This document shows, piece after piece, positions 1-58,149 of a stretch of 58,149 nucleotides of DNA. The first letter of the stretch is position 1. The number at the start of each line of letters is the position of its first letter. Where the stretch lies: NCBI GenBank assembly GCA_027307335.1, contig DAHUXD010000002.1, positions 1 to 58,149 on the forward strand, written 5' to 3'. This stretch comes from Acidobacteriota bacterium (GTDB lineage: Bacteria; Acidobacteriota; Thermoanaerobaculia; UBA5066; Gp7-AA6). The position numbers and the translations under genes were made by a program. The notes below the pieces were generated by a model. That model was not told the origin of the DNA. It searched no databases and saw only the letters and a list, made by a program, of their open reading frames with translations.

Positions 1-2
1 CG

Positions 3-686
3 GCGGAGGCTGCGCCGACGCCGCGCCCGAAACCGTCGCCGAGGCGCCGTCCGACCGCCGCGGCCGAGAGCGCGCCTCCGGTCCCGGCCGCGGCCGCTCC
101 GGCGTCGCCGAACGCGCCCGCGGCCGCCCCGAAACCCGAGCGCGTGGACGCGCGGTACGCGACGCGCCGCGCGGTGCGGTTCACGTCGAGCCCCCAGCAG
201 GCGCGGCTGTACCTCGACGGCCGCTACATCGGCATCGCCGACGACTGGGACAATCGCGGCGGCGGCCGGGAGCTCGAGCCGGGGCCCGGAGCGCACTTCG
301 TCCAGATGGAGCTGCCCGGTTACCGCTCGATGACTCTCGAGATCGACGTCACGCCCGACGCGGACAAGGACTCGCCCTCGATCGACGACGAGCTCGATCG
401 CCGCGAGAAGGCGGCGTACGACAGCCTGCCCGCGCCGTACGACCGCACGACCGGCGCGATCGAGTTCGCCGTCGAGCCCCCGGGCGCGACGGTGATGGAG
501 AACGGCCGCGAGCTCGGTCCGGCGAGCGGCTTTGGCCCGGCATCCCCGCTCCAGCTCTCCGGGCCCGCGGTCCACGACCTCGTGATCGCGACGTCGGGCT
601 ACCGTCCGCGCCTCGTGCGCATCCTCGTCGCGCCGAACGCGGGGAAGGACCGCGCCCAGGTGAAGCTCGCGCTCAAGGCGGACTGA
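3..686 (+). CDS. PEGA-like domain protein, N-terminus outside window
   Basis: The reading frame is open from the first bases of the window, so this is the C-terminal part of a larger protein. The visible part begins with about 45 Ala/Pro/Lys-rich residues, a flexible linker. Two repeats related to PEGA beta-sandwich domains follow: one starts near VRFTSSPQQARLYLDG and the other near IEFAVEPPGATVMENG, each with a xLxLxGYR-type end strand (LPGYRSM, TSGYRPR). PEGA domains usually sit on the outside of surface or periplasmic proteins or behind kinase domains. The missing N-terminus decides which, and I cannot see it. It faces the next gene tail to tail with only 6 nt between stop codons. Confidence 0.6.
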   Translation, partial: AEAAPTPRPKPSPRRRPTAAAESAPPVPAAAAPASPNAPAAAPKPERVDARYATRRAVRFTSSPQQARLYLDGRYIGIADDWDNRGGGRELEPGPGAHFVQMELPGYRSMTLEIDVTPDADKDSPSIDDELDRREKAAYDSLPAPYDRTTGAIEFAVEPPGATVMENGRELGPASGFGPASPLQLSGPAVHDLVIATSGYRPRLVRILVAPNAGKDRAQVKLALKAD

Positions 687-692
687 GGGCTC

Positions 693-2258
693 CTACCCAG
701 GGCCGGCGAGAATCCTCCACTGGGCGAGGCGTTCTGCGGTCTCGACCGAGCGGCGGGCGGCGAGGCGGCACAGGAGGAGCGACAGGTCGGCGCACCCCTC
801 CGGGTCGGCGGCCTCGAGCGCGTCGAAGCGCTCCCGCGACAGCTCGAGCACGACGGCGTCCTCGTGCGCGAGGGCGTCGGCCGATCGGCCGGAGCCCGGA
901 TCGAGGAGCGCCATCTCGCCGAAGATCTCGCCGGGGTTCAGGATCGCGAACGCCTCCTCCCCGCCCGAGATCCGGCGGGAGATCCGCACGCGGCCGCGAG
1001 CGATCACGCACAGCGCCTCGCCGGGATCGCCCTCGCGGAAGAGCGCCGTCTCGGCCGGGTAGTGCTTCTCGTCGGCGAAGACGGCGAACAGGAACCGGTC
1101 GGACTCGGAGAGACCCACGCTCCCGAGGGAGCGGGCCCGGTCCTCGAGGGAGAGCTCCGGCGCCGCGTCGGCGGCTCCGGGTCCTGCGCCGTCCGTCTCG
1201 CGGCCCGGCCGGCCCTCGTCGGGGAAGAAGTGGCGGAAGAGATCGTCGAGACGCGAGAGGCGGCGCGCGAGACGCAGGCGCAGGTGGCGCAGCCAGCCCG
1301 CGCGCTCGGGCTCGGCGGAGAACGCCTCGGCCGGGAAGCCGAGGAGCGTCGCGGGCCCCGTCGCGCGTGCGTCGCTCGTCCGCGCGGCCCCGACGAGCGC
1401 CTCTTCGCCGATGAAGTCTCCCGTCTCCGCCACGCCCATCGGCTGTTCGCCGACGGGCGTCGTCCGCACGAGCGACAGCGTTCCCTGGAGAACGAGGGAG
1501 ATCTCGCCGGCGGGCTCGCCCGTTCGGTACAGGATGCTGCCGCGCGCGAGGCGCCGCAGGTCGCCGGCCGCCGCCGCCCAGAAGAGCGCGCCCTCGTCGA
1601 GGCCGCGCAGCGCCGGCAGCTCGGCGAGGCGCCGCGCGCGGTCGAGGATGCCCTCGGAAGCGAGACCGGAGCGGCGGATCAGCGAGCGGAGGAGCTCCGC
1701 GGACCGGTCGGGCCACGGAACGCCCGGCGCGCGCTCCGCCGCCTCGCGCGCGAGCCGGTCCCGGGCGCCCGCGACCGCCTCCTTCCAGCCGGGGATGCTC
1801 TCCGGCGCGAGCGCGCGCGCGGCGCGGAGAAAGCGCCGGTCGGCGGCATCGGGCAGCCCGTCGGGCTTCAGCAGCGCCGCCTCGAGCAGGTCGCCGACCG
1901 CATCGTCGAAGCGTTTCTCGAGAAAGCCCAGCCGTCCGCGAGCCGACGCGATCCGGGGATCGAAGGGGTCGCGGCGCCGCGCCTCGTCGAGGAGGCGGCG
2001 CGCCTCGCCGAAGTCGTGGTCCTCGAAGAGGAGGCGCGCGACGAGCACCGGGTCGCTGCCGTCGAGCGCGTACGGCCGGGCGGCGTCGGCGTGGCCCGAC
2101 GCGAGGAGGACGCGGGCGAGCGAGGCGGAGGCGGCCGCGCGATCCTGCGTCTCCAGCGTCTCCGCGAGCCGGTAGAGCATGTCCGCCTCCGGGGTGAGGC
2201 CGGCCGCCTCGCAGCGGCGCGCCGCCTCGCGCGCCCTCCCGGCCGGAGAGTCGCTCAT
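693..2258 (-). CDS. TPR-like protein with two cyclic-nucleotide-binding domains
   Basis: The 521-residue protein has an alpha-helical, TPR-like N-terminal third, then two CRP-type cNMP-binding beta-barrels at about residues 205-310 and 380-500. The second has a good phosphate-binding cassette (FGEMALLDPGSGRSADA). The first is more degenerate (FIGEEALVGAARTSDA). No helix-turn-helix, kinase, cyclase or channel segment is visible, so it is probably a cytosolic sensor or scaffold rather than a transcription factor. An ATG at 2258 is used. A TAGAAT hexamer on this strand at 2331-2336 would give a leader of about 65 nt. It is divergent from the gcv operon. Confidence 0.75.
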   Translation of the reverse strand: MSDSPAGRAREAARRCEAAGLTPEADMLYRLAETLETQDRAAASASLARVLLASGHADAARPYALDGSDPVLVARLLFEDHDFGEARRLLDEARRRDPFDPRIASARGRLGFLEKRFDDAVGDLLEAALLKPDGLPDAADRRFLRAARALAPESIPGWKEAVAGARDRLAREAAERAPGVPWPDRSAELLRSLIRRSGLASEGILDRARRLAELPALRGLDEGALFWAAAAGDLRRLARGSILYRTGEPAGEISLVLQGTLSLVRTTPVGEQPMGVAETGDFIGEEALVGAARTSDARATGPATLLGFPAEAFSAEPERAGWLRHLRLRLARRLSRLDDLFRHFFPDEGRPGRETDGAGPGAADAAPELSLEDRARSLGSVGLSESDRFLFAVFADEKHYPAETALFREGDPGEALCVIARGRVRISRRISGGEEAFAILNPGEIFGEMALLDPGSGRSADALAHEDAVVLELSRERFDALEAADPEGCADLSLLLCRLAARRSVETAERLAQWRILAGPG

Positions 2259-2373
2259 CGCGCGCCGCGCCGAGCGCCGCCCGCCGTGCGCCGACCGCCG
2301 GGTGGGGGATTCATCGGGTCCGTGGCCGGGATTCTAGAGGATCGAACGCATCACGGATCCCGGCGCCGCGTTG

Positions 2374-2382
2374 TGCTAATTT
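2374..2382 (+). promoter_or_regulatory. Extended -10 promoter of the gcv operon
   Basis: TGCTAATTT fits an extended -10 (TGnTAnnnT) and ends 10 nt before the gcvT ATG, predicting a leader of only a few nt. I see no good -35 box. The 134-nt upstream gap is too short and lacks the paired-aptamer features of a glycine riboswitch. Confidence 0.55.
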
Positions 2383-2392
2383 CCGCTCGACG

Positions 2393-3504
2393 ATGTCCGT
2401 TCCCGTTCCACAGGCCTCGCTGCGCCGCACGCCTCTCTACGATCTGCACCGCGAGCTCGGGGCGAAGCTGATCGACTTCGGCGGCTGGGAGATGCCGGTC
2501 CAGTACGCCGGCATCCTCGAGGAGCACAGGGCGGTCCGCGAGCGGGTCGGGCTCTTCGACGTGTCGCACATGGGCGAGTTCGACGTGACCGGCCCCGGCG
2601 CGCTCGCGTGTCTCCAGCGGCTGACCCCGAACGACGTCGGGGCGCTCGCGGACGGCCGGATCCACTACTCCGCGTTCCTGACGGAGAAGGGAACGTTCGT
2701 CGACGACCTGCTCGTGTACCGGCGCGCCGCCGACTCGTACCTCCTCGTCGTCAATGCCGGCAACACGCCGAAGGACTTCGCCTGGGCGACGTCCCACGCC
2801 GGCCCGGGCGCGAACTTCACGGACCGCAGCGCGGAGACCGCTTTGATCGCGGTCCAGGGCCCGAAGTCGGCGGCGCTGATGGCGCGGCTCTCCGCGCCCG
2901 ACCCGTCGGACCTGCCGTACTACGGCTTCCGCGAGACGACGGTGGCGGGCGCGAAGACGCTCGTCTCCCGCACGGGCTACACCGGCGAGGACGGCTTCGA
3001 GGTGTACTGCCGTCCCGAGGACGCCGCGCGCCTCTTTCGGGCGCTGCTCTCCGAGGGCAAGCCCGACGGCGTCGCGCCGTGCGGGCTCGGCGCGCGGGAC
3101 ACGCTCCGGCTCGAGGCGAAGATGGCGCTCTACGGCAACGACATCGACGAGACGGTCACGGCCTACGAGGCCGACCTCGGCTGGATCGTCAAGCCGAAGA
3201 AGGGCGACTTCATCGGCCGCGACGCGCTCGTCGCGCAGAAGCAGGCGGGCGTGCCGCGCAAGCTCGTGGGCTTCGAGATGGTCGACCGCGGCATCGGGCG
3301 CCATGGCTATCCCGCGAAGACGGCCGCCGGCCCGGGCATCGTCACCTCCGGGACGCACTCGCCGACGCTCGGCAAGCCCATCGGCCTCGCGCTGCTGCCT
3401 GCCGCGGCCTCGGCCGTCGGCACCGAGTTCTCCGTGGACATCCGCGGCCGCGACGCCGCCGCACGCGTGGTCGCGACGCCGTTCTACAAGAGGAGTCAAA
3501 AGCC

Positions 3505-3508
<4 letters not shown>
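2393..3508 (+). CDS. gcvT: Aminomethyltransferase, glycine cleavage T protein
   Basis: T protein transfers the methylene of aminomethyl-lipoyl-H protein to tetrahydrofolate and releases ammonia. At 371 residues it has normal family length. It carries [11 protein letters not shown] near the N-terminus, FDVSHMGEF, the folate-site region [18 protein letters not shown] and the C-terminal GKPIGLAL segment. It is the first gene of gcvT-gcvH-gcvPA-gcvPB, and its stop overlaps the GTG of gcvH (GTGA), so the genes are probably translationally coupled. No Shine-Dalgarno sequence precedes the ATG, which agrees with the very close -10 hexamer. Confidence 0.97.
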
Positions 3509-3893
<385 letters not shown>

Positions 3894-3897
<4 letters not shown>

Positions 3898-5240
3898 AGT
3901 TCCTCCCGACGTCCGACGGCGAGCGTCGGGAGATGCTCGCCGCGATGGGGGCGCGCTCGATCGACGATCTCTTCGCCTCCGTCCCGGCCGAGGTCCGGCG
4001 CGATCCGGACCTGCCGCCGCCGATGTCGGAGATCGAGATCCGCCGGTTCATCGGCGGCCTCGCGAAGAAGAACGTCAACGCCCGCGACACGGCGTTCTTC
4101 CTCGGCGCCGGCGTGTACCACCACTACGTGTCGGCGATCGCCGACCAGATGCTGTATCGCGCCGAGTGGCTGACGGCGTACACGCCTTACCAGCCCGAGA
4201 TCTCACAGGGGACGCTCCAGTCGATCTTCGAGTTCCAGACTCACGTCTGTCTGCTGACGGGGCTCGAGGTCGCGAACGCGTCGCTCTACGAGGGCGCGTC
4301 GGCGCTGGTCGAGGCGCTGCTCATGGCCGAGCGCCTGTCGCGCGGCCGGACGAAGGCGGTCCTGTCGGGCGCGATCCACCCGGAGTACCGCGAGACCGTG
4401 CGGACCTATTTCTCGAACCTCGGCCTCGAGCTCGTCGAGGTGCCCGTCGGCGTCGACGGAACCACCGACGCGCGCGCGCTCGCGGCGGCGGTCGACGAGA
4501 AGACCTTCGCCGTGGCGGTGCAGTCGCCGAACTTCTACGGCGTCGTCGAGGACTGGGCCGCCGGCTCGGCCGCCGCGAAGGCGAAGGGCGCGCTGTCCGT
4601 CGCCGTGATCGCCGAGGCCGCCTCGCTCGCCCTGCTCCGGCCGCCGGGGGAGGGGGGCGCCGACATCGCCTGCGGCGAGGCGCAGTCGCTCGGCGTGCCG
4701 ATGCACAACGGCGGGCCGCTCCTCGGCTTCCTCTCCTGTCGCAGCGAACACCAGCGGCAGATCCCGGGCCGGCTCGCCGGGATGACGAAGGACGCCGAGG
4801 GCCGGCGCGCGTTCTGCCTGACCCTGTCCACCCGCGAGCAGCACATCCGGCGCGAGAAGGCGACCTCGAACATCTGCACGAACCAGGGGCTCATGGCCCT
4901 GGCCTCGAACATCCACATGTCGCTCCTCGGCAAGGAGGGTCTCCGCGAGGTCGCGCGCCAGTGCCACGCGAAGGCGGAGTACCTGAAGGGGGAGATCGCG
5001 AAGCTCCGCGGCTACCGCCTGCCGTACGGGGGCCCGACCTTCAACGAGTTCCTCGTCGAGGCGCCCGAGGACGCGGCCGGCCTGCTCGCGCGGCTCGCCG
5101 CGCGCGGGATCCTCGGGGGCGTGCCGCTCTCGCGCTTCGACCCCGCGGACCGGCGGCGGTTCCTCGTCGCCGTCACCGAGATGAACGAGCGCGTCGAGAT
5201 GGACCGACTGGTCGCCGCCCTCGCCGGGAGGGACGCATGA
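3894..5240 (+). CDS. gcvPA: Glycine dehydrogenase (decarboxylating) subunit 1
   Basis: This is the N-terminal half of the split P protein (448 residues). With GcvPB it decarboxylates glycine using PLP and loads H protein. Family marks include IRRFIGGLAKKN, FLGAGVYHHY, YTPYQPEISQGTLQ, the segment GVPMHNGGPLLGF and TSNICTNQGL. The ATG at 3894 overlaps the gcvH stop (ATGA). The PLP lysine is not here but in subunit 2, as expected for the two-gene form found in many non-proteobacterial lineages. Confidence 0.96.
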
Positions 5241-6733
5241 GCGTCGAGGTCGAAACCCCGGCCGCCGTCGCCCGCGACCCCAGGCGGCCCGATCCGCGGC
5301 CGCTGCCGCTCGTCTTCGAGCGCTCGGGCGAGGGCAAGATCGGCTACTCGCTGCCGCCGCTCGACGTGCCCGACACGATCGGAATCCCCGAGGCGCTGTG
5401 CCGCGCCGAGGTCGCCGGCGAGACGCAGATCTCGGAGGTGGACGTCGCGCGCCACTTCACGCGGCTGTCGCAGCGGAACTTCTCGATCGACCAGGGCCTC
5501 TATCCGCTCGGCTCGTGCACGATGAAGCACAACCCGCGCACGAACGAGGAGATGGCGCGCCTGCCGGGGTTCGCGGCGGCGCACCCGCTCGCGCCCGAGG
5601 CGCTCTCGCAGGGCACGCTCGAGCTCGCTTGGCTCCTCGAGCGAGCGCTCGCCGAGCTGACGGGACTCCCGCGCGTCACGCTCCAGCCGTCGGCGGGCGC
5701 GCAGGGCGAGCTCGCCGGCATCCTCCTCGTGCGCAAGGCGCTCGAGAGGACCGGGCGGGCGCGGAAGACCGTGCTCATCCCCGACTCCGCGCACGGCACC
5801 AACCCCGCCTCGGCCCACTTCGCGGGATACACCGTCAGGGAGCTCAAGTCGAACCCGCGCGGCACGATCGACCTCGACGTGCTCGAGAAGGCGATGACGG
5901 ACGACGTCGCCGCGCTGATGCTGACCGTCCCCAATACCCTCGGCATCTTCGAGGACAAGATCCTCGACATCGCGCGCATCGTTCACGCGAAGGGCGGCTA
6001 TCTCTACTGCGACGGCGCCAATTTCAACGCGTACGTCGGCGTCGCGAAGCCGGGGCTCATGGGCATCGACGTGATGCACATGAACCTGCACAAGACGTTC
6101 TCGACGCCGCACGGCGGCGGAGGGCCGGGGTCCGGTCCCGTCGCCGTCACGCAGTCGCTCGTGCCCTACCTGCCGCGGCCGACCGTCGAGCGCCGCGCCG
6201 ACGGCACGTTCTTCCTCGACTACGACCGGCCGGAGTCGATCGGGCGCCTCCGCACCTTCCTCGGCAACTACGGCATGTTCGTCCGCGCGCTCTCCTACAT
6301 CGCGGCGTACGGCAACCGCATCGGCGAGGTGGCGCGCGGCGCGGTGCTCAACGCGAACTACATCCGGGCCGGCCTGTCCGGCGTCTACCACCTGAAGTAC
6401 GACGGCCCCTCGATGCACGAGGTCGTGTTCTCGGACAAGAAGCAGAGCGAGCTCGGCGTGTCGAACGTGGACATCGCGAAGCGGCTGATGGACTACGGCT
6501 TCCACCCGCCGACGATGTCGTTCCCCCTCATCGTGCACGGGGCGCTGATGATCGAGCCGACCGAGACCGAGGGCAAGCCGGTGCTCGACGCCTTCATCAA
6601 GGCGATGCGCGAGATCGCGCGCGAGTGCGAGGAGTCGCCCGACCTCGTGCGCGGCGCGCCGCACACGACGCCGGTGAAGCGCGTCGACGAGGTCGGCGCC
6701 GCCCGGAACCTCGTCCTCCGCTGGAGGCCCTGA
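5237..6733 (+). CDS. gcvPB: Glycine dehydrogenase (decarboxylating) subunit 2
   Basis: This is the catalytic PLP half of the split P protein (498 residues). The Schiff-base lysine is K286 in MNLHKTFSTPHGGGGPG. Other family blocks are GLYPLGSCTMKHNP, QPSAGAQGE, the DSAHGTNPASAHFAG loop and CDGANFNAYVG. The ATG at 5237 overlaps the gcvPA stop by 4 nt. The N-terminal region (about 25 residues, Pro/Arg-rich) is less conserved. It completes the operon. Confidence 0.96.
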   Translation: MSVEVETPAAVARDPRRPDPRPLPLVFERSGEGKIGYSLPPLDVPDTIGIPEALCRAEVAGETQISEVDVARHFTRLSQRNFSIDQGLYPLGSCTMKHNPRTNEEMARLPGFAAAHPLAPEALSQGTLELAWLLERALAELTGLPRVTLQPSAGAQGELAGILLVRKALERTGRARKTVLIPDSAHGTNPASAHFAGYTVRELKSNPRGTIDLDVLEKAMTDDVAALMLTVPNTLGIFEDKILDIARIVHAKGGYLYCDGANFNAYVGVAKPGLMGIDVMHMNLHKTFSTPHGGGGPGSGPVAVTQSLVPYLPRPTVERRADGTFFLDYDRPESIGRLRTFLGNYGMFVRALSYIAAYGNRIGEVARGAVLNANYIRAGLSGVYHLKYDGPSMHEVVFSDKKQSELGVSNVDIAKRLMDYGFHPPTMSFPLIVHGALMIEPTETEGKPVLDAFIKAMREIARECEESPDLVRGAPHTTPVKRVDEVGAARNLVLRWRP

Positions 6734-6743
6734 GGCCGAGCGG

Positions 6744-8591
6744 ATGCGCGCGGCGGCGGTCGCCCTGGTCCTCCTTCTGGCCGGCGGCGCCGGCGGAGCG
6801 CCGCCGATCGAGCTCCCCTCGAAGTCGGATTCCTGGTTCCGCCTGAAGACCGCCAACTTCACGCTCTTCTCGAACACGACCCAGACGCGGGCCCGCGAGA
6901 TCGGGCTCGACCTCGAGCGGCTCCGCGCGGTGCTCCTCTACGTCCGCAACGCGACCCGCGCGAACGCGCCCGTGCCCACCTACGTCTACGTCTTCAAGCG
7001 CCAGTCGTCGCTCGATCCCTACATGCCCCCGGAGTACCGGGACCGCTTCTCGGGCTTCGTGCGGGTGACGCAGGACGCCAACTACTACGCGCTGTCGGCG
7101 ACCTGGAACTCGGATCCGCGCAGCCACATCTACGACGAGTACCTGCTCGCCTACATCCACGCCAACTTCCGGCCGCAGCCCCTCTGGTACACGGTCGGTG
7201 CCGCCGCCTTCTACCGCTCCTTCCGCGCCACCGACTCCGAGGCCCAGATCGGCCTGCCAATCGAGGAGTACGTCGCCGAGCTCCGGGGTTCGAAGATGAT
7301 TCCGCTCGAGCGCCTGTTCGTCATCGACCAGGATTCGCCGGAATACGCCGACCCGCACATGCTCGAGGTCTTCCACGCGGAGTCGTGGGCCCTGGTGCAC
7401 TACTTCTTGCGCGGGGCGCCTCCCGAGCGCAAGGAGCAGCTCGGGCGTTTCCTTCTGCTCATGCAGGACGGCAAGCCCTCCGACGCGGCCTTCCACGAGG
7501 CGTTCGCGACCGACTACGCGACGATGCTCGGCGAGCTCTACGCCTACATCCATCAGAGCCGCTACAACTACATGCGGATCTCCTACAAGGATCTGTCGGT
7601 CCCGACCGAGGTCCGGATCGAGCCGCTCTCGTACGCCGAGACGCTCTTTCGCCTCGGCGATCTCCTGCTCCACGAGAGCGACCATCGGCTCGACGAGGCG
7701 GAAGCTTTCTTCAAGGCCGCCCTCCGGGAGGATCCGGGGCTCGCCGTGGCCGAGAGGGGCCTCGGCCGGGTCGACCTGGACCGCGAGCAGGACGCGGCGG
7801 CGGCGGAGCACTTCCGCAAGGCGGCGGCTTCGGAGCGCGCCGACTCCCTCGCGTATTACTACGATGCCCGGTTTCGGATGGACGAGCTCCGCAGGAACTG
7901 GTCCTGGCCTCCGACGCCCGCGCAGCGCGAGGAGATCGAGGCGGCCCGGGCGTCGCTCCGCAAGAGCATCGCGCTCGATCCGGAGTACGCGGAAGCGCGT
8001 GTCGAGCTCGGCCGGACCTACTTCGCCGAGGATCCCGCGAATCTCGGCGAGGGCATCTCCGCCCTCACGACCGCGTCGGTGCTCCTGCCCTCGCGGTCCG
8101 ACGTCGCGCGGGACCTCGCGCAGCTGAAGCTGCGGCAGCAGGAACAGGCGGCCGCCGGGGCGCCGAGCCACGAATCTTCACCCCCGGAGACGTCCGGCGA
8201 GCGTTCCGTTCCGACGCCGTATCCGGGCTCGCGGGTCGAGAAGGCGCTCGCGGCGGGAAAGAAAGCCGGAGGGACGGGCACCGACAAGGTCAACGCGCTC
8301 CTCGTGCAGGGCAAGGAGGATGAAGCCCTCGCCGCGATGGAAGACCTGGTGGCCCACTCGAAGGGCGAGTCTCGCGCGATCTATCAGGACGAGCTGACGA
8401 AGCTGAAGGCCGGGGTCGCGCGCAACAAGGCCGTGCGCGCGTACAACGCCGCGATCGCGCTCTACAACCGGCGCGAGTATCCCGCGGCCCTGCAGGCTTT
8501 CGAGAAGCTCGCGGCCGCGAGCCCCGACACCGAGTGGGGGAAGAAGGCCGCCGAGCGCGTCAAAGAGATCCACCAGCTCCTCGGGAAGTAG
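6744..8591 (+). CDS. Exported TPR protein of unknown function
   Basis: The 615-residue protein starts 10 nt after gcvPB. It has a short basic, hydrophobic signal peptide (MRAAAVALVLLLAGGAGGA). A globular region at about 25-280 begins with WFRLKTANFTLFSNT, which resembles the start of DUF1570-type domains, but I see no HExxH zinc-protease motif. TPR-like helix pairs follow at about 290-450 and 530-610, separated by a Ser/Pro-rich linker. It probably acts in the periplasm as a protein-interaction scaffold. Co-transcription with gcv is possible from the spacing, but a functional link to glycine cleavage is not obvious. Confidence 0.7.
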   Translation: MRAAAVALVLLLAGGAGGAPPIELPSKSDSWFRLKTANFTLFSNTTQTRAREIGLDLERLRAVLLYVRNATRANAPVPTYVYVFKRQSSLDPYMPPEYRDRFSGFVRVTQDANYYALSATWNSDPRSHIYDEYLLAYIHANFRPQPLWYTVGAAAFYRSFRATDSEAQIGLPIEEYVAELRGSKMIPLERLFVIDQDSPEYADPHMLEVFHAESWALVHYFLRGAPPERKEQLGRFLLLMQDGKPSDAAFHEAFATDYATMLGELYAYIHQSRYNYMRISYKDLSVPTEVRIEPLSYAETLFRLGDLLLHESDHRLDEAEAFFKAALREDPGLAVAERGLGRVDLDREQDAAAAEHFRKAAASERADSLAYYYDARFRMDELRRNWSWPPTPAQREEIEAARASLRKSIALDPEYAEARVELGRTYFAEDPANLGEGISALTTASVLLPSRSDVARDLAQLKLRQQEQAAAGAPSHESSPPETSGERSVPTPYPGSRVEKALAAGKKAGGTGTDKVNALLVQGKEDEALAAMEDLVAHSKGESRAIYQDELTKLKAGVARNKAVRAYNAAIALYNRREYPAALQAFEKLAAASPDTEWGKKAAERVKEIHQLLGK

Positions 8592-8650
8592 CGGCGAGCC
8601 TCCGCCTCGGGCCGCCCTCGCTGCGATATCCTTCGATCCCAGTTGCTTTT

Positions 8651-8926
8651 ATGACCGACGCCTTCCACCGGAAATGCCCCCTGTGCGGCGGCGACATGCT
8701 CCGCTCGCGCAGCAACACGTCCGGCTACACGACGTACTTCTGGAAAAAACCCTGGAGAACGGGCCTGTTCGCCTGGGGGGCGGAGAAGGTCTATCCGTGG
8801 GCGTGCATGGGCTGCGGCGTCGTGCTGTTCTACCTCGACCGCCTGCCCTCGGTGGCCGAAGAGTACCGGAGCGCGCGCAGCGCGGGACGGGCCCCCGACG
8901 GATATCCCGCCACGATCAAGCCTTGA
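8651..8926 (+). CDS. Small zinc-ribbon protein
   Basis: The 91-residue protein has two CxxC knuckles, C9/C12 (CPLCGG) and C52/C55 (CMGCG), separated by an aromatic-rich stretch (YTTYFWKKPW), so it probably binds one zinc ion. I recognise no named family. Its stop overlaps the TTG start of the next gene (TTGA), so the pair is probably translationally coupled. A possible -10, TATCCT at 8627-8632, lies 18 nt before the ATG. Confidence 0.65.
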   Translation: MTDAFHRKCPLCGGDMLRSRSNTSGYTTYFWKKPWRTGLFAWGAEKVYPWACMGCGVVLFYLDRLPSVAEEYRSARSAGRAPDGYPATIKP

Positions 8927-10716
8927 TCGCAATCGCGTACCTGGACGGCAACCGCCTGTCCCGGGCGGTGATCGCCGGCGCGCACTTCGTCGCGGAGCGC
9001 GCCGAGGGCCTCAACAAGATCAACGTCTTCCCCGTCCCGGACGGCGATACCGGGACCAACTTCGCCTCGACCCTCCAGAAGATCGCGGCCGGCGTCGCGC
9101 GCATCCGGCAGCGCCACCTCGGGGAGATGGCGAAGACGCTCGCCGACCAGGCCGTCGGAGGCGCGCGCGGCAACTCCGGGGCGATCCTGGCGCAGTTCTT
9201 CTGCGGCTTTTCCGAGGGGCTGCCGGACCGGCCGCGCGCCGACCCGGGCGCCTTCGGCGCGGCGGTCGTCAAGGCCGCGGAGTCGGCCTACGCCGCGATC
9301 GCGCGCCCCGTCGAGGGCACGATCCTGACGGTCATCCGCGACTGGGCCCGGTACGTCGCCGAGCGCGCCGCCGACGTGCCCGACTTCGGCGTCCTCCTCC
9401 CCGACTCGCTCAAGGCGGCGCGGATTTCTCTCGAGAACACGCCCAAGCAGATGAAGGCCCTCGCCAGGGCCGGCGTGGTGGACGCCGGCGCGCAGGGCTT
9501 CGTGTACCTGCTCGAGGGGATCGTCGCGTATTTCCGCGAGTCGGCCCGCTCGGCGCCCGCCCCGACCGCCCCGGAAGACATCCGCGGGGCGATCTTCGAC
9601 AAGACGCCGGAGTCGATCCTCTTCCGGTACTGCACCGAGGTGCTCCTCGAGGGCGACGCGATCGACCGCGACGCGCTGCGGCGCGAGGTCGCGCTGCTCG
9701 GCGACTCGATCGTGATGGCCGGGGGCGCGTCGAAGCTGCGCCTCCACATCCACACCAACGAGCCGGAGAAGCTCTTCGCGACCGCCGGCCGCTACGCGGA
9801 CGTCGCGCAGACCAAGGTCGAGGACATGCGGGCGCAGCACGAGTCGCGGTTCGACAAGAACCGGGCCGCGCGGGTCGGCGTCGTGACGGACTCGACGTGC
9901 GACCTGCCGGAGTCCATGCTCGAGGAGCTCGGCGTCGGCGTCGTGCCGGTGCGCGTCTACTTCGGGTCGGAGAACTACCTCGACAAGGTCACGATCACGC
10001 CGTCCGAGTTCTACGGCCGCTTCGCCGTCACCGACGTCGCGCCGAAGACCTCGCAGCCGCCGCCCGCCGACTTCACCCAGGTCTACGAGAACGTCGCGAC
10101 GCATGCGGGATCGATCGTGTCGGTGCACCTCGGATCGCACCTGTCCGGAACCTACCAGGCCGCGGTCGTGGGAGCCCGGCCGGTCCAGAAGACCGAGATC
10201 GCGCACGTGGACAGCGGGAGCGTCTCGGTCGGGCTCGGCCTCGTCGTGCGCGCCGCCGCGGAAGCCGCCCACGCGGGCAAGTCCGCGGCGGAGGTCGGGG
10301 AGATCGCGCGCGACACGGCGGCGCGCGTGCGGCTCTTCGTCGCGGTGCCGACGCTCAAGCACCTCGTGCGCGGCGGCCGGGTGTCGCCGACGCGCGGGCT
10401 CGTCGCGAAGTGGCTGGGCCTCCTGCCGATCCTCACGATCACCCCGGACGGCAAGGTCGAGGCGGCGGCGAAGGCGCGCGGCTACGCGGCCGCGCGGCGC
10501 AAGATGATGCGTCTCCTGTTCGACGAGGCGGGGGAGCGCGTCAGCGCGTCGCGCCGCTTCGGTGTCGCGCACTGCGACGCGGAGGATTCGGCCGAAGAGC
10601 TCGCGCGCGAGATCCGCGCGCGGTACCCGGAGTCCGACGTCCTGATCGCCGAGTGCGGGCCGGCGCTGGGGGCCCACGGGGGGCCGGGAGCTCTGGCCGT
10701 CGCCGTCTTGCCGTGA
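8923..10716 (+). CDS. FakA-FakB-type fusion (DhaL/DAK2 domain plus DegV domain)
   Basis: The 597-residue protein starts at TTG 8923. Residues 1-200 are a DhaL kinase domain with the Mg-ATP aspartates D40 and D42 in NVFPVPDGDTGTN and the loop GGARGNSGAILAQFF. Residues 200-305 match the FakA middle region (KLRLHIHTNEPEKLF). Residues 315-597 are a DegV/FakB fatty-acid-binding domain (GVVTDSTCDLPE, VSVHLGSHLSGTYQAA, LKHLVRGGRVS). In Firmicutes, FakA phosphorylates fatty acids held by a separate FakB to give acyl-phosphate; here kinase and carrier are one chain. An acyl-phosphate-forming role is inferred. The nearby FadL and SGNH hydrolase genes would fit use of exogenous fatty acids. Confidence 0.88.
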   Translation: MIAIAYLDGNRLSRAVIAGAHFVAERAEGLNKINVFPVPDGDTGTNFASTLQKIAAGVARIRQRHLGEMAKTLADQAVGGARGNSGAILAQFFCGFSEGLPDRPRADPGAFGAAVVKAAESAYAAIARPVEGTILTVIRDWARYVAERAADVPDFGVLLPDSLKAARISLENTPKQMKALARAGVVDAGAQGFVYLLEGIVAYFRESARSAPAPTAPEDIRGAIFDKTPESILFRYCTEVLLEGDAIDRDALRREVALLGDSIVMAGGASKLRLHIHTNEPEKLFATAGRYADVAQTKVEDMRAQHESRFDKNRAARVGVVTDSTCDLPESMLEELGVGVVPVRVYFGSENYLDKVTITPSEFYGRFAVTDVAPKTSQPPPADFTQVYENVATHAGSIVSVHLGSHLSGTYQAAVVGARPVQKTEIAHVDSGSVSVGLGLVVRAAAEAAHAGKSAAEVGEIARDTAARVRLFVAVPTLKHLVRGGRVSPTRGLVAKWLGLLPILTITPDGKVEAAAKARGYAAARRKMMRLLFDEAGERVSASRRFGVAHCDAEDSAEELAREIRARYPESDVLIAECGPALGAHGGPGALAVAVLP

Positions 10717-10745
10717 GCGGCTAACGCCGCCCCCTCACCCCTACG

Positions 10746-10768
10746 CCCCTCTCCCGGAGGGAGAGGGG
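10746..10768. terminator. Bidirectional hairpin between convergent genes
   Basis: A perfect 10-bp stem, CCCCTCTCCC pairing with GGGAGAGGGG around a GGA loop, lies between the ends of the FakA-FakB fusion and the kinase gene. A T-rich stretch follows on the plus strand (ATTTTCTT at 10774-10781). It probably terminates one or both transcripts. Similar CCCTCTCCCGGAGGGAGAGGG hairpins recur as intergenic repeats in many GC-rich genomes. Confidence 0.6.
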
Positions 10769-10770
10769 GT

Positions 10771-12870
10771 CTAGATTTTCTTGGCTCCGAGCAGCAGCAC
10801 GTCCCGGTCGCCGGGCGCGTACCCCAGCCTCTTCCACTCCCCGACGAGCGTCGCGAACGCGGCCGACAGCGGCTGCGTCTCGGCGGCGCGGGCGAGGCGC
10901 GCCGCGGCGTGGTCGGCCGAGAGGGGAGTGCCGGGTGTCGCCATTCCGGCGAGGCCGCTCGAGGCGATCACGAGGAGATCGCCGCGGGTGGTCTCGAGCG
11001 CCACGCCGGAGACGCCGTCCCGCTCCGCGATCTCGAAGGGGACGGGGAGCCCGAATCGCAGCAGATAGGGCACGGGCGCGGCGCGCGCGGCGAGGGCGAG
11101 AAGGTCCCCCTCCCACCGCGCCGCGGTGACCGCGCAGGAAGGCTCGGCCGCGGCGACCCGGCGCACGATCTCCTCGGGCGTCGCCTCGTCGAGGAGCCGC
11201 CGCGCCACGCCCTCCGCGCGCACGAGGGGCGCGACGGACTGCTCGATGCCTCCCGGGTGCTCGAGCAGGAGGAGCGCCAGCCGGCCGGTCCCCGCGGCGA
11301 CGGCGTAGAGGGCGAGGCTCGGCGTCTCCGAGCGCCATCGCAATGGCGCGGCGTCGAAGCCGGGGACCTCGGGCCAGACGGCCGGAAGCAGGAGAGGCGT
11401 CACGGCTCGGAGCACCGAGGCGGCGCCGGCCTCGCGAGCGCGGCGCACGGCCGTCTCGTGCTCGCGCACGCCGGCGACGGCGAGCGCGGCGTGCGCGGCC
11501 ACCTCGGCGAGAAACTCCTCGTCCTCCTTGGTGAACTGGCGCCGCCGCTTGTTGAGGATCTCGACGACGCCGACGATCTCGCCCGCGGGCGTCCGCATCG
11601 GCGCCGCGAGCACCGACTCGGTCTTGAAGCCGGACGAGGCGTCGGTGCGCTTGTCGAAGCGCGGGTCGCCGTAAGCGTCGGCGCTGTTGACGATCTGGCC
11701 GCTCTCCGCGGCGGCGCCCGCGATGCCGGTGCCGATCGCCAGGCGGATCGGATTCACGGACCCTCCCTCGAGGATCTGGCTGACGAGCTCGTTCGAGTCC
11801 GGGTCCCTGAGGAAGATCGTGCCGCGCTCGGCGTCGGTCTCCGAGGTGGCCGTCCGGAGGATGATGCGCAGCGTCTCCGTCGGGTCGAACGTCGCGGCGA
11901 GCGACTTGTTCGCCTCGAGAATGACCATGAGCTTGACCATCCTCGCCCGCGTGACGGAGACCTCGGCGAGGACGCGGTCGAGGACCTGCCCCTCGAAGGC
12001 GGCGATCGCGTCCGAGAGCGCGGCCGCGTCCGGGAAGCGCGTCTCCGGGTCGCGGGCGATCGCGCGCTCGAGGATGTCCCGCAGCTCGGGAGGCAGGTCC
12101 GGGCGGAGCGTCTCGATGCGCGGCGGCCGCTCCGTCAGCACGCGCCGGACGAGCTTCGCGGTGTCGTTGTCGTCGAACGGCACGCGGCCCGTGAACATCT
12201 CGTAGAGGAGGATGCCCATGGCGTAGACGTCGGTGCGCGGTCCCGGCGCCTGCCCCTCGAGCAGCTCGGGCGCGAGGAACTGGGGCGTGCCGGGCACGGT
12301 CTCGTTCTGGTCGCCGCGATAGAGAGCGCTCTCGATCGCGATGCCGAAGTCCATCAGGTGCGGCGTGCCGTCGTCGCCGACGAGCACGTTCTCCGGCTTC
12401 AGGTCGCGGTGGAGGACGCCGATCCGGTGCGCCGCGGCGAGCCCGCTGCAGATCCCCTTCGCGATCGCGAGACCGCGGCCGAGGGGAAGCATCCGCTCGC
12501 GCTCCTCGAGCTCCTTCAGCGTCCGTCCCGGGAGGTACTCCATCGAGACGAACTCTTCGCCCTCGATCTCGGCGAGGTCGTACACGCGGCACACGTTCTC
12601 GTGCGTGACCTTGCGCGCGAGGATGATCTCCCGCCGGAGCGTCTCGCGCCGCTCGGGGGAGACGCGGTCGGGGCGCACGCGCTTCAGCGCGATCTCCTGG
12701 TCGAGCTTCAGGTCGCGGGCGCGATACACGACGCCCATGCCGCCGAACCCGAGGACCCCGTCGATGCGGTAGCGGCCGCCGAGAATGGTGCCGACGGAGA
12801 CCGGCGCCTCGCGCGAGCCCGACTTCGACGCGGCGCCGTCGCGGGTGGGCATCTCGCTCTCGTGGGACAC
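10771..12870 (-). CDS. Ser/Thr protein kinase with GAF and PPM-phosphatase-like domains
   Basis: The 699-residue cytosolic protein starts at GTG 12870, chosen because a TACAAT -10 lies 9 nt upstream; an ATG at 12924 in the same frame is the alternative. Residues about 34-295 are a Hanks-type kinase with glycine loop GFGGMGVVYRARD, ATP lysine in ALKRV, catalytic HRDLKPEN (D156) and MDFG. Residues about 330-475 are a GAF domain ending with VVEILNKR. Residues about 490-699 resemble SpoIIE/RsbU phosphatases (GDLLVIASSGL and a terminal D-V-LLLG strand), but the metal-binding Asp pattern is incomplete. No transmembrane segment is seen. It may be a kinase and phosphatase-like signalling switch. Confidence 0.85.
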   Translation of the reverse strand: MSHESEMPTRDGAASKSGSREAPVSVGTILGGRYRIDGVLGFGGMGVVYRARDLKLDQEIALKRVRPDRVSPERRETLRREIILARKVTHENVCRVYDLAEIEGEEFVSMEYLPGRTLKELEERERMLPLGRGLAIAKGICSGLAAAHRIGVLHRDLKPENVLVGDDGTPHLMDFGIAIESALYRGDQNETVPGTPQFLAPELLEGQAPGPRTDVYAMGILLYEMFTGRVPFDDNDTAKLVRRVLTERPPRIETLRPDLPPELRDILERAIARDPETRFPDAAALSDAIAAFEGQVLDRVLAEVSVTRARMVKLMVILEANKSLAATFDPTETLRIILRTATSETDAERGTIFLRDPDSNELVSQILEGGSVNPIRLAIGTGIAGAAAESGQIVNSADAYGDPRFDKRTDASSGFKTESVLAAPMRTPAGEIVGVVEILNKRRRQFTKEDEEFLAEVAAHAALAVAGVREHETAVRRAREAGAASVLRAVTPLLLPAVWPEVPGFDAAPLRWRSETPSLALYAVAAGTGRLALLLLEHPGGIEQSVAPLVRAEGVARRLLDEATPEEIVRRVAAAEPSCAVTAARWEGDLLALAARAAPVPYLLRFGLPVPFEIAERDGVSGVALETTRGDLLVIASSGLAGMATPGTPLSADHAAARLARAAETQPLSAAFATLVGEWKRLGYAPGDRDVLLLGAKKI

Positions 12871-12879
12871 GGTGACACG

Positions 12880-12885
12880 ATTGTA
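12880..12885 (-). promoter_or_regulatory. -10 hexamer of the kinase gene, leaderless
   Basis: TACAAT on the minus strand ends 9 nt before the in-frame GTG at 12870, so transcription would start at or next to the start codon. No Shine-Dalgarno sequence is visible. Confidence 0.5.
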
Positions 12886-12926
12886 TGGGGGGATGCGGGC
12901 GCCCTCGGAATGATTCCGACGCACCT

Positions 12927-12955
12927 TTGACTTTCGGGGGGCCGGAGTCTAGGCT
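12927..12955 (+). promoter_or_regulatory. Sigma-70-type promoter of the FadL gene
   Basis: TTGACT (12927-12932), a 17-bp spacer and TAGGCT (12950-12955) form a good promoter about 60 nt before the FadL start. Confidence 0.65.
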
Positions 12956-13017
12956 GGCCCGAAACCGTGAATTCATTCATCGCACGCACTCCGTCGCGCA
13001 CAACTGAGGGAGGAGAT

Positions 13018-14337
13018 GTGAGACATCGCCGTCGGGTCCCGGTGCCCCGCGCGTTGGTCGCGGTGGCGGTCCTCGGATTCCTGATCGCCGTGCCGGCGTT
13101 TCCCGCCGGCTTCCAGGTCATGACGCAGGGCGCGCGCGCCACCGGCATGGGCCTCGCGTTCACCGGCGTCGCGGACGACCCGACCGCGATCTTCTACAAC
13201 CCGGCCGGCATCGGCTTCCAGGATCACTTCGCCGTGGAGCTCGGCGCATCGGTCCTCGGCCGGGAAAGCGCGACCTTCGTCGGCGCCAACCCGTACCCGG
13301 GCGTCGGCGCCGCCGGCAGCGTCCAGAACCAGGTGTTCGGCCTGCCGCACCTCTATGCCGTCGTGCCGCTGACGAACGACCTGAAGTTCGGGCTCGGCAT
13401 CGACGAGCCGTACGGGCTCGGTCTCCGCTGGAACAACCCCGAGCTCTGGAGCGGCCGCTACATCTCGCAGAACGTCGTGATCAAGTCGACCGACATCAAC
13501 CCGGTCTTCTCCTACCGGCTCCTCCCGGAGCTCTCGATCGCCGCCGGCGCCGACTACCGCTTCTCGGGCGTGCAGCTCGAGCGCAACACCGCCGCGGTGG
13601 ACCCCTTCACGGGCGCCGTCGTGGACGTCGCGCACACCAAGCTCTACAGCGGCCTGACGTCGAACGGGGCGTGGGGCTACAACGCCGGCATCCTCTGGAA
13701 GCCGATCCCGCAGCTCGGCATCGGCGCGACGTACCGCAGCAAGATCACGGTGGACTACGACGGCACGGCGACGATCACGCCGCGCCCGACGGGCGACCAG
13801 ATTTTCGACCAGCTGGTGGCGACGCAGGTGCCCTTCGGCGTGCACCCGGTCAAGACCCAGATCGCCTTCCCGGCATCGATCAACACCGGCGTCGGGATCA
13901 ATCTCTCGCAGAGCTTCACGCTCTCCCTCGAGGCGGACTGGACGGAGTGGTCCTCCTTTCAGGCGCTGAACATCACGTTCCCCGGGAGCGGACTTCCCGC
14001 CATCGACCGCCAGACCAACTGGAACGACTCCTGGGCATACCGGGCGGGAATCGAGTGGAAGGTCGGGGCCGGATGGGCGGTGCGCGTCGGCTACTACTAC
14101 GACAACACGCCGCAGCCGCTCCAGGACGTCGGGCCGCTCCTCGCCGACAACAACCGCAACGTCTACACGGGCGGATTCGGCTACAACACGCCGACGTGGG
14201 GCTTCGACGTCGGCGGCGCGTACATCGTCTTCAAGAAGAGCACCGTCACGCCCGCGTCCGGATCCACCGACAACTTCTACGGTCAGTACCAGGAGAAGGC
14301 CTGGGCCGCGGTCGCCGACCTGCGGTTTTCCTTCTAG
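13018..14337 (+). CDS. FadL/OmpP1/TodX-family outer-membrane transporter
   Basis: A 14-stranded barrel of the long-chain fatty acid and hydrocarbon channel family. GTG 13018 is preferred because GAGGGAGG lies 4 nt upstream and the signal peptide (ending near VPAFPAG) then starts properly. The mature start GFQVMTQGARATGMGLAFTG and the hatch segment DPTAIFYNPAG are family hallmarks, and the chain ends in an outer-membrane-type Phe. Length (439 residues) is normal. The next gene, a secreted SGNH hydrolase, starts 14 nt later, suggesting that hydrolysis products are taken up through this channel. Confidence 0.92.
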   Translation: MRHRRRVPVPRALVAVAVLGFLIAVPAFPAGFQVMTQGARATGMGLAFTGVADDPTAIFYNPAGIGFQDHFAVELGASVLGRESATFVGANPYPGVGAAGSVQNQVFGLPHLYAVVPLTNDLKFGLGIDEPYGLGLRWNNPELWSGRYISQNVVIKSTDINPVFSYRLLPELSIAAGADYRFSGVQLERNTAAVDPFTGAVVDVAHTKLYSGLTSNGAWGYNAGILWKPIPQLGIGATYRSKITVDYDGTATITPRPTGDQIFDQLVATQVPFGVHPVKTQIAFPASINTGVGINLSQSFTLSLEADWTEWSSFQALNITFPGSGLPAIDRQTNWNDSWAYRAGIEWKVGAGWAVRVGYYYDNTPQPLQDVGPLLADNNRNVYTGGFGYNTPTWGFDVGGAYIVFKKSTVTPASGSTDNFYGQYQEKAWAAVADLRFSF

Positions 14338-14351
14338 GTGAGGAGAGAACC

Positions 14352-15923
14352 ATGAACCAGAGAATTCGCAGGTCCCTCCCGCTCGCCAGCGCCCTCGCAC
14401 TCGTCGCCACCGTCGTCGGCGCTCAAACTTTTCAGAACTTCGTCACGGTCGGCGACAGCCTGATCGCCGGGGAAGAGTCCGGTTGCGTCGTTCAGAGAAT
14501 GCAGCAGCGTTCCTGGGTGGCCTTGACGGCGAAACAGCTCGGGATGTCCGATTTCGAGCAGCCGTGGATCTCGGAAGTCGCGGCCACGAATCCGCTGAGC
14601 GGGTATCCGTGCCTCGGGCTCACGCTGGACGGGACCTCCCTGGCCATCGACATCGTCTCGGAGACGGGGCAGAACACGAACCTCACGTTGCCGAGGCCCT
14701 ACAACAACCTCGGATTCAACGGCTCCCCGCTGATGGCGGACTTCGTCGACCTCACGGTCACGACTCCGGGGGCCTCGGACCTCGACAATCTCGCCGGCCG
14801 CGTTCTGCGCAATTGCACGGGATGTCCGCTCCAGGGAATGAGTGCGGTGGACGAGGCCAACCTCCTCACGCCCGACCTCGTTGCTTTCTGGGGAGGCAAC
14901 AACGACGTGCTCAACGCGATGTTCGCCGGGGTGGCGATCGTCGGCGTGACGATTACGCCTGTCGACTCCTTCACGAACAGCACCAACCAGGTCATCGCCG
15001 GTCTCTCTGCGCCGGGTCGGACTCTCGTGACCGGCGACGTTCCGAACATCATCGACCTCCCGTACGCGACGACGATCCCGCCCGTTGTCGTGGATCCGAC
15101 GACGATGCAGCCGGTCATCGTCGGCGGGCAGCTGGTTCCGCTCCTGGGACCCGGAGACGAGGCCTATCCGTGCACACCCGTGCCGCCCGACTCGGGATGC
15201 CGGCTCCCGGCAGGATCCCTCGTCATGCTGCCGGCCTCGAGCCTGCTCGGACAGGGAGTGGGAGTCCCCGTCGCGGTGGGCGGGACGGGGCAGCCGCTGC
15301 CGCACGGCACGTTCACCCCTCCTTCGACGCTGACCCCGGGAGTCGTGCTCTACCCGGACGACATCACCCTCATCGAGTCGACGATCGTTTCGTACAACCA
15401 GGCGATCGCCGCGGCAGCCACCGCCAACGGCGCGATCCTGATCGACTCCAATGCCGACTTCGCGGCCGTGGCCAGGAACGGCTACGACCTCGGCGGCATC
15501 CATCTTTCGACGGCGTATGCGACAGGCGGGATCTTCGGGTACGACGGCGTTCACCCGAGCGCGATCGGTTACGGGATCGTCGCCGACCTCTTCATCCAGC
15601 TCCTCAATACGGTCAAGGGAACCGACATCCCCAGGCCCAACTTCTCGGACATCCTCTTCACGCCCAATTGCTACCCTGGGTCCTTCGGGTGCCCAGCCTC
15701 CGGGGGCGGCGCGGACGTCGCGTCGCGCGCCCGGGTCTACCCGCTGGACGCCTGGCAGCGGGTGCTCAACTCCGCCTTCGCCCGGAGGCTGTCGGTCGTG
15801 ATGCCGACCGTGCCGCAGGCGGCCCCGGTCGTCCCGCGCGGGATCGTTCCGCCAACGCCCCGGACTCTGGAGCGTGGCGCGATCGCCAAGGACCCTCGCG
15901 TCCGCGCGAACGATTTCGACTAG
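14352..15923 (+). CDS. Secreted SGNH/GDSL-family hydrolase
   Basis: The 523-residue protein has a signal peptide ending near VVGAQ. The nucleophile is S36 in TVGDSLIAG (block I). Block III is FWGGNNDVLN, and block V is YDGVHPSAIGYG with the catalytic Asp and His. It is longer than typical 250-350-residue enzymes, with an insertion between blocks III and V. It is expected to be an esterase or lipase acting outside the cytoplasm. GTGAGGAGAG provides the ribosome site before ATG 14352. It forms a two-gene unit with FadL, closed by a strong terminator. Substrate is unknown. Confidence 0.87.
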   Translation: MNQRIRRSLPLASALALVATVVGAQTFQNFVTVGDSLIAGEESGCVVQRMQQRSWVALTAKQLGMSDFEQPWISEVAATNPLSGYPCLGLTLDGTSLAIDIVSETGQNTNLTLPRPYNNLGFNGSPLMADFVDLTVTTPGASDLDNLAGRVLRNCTGCPLQGMSAVDEANLLTPDLVAFWGGNNDVLNAMFAGVAIVGVTITPVDSFTNSTNQVIAGLSAPGRTLVTGDVPNIIDLPYATTIPPVVVDPTTMQPVIVGGQLVPLLGPGDEAYPCTPVPPDSGCRLPAGSLVMLPASSLLGQGVGVPVAVGGTGQPLPHGTFTPPSTLTPGVVLYPDDITLIESTIVSYNQAIAAAATANGAILIDSNADFAAVARNGYDLGGIHLSTAYATGGIFGYDGVHPSAIGYGIVADLFIQLLNTVKGTDIPRPNFSDILFTPNCYPGSFGCPASGGGADVASRARVYPLDAWQRVLNSAFARRLSVVMPTVPQAAPVVPRGIVPPTPRTLERGAIAKDPRVRANDFD

Positions 15924-15947
15924 GCGCCGCGGTTCTCTACTTCATGC

Positions 15948-15974
15948 AAGCCCCGGGGAGACCCGGGGCTTTTT
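15948..15974 (+). terminator. Intrinsic terminator after FadL-hydrolase unit
   Basis: A 10-bp stem (AAGCCCCGGG with CCCGGGGCTT) with a GAGA loop runs into five T residues at 15970-15974. Confidence 0.88.
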
Positions 15975-16012
15975 CCTGGTCTCCACCACGGAGCCTGCTC
16001 GTTCTTCCGAGG

Positions 16013-16041
16013 TGGACGGCGCCCCCGGGTTTTGCTAGATT
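16013..16041 (+). promoter_or_regulatory. efp promoter
   Basis: TGGACG (16013-16018), a 17-bp spacer and TAGATT (16036-16041), preceded by TGC to give an extended -10. It lies 27 nt before the efp ATG. Confidence 0.6.
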
Positions 16042-16068
16042 TCGCGGTCTTTCTGGGAGACAGGTCTC

Positions 16069-16629
16069 ATGATGATTCCGGCGACTCAGCTCCGCAGCGG
16101 CATGCTCATCATCCACAACGGGGAGCTGCACCGCGTCCACGACATGGTCCACAAGACCCCCGGGAACCTCCGGGGATTCGTCCAGGCCAAGATGCGCAAC
16201 GTGCGCTCCGGCTCGATGAACGAGCACCGCTTCGGCTCGACCGACCGGGTCGAGAAGGCCTCGCTCGACGAGCGGGAGATGGAGTACCTCTACTCCGACG
16301 CGGCCGGCCACCACTTCATGGACCAGACCACGTACGACCAGGTCACGCTGTCGGACGAGGTCATCGGCGAACAGATGAAGTACCTGCTGCCGAACACCGC
16401 GATCCACGTCGACTTCTACGAGGGCAATCCCGTCGGGATCGAGCTGCCCAACACCGTCACGCTGAAGGTCGTGGAGACCCAGCCCGGAATGAAGGGAGCG
16501 ACAGCCTCGGCGTCCTACAAGCCGGCGACGCTCGAGACGGGGCTACAGGTGATGGTGCCACAGTTCGTCGAGGCGGGGATTCGCATCACGATCGACACGC
16601 GCGACAACAGCTACCTCTCGCGGGCCTAG
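16069..16629 (+). CDS. efp: Elongation factor P
   Basis: EF-P binds ribosomes stalled on polyproline and stimulates peptide-bond formation. The three-domain sequence is complete (186 residues), ending with the signature RIxIDTRDNSYLSRA. The tip loop of domain I reads KTPGNLRGF, so the residue aligned with the modified Lys34 of E. coli is N33. An Arg (R35) lies two residues further. No EpmA, EarP or YmfI-like modification gene is in the window. Two consecutive ATG codons begin the gene, and the second could be the real start. Confidence 0.95.
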   Translation: MMIPATQLRSGMLIIHNGELHRVHDMVHKTPGNLRGFVQAKMRNVRSGSMNEHRFGSTDRVEKASLDEREMEYLYSDAAGHHFMDQTTYDQVTLSDEVIGEQMKYLLPNTAIHVDFYEGNPVGIELPNTVTLKVVETQPGMKGATASASYKPATLETGLQVMVPQFVEAGIRITIDTRDNSYLSRA

Positions 16630-16679
16630 CCGTCCCCGCTCCGCGCGAGGATCGCGCGAAACTCGGGTGTCAGAACGGT

Positions 16680-16694
16680 ATGCTGTTTCAGCAT
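16680..16694. promoter_or_regulatory. 15-bp palindrome between efp and the M23 peptidase gene
   Basis: ATGCTGTTTCAGCAT is a perfect 6-bp inverted repeat with a TTT centre, 51 nt after efp and in unusually AT-rich DNA. It has no T-tract, so it is more likely an operator than a terminator. Confidence 0.35.
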
Positions 16695-16723
16695 AATTAA
16701 TTGAGCCGATTGGTCTTTTTGTC

Positions 16724-16753
16724 TTGACCCTCGTGTCGGAGCGCCCGGATAAT
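16724..16753 (+). promoter_or_regulatory. Promoter of M23 peptidase gene, leaderless
   Basis: TTGACC (16724-16729), 18-bp spacer, GATAAT (16748-16753). The -10 ends 6 nt before GTG 16760, so the transcript should begin at the start codon. Confidence 0.6.
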
Positions 16754-16759
16754 CCGCCC

Positions 16760-17689
16760 GTGCGTCAGCGTTTCTTCCTTCCGGCGGCGCTCGTTTCCGC
16801 CGGCATCCTCCTCGCGGTGTGCCCGCCGGCTGAGGCCAGGCCGACCCGGAAGAAGACCACGGTGGCGTCCGCGACGGCGGCGACGGCCAAGGGACACGCC
16901 GCCTCCGCCCACAAGACTTCCACGACTAAAGCGGCGACCGGCAAGACCCGCCGCGGGGCGCGCCGGCCGGCCGCCGACGCCGTGATTGCGGAGGTCTACG
17001 GGCCCTTCCTGCCGCTCGAGGCCTACGACTACCCGCGTCCGGAGTGCTCGGAGTTCGACGCGGTCGTCGAGGCGCGCGAGCACGACTCGGAGGGGGAGGA
17101 CGCGCCCGACGTCGCCGACGAGGAAGGGGTGGGCGTCCCGCCGGCGCCGAATCCCCTGGCGATCGCGGCCCGGAAGCTCGGTTCGCTGCTGCGGCCGAAG
17201 TCCGCCGCCTCGACGATCCGGCCCGAGGACGTGGACCTCTCCGACATCCTGACGGCCGGGGTCCAGATCCCGGTCGAGGGCGTGGACGCGAGCCGCCTGA
17301 AGGACTCGTTCCTGAACTCGCGCGGTCAGCACCGGAAGCACCTGGCGATCGACATCGGCGCGCCGAAGGGCACGCCGGTGCTCGCGGCCTCGGACGGCGA
17401 GGTGATCACGCTGCGGCACGAGAATCGCGGCGGCATCTCGCTGTACCAGAAGGACCCGAGCGGCCGCTATCTCCTCTACTACTGCCACCTGACCCGCTAC
17501 GCGTCCGGGCTGCGCGAGGGCCGGAAGGTCCACAAGGGCGACGTGATCGCCTACGTGGGGCGGACCGGGCACGTGATCGGCGGGGCGCACCTGCACTTCT
17601 CGATCACCCGGCTGGCCGCGGACGACGACAACTTCAAAGCCGGGATCGCGATCAACCCATACCTCCTGTTCCTCGCCGCGGTTCCCTAG
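16760..17689 (+). CDS. Exported M23-family metallopeptidase
   Basis: The 309-residue protein has a signal peptide (FFLPAALVSAGILLAV, cleavage near AEA), a Lys/Thr/Ala-rich linker and a C-terminal LytM/M23 domain at about 185-305. Zinc ligands are visible in HLAIDIGAPKGTPV (HxxxD) and GGAHLHFS (HxH), so it should be catalytically competent. M23 enzymes cut peptidoglycan cross-bridges or stems. GTG 16760 is chosen because it follows the -10 at leaderless distance; an upstream TTG at 16724 lies inside the -35 box. Confidence 0.87.
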   Translation: MRQRFFLPAALVSAGILLAVCPPAEARPTRKKTTVASATAATAKGHAASAHKTSTTKAATGKTRRGARRPAADAVIAEVYGPFLPLEAYDYPRPECSEFDAVVEAREHDSEGEDAPDVADEEGVGVPPAPNPLAIAARKLGSLLRPKSAASTIRPEDVDLSDILTAGVQIPVEGVDASRLKDSFLNSRGQHRKHLAIDIGAPKGTPVLAASDGEVITLRHENRGGISLYQKDPSGRYLLYYCHLTRYASGLREGRKVHKGDVIAYVGRTGHVIGGAHLHFSITRLAADDDNFKAGIAINPYLLFLAAVP

Positions 17690-17723
17690 ATCGCCGATCC
17701 GCGGCTCCGCCTCGCTGTCGACG

Positions 17724-17902
17724 ACCGGATGCCGCGCTCGGGGTCAGGTGTTCGGGTTTTCGGAGCGACGACGCGAGTGCGATCGAACCGCGGCGGATAA
17801 AGAGCTCCGAAAACCGAACACCTGACCCCATCGAAGCGCGCAGGCCCGACTCGCGGGCTGCTGCTTCCCGTCAGCGACTCGAAGCCCGCGGGACTTGCGG
17901 GC
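17724..17902. repeat. REP-like hairpin repeat, copy A, interrupted
   Basis: The flanks 17724-17737 and 17830-17902 match the uninterrupted copy at 48647-48735 at about 94 %. The right part can fold into a long stem (GGCCCGAC...GCGGGCT with AGCCCGCG...GCGGGCC) around a loop containing CCCGTCAGCGACTCG. A 90-bp inverted-repeat element sits between the flanks. The element lies between two convergent genes, as the second copy does, which fits a role as a two-way transcription stop. Confidence 0.75.
17740..17829. mobile_element. 90-bp MITE/REP-type inverted-repeat element
   Basis: The terminal arms, 17740-17766 starting GGGGTCAGGTGTTCGG and 17804-17829 ending CACCTGACCCC, are reverse complements of 26-27 nt with one extra G in the left arm. 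The 37-nt middle codes for nothing. The same repeat without this segment exists at 48.66 kb, so this looks like an inserted non-autonomous element. The GGGGTCAGG ends recall REP-associated or IS200-like transposon repeats; no transposase is present here. Confidence 0.65.
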
Positions 17903-17983
17903 CAGTCCTCCGAGCTTCGTCACCGGGCCCGCGCTCTCGTCGACTCGCCGGCTCTCGTCGGCGGATGAGCCGCGCGGTCCGTG

Positions 17984-20900
17984 TTAAACGGCGCGCGGGT
18001 CGTGTTGCGCGAAGAGGTGGTCCATCCACAGGTTGGTGATCTTCTCCGACACCGTGTTCTGCCGCAGTCGCGCCGCCAGATTGCCCCAGTCCATGTGGTC
18101 CATTTTCTGGTCCTGGTTGAAGCAGGAGAAGGCGATCTCCTCGCGCCCCGTTTCGGGGTCGACGTGCTTCTGCAGGCACTGGGCGCAGACTTCCTTCATC
18201 ATGCACTGCATCGGCGAGTTGATCGACGCGATGCCGACGTGGTCCGGCCGCAGGAACGGCGCGAGCACCGTCTTCCGCGCGCGCGCGACCGCGGCCATCA
18301 TGCGGTCCGACCCGATGACGATGACCCGCTCGACGTCGGAGAGGGGAATCGCGATCTCGCCCAGCCGGCCGGTCGCGTAGGCGGTCATCGCCTCGACGAT
18401 GTTGCCGACGAAGCTCCGGTCCGTGGCCCGCCGCGCCGGGATCGCCTCGCCGCGGTCGACCGAAAGGATGAGGGCGTCGGCCGCCGCCTCGAGCTCCGTC
18501 CGCTTGTAGAAGTCCTCGGCCTTCTTGTAGCCGGCGAAGTAGACGACCCGGTTGCCGAGCTCGCGGGCCTTCCGGCCGATCGAGAAGAGCACGGCGTTGC
18601 CGAGGCCGCCGCCGCACAGCATCACGGTCGAGCGCTCCGGGAGCTCGGTTGCCGTGCCCGTCGGGCCCATCGCCACGACCGGCTCGCCGGGCCGGAGTAC
18701 CGAACAGAGGCGCGTCGATCCGCCGATCTCGAGAGCGATCATCGAGAGCAGCCCCTTCTCCTGGTCCACCCACGCGCCGGTCAGCGCGCAGGGCTCGATC
18801 AGGAGCGGCGTGCCGCCGACGCGGGGCGCGTCCCGTTCGAGGTTCTGCAGCCGGAAGAACTGGCCCGGCTGGAAGTTGCGGGCCGCCGCCGGGGCGCGCA
18901 CGACGACCTCGACGATCGTCGGCGTCAGCCGCTCGACCGCGACGACCCGCGCGCCGAGGTCGTCCTCGAAGCGCCCGCGGAACGCGTCCCACTCGGCGTC
19001 CGGCACCGCGGCGTCGTTTCGGCCGTTCACGACGGCGGCGATCGCGCGATAGCCGTTGCGCGCGGAGGCCATCGCCTTCACGACGTTGCCGTTGTAGACG
19101 GGATGGTTGTCGCCGAAGAAGGTCATGAACTTGCCGCCGCGGGAGAAGCCGGTGAAGAACGCGCCGTCGTCCTCCGCCGGGGCGGGCGCGAGTCTCCATC
19201 CGTCGCCGTCGGGAACCGCGCGGTGCGGGGCGAAGAACCGGCGCTTGGGATCGAGCGCCACGTCCGACGGGTACTCCTTCGCGTAGGTGATGTTCGGCGT
19301 CGTCCCGGCGGCCACGAGGAGCGTGCGCGCGGGGAGCTCGACCACCTCGCCCGAGCCGCCGCGGAGGAACCGCACCGCCTTCAGCCGGCCGTTCTCGTCG
19401 GGCACGGCCTCCTCGGGCTCGAGCGTCTCGATGAAGGTGATGCCCTCCTCGAGCGCCTTGATGACCTCCTCGTGGTTGAGGCGGTAGGCGGGCGACTCCT
19501 CGAGCGTGCGGCGGTAGGCGATCGACACGCCGCCCCACTCGCGGCAGAGACGGGCGAGATCGGGCTTCTCGCCGGCGGCGCGGGCCCGCTCGCGCTCCTT
19601 GCGCACGGCGAGCCCGTGCGCGAGCAGGCGATCGAGGACGTCACGCTCTTCGGGGTCGAACGTCGGGCGCACGGCGTTCTCGCCCCGCTCGGCGACGAGC
19701 GTCTCGTAACGCGCGAGGGTCTTCTCGGCCTGTAGCGGGTAGTACGCGAGGAGCTCGGTCGCCGTGTCGATCGCGGTCAGCCCGCCGCCGATCACGACGG
19801 CAGGGAGCTCCGCCTGGAGGTTCGCGAGCGCCTCGTCCTTGAAGGCGCCGGTCAGCTGGAGCGCCATGAGGAAGTCCGACGCCTTGCGCACGCCGCGAAT
19901 GATGTTGTTCTTGATCGGAATGATCGTGGGCCGACCCGCGCCGGCCGCGATGGCGACGTGGTCGAAGCCGGCGTCGAACGCCTGCTCCGCCTGGATCGTC
20001 CCGCCGAACCGCACGCCGCCGACGATCGCGAAACGGCGGCGGCGGGCGAGCGTCAGGTGGATGAGCGTCAGGAAGTTCTTGTCCCACCGGACCGTGATGC
20101 CGTACTCCGAGACGCCCCCGAACCCGGCGAGCGGCCGCCGGTCGAGCGGCTGCGAGATCTCCCTGTAGTCGCGGATTGCCCGGATCCCCGCGCCGTCGGC
20201 GCCGGTCCACTCCGCGGGGAGCGACTCGATCTTCAGTCCGTCGATGCCCGCGACGCCGAAGCCCTCGTTCAGGAGGTAGTGGGCGAGGGTGTAGCCCGCC
20301 GGCCCCAGCCCGACGACCATGACCTTGCGCCCCGCGTAGCGCTTCGGGAACGGACGCAGCGGGTTGAGCGGGTTCCAGCGCGTCAGGAGGCCGTAGATCT
20401 CGACGCCCCACGGCAGCGACAGGACGTCCGTGAGGACGCCGGTCTCGGCCTGCGGGATGTTGACGGGGTCCTGCTTCTGGAAGATGCAGCCCTTCATGCA
20501 GTCGTTGCAGATCCGGTGGCCGGTGCCGGGGCACATCGGGTTGTCGATGCAGACGAGGGCGAGCGCGCCGATCGAGTCGCCGTCGCGCCAGAGCGCGTGC
20601 ATCTCCGAGATCTTCTCGTCGAGAGGACAGCCCTTCAGCGTGATGCCGAGCGGGTTCTTCTGCCAGGTCTCGGTCTTGGCGTCGTAGAAGCCCCTCGAGC
20701 ACGAGTCCTTCTCGCGGTCGTGGCACAGGAGGCAGTAGTGCGCCTCTCCGAGCGTCTCGCGCCGCGTCATGCGCGGGTCCGTGAGAACGAATCCCTCGCG
20801 GCGCCGCCGGCGATCGTGCGGTCCGACGCGCGCCTCCGGCAGGCTCGGGTCCGGCCTCTCGGTGGCGACCAGGTGCTGGTAGTCGAGCGCCTCGGGGAGG

Positions 20901-21670
20901 CGGAACGAGACCCAGTCCCGGACCTCGCGGGAGAGCCCCGGGTGCTCCCGCCGCAGCCGGCACCAGACCGCGTAGCGCTCGAGCGTCCGTTCGAGGAAGG
21001 CGAGCAGGGCGGCGTCCCCCTCGCCCTCGGGTTTCGGAAGGGATCGGACGGCGGAGGCGGCGGCCCGCCGCGCGAGCGCCGCGGCCCGCTCCCGCGACGC
21101 GGGCGGGACCTCGGGGACCTTCTTCTGGCGGAGCGCGGCGAGGAAGGCGCTCTCGAGGTCGAGGAGGCCGGCGACCATCTGCGACGTGGCGAGCTCGGGG
21201 TCGGAAGCCCACGGGAGCTCGGGGTGGACCTCGCGTTCGAGCGCTTCGGCCGACGTCCGGAGAGCCTCGAGGCCGGCGGGGTCGAGAGGCTGCGGCAGCG
21301 GCGCCTTGACGGCCCGGCGCAGCAGGAAGTCGCGCCGGAAACGGAACAGGACGGCCTCGGGCACGGCGCGCGCGCGGCGCGCCTCGGTCTCGGCCTCGAT
21401 CCCGAACAGCCGCGCGACGAAGACGGAGAGCGGCCGGGCGACCTCGATCAGGAGCCGGGAGCGCGAGACCGGGTCGTAGGCGGCCGGGTCCGAGCGGTAG
21501 GTCTCGAAGCGCGCGGCGAGACCCGCGTTCTCGTCCTCGAGCGCCTTGCGGAAGGCCCGGTCGAGATCCGCGAGCCGATCGTCCCGGTGGAGGTCCTGGT
21601 AGGTGAAGCCGTTTTCGCCGAGAGGGAAGTCCCTCTCGGCGGGAAGTGGCGCTGCGACGTCGGTCTCCAA
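17984..21670 (-). CDS. GltD-like plus PyrK/SudB-like fused iron-sulfur flavoprotein
   Basis: This 1228-residue oxidoreductase has five parts. Residues 1-300 are helical with no family I recognise. Residues 310-400 are a GltD-type Fe-S region (C313, C316, C324, C348, C374, C380, C388, C391, C395). Residues 448-800 are a two-dinucleotide-fold flavoprotein with GLGPAG (454-459) and an NAD(P)H site VIGGGLTAIDTA (626-637). Residues 905-1150 are a ferredoxin-reductase-like domain with LCGGGLGNAVLFS. The C-terminus has C1156, C1162, C1165 and C1183, like the [2Fe-2S] of PyrK/SudB. NfnAB/SudAB normally split these functions over two subunits. The TTG start follows TGCTAAAAT by 9 nt. Electron donor and acceptor are unknown. 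Confidence 0.82.
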   Translation of the reverse strand: METDVAAPLPAERDFPLGENGFTYQDLHRDDRLADLDRAFRKALEDENAGLAARFETYRSDPAAYDPVSRSRLLIEVARPLSVFVARLFGIEAETEARRARAVPEAVLFRFRRDFLLRRAVKAPLPQPLDPAGLEALRTSAEALEREVHPELPWASDPELATSQMVAGLLDLESAFLAALRQKKVPEVPPASRERAAALARRAAASAVRSLPKPEGEGDAALLAFLERTLERYAVWCRLRREHPGLSREVRDWVSFRLPEALDYQHLVATERPDPSLPEARVGPHDRRRRREGFVLTDPRMTRRETLGEAHYCLLCHDREKDSCSRGFYDAKTETWQKNPLGITLKGCPLDEKISEMHALWRDGDSIGALALVCIDNPMCPGTGHRICNDCMKGCIFQKQDPVNIPQAETGVLTDVLSLPWGVEIYGLLTRWNPLNPLRPFPKRYAGRKVMVVGLGPAGYTLAHYLLNEGFGVAGIDGLKIESLPAEWTGADGAGIRAIRDYREISQPLDRRPLAGFGGVSEYGITVRWDKNFLTLIHLTLARRRRFAIVGGVRFGGTIQAEQAFDAGFDHVAIAAGAGRPTIIPIKNNIIRGVRKASDFLMALQLTGAFKDEALANLQAELPAVVIGGGLTAIDTATELLAYYPLQAEKTLARYETLVAERGENAVRPTFDPEERDVLDRLLAHGLAVRKERERARAAGEKPDLARLCREWGGVSIAYRRTLEESPAYRLNHEEVIKALEEGITFIETLEPEEAVPDENGRLKAVRFLRGGSGEVVELPARTLLVAAGTTPNITYAKEYPSDVALDPKRRFFAPHRAVPDGDGWRLAPAPAEDDGAFFTGFSRGGKFMTFFGDNHPVYNGNVVKAMASARNGYRAIAAVVNGRNDAAVPDAEWDAFRGRFEDDLGARVVAVERLTPTIVEVVVRAPAAARNFQPGQFFRLQNLERDAPRVGGTPLLIEPCALTGAWVDQEKGLLSMIALEIGGSTRLCSVLRPGEPVVAMGPTGTATELPERSTVMLCGGGLGNAVLFSIGRKARELGNRVVYFAGYKKAEDFYKRTELEAAADALILSVDRGEAIPARRATDRSFVGNIVEAMTAYATGRLGEIAIPLSDVERVIVIGSDRMMAAVARARKTVLAPFLRPDHVGIASINSPMQCMMKEVCAQCLQKHVDPETGREEIAFSCFNQDQKMDHMDWGNLAARLRQNTVSEKITNLWMDHLFAQHDPRAV

Positions 21671-21679
21671 AGCGGAGGG

Positions 21680-21688
21680 ATTTTAGCA
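21680..21688 (-). promoter_or_regulatory. Extended -10 of the flavoprotein gene
   Basis: TGCTAAAAT on the minus strand ends 9 nt before TTG 21670. This predicts a leader of about 3 nt, and no Shine-Dalgarno sequence is needed or seen. Confidence 0.5.
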
Positions 21689-21780
21689 GCCGCGGAAGGA
21701 GGCGTGGTTTCCCGCCGCGGTCTCGGTCGAGGCGGCGCTTCGCCCCGCACCAAAAGGGTGGAAGGTGACGCAAACAACTC

Positions 21781-21808
21781 TTGACACCCGCGCTTGTCTA
21801 TCAATAAT
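21781..21808 (+). promoter_or_regulatory. perR promoter with possible operator
   Basis: TTGACA (21781-21786), 16-bp spacer, AATAAT (21803-21808) is the most consensus-like promoter in the window. The AT-rich segment 21799-21811 contains CTATCAATAATAG, an imperfect palindrome overlapping the -10, and TAGGAATCCTTA follows. This would suit autorepression by PerR, which is an inference from position. Confidence 0.65.
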
Positions 21809-21824
21809 AGGAATCCTTACTGAT

Positions 21825-22238
21825 ATGGACGCCACCCGCCGGACCGCCCGCCGCTCGACCCGCCAGCAGCGCCTGGTGTTCGAGGCCGTCTCGACGACCC
21901 GGTCGCACCCGACCGCGGAGTGGGTCTACGAGGCCGTCCGCCGCGAGCTGCCTCGCGTCTCGCTCGGCACGATCTACCGGAACCTGCAGCGCCTCGTCGA
22001 GGAGGGAAGGCTGCGCTCCTTCGAGCGGGCGGGGCTGACGCGCTACGACGCGGATCTGGAGCTCCACGACCATTTCTCGTGCGTGCGGTGCGGGCTCCTG
22101 ATGGACATCCCGCGGGCGCCGGAGGTGCTCCCCGCCGAGCGGCGGCTGCGCGCGCGGGGATTCGCGGTCGAGGGACGCACTCTCGAGTTTCACGGGCTGT
22201 GCCGGAAGTGCCGGCGCGGCGCATCGAGCAACGGATAA
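21825..22238 (+). CDS. PerR-type Fur-family peroxide regulator
   Basis: The 137-residue protein has an N-terminal winged helix (HPTAEWVYEAVRR, SLGTIYRNLQRLVEEG) and a metal-binding dimerisation domain. The structural zinc site is C86/C89 and C126/C129. Residues aligning with the five ligands of the B. subtilis PerR regulatory site are all present: H28, D75, H81, H83 and D94. D75 favours PerR over Fur. PerR proteins sense H2O2 through iron-catalysed His oxidation and repress defence genes. The ATG at 21825 starts 16 nt after the -10. Rubrerythrin follows 13 nt later, supporting the peroxide role. Confidence 0.87.
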   Translation: MDATRRTARRSTRQQRLVFEAVSTTRSHPTAEWVYEAVRRELPRVSLGTIYRNLQRLVEEGRLRSFERAGLTRYDADLELHDHFSCVRCGLLMDIPRAPEVLPAERRLRARGFAVEGRTLEFHGLCRKCRRGASSNG

Positions 22239-22251
22239 GGAGGAGGATTCC

Positions 22252-22677
22252 ATGCCCAAGCTGTCGAACACCAAGACCCACGAGAATCTCAAGCACGCTT
22301 TCGCCGGCGAGTCCCAGGCCAATCGCCGGTACATGTATTTCGCCCGCCGCGCCGACATCGAGGGCTATCCCGAGATCGGCGGCCTGTTCCGCGACACCGC
22401 GGAGGCCGAGACCGGCCACGCCTTCGGCCACATGGACTTCCTGAAGGAGGTCGGCGATCCGGCGACGGGCTTCGCGATCGGCGGCACCAACGACAATCTG
22501 AAGTCGGCCGTCGAGGGCGAGACGTACGAGTACACGCAGATGTACCCCGGATTCGCGAAGACGGCCCGCGAGGAGGGCTTCACCGAGGTCGCGGAGTGGT
22601 TCGAGACGCTCGCGCGCGCGGAGAAGTCGCACGCCGGCCGCTTCCAGAAGGGCCTGGACAACCTCGGCAAGTTCTAA
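22252..22677 (+). CDS. Rubrerythrin without rubredoxin domain
   Basis: The 141-residue ferritin-like four-helix protein carries diiron ligands in [28 protein letters not shown] and ARAEKSHAG. Rubrerythrins reduce H2O2 to water. The usual C-terminal rubredoxin [Fe(Cys)4] domain is absent, and the protein contains no Cys at all, so electrons must come from a separate partner. A strong ribosome site, AAGGAGGA, precedes ATG 22252. It is the second gene of the perR unit. Confidence 0.92.
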
Positions 22678-22710
22678 ACCGACGGCCCATCGCGAGCAGG
22701 CGGGAGGCAG

Positions 22711-23991
22711 ATGTTCGATCCATCGGCGCACGACTTCTACGATCCGGTCTCCGTGGACAAGGAGCTGCGCCGGGTCTCGGACATCTGCCACACCTGCCGG
22801 CGCTGCTACAACCTCTGTCCCTCGTTCGACGTCCTCTTCCGGGCGCTCGATCGCCCGGAGGTGGACGGCGAGGTCGATCGCCTGACGACGAAGGACCTCG
22901 GCGACTTTTCCGACCTCTGCTTCGAGTGCAAGCTCTGCATTCCGCACTGTCCCTACTACCCGCCGCACCGCTGGGAGGTCGACGTCCCGCGCCTGGTGCT
23001 CCGTGACCGCGCCGCCCGGGTCAAGCGCGACGGCAAGACCGGCTTCCGGGAGCGCGTCCTCGCGTCGACTGACGCGATGGGCCGGGTCGCGACGGCGCTC
23101 GCGCCGATCGCGAACACGCTCGGCGAGACCCGCTGGGCGCGGGTGCTCATGGAGAAGACGCTCGGCGTGCACCGCGATCGCATCCTGCCGACGTGGGCGC
23201 CCGAGACCTTCCTGCAGTGGTGGGAGCGGCGGGGCGGCGCCACGGCCGCCTCGGAGCGGGCCCCGCGCGCCGACCGCGTCGCGCTCTTCGTCACCTGCGC
23301 GGTCAACGCGAACAATCCCGAGATCGGCCGCGCGGCCGTCGCGGTGCTCGAGAAGAACGGCTGCGAGGTGGTCGTGCCGCCGCAGCGCTGCTGCGGGATG
23401 CCGGTCCTCGAGAACGGCGACCTCGACGCCGCCCGCGAGTGCCGGTGGGACAACGTCACGTCCCTTCTGCCCCTCGTTCGCGCCGGCTACACGGTCGTCG
23501 TCCCCGGACCCACCTGCAGCCTGATGCTCAAGAAGGAGTACCCGGTTCTCGGCGGGGAGGACGAGGCGAAGGAGGTCGCCGCCGCGACGCTCGACCTGTG
23601 CGAGTACCTCATGCGGCGCCACGCGGCCGGGAAGCTCTCTACCGACTTCCCGCGCTCGCCGCGCAAGGTGCTGTACCAGGTGCCGTGCCATCTGAAGGTC
23701 CAGGACATCGGCTTCAAGTCCCGCGATCTGCTGCAGCTCATTCCGGGGGCCGAGGTCGTGACCGTCGAGAAGTGCACCGGACACGACGGCACCTGGAGCA
23801 TGAAGACCGAGTATTTCCCGATGTCGATGAAGTTCGGTCAGCCCGTGTTCGCCGCTATCGCGGTTGAGCGGCCCGACGCCGTCGCCACCGATTGCCCGCT
23901 CGCGGGCGTTCAGATCCACCAGGGGACCGGCCAGAAGGCGAAGCACCCGATCCAGATCGTGGCGGAGGCGTACGGACTGAGGGACCTCTGA
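22711..23991 (+). CDS. Heterodisulfide-reductase/GlpC-like iron-sulfur protein
   Basis: The 426-residue protein has two ferredoxin-type [4Fe-4S] motifs, [13 protein letters not shown] near residue 27 and [13 protein letters not shown] near 70. The C-terminal half holds CCG-domain cysteines in QRCCGMPV and VPCHLK. The second CCG is altered: [10 protein letters not shown] keeps one Cys where CCG is usual. GlpC/HdrD-like proteins pass electrons between quinones, ferredoxin-like donors and flavoproteins. The gene order rubrerythrin, this protein, DUF3501 recurs in many genomes, so a redox role in peroxide defence is likely. Confidence 0.86.
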
Positions 23992-24023
23992 GAGAAACTC
24001 GAACTCCGAAGGCGAGATCCGAC

Positions 24024-24602
24024 ATGGAACGTCTCAATCCCACCGACATCGCCAACCTGCACGAATACGAGCTCGAGAGGCCCGACTTCCGGAGCCGCAT
24101 CATCGCGCTCAAGAGCCGGCGCCGCGTTCCCCTCGGCCCCCTGATGACGCTCGTGTTCGAGAACCGCGACACCGTGCGTTTCCAGGTCCAGGAGATGCTC
24201 CGCGTCGAGCGGATCGTGCAGCCCGACCGGGTTCAGCACGAGCTCGACGTCTACAACGAGCTGCTGCCGGGGCCGGGCGAGGTCGCCGCGACGCTCTTCA
24301 TCGAGATCACGGAGCAGCCGCGCATCCAGGAGATCCTCGACGGCTTCATCGGGCTCGACGAGCCCGGCCGTGTCGCGCTCGTCGCCGGCGAACGGCGCTA
24401 CCCGGCGCTCTTCGCTCCCGGCCAGAGCCGCGAGGACCGGATCTCCGCGGTGCACTACATCCGCTTCGCTCTCGGCGACGAGGGGCGCCGCTCCCTCGCC
24501 GCGGGCCGGGAAGCCGCGCTCGAGGTGGCGCAGGGCGACTATCGCGCGCGCCAGGTCCTCTCGAGGGACACGGTGGAGGAGCTGGTCCGGGATCTGGGCT
24601 AG
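24024..24602 (+). CDS. DUF3501 family protein
   Basis: The 192-residue soluble protein has the DUF3501 pattern: start LNPTDIANLHEYE, then FENRDTVRFQVQEMLRVERI, LLPGPGEVAATLFIEI and HYIRFALG. Its biochemical function is unknown. It is regularly encoded after rubrerythrin and a CCG iron-sulfur protein, as here, and contains no Cys or obvious cofactor motif. Its stop shares a CTAG tetranucleotide with the stop of the convergent next gene. Confidence 0.87.
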   Translation: MERLNPTDIANLHEYELERPDFRSRIIALKSRRRVPLGPLMTLVFENRDTVRFQVQEMLRVERIVQPDRVQHELDVYNELLPGPGEVAATLFIEITEQPRIQEILDGFIGLDEPGRVALVAGERRYPALFAPGQSREDRISAVHYIRFALGDEGRRSLAAGREAALEVAQGDYRARQVLSRDTVEELVRDLG

Positions 24603-25213
24603 GGACCGGCTCGCCGCGTGATCCACACCGGCGTGCGCGGCGGCAGCAGCCCTCCCCACGACCGCCGGGCCCGCGCGAGGTCTCGCGAGGCGCAGACGCC
24701 ATCGACGACGACGGGGGCGAGCACCGACCAGCGCACGCCCGCATCTGCGCACCGCGCGAGGGATCGCTTCGAGAGGCGAACGCGGCCGGCGGACTCGACG
24801 ATCCACTCGCGCGTGCGCGAGCCCTTGAGCGCCGCGCGGGCGCGGGCCGCGTCGACCGCTCCCTCGAGGAGCAGCGCCGGGCCGCTCCGACGGCTCTCCC
24901 GCCGCCGCCGCATCGCGCTCGCGACGAACGGCGTGTCGTCGCCGGAGCGGATCCCGTCGATCGCCTCCACGACTCTCGCGGGGGGCGCGGGCCAGAGGAG
25001 ACGCGCCGCGACGGCGCGCAGGAACGCGAGGTCCCTCGCGACGGACCGCCCGGCGGGACACAGCACGACGCGGCGGGGAGGGTTCTCCGCCCGCAGATAA
25101 CGCGCGAGCGTGAACGGGACGAGCGTCGCGCCGGGAAGCTTTTCGCCCGCCACGTCGGCGAGGACGCTGGCCATTCGGACAGTGGGCGTCAGGAACGCGA
25201 CGGGGGTGCTCAC
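24599..25213 (-). CDS. Unknown 204-residue protein
   Basis: I do not recognise a family. The sequence starts VSTPVAFLTPTVRMASVLADVAG and is rich in Arg and Ala, with alternating strands and helices but no signal peptide, membrane segment or metal motif. GTG 25213 is chosen because TAGAAT lies 8 nt upstream, the leaderless arrangement seen repeatedly in this window. An upstream ATG at 25294 in the same frame would overlap the promoter and start of the divergent diguanylate cyclase gene. Low confidence in function, fair confidence that it is a gene. Confidence 0.5.
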   Translation of the reverse strand: MSTPVAFLTPTVRMASVLADVAGEKLPGATLVPFTLARYLRAENPPRRVVLCPAGRSVARDLAFLRAVAARLLWPAPPARVVEAIDGIRSGDDTPFVASAMRRRRESRRSGPALLLEGAVDAARARAALKGSRTREWIVESAGRVRLSKRSLARCADAGVRWSVLAPVVVDGVCASRDLARARRSWGGLLPPRTPVWITRRAGP

Positions 25214-25221
25214 GCGGGCGG

Positions 25222-25227
25222 ATTCTA
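25222..25227 (-). promoter_or_regulatory. -10 of the 204-residue protein gene, leaderless
   Basis: TAGAAT on the minus strand, 8 nt before GTG 25213. Confidence 0.5.
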
Positions 25228-25271
25228 GATCCGGAGACGCCGGCCGATTTCCGATCGGGGCCGGTGTCACG

Positions 25272-25277
25272 TACACT
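25272..25277 (+). promoter_or_regulatory. -10 of the diguanylate cyclase gene
   Basis: TACACT lies 16 nt before ATG 25294. No clear -35 is visible. Confidence 0.35.
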
Positions 25278-25293
25278 TGGCGGCACAGCCTCA

Positions 25294-26481
25294 ATGGAAA
25301 CGCAACCGGTCGCTCTGCTGGTCCAGGCCGCGGGCACGATTCTGCTGTTCATCGTGCTCCTGCTCCTCTACCGCAAGTTCCGGCGGCCGGCGTTCCTCGA
25401 CTGGATCGCCTCGTGGGGATTCTTCCTGATCGGACTGGGGCTCCTGTGGAGCGTGCGGACCGCCTCGCCGGCCAACGAGCCGCGGCTCATCCCGATCTTC
25501 GCCCTGAACGTCGCGATGCTCGCCCACGTGTTCTTCTTAATCCGAGGGATCCGCCGGTTCCGCGACGAGCGCTCGCCGTCCCGTCCGGTCGACATGCTCT
25601 GGGCTCTCCCCATCCTGGCGGTCGCGTGGCTGCTCGCGATGCCGTTCGCGCCCCCGGCCTCGGTGACGCTCGTCCGCGCGGCGGCGTACCTGTACACCGC
25701 CTTCGCGTTCGTTCGCGCGCCGGGCTCGCCCGCGGGACGCGTCCTGCTGTCCGCCTCGTTCTTCCTCTGGGCGGCCGAACGGGCCTTCGTGGCCTGGGGC
25801 GAGCTGCGCTTCGGCCACGCGCCGGCGCTCGGCGAGCTGTACGCCTACGCCCACTTCTTCGAGATGTTCCTCGAGATGACGGTCGCGGTCGGCATCATCC
25901 TGCTCCTGTTCGAGGCGAGCCAGGCCGAGCTGAAGCGGGAGATGGAGCGGCTCGTCGAATCCGACTCGCAGGCGCGCGAGATGGGGATTCGCGACCGCCT
26001 GACCGGCCTCTACAACCGCCACTACTTCAACGACGTGATCCGCCGGGAGCTGGCCCGATCGCGGCGCCACGGCGGCGCGATCTCGGTGCTCCTCGTCGAC
26101 GTCGACCGCTTCAAGGAAATCAACGACGTGCGCGGCCACCAGATCGGCGACGAGGTGCTGCAGTTCGTCGCGAACTACCTCACGGCGTGCGTGCGCGAAT
26201 CGGATCTCGTCTTCCGCTGGGGCGGCGACGAGTTCCTCGTCCTGCTGACCCAGGCCGATGAGGCCGCCGCGGCGCAGAAGGCCGAGGAGCTCGCGCGGCG
26301 CCTGCCGCTCATCCCCGGCGCGGAGCACCTGCAGCCGACGCTCTCCGTCGGCTGGGCCACGCACCGTCCCAAGGCGGAGTTCCCCCGCACGCTCGCGGAG
26401 GCCGACTCGCGGATGTACGAGATGAAGCTCAGCCGGAAGAAAGAGCGAGAAGCCCGAGAGCGGGGTCCGGTGCGCCTCTGA
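25294..26481 (+). CDS. Membrane-bound diguanylate cyclase
   Basis: The 395-residue protein has six or seven hydrophobic helices in residues 1-210, then a short coiled linker and a GGDEF domain at about 225-385. The active site RWGGDEFLVLL is intact, and an inhibitory I-site RESD sits five residues upstream, so it should make c-di-GMP from two GTP with product feedback. DRLTGLYNRHYF marks the start of the domain. The N-terminal membrane part is a presumed sensor. The ATG at 25294 follows a TACACT -10. The last 53 nt overlap the convergent maf gene. The c-di-GMP could feed the pilus system further on, but nothing here shows that. Confidence 0.92.
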   Translation: METQPVALLVQAAGTILLFIVLLLLYRKFRRPAFLDWIASWGFFLIGLGLLWSVRTASPANEPRLIPIFALNVAMLAHVFFLIRGIRRFRDERSPSRPVDMLWALPILAVAWLLAMPFAPPASVTLVRAAAYLYTAFAFVRAPGSPAGRVLLSASFFLWAAERAFVAWGELRFGHAPALGELYAYAHFFEMFLEMTVAVGIILLLFEASQAELKREMERLVESDSQAREMGIRDRLTGLYNRHYFNDVIRRELARSRRHGGAISVLLVDVDRFKEINDVRGHQIGDEVLQFVANYLTACVRESDLVFRWGGDEFLVLLTQADEAAAAQKAEELARRLPLIPGAEHLQPTLSVGWATHRPKAEFPRTLAEADSRMYEMKLSRKKEREARERGPVRL

Positions 26482-27034
26482 GCAGCTCGTAGACCGCCCG
26501 GGCCGGCAGGCCCATCACGTTGGTGAACGAACCCCGGATCTCCGCGATGAACCGCGCGCCGAGCCCCTGCACGCCATAGGCGCCGGCCTTGTCGCGCGGC
26601 TCGCCGGTCGCGACGTACCAGGCGATCTCGGCGTCGGACATGGGGGCGAAGCGCACGCGGCTGATCTCGGCGACGCCCACGCCCGCGTCGCCGCCCCGGC
26701 GCAGGTGCACCGCGGTCACCACGCCGTGCTCCCGTCCCGCCAGCCGCCGGAGCATCGCGGCGGCGTCCGTATCGTCGCGCGGCTTCTCGAGCGTGGCGCC
26801 GTCGAGGGAGACGAGCGTGTCGGCGGCGAGGACCCAGGACTCCGGCGCCCGCCCGGCGGCCCGCGCGGCCTTCGCGGCGGCGAGGCGCCGCGCCGCCGCC
26901 TCCGCCGTCTCGCCCGGCAGGAGGTCCTCCGGGACGTCGGTCGCGGCGACCGTGAACGGGATGCCGAGAGAGCGGAGGATGTCGGCGCGGCGCGGCGACG
27001 CGGAGGCGAGGATCAACCGGGGAGGCGCAGACAC
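26429..27034 (-). CDS. maf: Maf family nucleotide pyrophosphatase
   Basis: The 201-residue protein hydrolyses non-canonical or excess nucleoside triphosphates (dTTP/UTP in the YhdE type). Signatures are LASASPRRADIL at the N-terminus, AADTLVSLDG, LEKPRD, GAYGVQGLGARFI and GSFTNVMGLP. GTG 27034 follows TAGATT by 7 nt, so the mRNA is predicted leaderless. Its C-terminal codons overlap the end of the diguanylate cyclase gene on the other strand. Confidence 0.94.
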   Translation of the reverse strand: MSAPPRLILASASPRRADILRSLGIPFTVAATDVPEDLLPGETAEAAARRLAAAKAARAAGRAPESWVLAADTLVSLDGATLEKPRDDTDAAAMLRRLAGREHGVVTAVHLRRGGDAGVGVAEISRVRFAPMSDAEIAWYVATGEPRDKAGAYGVQGLGARFIAEIRGSFTNVMGLPARAVYELLRGAPDPALGLLALSSG

Positions 27035-27041
27035 GGGCGCG

Positions 27042-27047
27042 AATCTA
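27042..27047 (-). promoter_or_regulatory. -10 of maf, leaderless
   Basis: TAGATT on the minus strand, 7 nt before GTG 27034. Confidence 0.5.
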
Positions 27048-27067
27048 GCCTAATTCGCCGTGTCCCC

Positions 27068-30000
27068 CTACGGGTAGTAGCCGCTGATCGTCCGCGCCGA
27101 GAGATTCGTCGGCTCGACCTTGACCTCGACCTTGCGCCAGCGCTCCTTCTCCTGGTTGTTCGACGAGTAGTACGTCAGCAGGTACTGGCTGCGGAGCTCT
27201 TCGTTGATCTGGCGGTACACGGCCTCGAGCCCCTTGATGGAGGAGATGTAGAAGCTCTGGCCGCCCGTGACCTGGGTGATCTTGTTGAGCTTGTACTTGA
27301 CCTCGAGGTCGGAGCCCGAGATGTTCAGGCCGATCGCGTAGATCGCGATGCCCGACTTCTTGACGTACTCGACGAGCGTGTCGAAGTCGAACTTCGAGGC
27401 GGTGTCCTTGCCGTCCGTCAGGAGGACGAGGGCCTTCTTCCCCTTGACCCCGGTGAACTGGTAGAGGCCGTAGATGATCGCGTCGTAGAGCGCGGTCGAG
27501 CCCTCGGCGCGGAGGCCGGACAGGGACCGGATGAGCTTGTCCCTTCTTCCGGTCAGCTTCGAGAGCAGGTACGGCTCGTTGTCGAAGGAGACGACGAACG
27601 CGCGGTCCTTCTCGCCGACCGAGAAGTCGATGAACTTCAGGGCCGCCTGCTCCGCCTCGGGCAGCGGCTCGAGCATCGACGCCGACGTGTCGATCATGAT
27701 GCCGAGCGAGAGCGGCAGGTTCTTGACGTATTCGAAGCCCTCGATCTTCTGCAGGACGCCGTCCTCCATCACCTTGAAGTTGGAGGCCTGCAGGTAGTTG
27801 ACCGGCCGGCCCTTCTCCGTGACGGTCGTGTACAGCTCGACCGCGTCGACCGTGACCTCGGACACGAACTGCGGCGCGTTGACGTAGCGCAGGTCCTCGG
27901 CGACCGTGCCGTCGTCGAGCGTGCCCACGACGCGCACGTAGCCGAGCGACTTCGAGTCCTTGATGTTGACGGTCTGCTCGTACGGCGCCTGGTAGAGCGT
28001 CGCGACGCGCGCCTCGTTCGAGTAGAACTCCATCTTCTGGAGCGCCTTGCCCTCGGGGACCGCGACCGCCGCGACGACCTTCGTCGGCCCCGTCACCTTC
28101 GAGCCCTTCTCGGGCGTCAGGATGCGGACCTTGAAGATCTCCTTGCCCTCGTTGACGATGTACTCGTCCTCCCCGACGGTGCGGCCGGTCGGCCCGTACG
28201 CGACGACGCGGATCGTCTGCTTGCGCGGCAGCGGCCCCAGGTTGAGGTCGGCGTCGTACGGCGCCTTGGTGCGGGTCATGATCTTCGAGCCGTTCAAGTA
28301 GAAGTCGACGGCCTTCACGCCCTCCGCGACGCGCGTCTCGAAGCGCTGCAGGCCCGTCACGATCTCCTTCGCGATCGGCTGGATCGTGACCGCGGAGGGG
28401 AGCAGCCCCTCGTCCTTCATCTTGCCGACGGCGGCCTTGCCGGCGGCGCGGGCCGCGACGACCTCGGGGGGCGGGGCGTCGGGCTGCTCGGGAACGACGA
28501 AGGTCTCGGAGAGCCGGCCCTCCGCGTTCTGGTTGCCGTCCGAGATCTTGAGCACCAGCTTGTACTCGCCGGGGTAGAGGTACCTTCGGACGGTCAGCGG
28601 GATCTTCTCGCCCCCGATCTCGCCGACCGGGATGTCGAACCGGTACTTGAAATTGTCGATGAGCCGGTCGTCCTTGACGACCTCGCCGATGACGTCGATG
28701 TTGTAGAAGCCCTCCTCGCCGAGCGCGCGCTGGTGGAGCTCCGCCTTCGGCACGAGGAGCGAGAGGTCGACGCCCATCTTGTTGGCGCGCATCTCCGGGA
28801 AGCGGACGAGCTTCTTCACCGCGATGTCCGACGCGCCCTGGTGGAGGTCGGTCGTCATCGTCAGGATCGTGTCGACGCCCTCGGTCTCGACCTTCGGCGG
28901 CGCGAAGAGCATCGACATCGACTGCAGGCCGAAGGCGCCGCCCCCGAGGAGGGCCGACGTGTATTCGATCGCCTGCTCCACGCTGCGCCACTCGAAGCAG
29001 CGCTGGATGTCGACGGGCCGGGCGCCCGTCGCCTGGGTGCCGACGCCGACGAGCAGAACGCCGCGCCCGTCGATCGGGAGCCACAGCTTGTACGGCGGCA
29101 TGTTGTACGGCTCGTAGAAGATCAGGTAGGCCTTCGACTTCAGCGACTCGAGCCGCTCGTAGTACCAGATCTGGAGAGGGACGTAGACGTCCTCGCAGTC
29201 GACCGGAATGACCGCGTCCGGCGGGCCCGCCATCACGAAGAGCCTCGAGCGGTCGTTGTGGACGTCGCCGAACTGTTCGATGGCCTCCTGGACGCGCCGC
29301 GTGTAGACCGCGCGGTAGTTGGTGCGGATCCCCGCGGAGTCGATCGTGCGCCGCTTCCAGAACGCGTCGATGAACTTGTCGCGCTGGTAGTTCTCGCTGA
29401 TCTGGAGGAAGACCTCCTTCTCCTCCGGCGTGATGATCATGTCGACCAGGGTGAGGAAGTCCTTGTACTGGGGCGGCAGCGCCTGCTCGAGCTTGTGCAT
29501 CTCCCCCTTGGAGAGTTTGCGGTGCGTCGGCGCCGGAGCCGCCACGGCGGTCTGGTCGGTCGCCTTGGCGTTCGGCGAGGAGGGCACGACGGCCGTCTCG
29601 CTGCCCGGTCCCTGCACCGAGAGCGGCTTCGCCTTCTCGTCGCCCACGGTCGGGAAGCGCTCCGCCAGCTTCTCGATGCCCTCGACGTCCACCTTCGGCG
29701 GGTCCGAGATCGCCGCGAGCGCGGCTCCCTCGCCCTGACCGCGGATCGTCTGGATGATGCGGACGATCTCGCAGGCCTGGCCGCACGTCTGCGGCACCGC
29801 GTTCTTCGGGCAGAACGTGTCGGTCGAGGGCGTGCCCGGCGTTCCGGCCTGCCGGCAGGCCTCGTCGATCGAGCGCAGGCACGACGCGGGGATCAAGAGC
29901 GTGGCGTCCGGCATGTTCGGCATCCAGAGGTGGTAACTTCCGGCGCCGAAGCTCGTGCGGTAGAAGAGGTAGAGCTGCTCACTCCGGATCGCGTTCGAGA

Positions 30001-31504
30001 GCGCGTTCGGTTTCTGGTAGCTCCAGACGACGATGTCATAGAAGACGTTGCTGCACTCGCCGAACTCCATCTGCGCGATCGGCTCGCCGCGGCGCACGAC
30101 GAGCTTTCCCTGATCGCTCTCGAGCCCCCCGTAGGTGGTGGCGGCGGCCTCTCGGAATTCCTCGTAGCGGTGGCGATAGCCGGGGCCGAGCGGCTCGGCG
30201 AGGCCCGGCTGCTCGCGCCTCTGCCAGAACTCCTCCCTGAAGATCTCGCGCTGGTGCGGCTCCGTCAGCTGGAGGAAGAGGTTCTTCTCCTCGGGCAGGA
30301 TGATCGGCGCGACGTAATCCTCGAGCCACTTCCGGTCTTCCTCCGGCAGCGCCTTCGCTCGAGCGGCGGCCTCCTTCTTCGACAGCTGCGTCAGGTGACG
30401 CGGGGCGGAAACCGGCGCGGCATTCTGGGAGGCGGGGGAGGCCGCCGGCGCGGTCGAGGGCGCCGGAGCGGATGCGGCCACCGGGACGGAACCGGACGCG
30501 GGCGGAGCGGACGCCACGGCGGGCGCGGGCGCCGGGATGGCCGCCGGCGGCGCGGCGGCGGCCTCGTTCGTGACGGTCAGCGGCTTCGTGTTCGCGTCGG
30601 CAATCTGGGGGAAGTTCTCCGCGAGCCTCTCGAGGCCCTCCGTGTCGACCTTCGGCGGCTGGGAGATCGCCGCGCTGACGAATCCGTCGCCCTCGAGGCG
30701 AATTCCCCCGATGATCGCCACGATCTCGCAGGCCTGGTCGCAGGTCTTCGGAACGTTCGTCGTGCATCCCGGGGCGACGGGGCCGGCGGCGCCCGCCGGG
30801 CGGCACGCCTCGGCGATCGTCGGGAGGCACGACGAGGGCGCGAGGAGCTCCGAGTCCGGCATCATCGGCCGCCAGAGCTTCCAGCTCCCGGCGCTGGGAT
30901 TCTGTCGATAGAAGAGGAATTGCGTCTCGCCCCCGACCGAGGAGGCGTTCGTGTTGCGGTACGTCCAGACCGCGATGTCCCGGAAGACGTCGTTGCACTG
31001 GGAGTACTCCTGGATCGACAGAGGCTCCCCGCGCAGGACCACCATCTTTCCCGTGTCGCTCTTCAGGCCGCCGTACGTGGTGGCGGCCGCCTCGAGGAGA
31101 CCGTCGTAGCGGTTCCGATAGCCGGGACCGAGCGGATCCGGCAGGCCCGGGCGCTCGCGCCGCGCCCAGAAGTCCTTCTTGAAGAGGTCCCACTGCTGCG
31201 GCTCGAGCTGAAGAAAGAGGTTTCGTTCCTCGGGCAGGATGATCGGCGCGACGTACTCCTCGAGCCACTTGCGCTCTTGCTCGGGAAGCGCCTTCACTCG
31301 AGCGGCGGCTTCCTTCCGGGACAACTGCGTCAGGTGACGCGGGGCGGCGGTCGCCGCGGCGCTCCTCGAGTCGGGTGGCGGAGCAGGCGCCGCCGGTGTG
31401 GGAGCGGGATCTGGGGGATCGGCCGCGAGGAGTCGCGCGGCGACGGGTCCCGGAAACGAGAGCGCGGCCGCGAAGACGAGACGCGTGAGGATCTGCGCCT
31501 TCAT
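27068..31504 (-). CDS. Secreted protein with three GWxTD-type repeats and a VWFA domain
   Basis: The 1478-residue exported protein has a signal peptide (MKAQILTRLVFAAALSF, cleavage near RLLAA). Three GWxTD-related units follow. Units 1 (from about 31336 down) and 2 (from about 30402 down) are near-copies sharing APIILPEE-NLFLQL, GPGYR-RY and AAATTYGGL-SD; unit 3 is divergent (from about 29520 down). Beta-rich regions lead to a VWFA domain at about 1260-1440 with MIDAS DTSASM and the TDGKD loop, of the type common in acidobacterial secreted proteins. Function is unknown. ATG 31504 follows TAAGAT by 10 nt; ATG 31516, preceded by GGGAG, is the alternative start. Confidence 0.85.
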   Translation of the reverse strand: MKAQILTRLVFAAALSFPGPVAARLLAADPPDPAPTPAAPAPPPDSRSAAATAAPRHLTQLSRKEAAARVKALPEQERKWLEEYVAPIILPEERNLFLQLEPQQWDLFKKDFWARRERPGLPDPLGPGYRNRYDGLLEAAATTYGGLKSDTGKMVVLRGEPLSIQEYSQCNDVFRDIAVWTYRNTNASSVGGETQFLFYRQNPSAGSWKLWRPMMPDSELLAPSSCLPTIAEACRPAGAAGPVAPGCTTNVPKTCDQACEIVAIIGGIRLEGDGFVSAAISQPPKVDTEGLERLAENFPQIADANTKPLTVTNEAAAAPPAAIPAPAPAVASAPPASGSVPVAASAPAPSTAPAASPASQNAAPVSAPRHLTQLSKKEAAARAKALPEEDRKWLEDYVAPIILPEEKNLFLQLTEPHQREIFREEFWQRREQPGLAEPLGPGYRHRYEEFREAAATTYGGLESDQGKLVVRRGEPIAQMEFGECSNVFYDIVVWSYQKPNALSNAIRSEQLYLFYRTSFGAGSYHLWMPNMPDATLLIPASCLRSIDEACRQAGTPGTPSTDTFCPKNAVPQTCGQACEIVRIIQTIRGQGEGAALAAISDPPKVDVEGIEKLAERFPTVGDEKAKPLSVQGPGSETAVVPSSPNAKATDQTAVAAPAPTHRKLSKGEMHKLEQALPPQYKDFLTLVDMIITPEEKEVFLQISENYQRDKFIDAFWKRRTIDSAGIRTNYRAVYTRRVQEAIEQFGDVHNDRSRLFVMAGPPDAVIPVDCEDVYVPLQIWYYERLESLKSKAYLIFYEPYNMPPYKLWLPIDGRGVLLVGVGTQATGARPVDIQRCFEWRSVEQAIEYTSALLGGGAFGLQSMSMLFAPPKVETEGVDTILTMTTDLHQGASDIAVKKLVRFPEMRANKMGVDLSLLVPKAELHQRALGEEGFYNIDVIGEVVKDDRLIDNFKYRFDIPVGEIGGEKIPLTVRRYLYPGEYKLVLKISDGNQNAEGRLSETFVVPEQPDAPPPEVVAARAAGKAAVGKMKDEGLLPSAVTIQPIAKEIVTGLQRFETRVAEGVKAVDFYLNGSKIMTRTKAPYDADLNLGPLPRKQTIRVVAYGPTGRTVGEDEYIVNEGKEIFKVRILTPEKGSKVTGPTKVVAAVAVPEGKALQKMEFYSNEARVATLYQAPYEQTVNIKDSKSLGYVRVVGTLDDGTVAEDLRYVNAPQFVSEVTVDAVELYTTVTEKGRPVNYLQASNFKVMEDGVLQKIEGFEYVKNLPLSLGIMIDTSASMLEPLPEAEQAALKFIDFSVGEKDRAFVVSFDNEPYLLSKLTGRRDKLIRSLSGLRAEGSTALYDAIIYGLYQFTGVKGKKALVLLTDGKDTASKFDFDTLVEYVKKSGIAIYAIGLNISGSDLEVKYKLNKITQVTGGQSFYISSIKGLEAVYRQINEELRSQYLLTYYSSNNQEKERWRKVEVKVEPTNLSARTISGYYP

Positions 31505-31514
31505 CGGACTAGGC

Positions 31515-31520
31515 ATCTTA
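31515..31520 (-). promoter_or_regulatory. -10 of the GWxTD/VWFA gene
   Basis: TAAGAT on the minus strand, 10 nt before ATG 31504. If the gene instead starts at 31516 using GGGAG, a TATCTT at 31550-31555 would be the better -10. Confidence 0.4.
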
Positions 31521-31582
31521 ACTCCCGTCCGCGGTACGGCTATTCCTCCAAGATAGTTTTCAGATTGTTCGTCCGCCGGAGC

Positions 31583-31588
31583 GATAAT
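31583..31588 (+). promoter_or_regulatory. Possible -10 of the cysteine desulfurase gene
   Basis: GATAAT lies 28 nt before ATG 31617, in an AT-rich island of the divergent intergenic region. No convincing -35 at 16-18 bp. Confidence 0.35.
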
Positions 31589-31616
31589 TTGGAGCGATGT
31601 CCGGGCTTTTGAACGC

Positions 31617-32771
31617 ATGATCTATCTCGACAACAACGCCTCGACGCGGCTCGATCCGGAGGTGGGCGAGGCGATGGCCGCGGCGGCCGGCCTCTTCGGG
31701 AACCCGTCGTCCCTGCACGTCGAAGGCCAGAGGGCCCGGCGGGCGATCGAGGAGGCCCGGGAGCATGTCGCCGCGCTCGTCGGCGGGTCGGCCGGCGAGA
31801 TCGTGCTGACCTCCGGAGGCACCGAGGCGAACGCGCTCGCGCTCTTCGGCGCCCTCGCCGGGCGTCGCGGCCGGGTCGTCCTCAGCGCGGTCGAGCACCC
31901 CTCCGTGCGCGAGGCCGCCGGGCGTCTGGCGGACCGGGGCTGCGAGGTCGTGTCCGTCCCTCCCGAACCCTCCGGGCGGCTCGACGCCGCGCGGGTGCTC
32001 GACGCCGTCGTTCCCGGGACGCTGCTCGTCTCGGTCATGGCCGCGAACAACGAGTACGGGGCGATCTTCCCGGTCGCCGCGATCGCCGAGGGGGCCCGCC
32101 GGGCGGGCGCGCTCGTCCACACGGACGCGGTCCAGGCCGCCGGCCGTCTGCCCATCGACGTGCGGGCGTGGGGCGTCGACCTTCTCTCGATGTCCGCGCA
32201 CAAGATGCACGGGCCGAAGGGGGCGGGCGGCCTCTGGGTGCGGCGGGGCGTCCGCCTCGAGCCGCACACGCCGGGAGGCGGCCAGGAGAAGCGGATGCGG
32301 GCGGGCACGGAGAACACGGGCGGGATCGTCGGTTTCGGTGCGGCGGCGCGCCTGGCGTCCCGGCGGCTCGGCGAGACGGGCGCGATCGGGCGGCTGCGGG
32401 ACCGGCTCGAGCGGGGAATCCGGGACCGCGTCCCGGGGGCGCGGGTCGTCGGCGCGTCCGCGGAGCGCCTCGCGAACACGACGGCGGTCCTCTTCCCGGG
32501 CGCCTCGGGCGAGACGCTCCTGATGCGGCTCGACCTCGACGGCGTCGCCGTCTCCTCGGGCAGCGCGTGCTCGAGCGGGACGGTTTCGCCCTCGCCCGCG
32601 CTCCTCGCGCTGGGGCTCGCGCCGGTCGAGGCGCGATCGGTCGTGCGCTTCTCGCTGTCCCGCGAGACGACCGAGGCGGATGTCGCTCGCGTCCTGGAGA
32701 TCCTCCCGGCCGCGGTGGCCGACGCGCGGGGCGCGCCCCTCGCCCCCGCCGCCGCGGGAGAGGCGTCGTGA
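31617..32771 (+). CDS. NifS/IscS-type cysteine desulfurase
   Basis: This PLP enzyme takes sulfur from L-cysteine and hands it on as persulfide. At 384 residues it is complete, starting IYLDNNASTRLDP with GNPSSLH, TSGGTEANALAL, the PLP lysine K196 in SAHKMHGPKG and the sulfur-accepting C318 in SSGSACSSG. The downstream mnmA suggests a role in tRNA 2-thiouridine formation, as IscS serves MnmA in E. coli. No IscU or other cluster-assembly gene is nearby. Its stop overlaps the GTG of the zinc-ribbon/FHA gene. Confidence 0.94.
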   Translation: MIYLDNNASTRLDPEVGEAMAAAAGLFGNPSSLHVEGQRARRAIEEAREHVAALVGGSAGEIVLTSGGTEANALALFGALAGRRGRVVLSAVEHPSVREAAGRLADRGCEVVSVPPEPSGRLDAARVLDAVVPGTLLVSVMAANNEYGAIFPVAAIAEGARRAGALVHTDAVQAAGRLPIDVRAWGVDLLSMSAHKMHGPKGAGGLWVRRGVRLEPHTPGGGQEKRMRAGTENTGGIVGFGAAARLASRRLGETGAIGRLRDRLERGIRDRVPGARVVGASAERLANTTAVLFPGASGETLLMRLDLDGVAVSSGSACSSGTVSPSPALLALGLAPVEARSVVRFSLSRETTEADVARVLEILPAAVADARGAPLAPAAAGEAS

Positions 32772-33319
32772 TCGTCGTCTGCGAGCGGTGCCAGGCGAAG
32801 TACCAGTACGACGAGGCGCGATTCGAGGGTCGCCCCGCGAAGCGGCTCCGCTGCTCGCGGTGCCAGGCGATCTTCGAGGTCGTCAACACGCGGGCGTTCG
32901 AGGCGGGCCCGGCGCTCGGGCGGCGGCCGCCGCCCCACGAGACGGTCTCGCGCCACGCGGACCGGCGGAGCCGCCCGGCGGCGCCGACGCCGCGAGCGTC
33001 GCCGGCGCTCGCGCTGCCGGTGGATCAGAAGCTGTCGCTCGCCGTGATCGCCGGCCCCGACGCGGGGCGCATGTTCGTCATCGAGAAACCGCGGGTCGTC
33101 CTGGGACGCGAGGACGTCGACCTCGCGCTCGACGATCCGGAGGTCTCGCGACAGCACGCCGCCATCGAGGTCGCCGGCGACCGGGTGACTGTCGTCGATC
33201 TGGGGTCCGCCAACGGCACCCACGTCGGCGACGAGCCGGTCGAGGAGGCGCTCCTCGAGAACCAGAGCGAGTTCACGATCGGCGCATCCACCCTGATGCT
33301 GATCGTGACGCCGCAGTAG
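32768..33319 (+). CDS. Zinc-ribbon and FHA domain protein
   Basis: The 183-residue protein starts at GTG 32768 (GTGA overlap). The N-terminus is an MJ0042-type zinc ribbon (C5, C8, C29, C32 in VVCERCQAKYQYDEARF and LRCSRCQAIF). After a basic Pro-rich linker, residues 90-183 form a forkhead-associated domain with GREDVDLALDD, SRQHAAIE and SANGTHVGD, the phosphothreonine-binding loops. It probably reads a Ser/Thr kinase substrate; the kinase at 10.8-12.9 kb is one candidate partner in the window. Confidence 0.86.
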   Translation: MIVVCERCQAKYQYDEARFEGRPAKRLRCSRCQAIFEVVNTRAFEAGPALGRRPPPHETVSRHADRRSRPAAPTPRASPALALPVDQKLSLAVIAGPDAGRMFVIEKPRVVLGREDVDLALDDPEVSRQHAAIEVAGDRVTVVDLGSANGTHVGDEPVEEALLENQSEFTIGASTLMLIVTPQ

Positions 33320-33349
33320 CGCGGCGAGGGGACGGCGCCCAAGAAGGCG

Positions 33350-33355
33350 TAGCAT
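33350..33355 (+). promoter_or_regulatory. -10 of mnmA, leaderless
   Basis: TAGCAT, 9 nt before ATG 33365. Confidence 0.45.
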
Positions 33356-33364
33356 CCGATCCTC

Positions 33365-34468
33365 ATGCGCATCGCGGTCGCCATGTCCGGCGGGGTCGAC
33401 TCCTCGGTCGCCGCGCTCCTCCTGAAGGAGGCGGGGCACGAGGTCGTCGGCCTCTCGATGCAGCTCTGGGACCACTCGGCCGAGGCGGGCCGGAGCGGCC
33501 GCTGCTGCACGCTCGACGACCTCTCGGACGCGCGGCGCGTCGCGTGGGCGCTCGGGATCCGCCACTACGTGCTGAACCTCGAGGAGGAGTTCCGGCGCGA
33601 CGTGGTCCGGCCCTTCGTCGCGTCCTATCTGGCGGGGGACACGCCGATCCCGTGCACCGCGTGCAACACGAAGGTGAAGTTCGCGACCCTCTGGGAGCGC
33701 GCGCGGGGCCTCGGCTGCGAGGCGGTGGCGACCGGCCACTACGTGCGCGTCACCGGCGACGGGGCGGACGGCCGGCCCGTCCTGCGGCGGGGGAGCGATG
33801 CCGACAAGGACCAGTCCTACTTCCTGTGGGACCTCGCGCCCGAGCAGCTCGCGGCGGCGCGGTTTCCGGTCGGCGCGCTGACCAAGGCGGAAGTGCGCGC
33901 CCATGCGCGGCGCGCGCATCTCCCGACGGCCGACAAGGAAGAGAGCCAGGAGATCTGCTTCGTTCCCGCGGGAACGCGGGCCGGAGGCTTCGTCGCGGCG
34001 CAGGCGGCCGCTCTGGGCCTCGGGCGGCCCCCCGGGTCCGGCGCGATCGAGGACGCGGACGGGGCGCGCCTCGGCACGCACGAGGGGCATTTCCGCTTCA
34101 CGATCGGCCAGCGCCACGGGCTCGGCGTCGCCGCGTCGGAGCGTCTGTACGTGCTCTCGGTGGACGCGGCGGAGAACCGCGTCGTGGTGGGCCCGGCGGC
34201 GAAGCTCGAGTCGCGCCACGCGCGGCTGGAGGGCGTGCGCTTCCTCGTGGAAGCGGCCGCGGGGCCGCGCCGCGTGAAGGCGCGCGTGCGGCACCGGGGC
34301 ACGGAAACGCCCGCGACCGTCACGCCCGAAGAGAAGGGCGGCGCCCGCGTCGATTTCGACGTTCCCGTCCGGGCGGTCACGCCGGGGCAGGCGTGCGTCT
34401 TCTACGAGGGCGACGTCGTGATCGGCGGGGGAGTGATCCGGCGGGAGCCGGCCGCGGAAGGCCGCTAG
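33365..34468 (+). CDS. mnmA: tRNA-specific 2-thiouridylase
   Basis: MnmA adenylates U34 of Glu, Gln and Lys tRNAs and inserts sulfur. The 367-residue protein has the PP-loop MSGGVDSSVAALLL, the catalytic pair C100 (PCTACN) and C198 (ESQEICFV), ATGHY, the KDQSYFLW motif, FTIGQRHGLG and a C-terminal barrel ending in GQACVFYEGD. The upstream cysteine desulfurase could be its direct sulfur donor. No Shine-Dalgarno sequence, in line with the -10 placed 9 nt before the ATG. Confidence 0.96.
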   Translation: MRIAVAMSGGVDSSVAALLLKEAGHEVVGLSMQLWDHSAEAGRSGRCCTLDDLSDARRVAWALGIRHYVLNLEEEFRRDVVRPFVASYLAGDTPIPCTACNTKVKFATLWERARGLGCEAVATGHYVRVTGDGADGRPVLRRGSDADKDQSYFLWDLAPEQLAAARFPVGALTKAEVRAHARRAHLPTADKEESQEICFVPAGTRAGGFVAAQAAALGLGRPPGSGAIEDADGARLGTHEGHFRFTIGQRHGLGVAASERLYVLSVDAAENRVVVGPAAKLESRHARLEGVRFLVEAAAGPRRVKARVRHRGTETPATVTPEEKGGARVDFDVPVRAVTPGQACVFYEGDVVIGGGVIRREPAAEGR

Positions 34469-34505
34469 CCGATCGGTGGCGGCTCACGACCCTCGGGACG
34501 CGAGA

Positions 34506-34808
34506 TCAGTTCGTGCGCGTGTCGGTCGGCTCCGCCGGGGGCGTCTGAAACTCCGACCGGATCGGCCCGTACTGGCGCTCGTAGAGCTCGATGTTCTGCT
34601 GGAGCGCGCGCAGGAGCTGACGGGCATGAAACGGCGTCGTGAGGATGCGGCTGACGACCTTGACGTCGCCGCGTCCCGGGACGACGCGGCCGAAATCGAA
34701 GACGAACTCGGTCGGATTGTGCAGGATGTTCGCGAAATTGGCGTACTGGCCCTCCGCAATCGCCTCGTCCATCGTGATCTTCACGGCCACCGGCTTCGGG
34801 TCGGTCAT
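34506..34808 (-). CDS. DUF3467 family protein
   Basis: The 100-residue protein matches DUF3467: a short N-terminus, YANFANILHNPTEFVFDFGRV, SRILTTPFHARQLLRALQQNIELYERQYG. Its function is not known; it is small, soluble and widespread. GGAGGG lies just before ATG 34808, and TAAACT at 34825-34830 (minus) could be its -10. Confidence 0.85.
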   Translation of the reverse strand: MTDPKPVAVKITMDEAIAEGQYANFANILHNPTEFVFDFGRVVPGRGDVKVVSRILTTPFHARQLLRALQQNIELYERQYGPIRSEFQTPPAEPTDTRTN

Positions 34809-34894
34809 GACGCCCTCCGCGCCGAGTTTAGCGCGCCGCGGGTTTCTCTTCGCGGCGTTCCCGCCCCGGCGACGCGGCGTTCTCCCGCCGCGTG

Positions 34895-34900
34895 TAGACT
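34895..34900 (+). promoter_or_regulatory. -10 of the TatT-like gene, leaderless
   Basis: TAGACT, 7 nt before ATG 34908. Confidence 0.45.
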
Positions 34901-34907
34901 TTTGGCC

Positions 34908-35816
34908 ATGAAGCCTCTCGCCGGCGCCGCTCTCATCCTCCTCGGCGCCGTGGCGCGGGCGCAGCAGAACCCCCCTTCATTCACCGACCAGCCGCAGTTC
35001 GGCGCCTCCAACCCCCTGGTGTCCGAGGGCGACCGCTGGTATCTGAAAAGGCAGGAGGGCCGCGTCGGCCTGAAGGCGAGCGCCGGTCCGATCAACCAGG
35101 CGATCGCGCTCTACGACAAGGCGACGGCCGATCCGCACTACGTCGAGGCGCGTTGGAAGCTGATGCGGGCGCTCTACTTCAAGGGCGTGTACACGGGGCT
35201 CGACGACGATTCCCGGAAGGCCGTGTTCGAGAAGGCGCGGCGCATCGGCGACGACGCGATCGCGATCCTCGACTCGAGCGTCGAGGAACGGGGGATCAAG
35301 GGCATCGTCGAGTACGGACCGGACTTCCTGGCGGGCAACCTGAAGAATCGGTCGGATGCCGCGCCCACCTTCTACTGGACGTCGACCTGCTACGGGCAGT
35401 GGGCGCGGTCGGTCGGGACCATCGAGGCGGCGCGCAAGGGCGTCGCCGACAAGATCCGCGACTGGGGAGCGACGGTGGTCGGCATCGACCCGGAGTTCGA
35501 GGACGGCGGCGGCTATCGCATCCTGGGACGGCTGAACGACCAGGCCCCGTGGATTCCGTTCGTCACGGGCTGGGTCTCCCACGACGACGCGATCAAGTAC
35601 CTGCGGCAGGCGATGAAGATCAACGCGCGGAACTTCGCGAACCGTCACTTCCTCGCCGAGGCCCTCCACCGCGGAGACGAGAAGCAGCAGGCGGAAGCCG
35701 TTTCGCTCGAGGAGTCGGTCGTCGCGGACCCGCCGTCCCCGCAGCGCCTCGTCGAGGACCTCTCGTTCCAGGAACTCGCCCGGCAAAGCCTCGCGGCCTG
35801 GAAGAAAGCCTCGTAG
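34908..35816 (+). CDS. Exported TatT-like (TRAP T-component type) helical protein
   Basis: The 302-residue protein has a signal peptide (MKPLAGAALILLGAVARAQ). The rest is a chain of TPR-like helices, with IDQAIALYDKA-type repeats and a central WTSTCYGQWARSVG that resembles the TatT periplasmic family. TatT proteins form toroidal periplasmic binding scaffolds next to TRAP transporters, but no TRAP P, Q or M gene is in the window. Treat the family call as tentative. The last 197 nt overlap folK on the opposite strand. Confidence 0.6.
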   Translation: MKPLAGAALILLGAVARAQQNPPSFTDQPQFGASNPLVSEGDRWYLKRQEGRVGLKASAGPINQAIALYDKATADPHYVEARWKLMRALYFKGVYTGLDDDSRKAVFEKARRIGDDAIAILDSSVEERGIKGIVEYGPDFLAGNLKNRSDAAPTFYWTSTCYGQWARSVGTIEAARKGVADKIRDWGATVVGIDPEFEDGGGYRILGRLNDQAPWIPFVTGWVSHDDAIKYLRQAMKINARNFANRHFLAEALHRGDEKQQAEAVSLEESVVADPPSPQRLVEDLSFQELARQSLAAWKKAS

Positions 35817-36354
35817 CTCCGGGCCGCGCCGGCAGCCGCGCGAGGAGCTCCTCGGCGTTCCTTCCCGAGACGGGGTGGCGCCACTCCGGCGCGATCTCCG
35901 ACAGCGGCGCGAGGACGAAGCGGCGCTCGGAGAGGCGCGGATGCGGCAGCACCGGGCCGAGCGGCGAGCGCCGACCGCCGAGATCGAGGACGTCCACGTC
36001 GATCTCGCGCGGCCCGTTGCGGAAGCTGGCCGTTCGCCCGACGCGGCGTTCGACGTCCTGCGCGAGCGCGAGCAGCTTCCCCGCGCTCCCGCGCCACCGC
36101 ACGGCGACGACGGCGTTCCAGAAGAACGGCTGGTCGGCGTGGCCGACGGGATCGGTCCGGTAGAAGGACGAGACCGAGAGAATCGGCGCCGCGCGGGAGA
36201 TCTCGCGGAGGGCGGCTTCGATGCGCCGGCGGCGTCCGCCGCGATTGGACCCGAGGCCGAGGTAAGCGAGGGCGCCCGCGAGGCGGCGGGGCCTAGTACT
36301 CTTCTTCCTCTTCCTCCGCCGGTGCGTCTTCGCCCTCTTCGAGTTCGTCGTCAT
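35620..36354 (-). CDS. folK: Dihydropterin pyrophosphokinase with terminal extensions
   Basis: FolK transfers pyrophosphate from ATP to 6-hydroxymethyl-dihydropterin in folate synthesis. The core is clear: AYLGLGSNRGGRRRRIEAAL, FYRTDPVG-DQPFFWNAVV, RNGPREIDVDVLDL and LPHPRLSERRFVLAPL. The chain is 244 residues against a usual 150-180. About 28 basic residues precede the core and overlap the upstream acidic gene out of frame. About 65 Arg/Gly/Pro-rich residues follow the core and run antisense to the TatT-like gene. No alternative start codon exists near the core, so the long form is reported. Confidence 0.88.
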   Translation of the reverse strand: MTTNSKRAKTHRRRKRKKSTRPRRLAGALAYLGLGSNRGGRRRRIEAALREISRAAPILSVSSFYRTDPVGHADQPFFWNAVVAVRWRGSAGKLLALAQDVERRVGRTASFRNGPREIDVDVLDLGGRRSPLGPVLPHPRLSERRFVLAPLSEIAPEWRHPVSGRNAEELLARLPARPGATRLSSRPRGFAGRVPGTRGPRRGAAGTAGPRRPTPRAKRLPPAASRLRGGGPRRGSDGSRSSAR

Positions 36355-36598
36355 CGAGATCGGCTTCCGCTTCAGGCTCGGGGCTCGCTTCCTCGCCGAA
36401 CTCGGGCGGGTTCTCGTCGGGAATCGTCTCGAGCAGCGCCGAGCGGCGCGCGGGCCGCGGCACGGGCGGCGGTGCGTCGTCCGACTTGGCGTTCTTCTGG
36501 TTCGCGCCGCACTTGGGGCAGATCGACTCCGGCTTGCCGAGGTTGTAAAACTTCGTGTGGCAGTTGAAGCAATCGAACTTTTTTCCGAGATCGGGCAT
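36293..36598 (-). CDS. FYDLN-type zinc-ribbon protein with acidic tail
   Basis: The 101-residue protein has two CxxC motifs (DCFNCHTKFYNLG and ICPKCGANQ) flanking the KFYNL version of the FYDLN motif. A C-terminal region of about 40 residues is more than half Asp or Glu, matching the TIGR02300-type family. Function is unknown. ATG 36598 is preferred because GAGAGGGG lies just upstream; the tail overlaps the first 62 nt of folK in another frame. Confidence 0.8.
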   Translation of the reverse strand: MPDLGKKFDCFNCHTKFYNLGKPESICPKCGANQKNAKSDDAPPPVPRPARRSALLETIPDENPPEFGEEASPEPEAEADLDDDELEEGEDAPAEEEEEEY

Positions 36599-36621
36599 TT
36601 CCCCTCTCAAAAGGCGGCCGA

Positions 36622-36630
36622 AACCTAGCA
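36622..36630 (-). promoter_or_regulatory. Extended -10 of the FYDLN-type gene
   Basis: TGCTAGGTT on the minus strand, 23 nt before ATG 36598, leaving room for the Shine-Dalgarno sequence. Confidence 0.5.
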
Positions 36631-36662
36631 CGCGACCTCAACAGATTCAACCGAAGACCGGA

Positions 36663-36671
36663 TGCTAAGAT
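36663..36671 (+). promoter_or_regulatory. Extended -10 of the TraF-like barrel gene
   Basis: TGCTAAGAT, ending 10 nt before ATG 36682. It is back to back with the TGCTAGGTT of the divergent gene. Confidence 0.55.
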
Positions 36672-36681
36672 CCGGCGCTCC

Positions 36682-37869
36682 ATGACGCTCCGGCCCCTCC
36701 GGCTCCCGCTCGCGGCCGCCGTGATCCTGGCGGCCGTCGCCCGCCCGGTTTTCGCGCAGTTCCCATGGGCCGGAGCGCGCGCGGAGGGCATGGGCGGCGC
36801 GCAGGTCGCCGCCGTCGCGGACAACTCCGCGGCGTGGTCGGACCCGGCGGCGCTCGCGAGCCTGAAGGGCTGGGGCGTGCAGCTGCTCGGCGGCGGAACG
36901 GCCCAGAACCGCAACGACCTCGTCGGCACCCTGACCGGCCTGGCGGCGCTCCCGTGGTCCGACATCGGCAGCGGCGCCCGCCCGGACTTGCTTCCGGTGG
37001 CGATCCTCGGCGTCGCGCGGCTCGCGCGGCCGGGGTCGGCCGTGATTTCGTCGGGCGTCTTCGGCGCCGTCGTCTCCTACGACGGCTTCGCGTTCTCGAT
37101 CGGCGACGTGCCCTACGCCGGCATCTACCCGGTCATCGACCTCGTGCACGTCCACCCCGGCGACATCGGCCAGAACCAGACCGGGCTGTCCCTCGTGGGC
37201 CTCTCCGCCCGGGAGGCGCGCCTCGCGTACGGCCACGGCTTCCTCTCCGGAGTGCTCGAGGTCGGCGGCGCGATTCGCTACGTCTCGGGCGTGACCTATT
37301 TCGGACGCTGCGGTGTCGCCGACTCGAGCTGCCAGGGCCAGGACCTCTCCGAGCTCATCCACGACGCCTTCCAGCAGAACGCGCGGACGACGAACAAGTT
37401 CGCCTTCGACGCGGGCGTGCGGGCGAACTTCGGCATCCTCAAGGTCGGCGTGATGGGCGCCTCGCTGAACCAGCCCACCTTCACCGTGGCGGAGGTCGTC
37501 GGAAGCCCCGGCTCGGTCCCGCTGCCGCGGCAGGTCCGCGCGGGTGCATCGGTCGACGCGCTGCCGTTCCTCTCGTTCGCCGTCGACGGCGACCTGATCC
37601 GGAGCGACACGCTCGTCCCGAACGTCCAGAGCCAGCAGATCGGCGGCGGCGTCGAGTTCCGCATCCCGCTGTTCGCCTTCCGCGCGGGCGCGACCTACGA
37701 CTTCGCCTCCGTGAACCCGACGTGGTGTTACACGGCCGGCGTCGGCTTCGGCATTCCGCTCGTCTCGATCGACGTCGCGGTCAACTGGGGGCCGACGGGC
37801 GGCTTCAACTGGCAGAACCCGGACCGCGAGATGCTCGGCGGCGCGGCCTCGGTCAAGCTCCACTTCTAA
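36682..37869 (+). CDS. Outer-membrane beta-barrel, TraF-like family
   Basis: The 395-residue protein has a signal peptide (cleavage near PVFAQ). The mature start [25 protein letters not shown] is the hatch-type opening shared by PorV, FadL-like and TraF_2-type barrels, followed by alternating strands and a final Phe (SVKLHF). It lacks the FadL family core, so a TraF-like or PorV-like channel or scaffold is the best guess. tgt follows at 18 nt and may be co-transcribed. Confidence 0.72.
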
Positions 37870-37887
37870 CCGCGGTCCCTCCGGCCG

Positions 37888-38991
37888 GTGTTCGAGGTCC
37901 TCGCGCGCGATCCCGGCTCCTCGGCCCGGCGGGGCCGGCTCGCGACGCGTCATGCGGAGATCGAGACGCCGTGCTTCATGCCGGTCGGCACGCGCGGGGC
38001 GGTCAAGGGCGTCGCGTTCGACTTCCTCGAGGCCTGGGATTGCCGGGTCGTGCTCGCGAACACCTATCACCTGATGGCGCGGCCCGGCCTCGACCTGATC
38101 GAGCGGGCGGGCGGGCTCCACGCGTTCATGGGCTGGCCGCGCGCGATCCTCACGGACTCCGGCGGCTTCCAGGTGATGAGCCTGGCGGCGCGCCGCCGCG
38201 TGAGCGACGAGGGCGTCGAGTTCCGCTCTCCCGAGGACGGGACGAGACACTTCCTGACGCCGGAGCGCGCGATGGAGCTCCAGGCTGGCTTCGGGGTCGA
38301 CGTCGCGATGGCGCTCGACGTCTGCCCGCCGTTTCCCGCGGAGCGCGCGGAGGTCGAGGAGGCCTGCCGCCGCACGCTCGCGTGGGCGGAGCGCTCCCGC
38401 CAGGCGTACCGCGGACCGGGACTCCTGTTCGGGATCCTGCAGGGCGGCACGCACGAGGACCTGCGCCGCCGCTGTGCCGGCCCGCTCCTCGCGCTCGACT
38501 TCCCGGGGTACGCGGTCGGCGGCGTCGCGGTCGGAGAGTCGAAGGCGGCGATCCGCGACGTGACGGCGCTCTCGGCCGCGCTCCTTCCCGGTGTCAAACC
38601 CCGATATCTGATGGGCGTCGGCACGCCCGCCGACCTCCTCGCCGCGGTGCGCGACGGCGTCGATCTCTTCGACTGCGTGCTCCCGACACGGAACGGCCGG
38701 ATGGGCCACGCCTACACGGCGGGCGGGGAGGTCGCGATCCGGAACGAGCGCTTCAAGGAGGACCTCGCGCCGCTCGATCCGGCCTGCGGCTGTCCCGTCT
38801 GCCGCCGCCACAGCCGCGCGTACATCCGGAATCTGTTCGTCCTCAAGGATTTTTCCGCGCCGATGCTCCTGTCGCTCCACAACGTTTACTTCTACCTCGC
38901 CTGGATGCGGACGATTCGCGACGCGATCGCCGCGGGAACGCTCGCGTCGCTCGCCGCGCCGCCGGAGGCGAAGCTTCCCGAGGGAGCCTGA
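37888..38991 (+). CDS. tgt: tRNA-guanine transglycosylase (queuine tRNA-ribosyltransferase)
   Basis: Tgt replaces G34 by preQ1 in Asn, Asp, His and Tyr tRNAs. The 367-residue protein is complete with D90 in [12 protein letters not shown], the nucleophile D262 in [15 protein letters not shown] and zinc ligands in [16 protein letters not shown]. The GTG start gives the usual N-terminus. In many bacteria tgt is followed directly by yajC-secD-secF. Here that order is interrupted by the iorAB-like and dipeptidase genes. Confidence 0.95.
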
Positions 38992-39001
38992 GAGAACCTC
39001 C

Positions 39002-39010
39002 TGCTAGTAT
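39002..39010 (+). promoter_or_regulatory. Extended -10 of the iorAB-like operon
   Basis: TGCTAGTAT, 19 nt before GTG 39030, with GAGGAGG as ribosome site between them. Confidence 0.55.
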
Positions 39011-39029
39011 CCCGGCCGAGGAGGCTCCC

Positions 39030-39566
39030 GTGAAAATCGACGTGAACGGCCAGGTCCGCGAGGTGGACGTCCCGGCGGACATGCCGCTGCTCTGGGTGCT
39101 GCGCGACGTGCTGGGGATGACGGGGACCAAGTACGGCTGCGGCATCGCCCAGTGCGGCGCGTGCACCGTGCACGTCGACGGCGAGGCGGTCCGGTCCTGC
39201 GCGACCGGCGTCTCCGAGGTCCAGGGAAAGAAGGTCACGACGATCGAGGGCCTCGGCGCCTCGGGCCTCCACCCCGTGCAGCGCGCGTGGATCGAGGCCG
39301 ACGTCGTGCAGTGCGGCTGGTGCCAGCCCGGCCAGATCATGGCGGCCGCGGCGCTCCTGAAGACGAAGCCGAAGCCGTCGGACGGGGACATCGACGAGGC
39401 GCTGTCGGGCAACATCTGCCGGTGCGGCACGTACCAGCGCATCCGGGCGGCCGTGCATCGCGCCTCCGACCTCACCGCGGCGGGAGAACGCCGCGCCGAA
39501 GCCGGGGCCGAGCGAAGCGAGGGCCTGGTTTCGGAGATGAGCGCCGCGGCCGGAGCCAAATCGTGA
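39030..39566 (+). CDS. IorA-like [2Fe-2S] subunit of a molybdenum oxidoreductase
   Basis: The 178-residue small subunit of a xanthine-oxidase-family enzyme carries a plant-type [2Fe-2S] cluster (C37, C42, C45, C57 in [12 protein letters not shown] and RSCATG) and the second, helical-domain cluster (QCGWCQPGQ and NICRCGTY). The closest known arrangement is isoquinoline 1-oxidoreductase or periplasmic aldehyde oxidases. It has no signal peptide and would be exported with the Tat-tagged large subunit. The last 25 residues are a nonconserved Ala/Glu tail. Confidence 0.92.
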
Positions 39567-41704
39567 GCGCGCGCCGCGGACCGTCCCGCCGTCAGTTCCT
39601 CAAGACCTCGGCCGGTCTCGTCATCGGCTTCACGGTCGCGCCGAAGACGCGGCTGTTCGCCTTCCAGCAGCCCGGCGGCGCGCCGGCGCTGCCGCCGCCG
39701 AACGCGTTCCTCCGCATCGGCGAGGACGACACGGTGACCGTGATCCTCGCGCACTCCGAGATGGGCCAGGGCGTCTGGACGACGCTGCCGATGCTCGTGG
39801 CCGAGGAGCTCGAGTGCGACTGGGCGAAGATCCGGGTCGAGAATGCGCCGGCGGCTCCCGCTTACGGTCACACCGCCTACGGCGCGCAGATGACCGGCGG
39901 CTCGACGTCCACCTGGTCCGAGCTCGACCGCTACCGGCAGGTCGGCGCGATGGCGCGCGAGATGCTGATCGCGGCGGCGGCCGCGGAGTGGAAGGTGGAC
40001 CGCGAGTCCTGCCGCGCCGAGAAGGGCTTCGTCGTCTCGGGGGATCGCCGCGCGTCCTACGGGTCGCTCGCGAAGTCCGCGGCACAGCAGACGCCGCCGG
40101 CGTCCGTGGCCCTGAAAGACCGCAAGGACTGGAAGATCGTCGGCAAGCCCACGCGGCGCCTCGACTCGGCGTCGAAGGTCGCGGGGAAGGCGACGTTCGG
40201 GATGGACGTGCGCGTGCCGGGCATGAAGGTCGCGCAGATCGAGCGGTCGCCGGTGTTCGGCGGCAGGGTCAAGTCCTTCAAGGCCGACAAGGCGAAGGCC
40301 GTGCCCGGCGTGCGCGCGGTCGTCGAGGTGCCGTCGGGAATCGCCGTCGTCGCCGATCACTTCTGGGCGGCGAGACTCGGCCGCCAGGCGCTCGAGATCG
40401 AGTGGGACCTCGGCCCGGGCGCGTCGCTCGATACGGGCAAGACGCTCGAGGAATACCGCGCCCGGCTCGGCGCCGAGGGGCTCAAGGCGAAGGCCGCCGG
40501 CGACGTCGGGCCCGCGCTCGCGAAGGCATCGAAGCGCGTCGACGCCGAATACGCGTTCCCCTATCTCGCGCACGCCGCGATGGAGCCCTTGAACGCGACC
40601 GCGGTCGTGGGGCCCGACGGCGTCGACGTCTGGGCGGGGACGCAGTTCCAGAGCGGGGACCAGGCCGCGGCCGCGAAGATCGCCGGCGTCGCTCCGGAGA
40701 AGGTCCGGCTCCACACGACGTTCCTCGGCGGCGGCTTCGGCCGGCGCGCGAATCCGGCCAACGACTTCGTCGCGGAGGCGGTCCAGGTGGCGAAGGCCTC
40801 GGGGATGCCGGTCAAGGTCGTGTGGACGCGCGAGGACGACATGCACGGGGGCTACTACCGCCCGATGTGGGCGCACAAGGTGTCGGCCGGCCTCGGCGCG
40901 GACGGCCGGCCGGTCGCCTGGAAGCAGACGATCGTGGGGCAGTCCATCATGGAGGGAACGCCCTTCGCGATGATGATCAAGGAGGGCATCGACGAGACGT
41001 CCGTCGAGGGCGTCGTGGACTCGCCGTACATCGAGGCGATTCCGCACCACCACGTCGGGCTGCACTCGCCGAAGTCGCCGGTGCCCGTCCTCTGGTGGCG
41101 CTCCGTCGGCCACACGCACACCGCGTTCGTGATGGAGACGATGGTCGACGAGCTCGCGGCGGCGGCGGGGCAGGACCCGCTCGCGTACCGCCGGCGCCTG
41201 CTCCAGAAGGCGCCACGGCACCTCGGCGTGCTCGAGCTCGCCGCGGCCCGGGCCGGCTGGGGAACGCCGGCTCCCGCGGGCCGGTTCCGCGGCCTCGCCG
41301 TGCACTCGTCGTTCGGGAGCTACGTCGCCCAGGTGGCGGAGGTGTCGGTCGAGAAGGGCAAGGTTCGCGTCCATCGCGTCGTCTGCGCCATCGACTGCGG
41401 GATCTGCGTCAACCCGGCCGGGGTGACCGCGCAGATGGAGTCGGCGATCGTCTTCGGGCTCTCGGCCGCGCTCTACGGGGCGATCACGCTGAAAGACGGC
41501 CGCGTCCAGCAGTCGAACTTCGACGACTACCTCGTGCTGCGGCTCGACGAGATGCCGAAGGTCGAGGTGCACATCGTCTCGAGCAGCGAGAAGGCCGGCG
41601 GGGCGGGCGAGCCGGGGACGCCGCCGATCGCGCCCGCCGTCGCGAACGCCGTCTTCGCCGCGACCGGGAAGCGCCTGCGGAATCTGCCGCTGAAGCTCGC
41701 GTGA
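39563..41704 (+). CDS. IorB-like molybdopterin subunit, Tat-exported
   Basis: The 713-residue large subunit begins with a twin-arginine signal, [16 protein letters not shown]. It shows the molybdopterin-cytosine-dinucleotide-type motifs: [16 protein letters not shown], the Mo-site loop GGGFGRR and the catalytic Glu in [17 protein letters not shown]. It would hydroxylate an aldehyde or N-heterocycle in the periplasm, passing electrons through IorA. The true substrate cannot be read from sequence, and no dedicated cytochrome c or Mo-cofactor gene is adjacent. GTGA overlaps on both sides suggest one operon with the dipeptidase. Confidence 0.91.
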
Positions 41705-42990
41705 GCCGGAACCGGGCTCGCCGCGTCGCGAGACGCGTCCTTCCCGCCGTCCTGCTCCTCGCCGCGTTCGGGGCGCCGGTCCCCGGCGAGGACCTCCAAG
41801 AGCGGGCGATGCGCCTGCACCGGAGCGCGATCGTCGTCGACACGCACGAGGACGTGCCGGAGACGCTCCAGAAGGAGTGGGTGGACCTCGCCGTCCGCGG
41901 ACAGACGGGTCACATCGACATCCCGCGCTGGCGCGAGGGCGGCATGACGGCGCCCTTCCTCGCCGCCTACGTCAGCGGGGAGTTCGCGAAGTCGGGCGGC
42001 TCGGCGATGAAGGCCCTCGAGTTCATCGACCTGGTCCACCGGCTCGTCGAGGCCCATCCGAAGGATCTCGTCTTCGCCGACTCGGTCGACGGCATCCGTG
42101 CCGCGAAGCGGGACGGGAAGATCGCGGTCCTCCTCGGCATCGAGGGCGGCCACGCGATCGAGGATTCGCTCGGCGTCCTGTCCGCCTACCAGCGGCTCGG
42201 CGTGCGCTACATGACGCTGACGCACACGAACACGAACCACTGGGCGGATTCCGCGGGGTCCTTCTTCGGCCCGGACCTCTACGATCCGAAGAAGACCGCC
42301 GAGCACGGCGGGCTGACGGCCCACGGCCGCGAGGTCGTGCTCGAGATGAACCGGCTCGGGATCCTGGTGGACGTCTCGCACACGTCGGACCAGACCGTCG
42401 CCGACGTGCTCGCCACGTCGAAGGCGCCCATCTTCGCCTCGCACTCCTCCTGCCGCGCCCTCGCGAACATGCCCCGCAACCTGACCGACGACCAGATCCG
42501 CGCGATCGCGAAGGGCGGCGGCGTCGTCATGGTCAACGTGAGCTCGCTCTTCCTCGACCCGAAGTCGATCGACGGGTACGTGGCGGCGAAGAAGGCGCTG
42601 CAGCCGCAGTTCGCCGCCGTCCGGGCGCAGTGGAAGGACGATCCCGGCAAGCGCGACGCCGAGCTCGCGAAGCTCCTCGCGACCATCCACTACCCCGACG
42701 CGGACTGGACGCTCGCGGTGGATCACATCGAGCACGTGCTGAAGGTCGGGGGGCCGGGCTCGGCCGGTCTCGGCACCGATTTCGACGGCATCGAGGACCC
42801 GCCGATCGGGCTCGAGGACGTCTCGAAGCTGCCGAGGCTGACCGAGGAGCTGCTCCGCCGCGGCCACTCGGACGAGGAGGTCCGGGGCGTCCTCGGCGAA
42901 AACTTCCTGCGGTTCTGGGGCCGCGCCGAGGCGGCCCGGAAGGCGATGCCGCCGCGGACCGAGCCGCTGCCGTTCTCGAAGCCGGGCTAG
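41701..42990 (+). CDS. Exported M19-family membrane dipeptidase
   Basis: The 429-residue metallopeptidase of the renal dipeptidase family splits dipeptides using two zinc ions. Ligand regions are DTHED (H49, D51), GIEGGHA, DVSHTS, ASHSSCRA and GTDFDGI. A basic, hydrophobic N-terminus (VLPAVLLLAAFGAPVPG) is a signal peptide or anchor. Start GTG 41701 overlaps the stop of the molybdenum subunit gene, so the two are coupled, although no biochemical link is known. Confidence 0.92.
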   Translation: MSRNRARRVARRVLPAVLLLAAFGAPVPGEDLQERAMRLHRSAIVVDTHEDVPETLQKEWVDLAVRGQTGHIDIPRWREGGMTAPFLAAYVSGEFAKSGGSAMKALEFIDLVHRLVEAHPKDLVFADSVDGIRAAKRDGKIAVLLGIEGGHAIEDSLGVLSAYQRLGVRYMTLTHTNTNHWADSAGSFFGPDLYDPKKTAEHGGLTAHGREVVLEMNRLGILVDVSHTSDQTVADVLATSKAPIFASHSSCRALANMPRNLTDDQIRAIAKGGGVVMVNVSSLFLDPKSIDGYVAAKKALQPQFAAVRAQWKDDPGKRDAELAKLLATIHYPDADWTLAVDHIEHVLKVGGPGSAGLGTDFDGIEDPPIGLEDVSKLPRLTEELLRRGHSDEEVRGVLGENFLRFWGRAEAARKAMPPRTEPLPFSKPG

Positions 42991-43019
42991 GCGCGGGGCG
43001 GAGCGCCCTCGCGCTCGAT

Positions 43020-43028
43020 TGATATGAT
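43020..43028 (+). promoter_or_regulatory. Extended -10 of yajC
   Basis: TGATATGAT, the closest match to an extended -10 consensus in the window, ending 9 nt before ATG 43038. Confidence 0.6.
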
Positions 43029-43037
43029 CCGCCGGCT

Positions 43038-43379
43038 ATGCTGACGCCGCTCTTGCAGACCGCCCCGGCTCCCGCAGGCCCGGCGGGAGGACTCGTGCAG
43101 TTCCTCCCGATGATCTTCATCTTCGTCATCTTCTATTTCCTCCTCATCGCGCCGATGCGGAAGAAGCAGAAGAAGACCCAGGAGATGCTCTCGAAGCTCA
43201 AGAAGGGCGACGAGGTCATCACGAGCGGCGGCATCTTCGGCCGCATCACGGCGCTCGACGAGGAGCGTGGCTTCGTCATCCTTCAGATCTCCGACAACGC
43301 GAAGGTCAAGGTGCTGCGCAGCGCGATCGGCGGGCTGGCGGCCGAGCCCGAGTCAACCGCCATCGCGCCAAACAGTTAA
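43038..43379 (+). CDS. yajC: Preprotein translocase accessory subunit YajC
   Basis: The 113-residue single-span membrane protein has the hydrophobic helix FLPMIFIFVIFYFLLIAP, then the basic stretch MRKKQKKTQEM and GDEVITSGGIFGRI, all typical of YajC. It associates with SecDF in the inner membrane. The transcript is predicted to be nearly leaderless. secD follows after a 125-nt gap holding an inverted repeat and a second promoter. Confidence 0.95.
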   Translation: MLTPLLQTAPAPAGPAGGLVQFLPMIFIFVIFYFLLIAPMRKKQKKTQEMLSKLKKGDEVITSGGIFGRITALDEERGFVILQISDNAKVKVLRSAIGGLAAEPESTAIAPNS

Positions 43380-43385
43380 GGTTCC

Positions 43386-43457
43386 GGGTTCCGGTCTCCG
43401 GTTTCCGGCGGCGCGGCCCGGCCCCGATCCCGTGCCGAAAACCGGAAACTAGAAACC
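43386..43457. repeat. Imperfect inverted repeat between yajC and secD
   Basis: The arms 43386-43409 and 43434-43457 are reverse complements at 19 of 24 positions; the inner 12 nt (CCGGTTTCCGGC against GCCGAAAACCGG) match at 11. All the mismatches are transitions or near the ends. It resembles degenerate intergenic REP-type DNA and shares the CGGTTTTCGG core with the 90-bp element at 17.7 kb. Confidence 0.45.
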
Positions 43458-43478
43458 ATGGACCCGTTCCTGTAGACT
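43450..43478 (+). promoter_or_regulatory. Possible secD promoter
   Basis: TAGAAA (43450-43455), 17-bp spacer, TAGACT (43473-43478), 26 nt before TTG 43505, with GAGGGGGG as ribosome site. Confidence 0.45.
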
Positions 43479-43504
43479 CCGGCGTTCTTTTTTGAGGGGG
43501 GACC

Positions 43505-45109
<1,605 letters not shown>

Positions 45110-45122
45110 ATAGAGAGCCGCG

Positions 45123-46376
45123 ATGGAATTCTTTCGCCAGACCAACATCGATTTCCTGAAGTACAAGTGGTGGGCCATCGGCCTCTCCTGGGCGCTGATC
45201 GCGCTCGGCCTGATCACGATCTTCGTTCAGAAGGGCCTGAAGTTCGGCATCGACTTCTCGGGCGGCACGGCGATCGCCGTGCGCTTCGCGGAGCGGCCGG
45301 ACGTGGACCACCTGCGGAAGATCTTAGACGGCGCCGGACTCGGCGAGATCGGGATCCAGCGTTACGAGGAGCCCGAGAAGCACGAGGTCCTGATCCGCGT
45401 CCAGCAGCAGATCAAGGAGGGGCGGGACGTCGCGGGCGACGTGCTCCGCTCCCTGCGCGGCGGGCTCGCCACGCCGGCCGACCCGTCCAAGATCGACCTG
45501 AACGCGGAGGGCAAGGGCACGCTCGGCGCCCGCCTGGCCGCGGCGGATCCCGACAAGGTCGCGGGACGATCCGACGTGACCCCGGGCGACTACTACACCC
45601 AGGCGGCGGAGCGGATCATCGCCCAGCGGAGCCGGCTCGGCCTCTTCCATTCGCCGGCCGACGTCAACGCGATCGAGGGCATCTCGCCCGGCGTCAAGGC
45701 CTGGGTCCAGGCGAGCACCTTCGCGGGTCCCTTCGTCCTCCTCTCCGCCGAGAACGTCGGTCCGCAGGTCGGCGCGGACCTCCAGAAGAAGGCGCTCTAC
45801 GCGATCGTGCTGTCCTCGCTCGGCATGCTCGTCTACATCGCCTTCCGGTTCCGGTCCCTTCCCTTCGGCGTCGGCGCGGTGGTGGCCCTGGTCCACGACA
45901 CCCTGATCACGGTGGGCATCCTCGCCATGCTGGGGCGCGAGTTCAACCTCGTGGTCGTGGCGGCGATCCTGACTCTCGTCGGATACTCGATGAACGACAC
46001 CGTCGTCGTGTACGACCGCGTGCGCGAGAACCAGAAGACGCCGAAGAAGGAGTCCCTCGAGTCCGTCATCAACCGATCGATCAACCAGACGCTTTCGCGG
46101 ACGATCCTGACGGCCGGCGCGACCATGCTCGTCGTGCTCGCGCTCTTCTTCCTCGGCGGCGAGGTGCTGAACACGTTCGCTCTGACCCTGATCATCGGCA
46201 TCGTCATCGGCACCTACTCCTCGATCTACGTCGCGGCGCCCATCGTCGTGATCTGGAAGGACTTCAAGAACCGCCGGAAGCTCGCGGCGGTTCCGGCGGC
46301 GGCGGTGCCCGCAGTGCCGGCCGCGACAGCCCCGGCGAACGCGAACCCGCCCCGGAAGAAGAAGCAGAAGAGGTAG
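45123..46376 (+). CDS. secF: Protein translocase subunit SecF with a periplasmic insertion
   Basis: SecF pairs with SecD. The core is normal: first helix, LKFGIDFSGGTAIAVRF, then ENVGPQVGADLQKKA, the membrane domain with GYSMNDTVVVYDRVRENQ and SINQTLSRTILT, and a basic Pro/Lys tail. At 417 residues it is about 100 longer than usual. Residues about 112-207 are inserted in the P4-type periplasmic domain just before ENVGPQVG. Within it, SRLGLFHSPADVNAIEGISPGVKAWV looks like a helix-hairpin-helix of the ComEA/T2SK type (in pieces: RLGLFHSPADV, IEGISPGV). Confidence 0.93.
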   Translation: MEFFRQTNIDFLKYKWWAIGLSWALIALGLITIFVQKGLKFGIDFSGGTAIAVRFAERPDVDHLRKILDGAGLGEIGIQRYEEPEKHEVLIRVQQQIKEGRDVAGDVLRSLRGGLATPADPSKIDLNAEGKGTLGARLAAADPDKVAGRSDVTPGDYYTQAAERIIAQRSRLGLFHSPADVNAIEGISPGVKAWVQASTFAGPFVLLSAENVGPQVGADLQKKALYAIVLSSLGMLVYIAFRFRSLPFGVGAVVALVHDTLITVGILAMLGREFNLVVVAAILTLVGYSMNDTVVVYDRVRENQKTPKKESLESVINRSINQTLSRTILTAGATMLVVLALFFLGGEVLNTFALTLIIGIVIGTYSSIYVAAPIVVIWKDFKNRRKLAAVPAAAVPAVPAATAPANANPPRKKKQKR

Positions 46377-46413
46377 CGACCCCGCCTCGTTTGCCCCACC
46401 CGGCGTTCGGCCG

Positions 46414-46419
46414 TACCCT
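46414..46419 (+). promoter_or_regulatory. Possible -10 of rel, leaderless
   Basis: TACCCT, 6 nt before GTG 46426. The hexamer is weak, and rel may also be read through from secF. Confidence 0.35.
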
Positions 46420-46425
46420 TAAGCC

Positions 46426-48609
46426 GTGATCCACTTCGAGGAGATCCTCGAGAAGGTCGAGGCCTACAACCCGGGCTCGGACCAGGACCTGCTGCGCCGG
46501 GCGTACGTCTTCTCGGCCAAGGAGCACCGGGGCCAGGTCCGCCGCTCCGGCGAGCCGTACCTCGTCCACCCGCTGAACGTCGCGGCGATTCTGGCGGACC
46601 TGAAGGCCGACGACGTCTCGATCGTGGTCGGCCTGCTGCACGACGTCCTCGAGGATACGCTGACGACCCGCGAGGCGATCGCCGGCCAGTTCGGCGGCGA
46701 GGTCGCCGAGCTCGTCGACGGACTGACCAAGATCGGCAAGTTCTCCTACGTCTCGCGGGAGGAGGAGCAGGCCGAGACCTTCCGCAAGATGATCCTCGCG
46801 ATGGTCTCCGACCTGCGGGTCGTGATGGTCAAGCTCGCGGACCGCCTCCACAACATGCGGACGCTCGGTTTCCTGCCGGAGGTCAAGCGGCGGGAGATCG
46901 CGCGCGAGACCCTCGACATCTATGCCCCGATCGCCCATCGGCTCGGCATGGGGAGCGTCAAGGGCGAGCTCGAGGACCTCGCGTTCCTCTACCTCGAGCC
47001 GGAGGAGCACGAGCGCGTGGCCCGCGAGGTCGCGCGGAAGATGAAGGTGTCCGAGGGCATGGTCAGCGAGGTGCGGCGCCGGATCGAGGCGCGCCTCGCC
47101 GACGCGGGCATCCAGGCGGAGGTCTCCGGCCGCATGAAGCGGTACTACTCGATCTGGCTGAAGATGCGCCGGACGGGGGTGGACGCCGCCCAGCTCTACG
47201 ACATCCTCGCCTTCCGCGTCGTGGTCGCCGAGACGCGCGACTGCTACGAGACCCTAGGCATGGTGCACCAGCTGTGGCGGCCGGTGCCCGGGCGCATCAA
47301 GGACTACGTGGCGATGCCGAAGCCGAATTTCTACCAGTCGCTGCACACGACCGTCATGGGCGAGACGGGGCAGCCCTTCGAGATCCAGATCCGGACGCGC
47401 GAGATGGACCTGATCGCCGAACGCGGCATCGCCGCCCACTGGAAGTACAAGGAGGGCCGCCTCGGTCCGCATGCGGACGACGCCCGGTTCCAGTGGCTCC
47501 GGCAGCTCGTCGACTGGCAGAGCGAGGTCTCCGACCCGAGGCAGTTCCTGTCCTCCCTCAAGGTGGACCTCTATCCCGACGAGGTCTACACCTTCACCCC
47601 GAAGGGCGAGGTCTTCGCCTTCCCGCGCGGCGCCACGCCGATCGACTTCGCGTACCGCGTGCACACCGACGTCGGGCACCGCTGCGTGGGCGCCCGCGTC
47701 AACGGCAAGCTCGTCCCGCTGCGGACGCCCCTCTCGAACGGCGACATCATCGAGATCCTGACGGCGCCGAACCAGGTGCCGTCGCGCGACTGGCTCTCCT
47801 CGGTCGCGACGAGCCGCGCGCGTCACAAGATCCGTCACTTCATCCACGAGGAGGAGAAGCGCCAGGCCGTGGAGCTCGGCCGGCGGCTCCTCGAGCGCGA
47901 GCTCAAGAAGTTCCGGCGCACCGTGCGGAAGCTCGAGTCGGAGGGCAGCCTGCAGCGGGAGCTCGCCCAGTGGGGATTCACGAAGCCGGACGACCTGTAC
48001 GCCGCGATCGGCTACGGCAAACTCGCGCCGCGCGCCGCCCTCGAGCGGTTCGTGCCCCCCGAGGAGCTCGCCCGCGGCGAGCCCGACAAGAAGGAATCCG
48101 CGGTCACCCGCGTGGTGCGCAAGATCCTGCCGTTCGGCGTGCCCGACATCGCGGTCGTCGGTCACAACGACCTCCTCGCGGCGCTCGCGAAGTGCTGCAA
48201 TCCGGTGCCCGGTGAGAAGATCGTCGGATACATCACGCGCGGGCGGGGCGTGTCGGTCCACTCGGAGAGCTGCCCCAACGTGAAGAACCTCCTGTACGAC
48301 CCGGAGCGGCGCATCGACGTCGCCTGGGCCGGGGAGAAGAAGTCCTCCTACGGCATCGAGCTCGAGGTCGTGGCCGAGGACCGGCCCGGCCTGCTCGCCG
48401 ACGTCACGCAGGCGATCGCGGGCGAGGGGTCGAACATCCGACGGATCGAGGCGCGGGTCGGCGAGGCCGGCGAAGGCTACGTGAGCGTGTCGCTCGAGAC
48501 CTCCGACCTGAGGCAGCTCGAGAAGATCCTGGGCCGGATCCGATCGGTGGCCGGCGTGAAGGACGTCATCCGGAAGTACAACGTGCCGAAGGCTGGGGAG
48601 CGGGAGTAG
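46426..48609 (+). CDS. rel: Bifunctional (p)ppGpp synthetase/hydrolase
   Basis: The 727-residue stringent-response enzyme has an HD hydrolase (YLVHPLNVA, LLHDVLEDT, KLADRLHNMRT) that appears intact. The synthetase domain has RIKDYVAMPKPNFYQSLHTT and EIQIRT; the RxKD form is the bifunctional type. A TGS domain (DEVYTFTPKGEVFAFPRGAT), a helical region with KCCNPVPGEKIVGYITRGRG and a C-terminal ACT domain (VAEDRPGLLADVTQAIA) follow. It makes and degrades ppGpp in the cytoplasm. Secondary neighbours secDF-rel resemble the secDF-recJ-rel order seen elsewhere, without recJ. Confidence 0.95.
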   Translation: MIHFEEILEKVEAYNPGSDQDLLRRAYVFSAKEHRGQVRRSGEPYLVHPLNVAAILADLKADDVSIVVGLLHDVLEDTLTTREAIAGQFGGEVAELVDGLTKIGKFSYVSREEEQAETFRKMILAMVSDLRVVMVKLADRLHNMRTLGFLPEVKRREIARETLDIYAPIAHRLGMGSVKGELEDLAFLYLEPEEHERVAREVARKMKVSEGMVSEVRRRIEARLADAGIQAEVSGRMKRYYSIWLKMRRTGVDAAQLYDILAFRVVVAETRDCYETLGMVHQLWRPVPGRIKDYVAMPKPNFYQSLHTTVMGETGQPFEIQIRTREMDLIAERGIAAHWKYKEGRLGPHADDARFQWLRQLVDWQSEVSDPRQFLSSLKVDLYPDEVYTFTPKGEVFAFPRGATPIDFAYRVHTDVGHRCVGARVNGKLVPLRTPLSNGDIIEILTAPNQVPSRDWLSSVATSRARHKIRHFIHEEEKRQAVELGRRLLERELKKFRRTVRKLESEGSLQRELAQWGFTKPDDLYAAIGYGKLAPRAALERFVPPEELARGEPDKKESAVTRVVRKILPFGVPDIAVVGHNDLLAALAKCCNPVPGEKIVGYITRGRGVSVHSESCPNVKNLLYDPERRIDVAWAGEKKSSYGIELEVVAEDRPGLLADVTQAIAGEGSNIRRIEARVGEAGEGYVSVSLETSDLRQLEKILGRIRSVAGVKDVIRKYNVPKAGERE

Positions 48610-48646
48610 CCGCCCGCCCGTTAACCGGATGCCGTGCTGTCCATCA

Positions 48647-48735
48647 ACCGGATGCCGTGCATCGAAGCGCGCAGGCCCGACTCGCGGGCTGCTGCTTTCC
48701 GTCAGTGACTCGAAGCGCCGCGGGACTCGCGGGCC
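48647..48735. repeat. REP-like hairpin repeat, copy B, uninterrupted
   Basis: This is the intact counterpart of the repeat at 17.72-17.90 kb. ACCGGATGCCGTGC is followed directly by ATCGAAGCGCGCAGG, without the 90-bp element. The preceding bases 48623-48660 contain the AACCGGATGCCGTGC unit twice, 22 nt apart. Hairpin arms run from about 48674 to 48735. It sits between the ends of rel and rpmB, again a convergent gap. Confidence 0.75.
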
Positions 48736-48754
48736 GCCGCCCTTACCGTGACTG

Positions 48755-48775
48755 AAGCGGCCCAGGCTGCTTTTT
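48755..48775 (+). terminator. Intrinsic terminator after rel
   Basis: AGCGGC, a CCAG loop and GCTGCT form a short stem with one G-T pair, followed by TTTT (48772-48775). It lies just before the end of the convergent rpmB. Confidence 0.6.
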
Positions 48776-48781
48776 CGCCGC

Positions 48782-48994
48782 CTACGCCGCCGGCTTCTTC
48801 CGCGGCGGCGCCTTCGTGATCTTCCCGCTCCGGATGCAGCGCGTGCACGCCTGAACCTTCTGCGGCTTGCCGTCGACGACCGCGTGCACGCTCTTCAGGT
48901 TGATGTGCCACTTGCGGTTGCTGACGTTGTGGGCGTGGCTGACGCGGTGGCCGCTCATCGGCGTCTTTCCGCAGAACTGGCAGTGCTGCGCCAT
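48782..48994 (-). CDS. rpmB: Ribosomal protein bL28
   Basis: The 70-residue large-subunit protein starts MAQHCQFCGKTPMSGHRVSHAHN and keeps the zinc-type cysteines (CQFC and CTRC), with the basic tail KITKAPPRKKPAA. The longer open frame upstream is not part of the gene: GAGGAGA lies 4 nt before ATG 48994, and family N-termini begin here. rpmG is not adjacent. Confidence 0.95.
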   Translation of the reverse strand: MAQHCQFCGKTPMSGHRVSHAHNVSNRKWHINLKSVHAVVDGKPQKVQACTRCIRSGKITKAPPRKKPAA

Positions 48995-49040
48995 GGGGTC
49001 TCCTCGTGTGTCCGACCAACGCGGCCGAAAAAACCCGCGG

Positions 49041-49070
49041 AGCCTACCATCGGTCCAAAGGACGGCGCAA
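49041..49070 (-). promoter_or_regulatory. rpmB promoter
   Basis: On the minus strand: TTGCGC (49065-49070), 18-bp spacer, TAGGCT (49041-49046) with TGG before it as extended -10. The leader is about 40 nt. Confidence 0.45.
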
Positions 49071-49154
49071 GGAAGAACAGCTGTCCTCAACCTTTCGGAC
49101 CTGTCCGATTGGCTTAAGTCTTTGCAGGAAGTACGGTTTGGCGCGCTCGATCCC

Positions 49155-49183
49155 TTGACTACGGAATAACCTTTTGCTATTTT
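49155..49183 (+). promoter_or_regulatory. Promoter of the pilMNOPQ operon
   Basis: TTGACT (49155-49160), 17-bp spacer ending in TGC, TATTTT (49178-49183). It combines a good -35 with an extended -10, and gives a leader of about 60 nt before GTG 49251. Confidence 0.7.
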
Positions 49184-49250
49184 GGCAACCAGCCGAAATA
49201 CCAAAGGAAAAAGCCCATAACCGTCTTTCTTTTTTCGGTGGGGCGATAGC

Positions 49251-50312
49251 GTGCTGTTCAGAAAGACCAAGAATCTGGTAGGTCTGGACATCGGATCCTC
49301 GGCCGTCAAGCTCGTCGAGCTCAAGGACGCCAAGGCCGGTGGGTACCGGCTTTTGAAGACGGGCCTGGAGACCCTCTCCCCCGAGGCGATCGTGGACGGG
49401 GCCATCATGGACTCCTCCCTGGTGGTCGACACCGTCAACCGGCTGGTTTCCGGGTTGAACGTCCGCAATACCGACTTCGGGACCTCCCTGTCGGGCCACT
49501 CGGTCATCATCAAGAAGATCTCGCTGCCGGCCATGTCCCCGGAGGAGCTCGCCGAGTCGATCCGCTGGGAGGCCGAGCAGTACGTCCCGTTCGACATCAA
49601 CGACGTCAATCTCGACTACGTCGTTCTGGAGGCGGGAGGCGGCGAAACGATGGACGTCCTCCTCGTGGCCGTCAAGAAGGACAAGATCTCCGACTACACG
49701 AGCGTCATCTCTCAGGCGGGGAAGACGCCCCTCCTGGTCGACGTGGACGCTTTCGCGCTCCAGAACGCCTACGAGGCGAACTACCCCGTCGAGCCGGGCC
49801 GCGTCGTCGCGCTCGTCAACATCGGCGCCTCGGTCACCAACGTCAACATCCTGTCCGGCTCGAACACGATCTTCTGGCGCGACATCTCGTTCGGCGGCAA
49901 CCAGTACACCGACGCGATCCAGAAGCAGCTCTCGCTCTCCTTCGACCAGGCCGAGAGCCTCAAGAAGGGCGAGAAGACGGGAGAGCAGTCGCTCCAGGAC
50001 ATCCTGCCGATCCTCCGCTCGGTGTCCGACGACCTCGCCCAGGAGCTCCAGAAAACCTTCGACTTCTTTCTCGCGACCACGTCGACCGAGAAAATCGACC
50101 AGCTCTTCATCTCCGGAGGCTCTTCGCGCGTCGTGAACCTCGACACGCAGCTGAAGGAACGGTTCGGCATCCCGGTGGAGATCCTGAACCCGTTCCGTCA
50201 GATCGACGTGGCGGGCGCGTCCGTCTCGGGTGAGTGGCTGACGGAGAACGCGCCCAGCCTGGCCGTCGCGGTCGGCCTGGCGATTCGCCACGTCGGGGAC
50301 GAAGCGGCTTGA
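49251..50312 (+). CDS. pilM: Type IV pilus inner-membrane platform protein PilM
   Basis: PilM is an actin-like cytoplasmic ATPase-fold protein (353 residues) that binds the N-terminus of PilN. It shows the phosphate-1 loop GLDIGSSAVKLVEL, IRWEAEQYVPFDIND, VNIGASVTNVNI and a final ISGGSSRV. The GTG start is preceded by GGTGGGG. It is the first gene of pilM-pilN-pilO-pilP-pilQ. Confidence 0.95.
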   Translation: MLFRKTKNLVGLDIGSSAVKLVELKDAKAGGYRLLKTGLETLSPEAIVDGAIMDSSLVVDTVNRLVSGLNVRNTDFGTSLSGHSVIIKKISLPAMSPEELAESIRWEAEQYVPFDINDVNLDYVVLEAGGGETMDVLLVAVKKDKISDYTSVISQAGKTPLLVDVDAFALQNAYEANYPVEPGRVVALVNIGASVTNVNILSGSNTIFWRDISFGGNQYTDAIQKQLSLSFDQAESLKKGEKTGEQSLQDILPILRSVSDDLAQELQKTFDFFLATTSTEKIDQLFISGGSSRVVNLDTQLKERFGIPVEILNPFRQIDVAGASVSGEWLTENAPSLAVAVGLAIRHVGDEAA

Positions 50313-50965
50313 TCAGGATCAACCTTCTCACCGAGGCCAGGGCGGCCGCCGCCAAGAAGAAGGGCCCGGCCCTTCCGACCGGGGCGAAGCTCAACAACCT
50401 CATCCTGATCGGCGGCATCCTCCTCGGCGTCCTCTACATCGCGACCATGGGCCTCGTGCTGATGTCCCGGCGCCGCCACCTCGACGAGGAGATCGGCAAG
50501 GCGCGGGAGGAAGTGGCCCGCCTGAAGTCGATCATCGACGAGGTCAAGAGCTACGAGGACAAGAAGAAGAGCCTCGAAGAGAAGATCGCCCTCATCAACA
50601 ACCTCAAGACGAACCAGCGCGGGCCGGTCCGCCTGATGGACGAGGTCTCGAAGGCGCTCCCGGATCTCGTGTGGCTGTCGGAGCTCCAGGTGCAGGGGAA
50701 CCTGATGACCCTGAAGGGGCGGACGCTGTCGCCGAACGCGGTCGCGACCTACCTCGAGAACCTGAAGAAGAGCCCGTTCTTCGCCGAGCCCGTCTTCAAG
50801 AACCTCAACCGGGAGGCGGGCCCGCAGGGCATCTACAACTGGGAGATGACGGTCATCTTCACGAACGGCCGCCCGCCGGGCGAGGCCGGTGCCGCCACGA
50901 CGTCGACCGCCCCGAAGCCCGCGAGTCCGCGCGGCCGGGCCGCGGCCGGGAAGCCGGGGGCCTGA
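50309..50965 (+). CDS. pilN: Type IV pilus assembly protein PilN
   Basis: The 218-residue bitopic membrane protein opens with the PilM-binding motif INLL (residues 4-7), then a helix (NLILIGGILLGVLYIATMGLV) and a coiled coil into the periplasm with a ferredoxin-like fold (PDLVWLSELQVQG). Start is TTG 50309, which overlaps the pilM stop (TTGA). The C-terminal 35 residues are Pro/Ala-rich. Confidence 0.92.
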   Translation: MIRINLLTEARAAAAKKKGPALPTGAKLNNLILIGGILLGVLYIATMGLVLMSRRRHLDEEIGKAREEVARLKSIIDEVKSYEDKKKSLEEKIALINNLKTNQRGPVRLMDEVSKALPDLVWLSELQVQGNLMTLKGRTLSPNAVATYLENLKKSPFFAEPVFKNLNREAGPQGIYNWEMTVIFTNGRPPGEAGAATTSTAPKPASPRGRAAAGKPGA

Positions 50966-50968
50966 GCC

Positions 50969-51664
50969 ATGGCCATATTCGGCGTCAACATCGAGGAGAG
51001 GCCCTGGTACTACGCCCTCGGCGTGGGTCTGGGCGTCGGCATCCTCCTCGCCGCGGCCACGCACTGGTTCTGGCTGAAGCCGATGCAGGAGCAGATCGCG
51101 TCCAAGCGGAGCGAGCTCGAAGGGCTGAACCAGGAGATCCAGAAAGGCCGGGCGGCCGAGCGCAAGCTCTCGCAGTTCCGCGAGGAGGTCAAGCGCCTCG
51201 AGCTCGAGCTCTCGAAGCTCCTGCAGATCCTTCCCTCGAAGCGCAACACGGAGGAGCTCATCAAGCGCATCGAGACGCTGACGCGCCAGGGCGACTTCAC
51301 GCTGCTGAAGTTCACGCCCGGCGAGTTCGCGCAGAAGGACTTCTACTCGGAGTGGCCGATCGACATTCAGATCCAGGGCACGTACCACAACCTGGCCCTC
51401 TTCTTCGACCGGATGAGCCGCTTCTCACGCATCATCAACGTCGAAGACCTGAAGATCAACGCGCTCGACAACGTGCCGGGCAAGTCGATCGCCGCGAACT
51501 TCATCGCGAAGACGTTCATCTACACCGGGGACGAGACGGGTCAGTCGACCGCCGCGGGCGGCGCGCAGGCGCCGCCGGCCCCGGCGGCGCCGGGCGCCAG
51601 GCCTCCTGCCGCGAAGAGCGCCCAGACGTTGAAAGAACGGGCCGAGGGCAAGGGGGTCGAATGA
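50969..51664 (+). CDS. pilO: Type IV pilus assembly protein PilO
   Basis: The 231-residue partner of PilN has the membrane helix YYALGVGLGVGILLAAATHWFWL, a coiled coil (residues 40-85) and the PilO fold with FTPGEFAQKDFYSEWPIDIQI and GTYHNLALFFDRMSRFSRI. PilNO bridges PilM to PilP in the alignment complex. The C-terminal tail is Ala/Pro-rich, as in PilN. Confidence 0.93.
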   Translation: MAIFGVNIEERPWYYALGVGLGVGILLAAATHWFWLKPMQEQIASKRSELEGLNQEIQKGRAAERKLSQFREEVKRLELELSKLLQILPSKRNTEELIKRIETLTRQGDFTLLKFTPGEFAQKDFYSEWPIDIQIQGTYHNLALFFDRMSRFSRIINVEDLKINALDNVPGKSIAANFIAKTFIYTGDETGQSTAAGGAQAPPAPAAPGARPPAAKSAQTLKERAEGKGVE

Positions 51665-52182
51665 GGCGCGCCGCTCTTCTTGCGCTCGCGGTGCTCGCCG
51701 CGTCCGCCGCGTCCGTCTTCGCCCAGGCCGCCTCGGCGCCCGCGCCGGAGCCGACGAAGCCCGCCGCGGTGATCGCCCCGGTCCCGGAGTCGCCCGGCCA
51801 GTCCATGATCGAGGGGGAGGAGTCGGCGCTCGCGGGACGCGCGTACTCCTACGACCCGGCCGGCCGCCGCGATCCCTTCCGATCGCTCCTCGTGCGCGAG
51901 CAGAACAAGGGCGGAGTCCAGCGGCCGCCCGGAATCGCGGGCATCGCGATCGACGACCTCGTCGTGCACGGCATCTGGAAGACCAAGGCCGGATACGTGG
52001 CGCAGATCCGCGCGACCGACAACAAGAGCTACCTGATCCGCGCCGGCGACCTGCTCTACGACGGCGAGGTCGTGCGCGTGGCGCCGAACGAAGTCGTCTT
52101 CCGGCAGAACATCAACGATCCGCAAAGCGTGAAGCCGTTCCGGGAAGTGACCAAGCAGCTCAACGCGACGGTCAAGCCGTGA
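51661..52182 (+). CDS. pilP: Type IV pilus assembly protein PilP
   Basis: The 173-residue protein has a signal peptide (cleavage near SVFAQ) without the lipobox found in many PilP proteins. It has a Pro-rich linker, the DPFRSLL motif that marks the folded domain, and GIAIDDLVVHGIWKT. PilP links PilNO to the secretin. ATG 51661 overlaps the pilO stop. Confidence 0.9.
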   Translation: MRRAALLALAVLAASAASVFAQAASAPAPEPTKPAAVIAPVPESPGQSMIEGEESALAGRAYSYDPAGRRDPFRSLLVREQNKGGVQRPPGIAGIAIDDLVVHGIWKTKAGYVAQIRATDNKSYLIRAGDLLYDGEVVRVAPNEVVFRQNINDPQSVKPFREVTKQLNATVKP

Positions 52183-52225
52183 GGCTCCGGTGATCGGCAA
52201 GGCATTCCGCGCGACGGGAGGTACG

Positions 52226-54970
52226 ATGCGAATGGCAGTTAGAGGAACCGCGACGGCCACGGCGCTTGCGCTCGTGTGGGCTGCCGCCGTGGGATGCTCC
52301 TCGTCGGGGCACGCAACGCAGAGTGCCGCGGCGACGGCGACGTCCTCTCCGGCGCCGGCCGCGCCATCGACGGCCGCTCCGAAGCCCGCTCCCGCGTCGG
52401 CGAAGATCACCGGCGCCGCATTCAACGAGGACGCCGACGGCGCCCGCCTGGTGCTGTCGGCCACCGCGCCCCTCCTGTACACGTCCTACGAGCCGCGTCC
52501 CAACCTCCTCGTCGTCGACCTGCGCGACGCCTCCGTCGCCGCCGACGTCGCGACGCCGAAGGTCGGCGGCGCCGTCGAATCGGTCAAGTTCGAGGAGCTC
52601 GACGAACTCGGCAAGAAGGTGACCCGTCTCTCGATCACGCACAACCCCGACGCGAAGGTCGACCTGCGCTCGGTCGGACAGGGTCTCGCGATCGCGTTCA
52701 CCGGCCCGACGCAGACGGCCGAGGCGGAGCCCGCCGAGGCGCCGGCGGCGCCGGCGAACGTCGAGAGCCAGCCGCTCGTGACCGCTCAGGCGGCACCGGC
52801 GCCGGCGCCCGCTCCCGCAGCGGCTGCCGCGGCCTCGGCTTCCACGATGCCCGCGCCGACCGTGCGGGGCGAAGCCGCTCACGCGCTCGAGACGGTCGCC
52901 GCCGAGACGCGCGACGGCCGCGTCGCGGTCGTCCTCGTGGGAGACGGCTGGTTCAACGCCAAAGACTTCGCCCTGGCGAACCCGCCGCGCATCGTCATCG
53001 ACCTGCCCGGAGTCAAGAACGAGGTCCGGCAGCGCACGATCGCCGTGAAGGACGAGGTCGTCACGCGCGTCCGCATCTCGCAGTTCCAGACGACCCCCCA
53101 GTACGTGACGCGCGTCGTCGTCGACCTCGCGCGCCCGATGCCGCACGCCCTCGTGCCCGACGGCGAGCGCCTGGCGGTCGTGGTCGGCCAGACGCCGACC
53201 GCGCCGGCCGAGCCCGTGCACCTCGCGGAGACTCCGATCGCCGAGCCCGTCCCGGTCGCCGCTCCGGCGCCCGCTCCCTCCGAGCCGGCCCCGGCCTCGA
53301 TCGCCGCCGCCGAGCCGTCCGCTCCGCCCGCGGGCACCCCGCCGGCGCCGGCCTCGGCAAACCCGATGATCGAGAAGCCCTCGCCGTCGACCACCAGGGT
53401 CGCGGAGCCCGCCCCGGTCGAGATCGCCGCCAGGGAGCCCGTCGTGGCCGCGAAGCCCGTTGCCGAGGCGGCGGCTCCCGCGCCCGCACCCGTCGAGAGC
53501 CACCCCGCCCCCGTCGCGGCGCCGAAACCCGAGCCCGTGAGCGCGCCCCCGGCCGTCGCGGAAACCCACGCCGCTCCCGCGCCGCCTCCGCCGGCGGCGG
53601 CCCCGAAGACGGCCCCGGCCTCGAAGTCCGCGCCGAAGCCCGCCACCTCCCGCGGCGACGCCCTGTTCGAGGCGGCCGCGGCGCAGCTCGACCAGGAGCA
53701 GACGCAGCAAGCGTCCCCGGGCGGGGGACAGGCCTACAAGTCGCGGACCCTCTCGGAGGCCTCGAGCCAGTTCACCGGGGAGCCGATCTCCCTCGACCTG
53801 AAGGACGCCGACATCAAGGACGTCTTCCGCACGATCTCCCAGCTGACCGGCCTGAACATCGTCATCGATCCCGACGTGCACGGCACGGTGACGGTCCAGC
53901 TCGAGGACGTGCCCTGGGACCAGGCGCTCGACCTGATCCTGAAGCAGAACAGCCTCGGCTACGTGCTCGAGAACAACATCATGCGGATCGCGACGACCTC
54001 GAAGCTCCAGGCGGAGGAGGGCGACCGCGCCCGCCTCGCCGAGGCGCGCCAGGCCGCCGAGCCGACCCGCACCGTCATCAAGAAGCTCTCCTACTCGAAG
54101 GCCGCCGAGATCGTGCCGGTTCTCCAGAGCGTCATGTCGAAGCGCGGCGCGATCGTGGTGGACCAGCGGACGAACACGCTGATCATCCGCGAAACGCCGA
54201 CGTACCTTCCCGCCGTCCTGCAGCTCATCGACAACCTCGACACCGCGACGCCCCAGGTCGTCATCGAGTCGCGGATCGTGGAGACGACGAAGAGCCTCGG
54301 CCGCAGCCTCGGCATCAACTGGCAGGTCCAGGGCAAGGCCGCCAACGAGACCGGCAACACGACCAACCTCATCTTCCCGAGCAGCATCAAGGGGGGTCTC
54401 AACGTCGGCCTCGGCAACGGCCCGACGGTCGCCTCGCTGGTGCTCGGCAACATCCTGAACACCTTCAACCTCGACATGGCGCTCACCGCCGCCGAGAACC
54501 AGGGCCTCCTGAAGATCATCTCGTCACCGAAGGTCACCTCGCTGACGAACACGCCCGCCCTCATCCAGTCGGGCGTTCAGATTCCGGTTCAGACGACGGT
54601 CAACAACACGACGACCGTCATCTACGTCGACGCGACGCTGAAGCTCGACGTGACCCCGCAGATCACGGCCGAGGGCACGATCCTGCTCACGGTCAACGTG
54701 ATGAAGCGCGAGCCGGCGGTCGCCCTGAACCTCGCGCTCGGCCAGAACGTCCCGCTGACGATCCGCGAATATCGCGGTCAGGTGCTCGTCAAGGACGGCG
54801 GCACCACGGTCATCGGCGGCATCTTCCAGATCAACGACCAGGATCAGTACAACATGATCCCCGGCCTCTGGAAGATTCCGGTCCTCGGGAACCTGTTCAA
54901 GAACACGACCCGGACGGAGAAGCACGACGAGCTGCTGATCTTCATCACGCCCCGGATCCTCCGGTCGTAA
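52226..54970 (+). CDS. pilQ: Type IV pilus secretin PilQ
   Basis: This is the outer-membrane channel for the pilus (914 residues). ATG 52226 is preferred, with GGGAGG 4 nt upstream. The signal sequence ends in ALVWAAAVGC, a possible lipobox. Two AMIN domains for peptidoglycan binding lie at about 55-165 and 215-325. They are followed by an Ala/Pro-rich linker of about 170 residues. The N0/STN domain (ISLDLKDADIKDVFRTISQL), N1 domain and secretin core (VVIESRIVETTKSLGRSLG, ISSPKVTSLTNTPA, TVIGGIFQ, IPVLGNLFKNT) close the chain. Confidence 0.95.
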   Translation: MRMAVRGTATATALALVWAAAVGCSSSGHATQSAAATATSSPAPAAPSTAAPKPAPASAKITGAAFNEDADGARLVLSATAPLLYTSYEPRPNLLVVDLRDASVAADVATPKVGGAVESVKFEELDELGKKVTRLSITHNPDAKVDLRSVGQGLAIAFTGPTQTAEAEPAEAPAAPANVESQPLVTAQAAPAPAPAPAAAAAASASTMPAPTVRGEAAHALETVAAETRDGRVAVVLVGDGWFNAKDFALANPPRIVIDLPGVKNEVRQRTIAVKDEVVTRVRISQFQTTPQYVTRVVVDLARPMPHALVPDGERLAVVVGQTPTAPAEPVHLAETPIAEPVPVAAPAPAPSEPAPASIAAAEPSAPPAGTPPAPASANPMIEKPSPSTTRVAEPAPVEIAAREPVVAAKPVAEAAAPAPAPVESHPAPVAAPKPEPVSAPPAVAETHAAPAPPPPAAAPKTAPASKSAPKPATSRGDALFEAAAAQLDQEQTQQASPGGGQAYKSRTLSEASSQFTGEPISLDLKDADIKDVFRTISQLTGLNIVIDPDVHGTVTVQLEDVPWDQALDLILKQNSLGYVLENNIMRIATTSKLQAEEGDRARLAEARQAAEPTRTVIKKLSYSKAAEIVPVLQSVMSKRGAIVVDQRTNTLIIRETPTYLPAVLQLIDNLDTATPQVVIESRIVETTKSLGRSLGINWQVQGKAANETGNTTNLIFPSSIKGGLNVGLGNGPTVASLVLGNILNTFNLDMALTAAENQGLLKIISSPKVTSLTNTPALIQSGVQIPVQTTVNNTTTVIYVDATLKLDVTPQITAEGTILLTVNVMKREPAVALNLALGQNVPLTIREYRGQVLVKDGGTTVIGGIFQINDQDQYNMIPGLWKIPVLGNLFKNTTRTEKHDELLIFITPRILRS

Positions 54971-54983
54971 GGGAGAAGGTCTC

Positions 54984-55562
54984 ATGAGAAAAGCATTTCT
55001 GATCGGGTGCATGGCCCTGGCGGCGCTCGCCTGGAGCGGCGGCTGTTCGAACTCGCAGGGGACGACGGAGTCTCCGGTGTTCATCACCGTCAGCATCGAC
55101 CTGCAGCCGGGGTTCATCAACGTGGCGGTGCCCGCGCCGGTGCAGATCAATACGATGACACTGGCGTCTCACGCCAAGGACCCCACGTCGGTGGACACGC
55201 AGGGTTTCTCGGACGTGCAGATCAACCAGTACACCGTCACGTTCACCCGGACGGACGGCGGCACGATCGTCCCGCCGCCGCAGACGTTCGGCTGCGGCGT
55301 GCTGGTGCCCCACGACGGGACCGCCTCGCTCACCAACTTCCCGGTCCTCTATGCGTCGGCGCTCTCGCAGGCGCCGTTCGACCAGCTCTTTCCCTACAAC
55401 GGGGGCATCGACCGGGAGACGGGCAAGAACGAGATCGACATGAAGTTCAACATCACCTTCTACGGCACCACGGTTTCGGGCAAGCGGGTCCAGAGCGACA
55501 CGGCGAGCGGGCTCTTGACCTTCCAGTACGCCGCCGCTGCGCCCGCGAGAGCCGCGAGGTAA
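54984..55562 (+). CDS. Putative lipoprotein in the pilus operon
   Basis: The 192-residue protein has a lipoprotein signal (LAALAWSGGC; C21 is the likely lipidated residue). The mature part is beta-rich with no family I recognise, beginning SNSQGTTESPVFITVSIDLQPG. It starts 13 nt after pilQ and has GGGAGAAGG as ribosome site, so it is probably expressed with the pilus genes. The next lipoprotein starts 10 nt later. Confidence 0.68.
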   Translation: MRKAFLIGCMALAALAWSGGCSNSQGTTESPVFITVSIDLQPGFINVAVPAPVQINTMTLASHAKDPTSVDTQGFSDVQINQYTVTFTRTDGGTIVPPPQTFGCGVLVPHDGTASLTNFPVLYASALSQAPFDQLFPYNGGIDRETGKNEIDMKFNITFYGTTVSGKRVQSDTASGLLTFQYAAAAPARAAR

Positions 55563-55572
55563 GGGGGAACCC

Positions 55573-57216
55573 ATGCGCCGCATAGCGATTGCACTGATTC
55601 TCGCCGCGGTCGTCGTCGGCATCCATGCCTGCGCGGCCGATGCGCCGACCGCACCGAAGCCCGGGGCGGGCGGAGGCGTCACGTCGAGCGCCGTCTCGGT
55701 GCAGCTCGTGGCGAGCGACGCCAACCCGAAGGCGGGGACCTGCACGCTGGTCGAGGCCTTCGTGACGCTCAACGGGTCTCCGGTGCCGGACGGCACCAGC
55801 GTCAACTTCTCGACGGACTTCGGCACGTTCGGGCAGAACGGCCTGCCGCTGGTCTCGATCGTCACGACGAACGGAACCGCCGTGACGGCGCTCTGCGGAG
55901 GCGGCGCCGGCCCCGCCAAGGTGAAGGGGACGGCCACCGTCCAGGGCAAGACCAATAGCGGCAACGTGACGATCAACTTCCAGCCCGACTCGAGCACGCT
56001 GCCCACGGTCTCGTTCTGCAACCCGAGCTTCGGTCCGCTCGCCGGCGGGACGACGCTGACGCTCAACGGACTCCGGTTCTTCGGGAATCCGTCGACGACG
56101 CGGGTCATCTTCACCGTCAACGGCATCGCCAAGGACGGCATCGTGACGGCCGTGACGGCGACGACCGTGACGGTCACGACCCCGGGCTTCCCCGAGGTCT
56201 CGTCGCCGAGCGCGCAGGCCGCGATCACCCTGATCCTCGGCACGAACCTGCCGACGCCGGTCACGCTGTCCCTCCCGAGCTGCTTCTCCTACGGCGCGGC
56301 CGATTCGGGAACGCCGGTCGTTGCGGCGCTGCTCCCCTCGTCCGGATCGAACGAGGGCAACACGCGGGTGACGATCATCGGATCGGGCTTCTCGACGGGC
56401 GGCGTCCAGGTCTTCTTCGGCGCCGTCGAGGCGACGGTCGTCTCGGTTTCGTTCACCCAGGTCGTCGCGCTCTCGCCGCCGGCGTTTGGCGCCGGCGCAG
56501 GGAACCTCAACGCGTCGGTTCCCGTGACGGTCAAGAACATCAACAACGGCGTCGTCTCGAACACGACCGTCAACTTCACCTACACGCCGAAGGTGCAGAT
56601 CACCGCGTACAGCAACAACACGCAGACGGTCGGCTTCCTCGTCCCCATGACGATCTACGGGCAGGGCTTCCAGGCCCCGGTCGCCGTCTCTCTCGCCGGC
56701 ATCGGCGCGCTCGTCCAGAGCGTCGCGGCGACCGAGATCGTCGTGCTGCCGAGCAGCCCGCTCATCACCGGGTGCACCGACCTGAGCGGCGACATCCAGG
56801 TCACGAACATCGATACCGGCGACACCGCCAAGGCCACGAACGCGTTCACCTACCACCTGCTCAAGCCGGCGATCACGGGCGTCAGCCCGAGCAACTCCTG
56901 TCCGACGGGCGCGCCGTGCCCGAACGGTGGCACGGGTGGAATCGCCGTGACCATCACGGGCATCAACCTGCCCACCGTCGCCAACGCCCAGGTGAAGTTC
57001 GGCGGCCAGACGGCCTTCGTCACCAGCTCCGACGGCTCGACGATGGTGGTGACCGTTCCCCCGACGAGCTCGGCGGCCCCGACCTGCAGCGGTGGCAACC
57101 CGGGCGGAACGCCGCAGGTGGCTTCGACCGTCGACGTCGTCGTGACGGACGCGACGACCACCTGCTCGGTGACGGCTTCGGGCGCCTTCCAGTACCTCCT
57201 TCCCTGCGTACCCTAG
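55573..57216 (+). CDS. Lipoprotein with Ig-like and IPT/TIG repeats
   Basis: The 547-residue surface protein has a signal ending VVVGIHAC (C20 likely lipidated). Residues about 40-140 form an Ig-like (Big_1-type) domain, SVQLVASDANPKAGTCTLVEAFVTLNG. At least three IPT/TIG domains follow, each opening with a G-G-T-LTLNG or G-VTIIGSGF motif (near residues 155, 265, 445). Such arrays occur in adhesins and cell-surface proteins. Its place at the end of the pilus operon suggests a surface or pilus-associated role, which is inference. Confidence 0.8.
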   Translation: MRRIAIALILAAVVVGIHACAADAPTAPKPGAGGGVTSSAVSVQLVASDANPKAGTCTLVEAFVTLNGSPVPDGTSVNFSTDFGTFGQNGLPLVSIVTTNGTAVTALCGGGAGPAKVKGTATVQGKTNSGNVTINFQPDSSTLPTVSFCNPSFGPLAGGTTLTLNGLRFFGNPSTTRVIFTVNGIAKDGIVTAVTATTVTVTTPGFPEVSSPSAQAAITLILGTNLPTPVTLSLPSCFSYGAADSGTPVVAALLPSSGSNEGNTRVTIIGSGFSTGGVQVFFGAVEATVVSVSFTQVVALSPPAFGAGAGNLNASVPVTVKNINNGVVSNTTVNFTYTPKVQITAYSNNTQTVGFLVPMTIYGQGFQAPVAVSLAGIGALVQSVAATEIVVLPSSPLITGCTDLSGDIQVTNIDTGDTAKATNAFTYHLLKPAITGVSPSNSCPTGAPCPNGGTGGIAVTITGINLPTVANAQVKFGGQTAFVTSSDGSTMVVTVPPTSSAAPTCSGGNPGGTPQVASTVDVVVTDATTTCSVTASGAFQYLLPCVP

Positions 57217-57223
57217 CAACGAC

Positions 57224-57247
57224 CGCCGCCCCCTTCGGGGGGCGGCG
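57224..57247 (+). terminator. Stable hairpin with UUCG tetraloop
   Basis: CGCCGCCCCC and GGGGGCGGCG form a perfect 10-bp stem closed by the very stable cUUCGg tetraloop, right after the IPT/TIG gene. There is no T-tract, so termination may be partial or factor-assisted. It could also protect the 3' end of the pilus mRNA. Confidence 0.55.
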
Positions 57248-57255
57248 AACCTTGC

Positions 57256-58149
57256 ATGCCTGATCCGGCGGCCGAAGCCCGAATCCGCGACCTCGAGAGG
57301 CGTCTCGACCTCGATCCGGGCTCCCGCCTGTTCGTCTCGCTGGCGGACGAGTACCGCAAGGTCGGACGGATCCGCGACGCGCTCTCGGCCCTGCAGAAGG
57401 GTCTCCTGGCTCATCCGGGTTACATCGCGGCCCAGGTGGCGCTCGGCCGCGCCTATCTGGAGGCGAACCAGGCGACCGAGTCGATCGCCACGTTCACGAA
57501 GGTCCTGGTCGCCGACCCGGCGAATCTCGTGGCCGCGAAGTCGCTCGCGGACATCCACCTCTCCCGCAACGACAACCTCGAGGCGCTGAAGAAGTACAAG
57601 CTCTACCGCGCGATCTCCGGCGACCGGAAGGTCGACGAAGTGATCGCGAAGCTCGAGCCGCTCGTCGCGCCCAAGCCGGTCATGCCCCGCAAGACGGTGC
57701 CCGAGCCGCCGCCGCCGCCCCCGAAATTCCAGGAGACCGACAAGAGCCGCCGCCGTCCGCTCCCGAAGGTGCCCGTGGCGCCCGTCGAGCCGCCGCCGCT
57801 CTCGGACGCGTTCGAGCTGACGTCGCTGCCGTTCGAGCCCGGCGAAGACTCCGGCGGCACGAGGACGGAGGACCCGTTTCCCTTCGTGCCCACGCGCGAC
57901 GTGTCGCTCGCCGCTCCGGCGCCTCCGCGCCGGAGCGAGCCGGAGCCTTCGCGCGAGTCGCCGGCCGTGCGTCCGGCATCCGAGGAGCTCGCCTCCGCGC
58001 CCGATTCGCCGGCTCCGATCGCTCCGGTGGTCGCCTTTCCCGGAGGGGCGGCCTCGGCGCCGCCGTGGGTGCCCGAGCCGGCCGCGGCGCCGCGGGTCGA
58101 ACCGCCGCCGCCGCTTCCGGACCTGCCGCCGCCGCCGCTCGCCCCGGCG
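57256..58149 (+). CDS. TPR protein with Pro-rich region, cut by window end
   Basis: The frame is open to the last base (298 codons visible). Residues 1-115 are TPR repeats (SRLFVSLADEYRKVGRIRDA, AAQVALGRAYLEANQ, EALKKYKLYRAISG). From about residue 135 the sequence is Pro/Ala/Glu-rich with PPPPPP runs and no signal peptide. ATG 57256 is the first in-frame start after the hairpin. It may belong with the pilus genes, as TPR proteins often do, but only position supports that. Confidence 0.7.
   Translation, partial: MPDPAAEARIRDLERRLDLDPGSRLFVSLADEYRKVGRIRDALSALQKGLLAHPGYIAAQVALGRAYLEANQATESIATFTKVLVADPANLVAAKSLADIHLSRNDNLEALKKYKLYRAISGDRKVDEVIAKLEPLVAPKPVMPRKTVPEPPPPPPKFQETDKSRRRPLPKVPVAPVEPPPLSDAFELTSLPFEPGEDSGGTRTEDPFPFVPTRDVSLAAPAPPRRSEPEPSRESPAVRPASEELASAPDSPAPIAPVVAFPGGAASAPPWVPEPAAAPRVEPPPPLPDLPPPPLAPA

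Follow-up and report, generated by a model that had tools for sequence, protein, structure and literature searches.

Genes for Y1 transposases flanked by terminal inverted repeats (TIRs) with the consensus GGGGWSAS, and TIR families arranged in dimers or clusters, were described by Di Nocera et al. (2013, PMC3733652), who reported three TIR-flanked Y1 genes in Koribacter versatilis; TIRtrons have been described in K. versatilis and in Stenotrophomonas. Most of these TIR-associated tyrosine transposases (TIRYTs) were placed in TnpAREP subclass 2.1, or RAYT group 1 (Quentin et al. 2018, PMC6006769); a C-terminal HTH domain (Bac_DnaA_C, HTH_23, HTH_28) is a criterion for TIRYT proteins of subclass 2.1. 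The locus described here resembles these systems in its GGGGWSAS-type ends, in its inverted dimers and in the presence, in the same genome, of a Y1 gene of ~320-340 aa flanked by such ends. It differs in two respects: the hairpin is enclosed in a larger, fixed-flank composite, and the inner end sequence of this hairpin, TTTTCGGAGC, is matched by none of the transposase genes of the assembled genome (96.5% complete). With REPINs it shares the ~90-bp inverted doublet (89-92 bp here) forming one long hairpin, the non-autonomous and extragenic character and the link to RAYTs, but GTAG/GTGG-tagged REP palindromes are absent, the ends being GGGGTCAGG, and there are six full copies as against hundreds in Pseudomonas. 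Bacterial MITEs are comparable in size (70-300 bp), in their TIRs of 15-30 bp and in their lack of coding capacity; they differ in that no target duplication was found here and the candidate partner is a Y1 rather than a DDE enzyme. Among the papers listed for the bare motif GGGGTCAGG, none dealt with bacterial repeats.

The window, the whole stretch of 58,149 nucleotides analyzed, is contig C5 of genome G000, an assembly of 4.37 Mb in 65 contigs. The 90-bp inverted repeat reported by the first-pass annotation was recovered with exactly the same coordinates and sequences. Its arms of 27 and 26 nt enclose a loop of 37 nt and end in GGGGTCAGG...CCTGACCCC. Folded as RNA, the repeat has a minimum free energy of -58.9 kcal/mol, which corresponds to z = -8.0 relative to dinucleotide-shuffled sequences. 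At a threshold of 15-nt or longer arms within 80 bp, the window contains no other inverted repeat, and none at all occurred in 20 control sequences simulated from the window by a first-order Markov model. An outer stem GCGCT...AGCGC around the hairpin, seen in the DNA fold, was rejected, as its left side varies among the copies and its right side shows no matching changes. The features of the window are listed in Table 1.

Table 1. Features of the composite repeat and of its hairpin-less copy B in the window.
Feature	Positions	Strand	Basis and remarks
Left box of composite, ACCGGATGCCGCGCTC	17724..17739	+	Form of CCGGATGCCGnnCTC before the hairpin in 5/6 full copies and in the truncated C44 copy; lacking in C20
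Hairpin element, 90 bp, GGGGTCAGG-ended inverted repeat, REPIN/TIR-dimer-like	17740..17829	+	Fold z, six full copies, unique in window
Left arm	17740..17766	+	27 nt; sequence, fold
Right arm	17804..17829	+	26 nt; sequence, fold
Right-hand part of composite	17830..17912	+	73-84 bp (~75 bp), common to all full copies
Copy B, duplicated left box	48623..48660	+	AACCGGATGCCGTGC twice, TGTCCATC between
Copy B, right-hand part without hairpin	48661..48735	+	Probable 92-bp loss (TC + hairpin) at the 48660/48661 junction

The genome holds six full copies of the hairpin, one each on contigs C5, C20, C31 and C51 and two on C44, which supports the proposed non-autonomous, REPIN- or MITE-like nature of this multi-copy element. 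The copies measure 89-92 bp, the other five are 74-85% identical to that of the window, and stem energies range from -45.6 to -58.9 kcal/mol. Both ends of all six carry GGGGTCAG, which fits GGGGWSAS. At C44:80770-81013 (L005, L007) a full composite is succeeded, after 5 bp, by a truncated seventh copy, an inverted version of the left end of that composite; the second full C44 composite lies 3 kb from the first in the opposite orientation.

A CCGGATGCCG box, with small variations, stands to the left of five of the six full hairpins; in the C20 copy, similarity begins exactly at GGGG, two bases past the stop codon of a gene. The right-hand part, which holds the two related ~28-nt units ATCGAAGCGCGCAGGCCCGACTCGCGGGC and ACTCGAAGCCCGCGGGACTTGCGGGCC, directly adjoins all six hairpins and occurs without a hairpin at copy B only; a pattern search for the right-hand unit as an independent repeat gave matches only inside composites and in copy B. 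Pairwise distances between the hairpins correlate with those between the adjoining right-hand parts (Mantel r = 0.80; exact test over all 720 permutations, p = 0.004), a result from only six copies that rests mainly on one deep split (C31 and C51); for the loop alone the correlation is weaker (r = 0.33). Variants common to C31 and C51 occur in the hairpin as well as in the right-hand part, where the pairing of these two copies has 95% bootstrap support. Since the right flank is present in all six copies and the box in five, and since hairpin and flank diverged jointly, the hairpin appears to be a fixed component of a ~180-bp composite repeat, which spread as a whole. In a control set of 20 same-class elements of the relative G035 plus three further GGGGTCAGG elements of G000, the only flanks in common were those of one pair of G035 neighbours and a single 28-bp match; hairpins of this class are therefore usually solitary, the composite being the unit here.

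The composite was not found among 60 related genomes, which include no congener of G000, except for two short 24-nt matches, one of them a separate GGGGTCAGG hairpin (L039) and the other due to chance (L040). A single match to the inner motif in an Acidobacteria MAG, obtained in a search of genome contigs, lacks GGGGTCAGG and was likewise dismissed as chance. Neither the inner motif nor the right-hand part had a match among viral contigs.

Two Y1_Tnp genes were identified in the genome. The gene on contig C16 (L027) is intact and encodes a REP-associated tyrosine transposase of 336 aa, with scores of 98 bits for NF047646 (NCBIfam REP_Tyr_transpos, cut-off 80) and 45 for Y1_Tnp (cut-off 23). 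Its translation, read by eye, contains the HuH motif NHYH and YVVLNP, corresponding to the class 2 Y---NP signature; the C-terminal extension is ~180 aa long, and Pfam at E values up to 1 returned only Y1_Tnp. The gene is flanked on both sides by GGGGTCAGGTCTCTGAAA... ends, namely GGGGTCAGGTCTCTGAAAGTGTGAC together with GGGGTCAGGTCTCTGAAAATGTGAC, the latter present as two inverted copies. Miniature hairpins at C28:68505 and C49:25591 carry these ends over about 25 nt, with 14-16 of 16 matches at positions 10-25. For the composite ends, agreement with the ends of the gene reaches no further than the outer 14 nt (C20, C44); inside they have diverged, positions 10-25 giving 4-7 of 16 matches, which is background. 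A RAYT/Y1 or other transposase gene flanked by the same ends had been suggested as something to look for; a gene with related ends does exist, but beyond the outer 14 nt the ends differ. For this reason the C16 enzyme may not act on the composite ends. The comparison suggests that the enzyme proper to the composite is absent or unassembled, or that the composite is recognized by its outer motif only. In the published descriptions, agreement of element ends with the transposase ends beyond the common motif does not define the class; the composite is therefore still assigned to the TIRYT-associated class, with the C16 gene as a candidate partner only. The second Y1 gene (154 aa; L026 1375-1950, G000 C60) is flanked by GTAGGGGCGG... 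palindromes and looks like a classical REPtron of the GTAG type, which sets it in another class than the C16 gene.

Pairs of GGGGTCAGG and CCTGACCCC spaced to give 79-96 bp were found in 8 of 61 genomes, the reversed-pattern control giving 0. The hairpins of the relatives have the same ends and unrelated loops, and similar Y1 genes across the relatives often have GGGGTCAGG-type ends. Most miniature hairpins of G001, G013, G035 and G044 are closest to the transposase ends of their own genome, which supports a hairpin system that would be transposase-specific.

In G035, G041 and G044 many hairpins of the class have a short perfect palindrome centered exactly on them; one example reads CGCCGATT, 89 bp, AATCGGCG. 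Palindromes of at least 4 nt flank 12 of 36 deduplicated elements, against about 0.5 expected when flanks are permuted; the loci are L102, L106, L107, L121, L124, L128 and L133 (G035), L134 and L135 (G041) and L151 (G044). None was seen in G000. At one orthologous site (L105 in G035, L160 in G041) the hairpin lies within an apparent coding sequence of two congeners and the flanking palindrome shows compensating changes, CGAAT/ATTCG versus CGTAT/ATACG, while a third congener (L157, G050) has neither hairpin nor palindrome. This one clear case suggests outward growth or correction of the stem once the hairpin has inserted, for instance through template switching, rather than a palindromic target.

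The first-pass annotation had read the hairpin as an insertion into a dispersed repeat, with copy B at 48.66 kb as the preserved empty site. The repeat pair concerned (17829-17885 and 48660-48716) extends over 57 nt with 96% identity, and at copy B the box is indeed joined directly to the right-hand part. Only 3 of 74 positions in the right part of copy B deviate from the consensus, so that it could sit near the root; the copies nearest to it are C5 and C20. A weaker form of the same idea is that one insertion made the composite, which then spread, copy B deriving from the pre-insertion repeat. Against insertion stand the presence of the hairpin in all six other full copies and, for six independent events, the joint divergence of hairpin and flank. 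The left box of copy B is moreover duplicated, which the first-pass annotation had overlooked: AACCGGATGCCGTGC starts at 48623 and again at 48646, 23 nt apart with 8 nt between (a 23-nt partial tandem duplication), so that copy B is no clean one-to-one counterpart. In the tree of the right-hand part, midpoint rooting places copy B among the hairpin-bearing copies, B and C5 grouping with only 44% support. No outgroup was found and the root is not fixed; a single 92-bp loss on the branch of B and a root on that branch require one event each. As the box is duplicated, and as root-to-tip distances become unequal under a root at B, copy B has probably lost its hairpin. This is a matter of judgement and not of calculation, as is the lesser standing given to a copy B that never had one, which is rather unlikely; the two forms of insertion taken together are rated no higher. 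That the hairpin lies inside a repeat thus holds, but the same composite surrounds all six copies and the 90-bp segment looks ancestral. Copy B does lack the hairpin, yet it is the sole exception, rearranged and nested under midpoint rooting. The opposite history, with the segment ancestral and copy B a deletion, had been named as the outcome that would speak against the annotation, and with six of six hairpins in the composite the copies largely point to it.

The genomic setting bears on a different proposal, that the composite is not mobile DNA and that selection between convergent genes conserves it as a structured RNA or as an element of 3' ends, such as an mRNA stabilizer or a bidirectional terminator. 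According to uncurated gene calls, based on GC by codon position and on inspection by eye, the C5, C20 and C51 copies and copy B lie between convergent genes, and C31 probably does too; one C44 copy adjoins a tRNA gene. This placement of most copies and the strong stem in all six would suit such an element. It would be hard to reconcile with the multiple copies in unrelated places, with the lack of an Rfam match and with relatives whose loops are unrelated while the ends are the same; no intrinsic-terminator-like site or T-run follows the hairpin. Placement at 3' ends is the usual setting of REPs, and an effect of the hairpin on RNA ends, which is possible, is compatible with mobility, as in REPs. 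A purely structural role is quite improbable. Even less credence is given to an IS or MITE whose transposase would belong to an unrelated family, of DDE type: a non-coding element of ~90 bp with terminal inverted repeats would fit, but no target-site duplication is evident by eye at the boundaries of hairpin or composite, the ends match the Y1 TIR consensus, and similar ends flank Y1 genes across the relatives. An integron attC site was rejected, since no RYYYAAC/GTTRRRY pair is visible in the composite. Somewhat better placed than these, though improbable, is a larger composite transposon bounded by one GGGGTCAGG end, in which a TIRYT may mobilize the hairpin together with the fixed, one-sided right flank of ~75 bp; the C20 copy, which starts exactly at GGGG without the left box, fits such a boundary.

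The reading preferred here, from sequence comparison, is that the 90-bp hairpin is a non-autonomous element of single-strand transposition of the TIRYT class, fused into a composite and later lost at copy B; its probability is put at about 0.72. The element, a variable loop bracketed by a pair of inverted GGGGTCAGG ends, would be REPIN- or TIR-dimer-like and of the TIRYT (RAYT group 1, TnpAREP subclass 2.1) class. Fused to a left flank of ~16 bp and a right flank of ~75 bp, this hairpin would have become the ~180-bp composite, which would then have reached six or more sites, the majority of them between convergent genes. The single-stranded hairpin would form at the replication fork, where a HuH/Y1 transposase, possibly that of C16, would recognize the paired GGGGTCAGG ends and cut and rejoin there. 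At copy B the composite would later have lost 92 bp (TC and hairpin), by palindrome deletion or by transposase-mediated excision; excision of REPINs has been documented in population reads (Bertels and Rainey 2011, PMC3116915).

The locus represents a further case of known TIRYT-type hairpins; what sets it apart is the fixed-flank composite, together with a matching enzyme that seems to be missing. It adds a family of TIRYT-type hairpins and corrects a tempting reading of copy B as an empty site. Six composites and one hairpin-less copy in one genome provide a small natural experiment on the clean loss of a hairpin. With hairpin ends that are specific to a genome set against the transposase ends of that genome, the link between the two would be testable in vitro.
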